IMG/VR virus record: IMGVR_UViG_3300010354_008144
Coordinates: 1 to 21,768 of that record
Strand: one strand, 5' to 3'
Source: a virus
Length of the DNA stretch: 21,768 bases
Position 1 is the first letter of the stretch, and every line of letters starts with the position of its first letter. Position numbers and translations under genes: made by a program. The notes under the pieces were generated by a model. That model was not told the origin of the DNA. It did no database searches and saw nothing but the letters and a program-made list of their open reading frames with translations. Positions 1 through 21,768 of this stretch are shown one piece after another.

Positions 1-47
1 GTGTTCAGCGGGACTTCAAGCGCTGCGCAAATTGCTTGATAGTTCAT
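1..47 (-). CDS. Neck/tail protein, N-terminal fragment (partial)
   Basis: This is the first 15 codons of a gene that runs off the left edge of the window. It begins MNYQAICAALEVPLN. Its ATG overlaps the TGA of the preceding gp10-like gene in an ATGA arrangement, so translation is probably coupled. In siphophage head-completion operons, the gene after an HK97 gp10-like protein is usually a tail terminator or tail-completion protein, so that is the most likely role. This is inferred from position only, because the visible part is too short to recognise a family. Confidence 0.6.
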   Translation of the reverse strand, partial: MNYQAICAALEVPLN

Positions 48-691
48 CGCTTACCTGCTGGCAGTCTCACAACTTTAGCAAACTCTCTGCTGATGACCCT
101 ACCTGCGTTCGCACTCATTTCGCCACCACTCACATAATTCGTGTACCAGTCAAGCTCGGCCGTTGAATAATTCTTCTCTTTCGGCCCTTCCGTCACGGCG
201 CCACGGAAATTAGGCGACTGATCACGCAAGCCGTAAGAAATGCCGAACTCAATACCACCTTCGATCGGACCCTCAACTCTCTTGAATCTACCCGGCTTGA
301 GGTCCATGGCAATATCTGCATACGGTGTCATATTGAAGATGCGAAACAGGCTGACAGTATCAAGTGTTTTACTCTTGATGTCAACCAGCGGCACGTCTTG
401 AATCTTGTAGGGATAGCCAGAGCTAGTTGGATTATTCCTGCCTCCGGTTACCGCTTCGGCTTTCCAGCTGTCGCGAAACGCGCCGCTTGTTGCAGGCCCT
501 TTCTCGGCCAGGTCATTCATAATCGTTAGCGCAGCAATTCTTGTGCTTCTGTTGATTCGCTCTTTTATGCTATCAGTGATTCTATCAAGGTTTCTCCACC
601 CGCCCTTGCCCCTCCCCCTGCGTGACAGGTCATTGGCGCTTGGTAGCTTCTGCCTCTTTGCCGATGCGCTCCGCCTGCTTGGCCTCCTCAT
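44..691 (-). CDS. HK97 gp10-like tail-completion / minor virion protein
   Basis: The product has 215 residues. A very basic N-terminus is followed by a helix of the type IAALTIMNDLAEKGPATSG and then FRDSWKAEAV. This helix-plus-'P..SG..R.SW' pattern is typical of the HK97 gp10 family, which joins the head to the tail tube or completes the tail end. The rest is a mixed alpha/beta body with 'Y' and 'G' rich turns and another short basic tail. The start at 691 is an ATG preceded by GAGG in a good Shine-Dalgarno position. The stop overlaps the next ATG. The family call comes from the motif and the neighbourhood (next gene probably a tail terminator). A different neck protein is possible. Confidence 0.6.
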   Translation of the reverse strand: MRRPSRRSASAKRQKLPSANDLSRRGRGKGGWRNLDRITDSIKERINRSTRIAALTIMNDLAEKGPATSGAFRDSWKAEAVTGGRNNPTSSGYPYKIQDVPLVDIKSKTLDTVSLFRIFNMTPYADIAMDLKPGRFKRVEGPIEGGIEFGISYGLRDQSPNFRGAVTEGPKEKNYSTAELDWYTNYVSGGEMSANAGRVISREFAKVVRLPAGKR

Positions 692-826
692 CTCATCCTC
701 ACGGCAGGAAAATACTGGACAGGTGCAAGCCTGTTTGATACAGGTCTTGACAAGTTGGGTGTGGCTGCATTTTAGCCGGCAAGACTCGGAGCAATGTGCA
801 TTGCTGTTGGTCCAGGTTTCCTCAGA

Positions 827-1300
827 TCAACTTTCGCACCAGCTGGCACAATCCACTGCAAAGCTTGGACCTTCGTCTTCTGGATCTGGAAACCCGAGCC
901 CACAGCTGCGTCCCAGCCAATGTCGGCACTGCAGGCACGATCGACTGATGCGCCTCGGAAGCTCTGGCGCCAGGTTCGCATGGAGCCTTCCCGTCAGCAC
1001 GCCAAGCACGGTTGGGTGGCTCCAGCCCAGCTCCCTGGCGATCTCATTGGCGCTGCCTTGGGCCTTCAGGATCCTCCGCACTTCAGCTTCGGTGACCCGT
1101 CGCCGGGAGACAGCCTGGCCTGGACGGAGCCCACCACGATGGCCTGGCGGCTCACCGTCATGAAGGGTCCACCTGTGACCACAGTCACTGCATTCAAGCC
1201 GTCGTCGCTTTACGCCATTACTACAGAGACGAGTGCTTAATACAAATGCGCGAGCCCTGCACTGCAGTTTTGGACAGGCAAAAGTCTTTACGGAAGGCAA
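827..1300 (-). CDS. Zinc-ribbon and helix-turn-helix DNA-binding protein
   Basis: The product has 157 residues with three visible parts. Residues 9-40 carry cysteines C9, C14, C37 and C40, which would form a zinc ribbon, followed by GHRWTLHDGEPP. Residues 69-106 look like a helix-turn-helix (VTEAEVRRILKAQGSANEIA, then ARELGWSHPTVLGVL). Residues 121-155 hold a second cysteine group (C122, C125, C133, C151, C155) around GLGFPDP. The start is a TTG at 1300; no ATG or GTG lies between it and the upstream in-frame stop, and no Shine-Dalgarno is obvious. The first cysteine pair is spaced C-x4-C rather than C-x2-C. It is probably a transcriptional regulator or the DNA-binding part of a small mobile unit; the target is unknown. 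It sits alone between an adhesin and a tail-completion gene. Confidence 0.7.
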   Translation of the reverse strand: MPSVKTFACPKLQCRARAFVLSTRLCSNGVKRRRLECSDCGHRWTLHDGEPPGHRGGLRPGQAVSRRRVTEAEVRRILKAQGSANEIARELGWSHPTVLGVLTGRLHANLAPELPRRISRSCLQCRHWLGRSCGLGFPDPEDEGPSFAVDCASWCES

Positions 1301-1502
1301 GTGTCGGCAGTTTTGATGGCTATCCTACCGCAATCCATGCTCAAGTCGCTTGCTGACAACGCCTCGGGGATGGGAGGGGGCGCGGCTTTGTACATTTGGA
1401 CCGCCGCAATGGCGGGCATTTTGTGCCAGGAGGCGGGGTGTATCCGAGTGTGGAGTGGCTGTATTGAGGCCTCGGAGGTAGATATTGCGACTAGTGGAGG
1501 GG

Positions 1503-2174
1503 TCAGAGAGCTATGCGGCGGAAGGCGCGGACTCTGAATACATCATATGTCTTAGTAAAACCGTAGTTTCCCTGATCACCGTTAAAAAACCGAATATATC
1601 TCGAAAGGATATTAGTCATTTGTGTGGATGACCAGTGCTCTGCAGCAACAAATGACTGACTGCCTACTGACGGAGTGGACCTCCAAGCCGCCAGGGAACT
1701 TTGAGCTGGGTTGGAAGACGTGTAGTTTGTGTTACGCTGTGGAACGGAGTACGGGTTTGAAGTGGCAACGCTAGAAGAGTTGCTATCAGCAGATGGCTTT
1801 AGGTTAAAATAGGCAATCTCTAGCTCATAGCGGGCTGGTAGATACCAGTCAGTAAATCCATCGATATTAAGATTAACGCAAAACTGAGCCGCGGGATGAC
1901 TTGCTATGCCTGCATTCACCATAAGAGTAGTATTGATAACACCGTCAAACTCGCTAAAGGTACCGGCGGTAGTGGTGTCTGTAGTTTTCCACGCACGGCC
2001 AGTGGTCAGCGTATAACCCGTCCCGGTGGCCCCTGTCGCTCTAGGCGCCACGATCAATGCATGAGTCGGGTTGCCGTCAGCCGTATGGCTGATGTACCCA
2101 GCAAAGTATCCGCCACCAAAGGGCGCACCAATGACGGTTGGGATGTATTGCTTTGCGGAAACAAGCCAACTCAC
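1503..2174 (-). CDS. C-type-lectin/DUF1566-like virion adhesin
   Basis: The product has 223 residues. The C-terminal half shows the hallmarks of DUF1566/Lcl-type C-lectin folds: WYLPARYELEI (residues 110-120), HWSSTQ (180-185) and a terminal RVRAFRRI (214-221). The N-terminus (SWLVSAKQYIPTVIGAPFGG) looks like a virion-attachment segment. Proteins of this fold bind sugars or proteins and commonly serve as phage receptor-binding tips. This fits its place after the fibre and two tandem tip-like paralogues. The start is a GTG at 2174 with a near-perfect GGAGGTGAT seven to eight bases ahead. The last 110 coding bases before the GC-rich end are A/T-rich, which is discussed as a possible diversity-generating variable region. 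Function as an adhesin is inferred. Confidence 0.62.
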   Translation of the reverse strand: MSWLVSAKQYIPTVIGAPFGGGYFAGYISHTADGNPTHALIVAPRATGATGTGYTLTTGRAWKTTDTTTAGTFSEFDGVINTTLMVNAGIASHPAAQFCVNLNIDGFTDWYLPARYELEIAYFNLKPSADSNSSSVATSNPYSVPQRNTNYTSSNPAQSSLAAWRSTPSVGSQSFVAAEHWSSTQMTNILSRYIRFFNGDQGNYGFTKTYDVFRVRAFRRIAL

Positions 2175-2177
2175 AGC

Positions 2178-2186
2178 ATCACCTCC
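2178..2186 (-). promoter_or_regulatory. Strong Shine-Dalgarno setting a GTG start
   Basis: The minus strand reads GGAGGTGATGCT and then GTG. The anti-Shine-Dalgarno match is one of the best in the window and fixes the GTG at 2174 as the start of the lectin-like gene. The ATG inside this string opens only a two-codon frame ending in TGA and is not the start. Confidence 0.75.
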
Positions 2187-2220
2187 GGCACTTTCGTAGT
2201 GGCATTAGTTTGTGAATTGG

Positions 2221-3027
2221 TCATGGGATAGCGGTGGCGAAGGCGTTGATGAGATTGGTGACACGGGCGTCAAGTAGGGCGAGGTTTATAGATTCGCCGA
2301 CGGAGTAGAAGGCGAGGCGAGAATCTGAATAACTAGTTCCCGCCCCTTGCCGAAATACATGTGTATCCAAGTTATCTGGTGCAGCAGATGCTTGAGAGAT
2401 GCCTGTAGTTGTTACTGCTAGGAGCCGTTTACTTATCGTGCTACTTGATGATCTGTTAAGGCCGATAAACCCAGAGGGGGCAGCTTCGGTTGTAGAATTC
2501 GATGCTCCAGCATTTATTCGGAGAAATGTTGTTGTAGAGTCTCTTGCTATCCAACTTGCCCCAACACCGAAGCCAGAGCCACTAAATGCACCGATTAGCA
2601 CACCTGAAATCGGCGTCGAAGCGTAAACGGCAAGATGCTTGCTGTTCTGCGGATCCGCATTATTGTTTCGGTTGCTATTCAAATATTTCGTGCTTCCATC
2701 CCCCACTAACCCCGTCTTCCTGTTGTAGTCAGCAGGCAGAAAGTTAAAGGGCGTCGGCGCCACTCCCACCAGTGGCTGCAGCGCGCCATTCAGCGTCCTT
2801 GCCCCGGCCAGGATGCAGCTTGCCTTGATCGCGCTCCAGATGCCGTCAGCTTTGCACCCCAAGACAAAGTTATCAATCGCAATCTTTGTTCTTTCTTCTA
2901 GGCCGCCGGGTGAACCAGCGGCGGTATCAGCAGCTTCGACGGCAGTGATATAAGCCGCTGCGTCCGGGTCCATTGGCTGCCAGGTACGGCGCAGTACCAG
3001 TCTTGTTGGTTCAGTCAGCGGGCTCAT
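2221..3027 (-). CDS. Virion adhesion protein, tandem paralogue B
   Basis: The product has 268 residues and is clearly paralogous to the gene just upstream. Shared blocks are GCKADGIWSAIKASCILAGA (57-76) with ARTLNGAL, then DYNRKTGL (100-107) and LNSNR (116-120), and the C-terminal SRLAFYS...LALLDARVTNLINAF with AIP at the end. The middle (about 136-232) is rich in Gly, Ser and Thr and differs strongly from the paralogue. I associate this architecture with repeated cyanobacterial phage and prophage structural proteins of unknown biochemical role. Position behind a long fibre suggests a fibre tip or accessory adhesin. The ATG overlaps the upstream TGA (ATGA), so translation is coupled. No signal peptide or membrane segment is seen. 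Confidence 0.65.
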   Translation of the reverse strand: MSPLTEPTRLVLRRTWQPMDPDAAAYITAVEAADTAAGSPGGLEERTKIAIDNFVLGCKADGIWSAIKASCILAGARTLNGALQPLVGVAPTPFNFLPADYNRKTGLVGDGSTKYLNSNRNNNADPQNSKHLAVYASTPISGVLIGAFSGSGFGVGASWIARDSTTTFLRINAGASNSTTEAAPSGFIGLNRSSSSTISKRLLAVTTTGISQASAAPDNLDTHVFRQGAGTSYSDSRLAFYSVGESINLALLDARVTNLINAFATAIP

Positions 3028-3776
3028 GGGATGGCGGCTCCGAAGGCGTTGATCAGTGCGGTGACGCGGGTGTCGAGGAGGGCGAGATCAAGGAATGTGC
3101 CGATTGAGTAAAAGGCAAGGCGACCAGTTGATCCCGTGGCCAATCTAAAGTTTCCACTCCCAGTACCACTGCTTGCTAGATTGACCTGAATTGTTGAGCC
3201 AGCAGTTCTATGATTAAAATTGCTTGCGCTATTTCGACTTACACCTAAGAAGTTAAGCCTGCTGCTGTAGCTGCCGGTCAAGGTGTCCGATCCATTTCTG
3301 CAGTAAACATACAAGCTGTCTGGATTATACACAAGGATTTCTGTAGATGTGGTGCCAGTTGTCTGTGTAAATGGTTTAAATGAAACGTTGGTTGGTGCCT
3401 TGTTTGGCATGTAAATGGCAGCATGTATATTATTAAGAGGATCATCCGTAGATGCTCTATTGCTGTTCAAAAAGCCCGTACTAGAGTTTAATCCAGTTTT
3501 TCTGTTGTAATCCCCACTAACAAAATTGTTATTGGTCGGCGCTGCCCCCACCAGCGGAACCAGCGCCCCCGAGAGCGTGCGAGCACCGGCCAAGATGCAA
3601 CTGGCTTTGATGGCGTTCCAGATCCCATCAGCCTTGCAGCCAACTACAAAGTCGTTGATGGCCTTGCCGACAGCAAACTCCAATGGCTGGGCATCGGCGT
3701 TCTCTACGGCAGCGATATAGGCGCCAGCATCTGGATCGGTGACGCCATTAAAGTCGCTTCTGATAATCAGACTCAT
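3024..3776 (-). CDS. Virion adhesion protein, tandem paralogue A
   Basis: The product has 250 residues and is the tandem partner of the next gene. It starts with a short segment on the pattern 'DPDAGAYIAAVENADAQ', followed by the shared block GCKADGIWNAIKASCILAGA, DYNRKTGL and FLNSNR. A divergent beta-rich, Ser/Thr/Asn-rich centre follows. The end is GRLAFYSIG...LALLDTRVTALINAF with AIP. Conserved ends around a variable centre suggest a fixed oligomerisation and attachment frame that presents different surfaces. The gene begins with an ATGA overlap on the upstream small gene and ends with another on paralogue B. A structural role is inferred from context; I cannot name a catalytic motif. Confidence 0.65.
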   Translation of the reverse strand: MSLIIRSDFNGVTDPDAGAYIAAVENADAQPLEFAVGKAINDFVVGCKADGIWNAIKASCILAGARTLSGALVPLVGAAPTNNNFVSGDYNRKTGLNSSTGFLNSNRASTDDPLNNIHAAIYMPNKAPTNVSFKPFTQTTGTTSTEILVYNPDSLYVYCRNGSDTLTGSYSSRLNFLGVSRNSASNFNHRTAGSTIQVNLASSGTGSGNFRLATGSTGRLAFYSIGTFLDLALLDTRVTALINAFGAAIP

Positions 3777-4030
3777 ACGCCGCCCTCGGGTGCAGGTTCT
3801 TCGGCTGGTGCCACATAAGGCGTGCCATCCGCATTGAACTGCGGTGGGATCGGACCTTCGTAATAGGGACCGACTTTCATGTCTTGACAGGCTTTTACAG
3901 CGGCGGCCATGGCATAGCGCTGCACCACGTCCTCGGGGGTGACAGGTGCTTCGAGCGTGCTTTCGGCATAGCCGATTGCGATGATTCCGGCGTTCAGATC
4001 GTCGGGAATGGTGATGGTGTAGGCGGGCAT
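3773..4030 (-). CDS. Small fibre-associated protein, possible fibre chaperone
   Basis: The product has 85 residues, starting MPAYTITIPDDLNAGIIAIG. The frame stays open further upstream to about 4216, but that extension would overlap the 3' end of the big fibre gene with low-complexity sequence. The ATG at 4030, with GGAG nine bases ahead, is therefore preferred. The middle is helical (EDVVQRYAMAAAVKACQDM) and the C-terminus is Pro/Glu/Ala rich. Small proteins placed directly after a fibre gene are often fibre-assembly chaperones or baseplate-side adaptors; that is positional inference only. It is coupled to the next gene through an ATGA overlap. Confidence 0.6.
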   Translation of the reverse strand: MPAYTITIPDDLNAGIIAIGYAESTLEAPVTPEDVVQRYAMAAAVKACQDMKVGPYYEGPIPPQFNADGTPYVAPAEEPAPEGGV

Positions 4031-4034
4031 GGGA

Positions 4035-7000
4035 TCAGACTCCAATAACGGACCAGGAAGTGCCGTTGTACCAGACGAGTGCAGCGGCAGATCCGCCACC
4101 GACAACAGTGCTGCCGATGGCGGGTGAAGTGGCGTCGGTGACGCGAGTGAGCATCCCGACGACAGGTGCGGCGGGAAGAGCGGCAACAGTGCTGGATGCT
4201 GCCACTTCAGCGACACTGTTGACTTTGACGGTGCCGGTGCCAGCAGCCGTCAGGTTGAGGGGGATATTGTCGGCGCCAGTTCCAGCGGTTTCAGCGGCAA
4301 GCGTGACGGCAGTGCTGGTACTGCTGAGAGCTGCACGGACGTAGTTGCTTGAATCGGTGAAGGTGCCGTAGCAGCGGAAGGTTTGGGCGTTTGTGCCGTT
4401 GCGTTGGGCGAGGGTGTTGGCGGCGTCGCGGTTTAAACGCACGTCTGCAGTGTTGCCGAGAAAAAACTCGCCGGTATCTAAAACTCCAAAAAAAGCGGTG
4501 TTACCAGCGACGTTGCCAAAACCAAATCCAGTGTTATCTGGATTTGCAAAAAATGTCCTGTTTCCACCTGCGATAGCAACTGAATGAATAAATAGTTTTG
4601 CGCTACTAGCAACAGCAAGCCGACCCGTCCCATTCACCTGCAGATCCAGCAGGTTGCCTGTAAATCCACTCGGCGCATTCACGCCAAGCCCGGTCCCAGC
4701 CGTGCTCCAGGCCGTGCTCGTGGTGCCGCTGGGTTCAATCAGAACTGTTGGCTTGGTGGTCGTTGCCGTACCGCCAGTCGTGATCCAAGTGCCGGTGACA
4801 GCAACAGGAACCCCAGCGATGCCTGTTGCGCTCAGTGCGGCATTGGCGCTGTTGATCAGCCTTCCGCCAATCGTGATATTCCCGCTGCTATCAACCGTGC
4901 TATTCACCGCACCGGCATATGCACCAGCATTGTTCCACACCAGATTGCCGCTGCTACCAGCCACCAGACCCACCGTTCCAGTGGCGTCCGGCAGGCTGAT
5001 CGTGCGATTCGCAGTAGGCGTGATTGTCTGAAGGGTGGTAACAAAGCTGCCGCCATCGTCCAGACTGATGTCGCCTCTGTTCGTCAGAACATTGGTGGTC
5101 TTGTTGTAGGTGAGATCGGCGTCACCGCCAAAGGCACCGCCGTCGTTGAATTGGATCTGGGTGTCAGAGCCACCGGGAGCACCACCAGGAGGTGTAGCCC
5201 AGGTGCCATCAGCTCGCAGGAAGTTCGCCGTACCACCTGTGCTGCTGCCAGGCACCAAGCCGGCATTTGTACTGTTCGTTGCAAACAGCGGCAGAGTGAC
5301 ATCGGCGCCGGTTGAGCTGGTCAGCAGCCTGGTGCTTGCGGTGTAGCCCAGGTCTGTGATGTCAGGTGGCAGGCCGGTCAGTGCAGAACCGTCAACCGCC
5401 GGCAACTTGCCAGTGCCATCCAGCTGGACGACGTTCCCGGCTGCCGTGCCGACGTTCTGCGCAGCAGCAGTGCCGAGCGTTGGGCGCCCAGTCAGGTCGT
5501 TGTAGGCCCCGGATGTGGCCACCGTCGCCAGGGAGCCCGGCTGCACAGCGGTATCGGCCTTGGCGCCCTGGGCAGCGGTCGCGGCGCCGACATCGGATGG
5601 ACCCAGGACCACGACGCCGGTCTGGCCGTTGACCGAGCTGACCGCATCAGCCGGGGTGACCAGCTCCACCCAGTTGCCGAGGATCGACGCATCGTCCCCG
5701 GAGAGCACCCAGGCCCTGGAGCGATCGGTTCGGATGCACCAGTCCCCGCGTTGCCCGACGAGGGCCAGCATCGCGGCCTGGTTCGCCACTGCACCCAGGT
5801 AGTCGGTGACCGCAATCGCCGGGATCTGCGAGGTCGGAACCTTGCCGGCGACCAGATCAGCCTTGCCTGCAAGCTCCGTCGCCAGGGTGGCCGGCTGCAC
5901 TGCCGTGTCCGCCTTGGCACCTTGAGCAGCCGTGGCATAGGCCGTGCTGTTGGTGAAGGCCGCCGTGCCGAGCGTGTCGAGCTTCGTCTTGTCTGCAGGG
6001 GCCAGAGCGCCCTGGGCAGCGGTTGTGGCCGCCGGCAGCAACGCCCTCGGGATCAAGGTGCTGCCGTCCAGCTGGACCAGGCCGTTGGGGGCGTTCAGGC
6101 TCAGCTCGATGTTTCTGGCGTAGGTCCAGGTGCCGTTGCCATCGGCCTGGGCGCTACCGGTGACCGAGATCGGTTGACCAGCGGTGGAGGTCACGCCGGT
6201 CACATAGCGGGAACCAGTGAATTCCTTGACAGCGAACTGCGTCGGAACTGTGTTCGCGTCTGGAGCGCCGGTACTGGCAATCAACGAAGTGTTGTTGCTG
6301 ACTTCTTGCAGCTGGACACCAACCGTTGAGAAACCGCCATTACGCGAGAAGGGTCCGATGAAGTTCAGACCACTGAGGTTGAACTGATCGGTGTTGATTG
6401 TAACGGAACCGGTGGTGCCATCAACGGAGAACTGATCACCAACGGCAAAGTTGCCGAGTTCGTCAGTGTTAGAGGAGTAAACCCGTCCGTTGTTGGTTTC
6501 GACAATCTTGTTACCGGGGACGGGAACACCACCGTTGAAAGGAAGTGCGTCGTAGTTCGTACCAGAGCCGACGTACTCGAAGGTGTGGCTAGGTGCCGAA
6601 ATCTGGCTGCGGTTACGGAAGTCAAGAACCTGCCCGGTGGCCAAGGTGTTCAGCAGGCCGCCATTGAGCTGGTTGTAGAAGAAGACGCGATAGCCAGCTT
6701 TGGTTGGATCGTTGTTGGGAACTTCGACGCCGCTTACATTGATCGGCACCGAGCTGGTGACCACATAGGCACTGGTCGGACAGATGAAGGCCAGACCGGT
6801 GACAGTGACCGAACCACTTGCAGCAGGAACCGGAGACGTTGTGGTGAGTGTGACAACGCCCGTAGTTTTGTTGTAGACAGCGTTGACGACACCGAGGTTG
6901 TTGCCGGAGACAACAGCAGTGCCGCCACCGACGTATTCGTGCTCGGGGCCTGAGGGTGAGGTCGCTTCGACGTAGGCGAGAGTGTTGGTTCCGGTGCGGG

Positions 7001-8585
7001 TGTAGGTGAAGGTCTTGGTCTGCGCTTCACCTGTGGTTGCGTTGCGTGGGAAGACCAGCTGCGGGAACATCAGCTGGCCAGCATTCGGGCGGCTTGCTGA
7101 GTTGCAGATGAAGGAGAGCCCTTCAAGAACGACCTGCTGACCGACCGTGGGCGTGTAGCCCGTTGCGGTGACGGTGGTTACGCCTGTGGTGTTGTTGTAG
7201 GTACAAGCGGTAACCGGGTAGTTGGACGTACCAGCGGTAAGCGTGCCACCACCGACATAGGTATGCTGAATACCAGCAACCGTATCAAGCGTGATCGTGA
7301 AGCTATTGCCAGAGACGGCAGAGATCGTTACAGGATTGCCAGGGGAGCCATCACTTCCCGCACTCGGGTACTTGATCTGGCGGCTCAGACGATTGGCGTT
7401 GAAGCTGATGACATCAACTGAGGTGACGCCTTGACGGACGACCTGATAGGTGCCGGTCGTCGCCCCGCTGATGTCAACGGACGATCCGCCCTGGGTAGTC
7501 GAAACCTTGAAGGTGTTGGCGCCAAGGCCTGATGCAATGACGAAGAAGGTGCTGGTTGTATTCAGCGGCGTTGGAAGTGTGCCGCTGCTGACCTTGAAGG
7601 TGACCTGATCTCCAGCTACAAGGCCATGGCTCGTCGCCGTGAAGGTATCGGTGCTGGCGTCGATCGTGATCGCCTTCTCGATGCGCGGCGCACCAAAGGC
7701 CTGGGCGCGGGCCTGGCCGGTGAACACCGGGGTCGGCGAATAGCCATCGGCCATCAGGCCGTAGGTGCCAAAGTCCGAGGTGCCGCCACCAGAAAGGTTG
7801 ACCTGGCCACCGGTTTCGGTGCGGACGTGGTACTGACAGAAGGTGCCGAAGAAAGACACCAGCTGGGCGTAGCCGTCGTTCTTGACCAGACAGCCGGGAC
7901 CACCGAGGTTGACCTGGGTGTAGCTGTCAACCACCATCGAACGGATGGGGCTGTTGATCGCGCAGCGACTGCCATCAACGATGATGCCGCCGCCGGTATC
8001 ACCAACTGACTGAGAACCAGCCAGGCCTGCATCGTCCTCGGCGGTGATGGACGAGCAGTTCTGGATGTACGGGCTCTGGAGGATGTAAGCCCCGAGGCCG
8101 ACAGCGCCAATGCTGCGGTTGTCTGCCAGGGCGTCAAAGGCGATGGCCCAGGACTGCTGGTTGTTGGCCTGGTTGGATTGGTGGCCAGCGAACAGGAGGC
8201 CCCAGCACCAGAAACCAGAGTCAACGTGGAAGATGTCGTTGAACTCCTGGCCGGCAGCAGGGCGGACGATCGTGTTGCGCAGACCGCGAGCCAGGATGCC
8301 GACGTTGCGGGGCCAGCGGATCGGCAGGGAGGTTTCGCTGTAGGTGCCGGGACCAACTTCGATCAGATCACCGGGTTGGGCGGCAGCAGCGGCAGCAGCA
8401 AAGGTGCGGAGAGGTTCAGATAGCGAAGTTCCGTTGTTTGAATTGTCACCGTCAGGTGAAAGATAGATGCGTCGTGTATCACGGAAGGCTTCAAGCGCTT
8501 CCTCCAGCTTGTCAAGATTGCCATCGTGCTCCTCAGCAGTCAGAGGAACACCTTTTACCAGGCGGCGGACAAGATCAAGCGTCAT
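4035..8585 (-). CDS. Large mosaic tail fibre / tailspike protein
   Basis: The product has 1516 residues. Residues 1-40 are a helical attachment segment of the tail-fibre type (PLTAEEHDGNLDKLEEAL). Residues 40-285 look like a right-handed beta-helix opening with YLSPDGDNSNNGTSLSEPLR and rich in G-N-S-T turns (DUF1565/pectate-lyase-like). Residues 300-605 hold related beta modules containing YVGGGT at 443-448 and 551-556. Residues 661-790 match a block I remember from T4-like cyanophage fibres (APSHTFEYVGSGT, NTDELGNF, NTDQFNLSGLN). Residues 850-1075 are collagen-free fibre repeats, with ATAAQGAKADTAVQP twice. The C-terminus ends in ALVWYNGTSWSVIGV. Its ATG overlaps the upstream stop (ATGA). 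It is almost certainly the main host-recognition fibre; depolymerase activity of the beta-helix is possible but no catalytic residues are evident. Confidence 0.85.
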   Translation of the reverse strand: MTLDLVRRLVKGVPLTAEEHDGNLDKLEEALEAFRDTRRIYLSPDGDNSNNGTSLSEPLRTFAAAAAAAQPGDLIEVGPGTYSETSLPIRWPRNVGILARGLRNTIVRPAAGQEFNDIFHVDSGFWCWGLLFAGHQSNQANNQQSWAIAFDALADNRSIGAVGLGAYILQSPYIQNCSSITAEDDAGLAGSQSVGDTGGGIIVDGSRCAINSPIRSMVVDSYTQVNLGGPGCLVKNDGYAQLVSFFGTFCQYHVRTETGGQVNLSGGGTSDFGTYGLMADGYSPTPVFTGQARAQAFGAPRIEKAITIDASTDTFTATSHGLVAGDQVTFKVSSGTLPTPLNTTSTFFVIASGLGANTFKVSTTQGGSSVDISGATTGTYQVVRQGVTSVDVISFNANRLSRQIKYPSAGSDGSPGNPVTISAVSGNSFTITLDTVAGIQHTYVGGGTLTAGTSNYPVTACTYNNTTGVTTVTATGYTPTVGQQVVLEGLSFICNSASRPNAGQLMFPQLVFPRNATTGEAQTKTFTYTRTGTNTLAYVEATSPSGPEHEYVGGGTAVVSGNNLGVVNAVYNKTTGVVTLTTTSPVPAASGSVTVTGLAFICPTSAYVVTSSVPINVSGVEVPNNDPTKAGYRVFFYNQLNGGLLNTLATGQVLDFRNRSQISAPSHTFEYVGSGTNYDALPFNGGVPVPGNKIVETNNGRVYSSNTDELGNFAVGDQFSVDGTTGSVTINTDQFNLSGLNFIGPFSRNGGFSTVGVQLQEVSNNTSLIASTGAPDANTVPTQFAVKEFTGSRYVTGVTSTAGQPISVTGSAQADGNGTWTYARNIELSLNAPNGLVQLDGSTLIPRALLPAATTAAQGALAPADKTKLDTLGTAAFTNSTAYATAAQGAKADTAVQPATLATELAGKADLVAGKVPTSQIPAIAVTDYLGAVANQAAMLALVGQRGDWCIRTDRSRAWVLSGDDASILGNWVELVTPADAVSSVNGQTGVVVLGPSDVGAATAAQGAKADTAVQPGSLATVATSGAYNDLTGRPTLGTAAAQNVGTAAGNVVQLDGTGKLPAVDGSALTGLPPDITDLGYTASTRLLTSSTGADVTLPLFATNSTNAGLVPGSSTGGTANFLRADGTWATPPGGAPGGSDTQIQFNDGGAFGGDADLTYNKTTNVLTNRGDISLDDGGSFVTTLQTITPTANRTISLPDATGTVGLVAGSSGNLVWNNAGAYAGAVNSTVDSSGNITIGGRLINSANAALSATGIAGVPVAVTGTWITTGGTATTTKPTVLIEPSGTTSTAWSTAGTGLGVNAPSGFTGNLLDLQVNGTGRLAVASSAKLFIHSVAIAGGNRTFFANPDNTGFGFGNVAGNTAFFGVLDTGEFFLGNTADVRLNRDAANTLAQRNGTNAQTFRCYGTFTDSSNYVRAALSSTSTAVTLAAETAGTGADNIPLNLTAAGTGTVKVNSVAEVAASSTVAALPAAPVVGMLTRVTDATSPAIGSTVVGGGSAAALVWYNGTSWSVIGV
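5538..5936 (-). repeat. Repeated fibre-shaft motif inside the fibre gene
   Basis: The 15-residue motif ATAAQGAKADTAVQP occurs twice in the fibre, encoded at 5892-5936 and 5538-5582. A looser copy (TTAAQGALAPADKTKLDTLG) lies just before the first. Between the two exact copies is a compact non-repeat segment containing QRGDWCIRTDRSRAWVLSGD. The two DNA copies differ at many third codon positions, so this is an old protein-level repeat of the shaft and not a recent DNA duplication. Confidence 0.7.
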
Positions 8586-9040
8586 AGGAATACTCCGACC
8601 TCAAAAACTCCAGTCTCAAAGACGCCTTCAATGAATTCTATCGCAGGCATGGCGCCCGCTCTTGCAATGATCGAGTGCAGAATTGGAAATGAGCCTCTGT
8701 GGGTCAGTGGCTGCAAGACTTTTGCTGTCCGGGTGACCCCAGCCTCTGTGTAGGAGATCCAGTCTTCAACCTTCGGAAAGTAGTCGCCGAGCACATCGCC
8801 GGAGATCAAGAATTTCAGATCTGTAAGCTGGACCTCACCATTGACCTCTTCAGGCCTGATACGCAGTGGGATCAGCCTTACGGAAATTCTTGTGCCCTGA
8901 ACAATTTCACCAGAAAACGTTCCAGTCTCTGGGTTGTACTGCCTCTCACTGTCTCTTGTTTTGATGTACGCGCCATCCATCCCCCACTCACTGATGAGGG
9001 GGCCTGGGAGTGAGCCGAAAACATCATCAACAAGTGACAT
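8582..9040 (-). CDS. Head-closure / head-tail adaptor candidate
   Basis: The product has 152 residues. It starts MSLVDDVFGSLPGPLISEWG and continues with beta-rich sequence (QYNPETGTFSGEI, ISVRLIPLRIRPEEV). A stretch on DVLGDYFPKVEDWISYTEAG is followed by PLTHRGSFPILHSIIARAG, which is the layout of stopper-type head-closure proteins that plug the connector before tail joining. The end carries a small repeat, GVFETGVFEVGVF. The gene starts two bases after the stop of the DnaT-like connector gene and its stop overlaps the fibre ATG. The family assignment rests on order (capsid, connector, closure) and general fold features, not a diagnostic motif. Confidence 0.55.
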   Translation of the reverse strand: MSLVDDVFGSLPGPLISEWGMDGAYIKTRDSERQYNPETGTFSGEIVQGTRISVRLIPLRIRPEEVNGEVQLTDLKFLISGDVLGDYFPKVEDWISYTEAGVTRTAKVLQPLTHRGSFPILHSIIARAGAMPAIEFIEGVFETGVFEVGVFL

Positions 9041-9042
9041 AA

Positions 9043-9699
9043 TCAGAAGCGATTATTCCAAGAGCCACCATAAGGCCACAGCTGGCCGTTGATCATGCGA
9101 ACACCGCTTGGCTTCTGCCTGGTGACAAATCCCCTGTAGCCGATGCGAGCTGTTGACTCACGGCGTACCTTCGGCTGATAGAAGTCCCCGCGAATCATGT
9201 ACTTCGCGAAGATGTCCATCGAATAAGGCGGAATGAACAACGCACCGGTTTGTGCATTGCCGCTCCTGTCAAACTTGGCCCTCAGGTCACCGTTGCCAAG
9301 CTCAACTTCTTCGTATTCACTGTTCCTTTGGCGCTTGGATCCACCATCAGCGTCCTGAATTCCGGTATATCCACCATTGATACCAAGAAATGCTGCCATG
9401 TAAGCAACGGCAGTCTTGAAGTCAATCGGCAACTCGTCAACTTGTGAGTAGTAATAATCGGCGACCAACAGGCGAGGCCAAGCAAGGCTCTGCTCCTGTG
9501 AAGCTGGGCGACCCTTCCATTGCAGCGGGTTGATCGCCATCGTGGCTGTAATCAACGTCTGCTGCTTTTGCTGTGTGTTCAGCGCCAGCCACTGCTGCAC
9601 GCCAAAGCTTGGAGCAAGATCTTGCAGTAAAGCCGTGGCCTCCGCCACCGACAGGTAGGAATTGGCGTCAGGCGCCCCCAGTGTCGAGACAAAGGCCAC
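9043..9699 (-). CDS. DnaT-like head-tail connector protein
   Basis: The product has 218 residues. The N-terminal half shows the pattern of phage proteins annotated as 'DnaT-like' or head-tail connector: ANSYLSVAEATALLQDL (12-28), W at 37, QQTLITATMAINPLQWKGRP (46-65), then QSLAWPRL (70-77) and a helical FKTAVAYMAAFLG. The C-terminal half is Gly, Arg and aromatic rich and ends YGGSWNNRF. In phages these proteins extend the portal ring after packaging; the DnaT label is historical. The start is a GTG at 9699 with TGAGGA in front, in which the TGA is the stop of the short gene upstream, so the two are probably coupled. Confidence 0.7.
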   Translation of the reverse strand: MAFVSTLGAPDANSYLSVAEATALLQDLAPSFGVQQWLALNTQQKQQTLITATMAINPLQWKGRPASQEQSLAWPRLLVADYYYSQVDELPIDFKTAVAYMAAFLGINGGYTGIQDADGGSKRQRNSEYEEVELGNGDLRAKFDRSGNAQTGALFIPPYSMDIFAKYMIRGDFYQPKVRRESTARIGYRGFVTRQKPSGVRMINGQLWPYGGSWNNRF

Positions 9700-9709
9700 G
9701 ATCCATTCC

Positions 9710-9889
9710 TCAGGCAGCAGGAGCAGGCTCGGGAGCAGGCGCCGGCTTGGGCTTTGGCTTCACGGTAGCGGCAGCCTTCGGAGCGGGCTCAGGGGCCTTC
9801 TCGGCGGCCTCAGCGGCAGCCTGTTCGGCCTGGGCCTCCTTGGCAGCCAGGACGGCTTCACGCCGCATACGAAACGTTCCAGCACTCAT
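9710..9889 (-). CDS. Ala/Pro/Lys-rich small protein
   Basis: The frame has 59 codons and starts MSAGTFRMRREAVLAAKEAQ. A helical Ala/Glu section comes first, then a Pro-Lys-Ala tail with repeated PKPKP and APEPAP patterns. It lies between the capsid gene and the connector gene, and its stop codon is part of the next gene's Shine-Dalgarno, which supports real translation. Its own Shine-Dalgarno is weak. Low-complexity linkers of this type occur in head-decoration or connector-associated proteins. Function unknown. Because composition alone could produce such an open frame, I hold this at moderate confidence. Confidence 0.5.
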   Translation of the reverse strand: MSAGTFRMRREAVLAAKEAQAEQAAAEAAEKAPEPAPKAAATVKPKPKPAPAPEPAPAA

Positions 9890-9900
9890 GACAAAAGTCC

Positions 9901-9930
9901 AGATAGAGAGAAGCCCCGGCGAACCGGGGC
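9901..9930 (-). terminator. Rho-independent terminator after the capsid gene
   Basis: On the minus strand the sequence is GCCCCGG, loop TTCG, CCGGGGC, followed by the pyrimidine-rich TTCTCTCTATCT. The seven-base GC stem with a UUCG tetraloop is very stable. The tail is U/C-rich and not a pure U run, so termination may be partial, which would allow reduced read-through into the connector genes. Confidence 0.65.
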
Positions 9931-9951
9931 ATTTACAGATCGGAAAGTCGA

Positions 9952-10935
9952 TCAGACGAAGCAGCGCATCCGGGTGATACGGATGTTGCGATCGTCGTCA
10001 AACACCTTCACCCAGTTGGCAGCGGTGGACAGCTCGGTGTTGCTGGGAGCAGCCTTGGCCGAGGTGCCGCGCCAGCTGATGCCGTTCGGGTGAACGAGGT
10101 AGTGGGTGCGGTTGATCAGGTAGTCGATGCCCAGGAAGCGATCACGATCGGTTTCCACCGGGGTCTTGGCAGGAGCGGTCGCATAAGCGAAGGCGCCAGG
10201 GCCGAAGAAGTAGGTGTCGTGGACATCGGTGCTACCAGTACCAGCGCCAACGGCGACAGGCAGCTTGTCATCCACGAAGACAGGACGACCGAGATAGGTG
10301 CCCTTCTCCAGAGCTTGCTCGGACAGGCGGGTGTCCAGCTGCGAGGTGGTCGAAGACGGGACGATCAGGTCCATCTTCATCAGGGCGTAATAGACCGGCG
10401 AACGCATCATGATGCCGGTCAGCTCGTCACCTGCATCACCCAGCTTGGCGATGCCGTCCACCATCAGGGACTGAGACAGCTGCGAGGAGGTGCCGCCGAC
10501 AGCGTGGCTGCTGGCCAGGGGGCCGCCGGAAGCGAAGATGCCCTGCAGGATCGACACGCAGGTCTTCTGCATGTCGCGGATCCAGTAGCGACCGGTGCTG
10601 CGGGCAATGGCCTGCATGGGGTCGGAGCCAGACAGATCAGCAGCGAGGTCCGAGGACTTCCAGCTCTTGCGGCGCATGTTGCGCACACCGACCTGCAGAT
10701 CGCCTGCGATGTCGGTCGGGGTGGAAGCTTCGGTATCGGAGTCGATCTCGGAATCACCGGACAGATCACCGAAGAAGGGGAGGTCGATGGTTTTGCCGCC
10801 CTTCTGGAATTCAGCTTGGATGGCAGCGTTCGTGACCATCAGGCCAGAGGTGACCAGGGCGTTCTTGTCCTGGATCTCCTCCTGCTGATACTCAAGGAAC
10901 AGCTCGGGGATAAGGGGGACACCTGCGAGAAGCAT
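9952..10935 (-). CDS. Major capsid protein (HK97-fold type)
   Basis: The product has 327 residues. It shows the features of a widespread siphophage capsid family (possibly the 'Gp13-like' Pfam group; the label is from memory): KTIDLPFFGDLSGDSE (48-63), RRKSWKSSDLAADLSGSDP (88-106) near the long spine helix, RYWIRDMQKTCVSILQGIFA (116-135), GIMMRSPVYYALMKMDLI (174-191), GRPVFVDDKLPV (216-227) and DYLINRTHYLVHPNGISW (271-288). It ends in a strand WVKVFDDDRNIRITRM. It forms the icosahedral shell with the upstream scaffold. No prohead protease is visible nearby. The ATG at 10935 has no clear Shine-Dalgarno. The gene is bounded by terminators on both sides, so it may be expressed as its own unit. 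Confidence 0.85.
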   Translation of the reverse strand: MLLAGVPLIPELFLEYQQEEIQDKNALVTSGLMVTNAAIQAEFQKGGKTIDLPFFGDLSGDSEIDSDTEASTPTDIAGDLQVGVRNMRRKSWKSSDLAADLSGSDPMQAIARSTGRYWIRDMQKTCVSILQGIFASGGPLASSHAVGGTSSQLSQSLMVDGIAKLGDAGDELTGIMMRSPVYYALMKMDLIVPSSTTSQLDTRLSEQALEKGTYLGRPVFVDDKLPVAVGAGTGSTDVHDTYFFGPGAFAYATAPAKTPVETDRDRFLGIDYLINRTHYLVHPNGISWRGTSAKAAPSNTELSTAANWVKVFDDDRNIRITRMRCFV

Positions 10936-10989
10936 TGTCTTGGAAGCGAATTTGCGAAAATGTGGTTCAGCTTCACAGCACTGCTGCCA

Positions 10990-11024
10990 GACCGTGTACG
11001 GTCGCTGCTGCGAGGCACTGCCTC
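10990..11024. repeat. Two inverted repeats in the capsid-gene leader
   Basis: Two perfect short palindromes lie 55-90 bases ahead of the capsid ATG: GACCGT-GT-ACGGTC at 10990-11003 and GAGGCA-C-TGCCTC at 11012-11024. They sit between the upstream terminator and the capsid gene. They could be operators or RNA hairpins that stabilise or regulate the capsid transcript. No good sigma70 promoter could be placed in the same interval. Confidence 0.4.
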
Positions 11025-11042
11025 TCTTGCCAAATAATAGCC

Positions 11043-11069
11043 AAAGAAAAAGCCGGGGTCACCCCCGGC
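11043..11069 (-). terminator. Strong rho-independent terminator upstream of the capsid gene
   Basis: The minus strand reads GCCGGGG, loop GTGA, CCCCGGC, directly followed by TTTTTCTTTGG. A perfect seven-base GC stem with a U run is a textbook intrinsic terminator. It lies downstream of the 95-residue gene and upstream of the capsid gene, so transcripts from the terL-scaffold side should mostly stop here unless antiterminated. Confidence 0.8.
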
Positions 11070-11165
11070 CCGTTCACTCATGACTCTCCAAAGCTAAAAG
11101 ACTTTTTCGTTGAAGACCTGCTTTATTTGGGGATCAACAAGGAGTCTTGTAGCGCTGAATACAAG

Positions 11166-11453
11166 TCAGTTCAGGGTGTAGCCCTTGCCGGTCAGCACAG
11201 CCTTCTCGCCAGAGTCCAGGGCGGCCCAGCCAGCACAACCACTGGCGGTGATGACCTTGGTACCAGTGACGGTGGGAGCAGCTGCAAACAAAGCGTTGAG
11301 CTGGGCTTCAGTAAAAGCGTCCGGCAGGATGAACGTCCAGTTCTTCAGCCCACGGCTGCAAAGAACGATGGCGGACAGAACTTCATCAACATCGCTCGCG
11401 GACTGGACGCCGCGCATGTTGACATTGGTGCGATAGGCGCCAGTGACAGTCAT
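11166..11453 (-). CDS. Small virion-region protein with leucine-rich-repeat-like end
   Basis: The product has 95 residues. The centre and C-terminus contain WTFILPDAFTEAQLNALFAA, then TVTGTKVITASGCAGWAAL and a final KGYTLN. The pattern 'L..LP...G...I..SG..G...A...KGYTLN' resembles one or two units of the leucine-rich-like repeats found in some phage structural proteins. No catalytic motif is seen. It starts at an ATG with weak ribosome binding but a fair promoter ahead, and is followed by a strong terminator, so it may be a single-gene transcript. It might be a head-decoration or scaffold-assisting protein because of its place next to the capsid gene. Function unknown. Confidence 0.55.
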   Translation of the reverse strand: MTVTGAYRTNVNMRGVQSASDVDEVLSAIVLCSRGLKNWTFILPDAFTEAQLNALFAAAPTVTGTKVITASGCAGWAALDSGEKAVLTGKGYTLN

Positions 11454-11480
11454 TGGAACTCGGGGAAAGTCTCTGCGGAC

Positions 11481-11508
11481 ATGGTAGGCAGCCCTAGGAT
11501 TAGGTCAA
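11481..11508 (-). promoter_or_regulatory. Candidate sigma70-like promoter
   Basis: On the minus strand, TTGACC (11503-11508) is separated by 16 bases from TACCAT (11481-11486). The start of transcription would fall roughly 20 bases before the ATG at 11453. It lies in the divergent gap between the 95-residue minus-strand gene and the 64-residue plus-strand gene. This is a sequence match only. Confidence 0.35.
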
Positions 11509-11544
11509 AATTAAAAAGAAGTTCCGGGTAAGATCCTAAACAGA

Positions 11545-11739
11545 ATGGAAAGGCGGACCTGGGACACACCTGTACGGGAAGGATGGAATCCCATCATCCA
11601 CCACATGCTTAAAGCTATTGATAGCCACAATAGAATTTACTTTCGGACAGGGGATCACTGGCACCTGCTGAAAGCGGAAGAGCTTAGGCGGTATGTAGTT
11701 GAGCTGAAGGACTGGATTAAAGATCAGGAGGGCGAGTAA
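11545..11739 (+). CDS. Small hypothetical protein, lone plus-strand gene
   Basis: The product has 64 residues, beginning MERRTWDTPVREGWNPIIHH and continuing with MLKAIDSHNRIYFRTGD, HWHLLKAEELRRYVVELKDW and IKDQEGE. The composition is that of a soluble folded protein, mixed hydrophobic and charged with two likely helices, and is far more natural than the opposite-strand frame, which is a run of hydrophobic and proline residues. It is the only credible gene on the plus strand. A TAAGAT sequence at 11529-11534 could be a -10 box but has no good -35 partner. It faces the HNH gene tail to tail, with only 20 bases between them. I recall similar small proteins in cyanophages, but no function. Confidence 0.55.
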   Translation: MERRTWDTPVREGWNPIIHHMLKAIDSHNRIYFRTGDHWHLLKAEELRRYVVELKDWIKDQEGE

Positions 11740-11759
11740 ATTTATCATTTTGAGTAATT

Positions 11760-12458
11760 TCACAAAAATAAAAGGTGATCCGGCACTCCACGCCTAATTC
11801 TTTTGTAAATGGTGGCAGCGCTTACGCCGGATCTTTTTGCAGCTTCTCGCAAGCATATCCTCTCTCCTTCAAGAATAACAGTTACTGCGTTGCTACGCAT
11901 TTCTGGAGCCAAATCGACGCGGCCATTGACAAACAGAAGTGAATCTGGGACACCTCTCTTCATTCTTTTTCTTACCGTATCACGACTTATCCCGGAGAGA
12001 AGGCAGGCATCTGCAAGGCACATCTTTTCTCCATTGTAGATAACATGGACGTTATTTCTTTTGTTTTTGCATTGCTGAGCCACTGACGCCCATCTTACAT
12101 TTCCGGGTTCATAGTGTCCATTGGGATCAATTCTGTCAAGCGTCATTCCATCGGGCCTTGGGCCAAGTTCTTCAAGAAATTGCTCATAAGATTTGAATCT
12201 AAACTCAACGTGTCCGTAAGCGCCATTGTGATTCGCTTCAACCCTTCTTTTTGCTCTTCTGTAGGATTTGTAAGCTCCTTGATTAACTTTAATTTCCTCG
12301 GGCAGCTTTTTCCAAGTCACTGGTCGCATCTTTAATGCACACGACTTGCACATTAGCGGTCTACCATCTTTTTCCGCTTTAGCTATCAGATCCTTCCTTG
12401 TTTTTCTTTCTTTTTTACAGTTAGGGCAAGTTGCAAGAACGTATGGATTTGACGCCAT
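11760..12458 (-). CDS. Free-standing HNH homing endonuclease
   Basis: The product has 232 residues. Residues 11-40 form a zinc ribbon (C11, C14, C37, C40). The nuclease core at 99-130 has the phage HNH pattern GPRPDGMTLDRIDPNGHYEP followed by GNVRWASVAQQCKNK, with conserved D108, R109, N113, N120, R122 and W123. Two tandem DNA-recognition repeats follow at 139-176 and 194-231, each of the form 'V-G-E/K-x-x-C-L-x-(D/E)-A-...-SG(I/V)S...(R/K)(R/K)GVPD..LLF', resembling NUMOD/helix-turn-helix modules. Such enzymes cut a specific site in DNA lacking their gene and spread by repair. It lies between small cyanophage-type genes and the plus-strand gene, which is typical of an inserted selfish gene. 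ATG start with GGTGA nearby. Confidence 0.85.
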   Translation of the reverse strand: MASNPYVLATCPNCKKERKTRKDLIAKAEKDGRPLMCKSCALKMRPVTWKKLPEEIKVNQGAYKSYRRAKRRVEANHNGAYGHVEFRFKSYEQFLEELGPRPDGMTLDRIDPNGHYEPGNVRWASVAQQCKNKRNNVHVIYNGEKMCLADACLLSGISRDTVRKRMKRGVPDSLLFVNGRVDLAPEMRSNAVTVILEGERICLREAAKRSGVSAATIYKRIRRGVPDHLLFL

Positions 12459-12485
12459 GTGTCACCGAGAGTGTCGAGCACCAGT

Positions 12486-12815
12486 TTACCATGGGTAGCC
12501 GACGACGGCAAGCAGTATGACCCACTTATAGCGATTAGACCACCAGCTCCCCGATAGCTTACCTTTGGCGATATTTTTAGCATGTCTTGCTTTGAACGCT
12601 TCACGTCTTTTGCGGTACGCGGCTGATTCACCTTCTTTCCTTGGTGAACCGCTGACTCCCTGCTGTCCGAATCGAATCACCTTATAGGTGTCACCCTCCT
12701 TCGCCATCACAACATGGGACTTGGTTTTGTGGCTTGGGGTGCGCTTAGGCTTATTGACACCCGATAGGCCAAGCTCTTTCATCTTGGTTTTAACGCGCTC
12801 GGGCATCTTGGCCAT
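12486..12815 (-). CDS. Small basic cyanophage-type protein
   Basis: The product has 109 residues, strongly basic. The core KRTPSHKTKSHVVMAKEGDT followed by YKVIRFGQQGV and AAYRKRREAFKARHAKNIAK is a pattern I recognise from many marine and freshwater cyanophages, where it is unassigned. The final 11 residues (VILLAVVGYPW) are hydrophobic and unlike the rest. From memory, relatives end near the '...YKW' position, so this tail may be a read-through of a lost stop next to the inserted HNH gene. The ATG at 12815 has GGGTGA in good position. Probably nucleic-acid-associated given its charge; function unknown. Confidence 0.7.
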   Translation of the reverse strand: MAKMPERVKTKMKELGLSGVNKPKRTPSHKTKSHVVMAKEGDTYKVIRFGQQGVSGSPRKEGESAAYRKRREAFKARHAKNIAKGKLSGSWWSNRYKWVILLAVVGYPW

Positions 12816-12841
12816 TACTTCACCCTTGATCTGGCTAAAGG

Positions 12842-13156
12842 TTAGCGCCGAGGCTTGCGTCTTCTTGTCCCTTTCCCTGGTGACAGCCTTTTGTTGTTGC
12901 CGTGCCCATTGCGAGCGCGATTGGTTGATGGCTCTTCTCTTTTGAAGCCGCCACCAGCCGCATGGGATACATCTTTGCCGCCCTTGCCTGCAATGCCACG
13001 GGCCTCACGTTCAGCCCAAAGTTCGGCCCTGTATTGGCGACGCTCCTTTGTTGAGTGATACTTCTTGTCGTAGGCGGCTTTCTTTCTGCGTGCTTCTGGA
13101 TTGGCAGCATAAAAAGCGGCAGTGCGACGCTTGTTTTTTGCAGGTCGTGGTGCCAT
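12842..13156 (-). CDS. Small Lys/Arg-rich cyanophage-type protein
   Basis: The product has 104 residues. It begins MAPRPAKNKRRTAAFYAANP and has EARRKKAAYDKKYHSTKERR. It then reads ARGIAGKGGKDVSHAAGGG and PSTNRARNGHGNNKRL. The 'GKDVSH...G......SxNRARN' arrangement is shared with cyanophage proteins of unknown role and loosely recalls the His/Asn spacing of HNH nucleases, but the metal-binding pattern is incomplete, so no nuclease claim is made. The ATG has the best ribosome binding site in the window (AGGAGGT at 13160-13166), implying strong translation. The high positive charge suggests DNA or RNA binding. Confidence 0.7.
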   Translation of the reverse strand: MAPRPAKNKRRTAAFYAANPEARRKKAAYDKKYHSTKERRQYRAELWAEREARGIAGKGGKDVSHAAGGGFKREEPSTNRARNGHGNNKRLSPGKGTRRRKPRR

Positions 13157-13182
13157 GCTACCTCCTATTTCGGGAACTATAG

Positions 13183-13443
13183 CTATTTCTTTTTGCGTTT
13201 ATGCTGGTAGCCAATGCGCTTTGAGCTTGTTTTCTCACGCTTGAACTTGCGCTTTTCCTTTTCGGAAAGCTCGCTCGCTGTCTTGGGTGTCTGTGCGGAA
13301 ACCCGCCTCTTGGGTCTACAAGCCGGATAACTTCTGCGCTTTTCGCCAGCCTGACGACCACAAGGTTTACCGGTCTTGATGTCGATCCACTCTTCGGCAA
13401 ACCAGCGACCAAGGCCACCGCGACCGCGCTTCTTTTCAGCCAT
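13183..13443 (-). CDS. Small basic cyanophage-type protein with conserved Cys pair
   Basis: The product has 86 residues, beginning [20 protein letters not shown]. The block DIKTGKPCGRQAGEKRRSYP plus ACRP, followed by 'TP.T..ELS..EK..FK..KTSS.RI.YQHKRKKK', matches a family common in cyanophages, often next to DUF5872-type genes. An upstream GTG at 13473 in the same frame is possible. The ATG at 13443 is preferred because it gives the usual family N-terminus and overlaps the previous gene's stop by only a few bases (ATGGCTGA). Two cysteines could bind metal. Function unknown. Confidence 0.7.
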   Translation of the reverse strand: MAEKKRGRGGLGRWFAEEWIDIKTGKPCGRQAGEKRRSYPACRPKRRVSAQTPKTASELSEKEKRKFKREKTSSKRIGYQHKRKKK

Positions 13444-13597
13444 TGCTTTTTGATGTACGGTACTTGCCGCCACGCTTCTTGTACTCGCGCACTAACCAAG
13501 AATTGGCGTAGACACTTGGGTACACCTTGAACTTTCTTTTAGCTTCGGCTTTGACGCGAGCATACAAAGCCTTGTCGGTTGGGATATTGCGCTTCAT
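13436..13597 (-). CDS. DUF5872-like small basic protein
   Basis: The product has 53 residues: [40 protein letters not shown], then [13 protein letters not shown]. The pattern '[34 protein letters not shown]' is one I strongly associate with cyanophage DUF5872-type proteins (label from memory). The ATG at 13597 overlaps the TGA of the preceding gene (ATGA), and the TGA lies within the first codons of the next gene, so three small genes form a coupled chain. Role unknown; the charge suggests nucleic-acid contact. Confidence 0.75.
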
Positions 13598-13743
13598 TTT
13601 TTCTTCTTCGGCTTCTTTTTCTTCGACTTACCAGCACGCTCAAGCGCAATGGCAACAGCCTGCTTCTCAGGGTATCCCTCCTTGCGGAGTTTCCTGATAT
13701 TTGCCGAGACAGTCTTTTGCGATGTACCTCGCTTCAGGGGCAT
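13594..13743 (-). CDS. Small Lys-rich protein (KQAVAIAL motif)
   Basis: The product has 49 residues: [40 protein letters not shown], ending in a poly-lysine tail. The '[35 protein letters not shown]' pattern is widespread in cyanophages and related viruses. The same frame stays open far upstream into the scaffold gene, but that part is a shadow. The ATG at 13743 has GGAG close ahead and follows the terminator at 13772-13811 directly. Its stop overlaps the next start. Function unknown. Confidence 0.75.
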
Positions 13744-13771
13744 GGCTCCATCCAGGCTGCCTGAACGATAG

Positions 13772-13811
13772 GCAAGAAAAAAGCCCCCACCAATCAACCG
13801 CTGGTGGGAGC
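13772..13811 (-). terminator. Rho-independent terminator after the scaffold gene
   Basis: The minus strand reads GCTCCCACCA, a nine-base loop, TGGTGGGGGC, then TTTTTTCTT. The ten-base stem has a single U-G wobble and a six-U run, which makes it a strong intrinsic terminator. It closes the terL-portal-scaffold run before the small basic genes. Confidence 0.85.
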
Positions 13812-13843
13812 CCCTCAATTCATCAGCCAGAAGCTTAGCACAT

Positions 13844-14683
13844 TCAGTTGACGGCGCGTGCAAGGATCGGATCCAGGTCGCCACGAGCACGGGCCTGCTG
13901 CACCAAGCGCTTCGCCAGGGCGCGATCACGACCAATGATCTCCGCAGCCCGCGTTGCATTTGCAGTGGACTTCGCGAACGGGTTATCAGTCGTCGGCATG
14001 GACGAGCGATAAGACGGCAGGCCGCTGCCGGTCGGTGCATTGCCGGGGAAGTAGATGCTGTAGTCCTCGTCCTGTTCGATCTGGGCGACACCATCAGCAA
14101 CGTTGATGGGATTTTCTTCGGGACCGAAGACAACCGTCACGCCGTCTTCAAGAAGTCGGAAGTCCCTGCCGCGCAATGCGAACACGTGCGAGGAGCGATT
14201 GCACTTGGCCTTGTCAAGTTCCTGCATCACGACAGACTTGACATATTCCTGTTGGCGAGCCTTCCTTTCGGCTTCCTTCTCCTTTCGCTCCTGCTTGAGC
14301 TGCTCTTCCATCTTCAGGAGCTGGCTCTGCAGGGATGACAGCTGCACCTTCATCGCCTCCTCCACGGCGTTGGAGGGCGTTCCAGATCCATCGGCCTGGG
14401 GTTGGGCCTGGGGTTGGGCAGGGGGCTGCTGTGGCGTCACCTGGGGCTGACTCCTCTCGCCCTTGGCGACGCTCAGCAGCTCGGAGATCTGGTCTTCCGC
14501 ATCCTCGGCGGTCAGGTCGATGCCGGCGGCCCTGGCCAGTCGCTCCACACCCTTGCGCTTCACGAGATCAGCTTGCAGGCCGATCTTTGCGCGCTCCAGT
14601 GCGGCCAGTTGCGATTCACGATCTTGCAGCTTCTGCTGCAGCTCCTCAATTGTCAGTTCGGTGGCGGGGGGCTCTTGGGACAC
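13844..14683 (-). CDS. Capsid scaffolding protein
   Basis: The product has 279 residues. An N-terminal coiled coil (about 10-45), a second helical region, a Pro/Gln-rich linker (80-98) and a long charged coiled coil (108-158) precede a small beta segment and a C-terminal tail. The tail carries '[20 protein letters not shown]' and helices like [17 protein letters not shown], which are typical of phage scaffold C-termini that touch the capsid protein. The length and location between portal and capsid fit. The start is a GTG at 14683 with AAGG seven bases ahead. No protease motif is seen, so this is scaffold only. A strong terminator follows. Confidence 0.75.
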
Positions 14684-14714
14684 TCAGTTGCCTTGTGACT
14701 AAGCAAAGTGTAGC

Positions 14715-16415
14715 TCAAGACTCACTGATCTGAACACTGTCCTCCATCGGCTCCTGCTGCACCGGCATTCCGGCCGATGGCTCAACGGTGTTCTGGATGT
14801 TGTTGGTTCCGGGAACGAGGTCATCCGAAGACGAGTCGAGCTTGAACCTTTCGGCCAGCTCCGACCTGCGCTCAGTGCCGGTCAGGCCCATCTTGTCCAG
14901 TAGCTTCTTAACGTTGAAGCCGTGAAGACCTTCAAACATCTCGCCGGCCTCCAGCATCTCAAGCATCGTGCCGATAGGAATGACTTCGGAGTCCTTGTAA
15001 AGCGAGCTGATGGCCATCACCTGCTGGCTATGCAGCTTGGCGGGAATGAAGTTCTTGCTGATTGCGATTTCAATCTTCGGGTATGTATTTGGCTCGTAGC
15101 CGGACGCATACCACAATGCACGGTTGATGCAATCTTGCAGCGATCCCACCAATACGGCCAGCTGTGAATCGGACTGCGAGCGATCAAGCAGCTTGGCAAA
15201 GCCCGATTCCACCTGGCTCTTGCCGGGCGCCATCGCAATGGCCGCCAGCCGATCCATCGACGCCTCAATGCGGGCCAGCTCCTTCAGGGTCGTCTCCGCA
15301 CCGTCCATTCCAGGGGAGATCATGCCGAAACGGGCCTGCTCGTTCTGACTGAACAGGCTCCGACCTGAACCGGCGTAGATCTCGTCGTCGGGCCTGACGC
15401 CCGTGCCGGTCAGCAGCGGAGAGGAGTTCAGGTGGATGGTTTCTGAAAGGTCAGCGCAGGTCGCCCAGTGATGCAGGTTCAGCCTTGCAATATCAAACAG
15501 CAGCGGCCTTGCGCGACAGAACGCTTCCTCCTTGCCGCCATAGCACGGCGTAAAGGGGATGTATCCGATCGACAGATAGCTTTCGTTATCAGGTGGCAGG
15601 AAGTAATCATTCGGATTTCCAGTCATGCTTTTTTCGTAGACCCGCACCCTGACGCGCTGTGGAACATCAGGATCCTCCTGCTCGGGAATGTCGTACACGA
15701 CAACCGTTGGAACCACTTCTTCAAAGTGCTCATTCGTTGCACTGGGGCGACGAATTTCCGACTTGATGCGAAGGTAGCTGACGCGAGCCTGGTAAGAGGT
15801 CTCCCCGTTGATGGTCACCGAGCCGTTGTCATGACGGCAATCAAGGATGTCATCAACCTTGATGATTGAGAAGTAAGGACGGTACTTGCGCTTGCGAACA
15901 TCAACCCTAGACAGACTTTCGTCAACCTTGGGGTACTCGGCCATCAGGCCAGCAATGCCACCATTCAGCGCTTCGGTGAACAGCGTCTTGGCAAAGGAGG
16001 TGATTGACTTGCCCTCAAGATTGACGTTCTTGAAGAACTCCTCCCATTCGGGCGGCATTTCTTGGGGCAGGATGACGCCCTTGCGTAGAGCCGTACCAAC
16101 AATAATGTCTACAAGATGGGAGTAGAAGGGTTCAAAGCATGACATCGCCCGCGTCTTGCGGACGTTGTAGCTGTCATTATGCTCCTGATAGTCCTGCGGA
16201 ATATATTGACCGATCGCCTCATCCAGGTAAAACTCTGGAAGAGTGCAGAACTTAATCGGCAGAATCCTTGCAACCTGTTCAGCCTGGTCAATTGAGTAGG
16301 CGTCTACATCTGTGACCTGCGCGTAGACCCTTTCCGTTTCAGGTTCACGCCGCTCAAATGGAATCGGCAGATCGTCCGAACTGAGAATGATTGAATTCGG
16401 TACGTCGATTGCCAC
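14715..16415 (-). CDS. Portal protein (DUF4055 type)
   Basis: The product has 566 residues. Residues around 80-165 follow the DUF4055 portal pattern: SYNVRKTRAMSCFEPFYSHL, then VDIIVGTALRKG, PPEWEEFFKNVNLEGKSITS and ALNGGIAGLMAEYP. Next come YRPYFSIIKVDDILDCRHDN and, later, PFTPCYGGKEEAF and HLNSSPLLTGTG. The C-terminal third is helical with crown-like Glu/Gln-rich ends. The dodecameric portal forms the DNA entry channel, docks TerL and nucleates the head. The start is a GTG at 16415 with no ATG between it and the upstream stop and no clear Shine-Dalgarno, so coupling or low initiation is likely. It follows terL after a 148-base gap. Confidence 0.85.
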   Translation of the reverse strand: MAIDVPNSIILSSDDLPIPFERREPETERVYAQVTDVDAYSIDQAEQVARILPIKFCTLPEFYLDEAIGQYIPQDYQEHNDSYNVRKTRAMSCFEPFYSHLVDIIVGTALRKGVILPQEMPPEWEEFFKNVNLEGKSITSFAKTLFTEALNGGIAGLMAEYPKVDESLSRVDVRKRKYRPYFSIIKVDDILDCRHDNGSVTINGETSYQARVSYLRIKSEIRRPSATNEHFEEVVPTVVVYDIPEQEDPDVPQRVRVRVYEKSMTGNPNDYFLPPDNESYLSIGYIPFTPCYGGKEEAFCRARPLLFDIARLNLHHWATCADLSETIHLNSSPLLTGTGVRPDDEIYAGSGRSLFSQNEQARFGMISPGMDGAETTLKELARIEASMDRLAAIAMAPGKSQVESGFAKLLDRSQSDSQLAVLVGSLQDCINRALWYASGYEPNTYPKIEIAISKNFIPAKLHSQQVMAISSLYKDSEVIPIGTMLEMLEAGEMFEGLHGFNVKKLLDKMGLTGTERRSELAERFKLDSSSDDLVPGTNNIQNTVEPSAGMPVQQEPMEDSVQISES

Positions 16416-16490
16416 GGCGTTTGACGAGAGTTACTGCATTCTACTGCGTAGCACAAGACCCCAGGCTGCAAGCCCGAGGCCTTCAACGAA

Positions 16491-16541
16491 GTTGCAATAG
16501 CGTGTCGTAAGCCCCCGCCGAGACGTTGCTATTGGTGCAAC
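16491..16541. repeat. Imperfect inverted repeat between terL and portal
   Basis: GTTGCAATAGC at 16491-16501 pairs with GCTATTGGTGCAAC at 16528-16541, giving eleven base pairs with a three-base bulge and a GC-rich loop of 26 bases. No U run follows on the minus strand, so it is not a standard intrinsic terminator. It may be an RNA processing or attenuation hairpin in the 148-base gap. Confidence 0.4.
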
Positions 16542-16563
16542 AAGACCATAGCAGCGATCGGCC

Positions 16564-18444
16564 TCATCTCCAACGACCACCGTGACCAGTTCTCATGCCA
16601 GCCCGCTGGAATACCTGCCAAATCAGATAGCGAAGCGCGTCACCAGCGTGAGAGTAGTCTGTCGCGCCACCTTTACTTGGCTTAAGCGTCTTGCTGTCAT
16701 AGGACCACCGCTCAGCCGAGCTTATCGTGTTGTGGCACGTGGTTGGGTTAAGTAATACCAGTCCACGGTGCATGTGAACATTGGCGTGAGCAAGCGTTTC
16801 GGAGATTGGCGGGTTGCGTCGCTCTGCAATAACTTGAACGCCAGCTGCCCTCAGGATCTCGTGATCACTTTGGGTTGACGAGGTGGAATCATGAGAGCCG
16901 CTGGCATCTGGATAGCAGGTGATCAGGCCAGACGACAGGTGATGAGAATACTTCTCGCGCAGGTGTACAACAAGTGCGAAGGTATCGGCAACCTTGGATT
17001 CAGCGAAGCAGTGAAGCTGTTGGCCGGCTGGCCCAGCCTTGATGACACCGTAAACAGCATGACACTGGCCAACGTTAAAGTCAGCGCCGAACACAATACG
17101 CTCATTGCGCTCTGGAACAAAAATGCCGGTCGTGTGCCTGTTCCTGTCGAATTCGTAAAAGACGGTTGCCGATTCAAGGTTGACAAACTCGCCATTCAAG
17201 TATGCCTTGATCAGCTGCGGGTGATACTTCGTCTTCAGGTCTTCAACGAAACCAGGATCAAGGAACGGATTATCTTCTGACTTGCCGCGATACAGCCTCT
17301 TGTTGTCCGATTTTTGCTCCTCAAAGAAGGTGTACATCCAGCCGTAGCCCTCTGGCGTAGATGCAGCAACAATCTGAGGACAATTGCCAACACGAACACG
17401 ACCCTGCAGCTTGATCATTGCCTTTTCGGCAACCTCAGGCCTTGTCGTATCTGTTTCGTCCGTTGCAATGCTTGCGGCGTTCACACCAATCAGGCGTTCG
17501 TAGTTCTCCATGGAGCGGAGAAGAACGGGAGTTTCGCCGCCAGGAAGCAAAAGCTTGAAGCTTGGCCTAGGCGATGCCTTGAAGGTATGCGGAATTGAGT
17601 ATTTCTCCAGAACTTCATTCCACTTTGGCAGTGCCACGTCGTCAATCAGCGGGATCGTAGGCTCAAGGAATAGGTGGGTGAAGCCCTGGGAACGGAAGCA
17701 AAGAAGCAGTTGCTTCATGACAAGACTGTAAGTCTTGCCAGAGTTATGATTTAAGATGCCATGCGCTTCGTAATGATTCCACAATGGGACGTGAAGATCA
17801 TAGAAATCGTCGGTCTTGGCGTATTCAATATCTGCAATCCTGGACCATCCGTAAGCCTTGCTTTCACTGAAGAGACCAAAATCACCACCTTCCTTAAAGC
17901 GATCAGCATCAGCGCCGATAAATGCAGCCCATGGACTTCGCACGTTCAAGCTGTCTTCCAGTCCGTTTTTACAAACGGCAATTGGAACGCCGATGTCAAT
18001 CTCGCCAAGCTTTCTCCAGCCAACTGGTGTTAAAAATTTATGCTCCCTGGTGACAGTGATGCTGTAACCAGAGGCTGTAGTTGTCCTGAAAAGCGATGCG
18101 ACTCCTTTTTTGTAGGCCGGAGATGCCTTCGTAAAGCCGGCAAGCGTTTTGACGTAAATCGGTGACTGCGTTAAGTCTTTAACCGGTACTCCATTGATGA
18201 GCGTTTCGCCGGCAATGCAGCCATATCCACCGCAAAATCCAACGTACTTATGCTCAAAGTCTTGAACAAAAGCTCGCTGATATGGGAGCAGGTCTTCAAG
18301 GATCTTGATCTCAGCTGTTGTTACATCAAAGCTGGAGTTGGCCCGCTTTCTGAGCTTCGTTAGGATCTCGGCGTTGTGCAGTAGGCCGAGAGATCGAGCC
18401 GCCGCACGATCGGCATAGGCATTTGCCTTGGACCTGGCGGGCAT
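16564..18444 (-). CDS. terL: Terminase large subunit, interrupted by an intein
   Basis: The precursor has 626 residues; removing residues 76-234 leaves a 467-residue TerL. The ATPase half shows Walker A GGYG (72-75) continued by SGKT (235-238) after the intein, Walker B ASIATDE with D329/E330, and the coupling motif VAASTPEG (359-366). The nuclease half has the three acidic positions expected for the RNase H-like fold: D455 in VFGADFNVG, D513 in CYPDASG and D602 in YSHAGDALRY. TerL pumps DNA through the portal and cuts the concatemer. Spliced-out sequence would restore an intact GGYGSGKT P-loop. The ATG at 18444 has a weak Shine-Dalgarno (GGA) and a possible promoter nearby. No small subunit gene was recognised upstream. 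Confidence 0.92.
   Translation of the reverse strand: MPARSKANAYADRAAARSLGLLHNAEILTKLRKRANSSFDVTTAEIKILEDLLPYQRAFVQDFEHKYVGFCGGYGCIAGETLINGVPVKDLTQSPIYVKTLAGFTKASPAYKKGVASLFRTTTASGYSITVTREHKFLTPVGWRKLGEIDIGVPIAVCKNGLEDSLNVRSPWAAFIGADADRFKEGGDFGLFSESKAYGWSRIADIEYAKTDDFYDLHVPLWNHYEAHGILNHNSGKTYSLVMKQLLLCFRSQGFTHLFLEPTIPLIDDVALPKWNEVLEKYSIPHTFKASPRPSFKLLLPGGETPVLLRSMENYERLIGVNAASIATDETDTTRPEVAEKAMIKLQGRVRVGNCPQIVAASTPEGYGWMYTFFEEQKSDNKRLYRGKSEDNPFLDPGFVEDLKTKYHPQLIKAYLNGEFVNLESATVFYEFDRNRHTTGIFVPERNERIVFGADFNVGQCHAVYGVIKAGPAGQQLHCFAESKVADTFALVVHLREKYSHHLSSGLITCYPDASGSHDSTSSTQSDHEILRAAGVQVIAERRNPPISETLAHANVHMHRGLVLLNPTTCHNTISSAERWSYDSKTLKPSKGGATDYSHAGDALRYLIWQVFQRAGMRTGHGGRWR
17743..18219 (-). 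other. Mini-intein in the TerL P-loop
   Basis: The intein is 159 residues inside TerL. It opens with C76 (block A, CIAGETLINGV) and has a block B histidine in VTREHKFLTP (T132, H135). Block F follows with FYDLHVPLWNHYEAHGIL, and it ends in block G HN (H233, N234) before the +1 serine S235. All four splicing residues (C1, His, penultimate His, terminal Asn) plus the +1 nucleophile are present, so splicing is expected. Only a short linker separates blocks B and F, with no LAGLIDADG or HNH domain, so it is a mini-intein lacking its own homing enzyme. Insertion between Gly and Ser of GGYG/SGKT makes packaging depend on splicing. Confidence 0.92.
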
Positions 18445-18460
18445 TGAAAGTCCACGAAGT

Positions 18461-18489
18461 ATTTAAGCCTAGGACAAGGATTCGGCCAA
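18461..18489 (-). promoter_or_regulatory. Weak candidate promoter ahead of terL
   Basis: On the minus strand TTGGCC (18484-18489) lies 17 bases before TTAAAT (18461-18466), about 17 bases upstream of the terL ATG. The spacing is ideal but both boxes are only partial matches, and the untranslated leader would be short. It lies in the 100-base gap that separates terL from the small virion genes. Confidence 0.25.
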
Positions 18490-18544
18490 CGCAAGTTATC
18501 AGCCCTCTACTCAACACCACATGGCATTGGCCAAGCGATAAAAC

Positions 18545-19009
18545 CTAGGAGAAGAAGTAGATGATATAGTCATTGGCGCCAACTAGATTGGGGCCTGTAA
18601 AAGAAACCCAGAACACATTCTGCCCTGGGTCGTCAGCATAAGACGCACTGTCCGTGATCGTGTAAGAGACTATGGATCCCGATGTTGTTTGGTTGGCGAT
18701 ACCGATCGTATAGGGCTTGGCGGCCAAGGCCAAGGCCTGTAGGACTGTTCCAAGATAATTCTCCTGTCCGGCGGCGTTCCTTTTGTGAATCCACCAGATA
18801 CCGCTGCCTTGGCTTCCTATTCCAATCTGCCCGGCTGTTGCATTGCTTGTTGTTGACGCTGTCGTCCTTGTGACCGAGCCAGCGCTGGAAATTGGCCAAA
18901 TGCCAGCGCGCTTTGCCAGGCTCTGCTCATTCACTGACCACAGCCCACCGGCACTGGACATCGCTGGCACACGCCGCGCACCAATCAGGCCCCCATTACT
19001 GCCGATCAT
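18545..19009 (-). CDS. Small virion structural protein (tail-associated candidate)
   Basis: The product has 154 residues. The N-terminal MIGSNGGLIGARRVPAMSSA and a following 'GLWSVNEQSLAKRAGIWPI' form an opening I associate with cyanophage structural proteins. The remainder is Gly/Ser/Thr-rich and beta-like (GIWWIHKRNAAGQENYLG, YTIGIANQTTSGSIVSYTIT). No membrane or catalytic motif is seen. Its ATG overlaps the upstream gene's TGA (TGATG), putting it in a coupled set with the next two genes. It may be a tail or fibre accessory protein; this is inferred from composition and resemblance. Confidence 0.6.
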   Translation of the reverse strand: MIGSNGGLIGARRVPAMSSAGGLWSVNEQSLAKRAGIWPISSAGSVTRTTASTTSNATAGQIGIGSQGSGIWWIHKRNAAGQENYLGTVLQALALAAKPYTIGIANQTTSGSIVSYTITDSASYADDPGQNVFWVSFTGPNLVGANDYIIYFFS

Positions 19010-19368
19010 CAGCTCATGTCCTCGTACGAAATGACCAGCTCCAGGTCGCCATTGGCACTGGCTTGTGCTCTAAGGCTTTGCCCTTCCTCCAGATAGATGT
19101 ACGCGCCGGAGCCCACCATCATCTGCGTGGCGTCTGCAGGAACCGTAATAGTGCTGCCGATTTTGAATCCGGTGGTGCCGTTAAAATGCTCAAGGCTGAT
19201 GTCAGCTGGCGTAGTGCCGTCTACATTGGCGCAGTAGACAGAGTTCACCTTCAGCACCTTGCCACTGGCCGCACTGTTTGTCAGGGCGGCGGCCATGGTC
19301 GTGGTCACGGCATAGCCAATCGTCTTGCCCGTAATCGTGGTTGGGCTTTTGATGTTTGGAGCGGCCAT
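19009..19368 (-). CDS. Cyanophage-type small virion protein
   Basis: The product has 119 residues: MAAPNIKSPTTITGKTIGYA, then SGKVLKVNSVYCANVDGTTP, ITVPADATQMMVGSGAYIYL and EEGQSLRAQASANGDLELVI. The whole pattern ('A.NI...TTITGK', 'GK..K.N..Y..N.DGT', 'VPA....V......IYLEEG.S....AS....LE..ISYE') is familiar from cyanophage structural gene clusters. It predicts a compact beta-sandwich, perhaps a decoration or trimeric tail accessory protein. Coupled on both sides by TGATG overlaps. Exact location in the virion is unknown. Confidence 0.7.
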   Translation of the reverse strand: MAAPNIKSPTTITGKTIGYAVTTTMAAALTNSAASGKVLKVNSVYCANVDGTTPADISLEHFNGTTGFKIGSTITVPADATQMMVGSGAYIYLEEGQSLRAQASANGDLELVISYEDMS

Positions 19369-19928
19369 CAGAAAATCATCCCCGAGATAACTGGATCAAT
19401 GGACGACGAAGCGCTTACTCCAGAGGCCGTCCAAACAAGAATCGTTCCAGTGCTTGCATGGACACGACCAACGATAGCAAGGCTTTGAGTGTATCCACTT
19501 GTGGGTCGAACATTTGTGAGTCCACCGCCAGCGGCAAGATAAAGCTCGTTGTTAGCAAGGTATGAGCCTGTGTTGACGCCAGTGATTTCGCCAAACATCA
19601 CAACATGCCCAGAGGCATTGACGGAAAGGTCTTCACCAAGAATTCCAATAGCCGGTATCTTGCTTGCATTGGAGGCATCTGCTGCCGCAATTTCAAGCGT
19701 CGTAGTGCTTCCAACGGCGCCAGTCACATAAACGGGAGTCCCCTTTGTCAAAGAAGAGGCACTGGTGTTTTTTGCGTGAATGTAAAGGCTTCCCGCAACA
19801 TTGCCATGGATATGCGCTGCTGTAAGAAGCGTGTTGACCGTAAGATTGTTGACGGTGAGCGGATCCGGGATGGAAGCCGTACCGGTCTGATCGAAGTTTC
19901 CTGTAAAAGGATTGAAGGCGTATCCCAT
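19368..19928 (-). CDS. Beta-rich virion protein with shaft-like N-terminus
   Basis: The product has 186 residues. It starts MGYAFNPFTGNFDQTG with a short spacer on LTVNNLTVNTLLTAAHIHGN, like a fibre-shaft beginning. It then has a domain with 'HAKNTSASSLTKGTPVYVTG', 'IPAIGILGEDLSVNASGHVV' and 'LYLAAGGGLTNVRPT' motifs. These resemble the head-type domains seen repeatedly in cyanophage and other phage fibre or tail proteins (of the kind 'KG.PVYV.G.....I..ADAS...ATGI....... G......G...GV.T'). It is probably a small trimeric fibre or appendage. The ATG at 19928 lies three bases after the previous stop, so the two are likely translated together. Confidence 0.65.
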   Translation of the reverse strand: MGYAFNPFTGNFDQTGTASIPDPLTVNNLTVNTLLTAAHIHGNVAGSLYIHAKNTSASSLTKGTPVYVTGAVGSTTTLEIAAADASNASKIPAIGILGEDLSVNASGHVVMFGEITGVNTGSYLANNELYLAAGGGLTNVRPTSGYTQSLAIVGRVHASTGTILVWTASGVSASSSIDPVISGMIF

Positions 19929-19931
19929 GGC

Positions 19932-20261
19932 TCAGCTCTTGGCGACAGAGGTCAGATTGTTACTGCCGTCATAGGCGAGCGTCAAAGTGGCAACTGTCGT
20001 GCCACCAGATCCACCAACCTTGTAAACAACTCCAGTTAGATTACTTCCGGTGTAGCTCAATGCAATGTAGTCGTGCTCGGGAATTTCCAAGCCGCTGACC
20101 ACCGGAACAGGGTTACCGGAATCATTCTTGATCTCAACACCATCTGCCGTAACAGAAAGTGTTGCATTTCCAATGTCAACCTTCAGCGCACCATCGGAAT
20201 TGACAATTGCCGGCCTGTCCTTGCCGTCAGGCCCCCTGCCCATCAAAAAAGCACCAGACAT
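19932..20261 (-). CDS. Small virion-associated protein
   Basis: The product has 109 residues, starting MSGAFLMGRGPDGKDRPAIV. The middle has SVTADGVEIKNDSGNPVPVV, then SGLEIPEHDYIALSYTGSNL and a Gly/Thr-rich strand TVATLTLAYDGSNNL. The end YDGSNNLTSVAKS and the 'EIPEHDYIALSYTG' pattern recur in phage and cyanophage structural clusters; exact role unknown. The frame can start at a TTG nine codons earlier (20288). The ATG at 20261 is preferred because the extra residues look unconserved and neither start has a good Shine-Dalgarno. It leads the four-gene structural set. Confidence 0.6.
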   Translation of the reverse strand: MSGAFLMGRGPDGKDRPAIVNSDGALKVDIGNATLSVTADGVEIKNDSGNPVPVVSGLEIPEHDYIALSYTGSNLTGVVYKVGGSGGTTVATLTLAYDGSNNLTSVAKS

Positions 20262-20338
20262 GATCGACCGAGTACCGCCTGCTATCAATCGTAGCGACGG
20301 TCTTCAGTTCATTTCCTGCAGACTCTGTGCTTGCCGGC

Positions 20339-20908
20339 CTATTCTTCTGCAGCCACGGAGCCCAGGTCACCGCCAGCCCCGAAGATCTGCTTTAAGCGCT
20401 GCAGCTTCGTTTTGCGTACGACTTCGGGCTTCGGTGGCCAGAAAAATCGAATGCCGTTGATCAAGAAGCTGTCCTGGTTGGTTGAGATTGAGCTAACAAG
20501 CCGCGCCATCGAACCATTGGACAACCGATCGCCAAATAGCATCGCAAGCTTGACAGCTTGATCGGAATCTTGGAGCTGGATTGACAGCGGAGAGTCCAGT
20601 CCATTGCGCTGGAAGGCCGCTTTCAGCGTTTCAATTGCGGCTGTAACGTCGTTCGCGCCAGCAATGTCGTGCCCTTCGCTCATCTTGATAGCAGTTTCAA
20701 GGTTGACACGTTTCAGACGACCAGACCGGCCCTCAATGGAGACAATTTTTGCATGTACCGGGATGTCGCCGGACTCAACTTCAGCAGTCTGATAGCTGAT
20801 CGGCGAGAAACATACAGGATTGTTGGCGATTCGACCAAGATCCTGACCATCTTCGCACAGAACGTAGAGCGTTTCTTGTTGAAAGGGGTCAATTCGATAA
20901 AATTTCAT
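20339..20908 (-). CDS. Hypothetical phage protein
   Basis: The product has 189 residues: an N-terminal beta-like section (MKFYRIDPFQQETLYVLCED, GRIANNPVCFSPISY, GDIPVHAKIVSIEGR), then a helical middle (AAIETLKAAFQRNGL and DSDQAVKLAMLFGDRLSN) and a basic C-terminus (EVVRKTKLQRLKQIFGAGGD). The start has AGGTTGA at a good distance and overlaps the preceding stop by ATGA. I do not recognise the family. Position before a structural cluster and terL makes a packaging-related or small-terminase-like role imaginable, but nothing in the sequence shows DNA binding, so no function is proposed. Confidence 0.65.
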   Translation of the reverse strand: MKFYRIDPFQQETLYVLCEDGQDLGRIANNPVCFSPISYQTAEVESGDIPVHAKIVSIEGRSGRLKRVNLETAIKMSEGHDIAGANDVTAAIETLKAAFQRNGLDSPLSIQLQDSDQAVKLAMLFGDRLSNGSMARLVSSISTNQDSFLINGIRFFWPPKPEVVRKTKLQRLKQIFGAGGDLGSVAAEE

Positions 20909-21069
20909 TCCGATTCAACCTGCTTAATACAGGGACGAATGGCGATAATGCGATACTTTCCGCCAGTGTTCTTGTATTTCATGCGTGCATCGTAGGCGCA
21001 CGGCGCTTCAACGCGAACATCCATCGTGCGCTGCGCATCAATTTGCAGCGTCAGAAAGTATTCAGTCAT
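20905..21069 (-). CDS. Small hypothetical protein
   Basis: The product has 54 residues: MTEYFLTLQIDAQRTMDVRV, EAPCAYDARMKYKNTGGKYR, IIAIRPCIKQVESE. It looks like a compact beta-alpha-beta fold. The frame is shut tightly on both sides: its ATG overlaps the upstream TGA (ATGA) and its TGA overlaps the downstream ATG (ATGA). That double coupling is the main evidence that it is a genuine gene. There is no Shine-Dalgarno, as expected for coupled translation. I recall similar short proteins in cyanophages but no function. Confidence 0.65.
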   Translation of the reverse strand: MTEYFLTLQIDAQRTMDVRVEAPCAYDARMKYKNTGGKYRIIAIRPCIKQVESE

Positions 21070-21269
21070 AGATTCATTGTTTTAACAAGTGGCTCAGTCT
21101 TAATATTTTGCCGCATCAACCAGACTGACACGGACTTCTGAATCATCCAGGCCCTCGTCAGAGCCTTGAGTGTATTCTTGAGCTTTTGAACATCGGTTTC
21201 ACGGTCAATGGCGCGATTGATTTTCTCGATCTCAAAGTGCTGAGACGCGGAAAGCTCGATCTTTTCCAT
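21066..21269 (-). CDS. Small helical protein
   Basis: The product has 67 residues from MEKIELSASQHFEIEKINRA. It is almost all helix, with KLKNTLKALTRAWMIQKSVS and WLMRQN. A longer in-frame opening to 21308 exists but overlaps the upstream gene. The ATG at 21269 shares its first base with the TAA of that gene (TAATG), which points to this start. The pattern 'MEKIELS..Q.FE.E......ID...DV..L.....L...W..QK....W.MRQ' is familiar from cyanophages, function unknown. Confidence 0.7.
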   Translation of the reverse strand: MEKIELSASQHFEIEKINRAIDRETDVQKLKNTLKALTRAWMIQKSVSVWLMRQNIKTEPLVKTMNL

Positions 21270-21634
21270 TAGTTCATGCTCACAGAACGAGGAAGCGGTC
21301 CGTCGCAAGGCCTTTGACGAGCAGAAAGTGTTGCCTCTGCGACCTCAAGCCGCATAACAGCTTGCTTCTGCTCTTCTTGCAGCATTCGCGTAATATAGCC
21401 AACAAAGTGGCTAACAAGCCAGCAAAGCGAAGCTGCAGCAAGTGCTTGATTGCCGGTGAAAATGCCAACAAAAGCGAATGGAATCGAAGCGATACCGCTG
21501 AACGAGGAAAAATTGCTTAACGTGCGTGCCTGGTTCGCTCGCTCGCGGAAGCTTCCAAGAATTTTTTTAGCTTCTTGATCCAAGGTTGGGCAGCGGGGAC
21601 ACCAACACTCTACTGCATCACCGCCATATTTCAA
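21269..21634 (-). CDS. Putative two-helix membrane protein with Cys motif
   Basis: The product has 121 residues. A short N-terminal cysteine cluster CWCPRC (10-15) is followed by a charged helix. Two hydrophobic stretches at about 45-61 and 62-81 (SGIASIPFAFVGIFTG and ALAAASLCWLVSHFVGYI) are separated by a tight N-Q turn. A charged, Arg/Gln/Glu-rich C-terminal region follows. The start is a TTG directly after the previous TGA (TGATTG); no ATG lies in frame between, so coupling is likely. The two-helix hairpin with a charged tail has holin-like topology, but such small membrane proteins also have other roles. No lysin gene is in view. Start and function are both uncertain. Confidence 0.55.
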   Translation of the reverse strand: MKYGGDAVECWCPRCPTLDQEAKKILGSFRERANQARTLSNFSSFSGIASIPFAFVGIFTGNQALAAASLCWLVSHFVGYITRMLQEEQKQAVMRLEVAEATLSARQRPCDGPLPRSVSMN

Positions 21635-21768
21635 TCAGTTATCAGAGATACCAGCTTTTGCGCGACCAAGCTCTGCCCACAGGTTAATAAAAGCATCTTC
21701 AAGTTTTTGCTTGTTTTCCTTCGACTTGCGATCGAGCCTTGAACCGAGCATTTCAAACCTGCTGGCAA
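21635..21768 (-). CDS. Coiled-coil protein, C-terminal part (partial)
   Basis: The gene enters from the right edge, so its start is outside the window. The visible 44 residues include ASRFEMLGSRLDRKSKENKQ, then KLEDAFINLWAELGRAKAG, ending ISDN. Regular charged and hydrophobic spacing predicts an amphipathic helix or coiled coil. The stop abuts the TTG of the next gene. Nothing else can be said about its role. Confidence 0.6.
   Translation of the reverse strand, partial: ASRFEMLGSRLDRKSKENKQKLEDAFINLWAELGRAKAGISDN

Follow-up and report, generated by a model that had tools for sequence, protein, structure and literature searches.

The terminase locus and its insert

The stretch of DNA analysed here (hereafter the window) is a 21,768-base IMG/VR virus record, and the material throughout, relatives included, consists of metagenomic contigs. 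At 16564-18444 of the window, terL encodes a 626-residue large terminase precursor (Terminase_6N; phrog_2, terminase large subunit), residues 76-234 of which form an insert that splits FCGGYG/SGKTYSLV, that is, the Walker A loop. As delimited by relatives whose site is empty, the N-extein (residues 1-75; 18220-18444) ends in the Walker A half GGYG (18220-18231), and the C-extein (16564-17742) starts with SGKT (17731-17742, with the +1 Ser codon at 17740-17742) and contains DETDT (17446-17460). Between them, at 17743-18219, lie the 159 residues of the insert, from C1 to N159: these include block B, TREH, at insert residues 57-60 (18040-18051); a fast-evolving linker at residues 84-121 (17857-17970), which corresponds to the slot of an antisense HNH gene in full-size relatives; and a C-terminal splicing region with blocks F and G, ending in HN (17743-17856). 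All of these features are encoded on the minus strand.

Several lines of evidence identify the insert as an intein. Taken alone, it scores 36.2 bits against Pfam PF14890 (Intein_splicing; cutoff 35.8) and 27.2 against NCBIfam intein_Nterm (cutoff 24.5), and among PDB sequences it is closest to DnaB mini-inteins (4o1r, 6.5e-9). An AlphaFold model has the HINT fold (pLDDT 78, pTM 0.76), and the top Foldseek matches of this model are inteins (Ssp DnaB mini-intein 6frg, E 7e-9, TM 0.62). The DnaB mini-inteins (Ssp 1mi8/6frg, Npu 4o1r) thus share with it the HINT fold and the class 1 splicing residues; they differ in host protein and insertion site, and are 22-24% identical to it over the fold alignment. 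The characters of class 1 inteins are all present: the C1 nucleophile, block B TREH, penultimate His and C-terminal Asn, the +1 Ser, the HINT fold in the predicted model, and exact interruption of a conserved host protein, which in empty-site relatives reads GGYGSGKT without a break, including in L022, whose extein is 96% identical in amino acids. A comparison of 17 distinct inteins from this site showed no variation in C1, TxxH (T57/H60), HN or the +1 Ser. A search of both strands of the window's intein found no endonuclease domain, as befits a mini-intein. An RNA intron as the source of the insert was considered and rejected, as there is no Rfam match in the window, L012 or L017 and the sense frame is open.

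The insert is therefore confirmed as a class 1 mini-intein at GGYG/SGKT in the TerL Walker A loop, with the boundaries, the splicing residues and the spliced length of 467 residues (626-159) that a preliminary description of this DNA had given. That description also held that splicing is needed to form the ATP-binding loop, and the anatomy, the empty-site relatives and purifying selection (see below) likewise suggest that the Walker A loop would be rebuilt only by splicing.

Two other regions of the window, both on the minus strand, were recorded in passing. Adjacent genes at 2221-3027 and 3024-3776 are both full-length matches to phrog_17104, a family of unknown function (6.7e-79 and 9.6e-76), and represent a tandem duplication; the gene at 4035-8585 encodes a 1516-residue tail or fibre-like protein whose matches form a patchwork of several tail families.

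Three states of one insertion site

Relatives were collected from IMG/VR contigs by scans using the intein and the C-extein as queries. At the insertion site 16 are empty, nine carry a mini-intein and 14 carry a larger intein (309-360 residues where complete). The 14 full-size contigs represent 12 distinct sequences, of which 11 are complete; the remaining one, L021, was considered as a split or half intein and is instead a full-type intein cut by the end of its contig. The window's own terminase family holds all three states, with mini-inteins of 149, 155 or 159 residues and full-size inteins of 359; the other full-size members (309-360 residues) reside in terminases 34-37% identical to the window's.

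The codon at the +1 position varies with the state of the site. Within the window's TerL family, intein-bearing alleles all use TCN for this serine, and in close empty sisters the codon is AGY or TGC (compare L003 with L022 and L016 with L038, among other empty alleles); in the distant TerL family the codon is AGC in most intein-bearing alleles. The empty alleles L028 and L029 read GGYGCGKT, with Cys in place of the +1 Ser, and their sisters L007, L011 and L012 carry the intein; this may possibly be an escape or a scar at the insertion codon.

Purifying selection and patchy occurrence

The closest comparison is with L002, whose exteins are 90% identical in DNA to those of the window. All 26 nucleotide differences between the two in the splicing blocks are at third codon positions, none at first or second ones, and the whole intein has only five amino-acid changes, which map to residues 108-121, inside the linker or on its border. 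Because the splicing blocks differ at third positions only, splicing appears to be conserved, and the comparison argues strongly that it is under strong purifying selection in the window's intein.

The preliminary description had raised the question whether splicing responds to redox (through C1) or to temperature and so times DNA packaging. In favour of a conditional switch are the dependence of Walker A rebuilding on splicing and the conditional splicing known for other inteins (for example PMC6195587). The cysteine of the extein (FCGGYG), on the other hand, occurs in all members of the window's TerL family that lack the intein and were read across the site; since these relatives have it too, it is not co-adapted to the intein, and a redox switch acting through it was rejected. 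Moreover, close relatives lack the intein altogether, so that packaging in this phage group is timed independently of it. We find no support for such a switch and give it hardly any credence. Presence of the intein is patchy even among terL genes 83-96% identical in DNA, a distribution that resembles that of a mobile element more than that of a conserved device for regulation.

A nuclease gene on the opposite strand of full-size inteins

Where an endonuclease domain would usually sit, the full-size inteins have the reverse complement of a gene with helix-turn-helix (HTH) and HNH elements, which is encoded on the opposite strand. This gene is present in every full-size member, and is complete and in the same register in all 11 complete sequences. 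Its product, of about 230-296 residues, starts with ATG and contains an HNH motif (GWVIHHMNENPRDQRHSNLWLF) and, in the longer members, an N-terminal HTH; the 3' end of the gene overlaps intein block B. Pfam HNH_3 matches the antisense ORF at 28-31 bits (cutoff 24.8) in the four members tested, and the best PHROG is phrog_7545, HNH endonuclease. In the sense frame, by contrast, the insert has no likeness to known domains, sense hits being Intein_splicing or none. The antisense ORF has the setting of a homing endonuclease gene, as it lies within a splicing element whose insertion site is conserved and also occurs as empty alleles. Hence the earlier statement that the intein has no homing endonuclease domain holds for both strands of the window's copy and fails for the family, whose full-size members carry one antisense.

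No free-standing homologue of the nuclease was found in IMG/VR, where all matches (14 contigs) lie inside the intein; a GTDB genome scan gave none, and searches of phages gave none or a weak match at 29% coverage. As to its expression, the antisense strand of L012 shows no sigma-70 promoter above chance, and the ribosome-binding sites of the antisense gene are weak. A TATACT or TATAGT motif lies upstream of the antisense ATG in L011, L012, L013, L016, L017, L019 and L021 and is absent in L018 and L020; it is antisense to intein residues Y-T/S-W, and could be a -10 box or a mere by-product of the sense codons.

Constraint on both strands

When all six frames are read across the insert, just two are free of stops, that of the intein and that of the antisense gene. 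Averaged over all pairs, the antisense proteins are 58% identical and the sense translations 32%; for L011 and L012 the values are 94.6% and 57.5%, and the changes number 12 at first, 6 at second and 86 at third positions of the antisense codons. The antisense protein is therefore constrained, being more conserved than the sense translation and changing mostly at its own third positions.

The sense frame is constrained in a different way. It contains no stop in any of the 11 complete sequences, against 2.3-12.1 expected when the antisense protein is recoded synonymously, with individual probabilities of a stop-free frame from 0.07 to below 0.001; for L067, shuffling within the gene leaves the frame stop-free in 7% of cases. 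As a control, ordinary genes of these phages were sampled in 104 windows of 223 codons; the same opposite frame had a mean of 10.8 stops, and none of the 104 was stop-free. Set against both expectations, the absence of stops in 11 of 11 implies that the sense frame, too, is kept open. Its amino acids are close to those predicted from the antisense protein plus avoidance of stops (one of six pairs lies above the simulated range), and the insert is predicted to be disordered and flanked by two folded splicing halves. In the simplest reading of these sequences, the insert would be a translated, throw-away loop of the intein.

Taken together, these data make it very probable that this is a mobile intein family with its homing endonuclease antisense, in which selection acts on both strands over some 170-220 codons and of which the window carries an endonuclease-less relative; as part of the same reading and with equal assurance, the antisense strand would be selected for a working HNH nuclease and the sense strand mainly for a stop-free, splice-compatible sequence. 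It could be argued instead that the window holds an ordinary TerL mini-intein and that the antisense ORF of its relatives is incidental or a dead relict, as TerL Walker A mini-inteins are already known (PMC5050341) and the antisense gene is absent from the window itself. Such an ORF would hardly retain Pfam HNH and HTH matches over cutoff in the members tested, stay conserved as a protein with its changes at third positions, and remain intact in 11 of 11 complete members, and we regard this explanation as improbable.

Horizontal movement and recombination

Consistent with a mobile intein with its nuclease antisense, the histories of intein and host gene disagree. The exteins of L016 and L013 are 36% identical, their splicing domains 82%, an incongruence that indicates horizontal movement of the intein, and empty, mini and full states are intermixed in the extein tree. 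An insertion can be seen by comparing L041 (filled; the same contig as L016) with the empty L038: the two differ by a precise insertion of 1077 nt with flanks 95.4-95.6% identical in DNA. Their terL genes have 56 mismatches, four of them no more than seven bases from the junction, where 0.28 would be expected (P 2e-4); among the four is a serine codon that changes from AGT to TCT. This clustering is as expected from co-conversion.

Recombination also occurs within the element. L006 (5001-5477) and L016 (5001-6077) are 97% identical in DNA for the first 44 intein codons and 61% identical from codon 45 to codon 84; to judge by these identities, L006 is a mosaic mini-intein with a recombination breakpoint inside the intein.

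Origin of the window's mini-intein

Loss of the nuclease can be followed in two relatives. A single 90-codon frame in the mini-intein of L009 still contains the beginning and the end of the antisense gene, with homology confirmed by profile searches, and on this evidence this mini-intein is an in-frame deletion derivative; L007 retains the open 3' end of the gene. In the linkers of the window, L002, L003 and L006, an nhmmer search found no significant remnant of the antisense gene, detecting one in L009 only.

Two histories of the window's lineage can be considered. Since its linker lacks a remnant and the lineage is set apart from the other inteins with full support in an unrooted tree, the lineage (window, L002, L003 and L006) may never have had the antisense gene, which would then have joined another branch later. 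Against this, midpoint rooting places the lineage beside L016, loss demonstrably occurs (L009 and L007), and the linker shares with the full-size members a sense motif, SPW..F, which is there antisense to the HNH motif (a weak indication). A primarily endonuclease-less lineage is thus possible and rather unlikely; that the window's intein arose by deletion of an antisense gene is the history we think probable.

The window also encodes a free-standing HNH protein (11763-12458, minus strand; phrog_3377, 2.8e-34), about 5 kb away among structural genes, which might be thought to mobilise the mini-intein in trans, especially as the L006 record, also with a mini-intein, has a copy 62% identical to it. 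The gene is, however, absent from the 86-kb record bearing the L005 mini-intein, a partial relative 40% identical occurs in the L036 record, where the site is empty, and the protein is unlike the antisense nuclease in alignment. With its occurrence uncorrelated with that of the mini-intein, homing in trans by this gene was rejected as very improbable.

A proposed homing cycle with the endonuclease antisense

We hypothesize that the window carries a splicing-competent, endonuclease-less class 1 mini-intein from a mobile family whose homing endonuclease is encoded on the opposite strand, a reading to which, from the sequences compared, we assign a probability of about 0.84. In the full-size members, the HTH and HNH gene in the endonuclease slot, antisense to and overlapping terL, would encode the nuclease, and the sense strand of the slot would give a loop of about 200 residues, probably unstructured, that is removed along with the intein. 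If expressed, the antisense protein would be expected to cut terL genes that lack the intein, close to the codons for Walker A; repair of the cut would copy the intein and its hidden gene into the empty allele, after which protein splicing would restore TerL. Once all local alleles were filled, the endonuclease would become useless, and in-frame deletion could yield mini-inteins such as that of the window.

The loss of endonucleases to give mini-inteins is part of the accepted homing cycle model (PMC8966425), with which the deletion in L009 and the finding of empty, mini and full alleles at a single site agree; the difference is that the endonuclease lost here was antisense. Phage large terminases with an intein in the ATPase domain, and in its Walker A loop, are likewise familiar from mycobacteriophages: Kelley et al. 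2016 (PMC5050341) describe TerL1-a to -e, TerL6-f and Pham3880-g, with two sites in the Walker A loop and two inteins with demonstrated active endonuclease. TerL1-a lies between Lys and Thr and TerL1-b one residue away, and G/SGKT is neither of these; as to whether the site is already listed, a point raised in the preliminary description, it is absent from the seven sites of that study. In the mycobacteriophage inteins studied, the endonuclease activity comes from the expressed intein, whereas in the relatives described here the endonuclease is on the opposite strand. A parallel is the group I intron S956-2 of Didymium iridis, which, in the account given by PMC13182076 (citing Johansen et al. 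2006), also has a homing endonuclease gene antisense within a splicing element. Its host, on that account, is an RNA intron in rDNA that need not be translated; here, because the intein is a protein, both strands must be stop-free over about 170-220 codons. No report of an antisense endonuclease inside an intein was found in the open-access full-text literature. The window's copy alone thus adds to the known TerL inteins, and the family with the antisense endonuclease is a novel variant among mobile inteins.

Mobile inteins are described as single polypeptides with splicing and endonuclease domains. In the present family, splicing and nuclease would be separate proteins from opposite strands of one DNA, so that the nuclease need not come from the terL message and its expression would be uncoupled from that of terL. 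The family offers a clean natural example of antisense overlapping coding in which constraint can be measured for each strand, and it suggests that a HINT domain can accommodate, at the endonuclease slot, an insertion of some 200 residues with almost no restriction on its sequence. A standard annotation would label the sense insert meaningless and overlook the nuclease; other inteins with 'degenerate' inserts therefore merit a second look. With empty, mini and full alleles at the same site, the homing cycle becomes directly testable in these phages.
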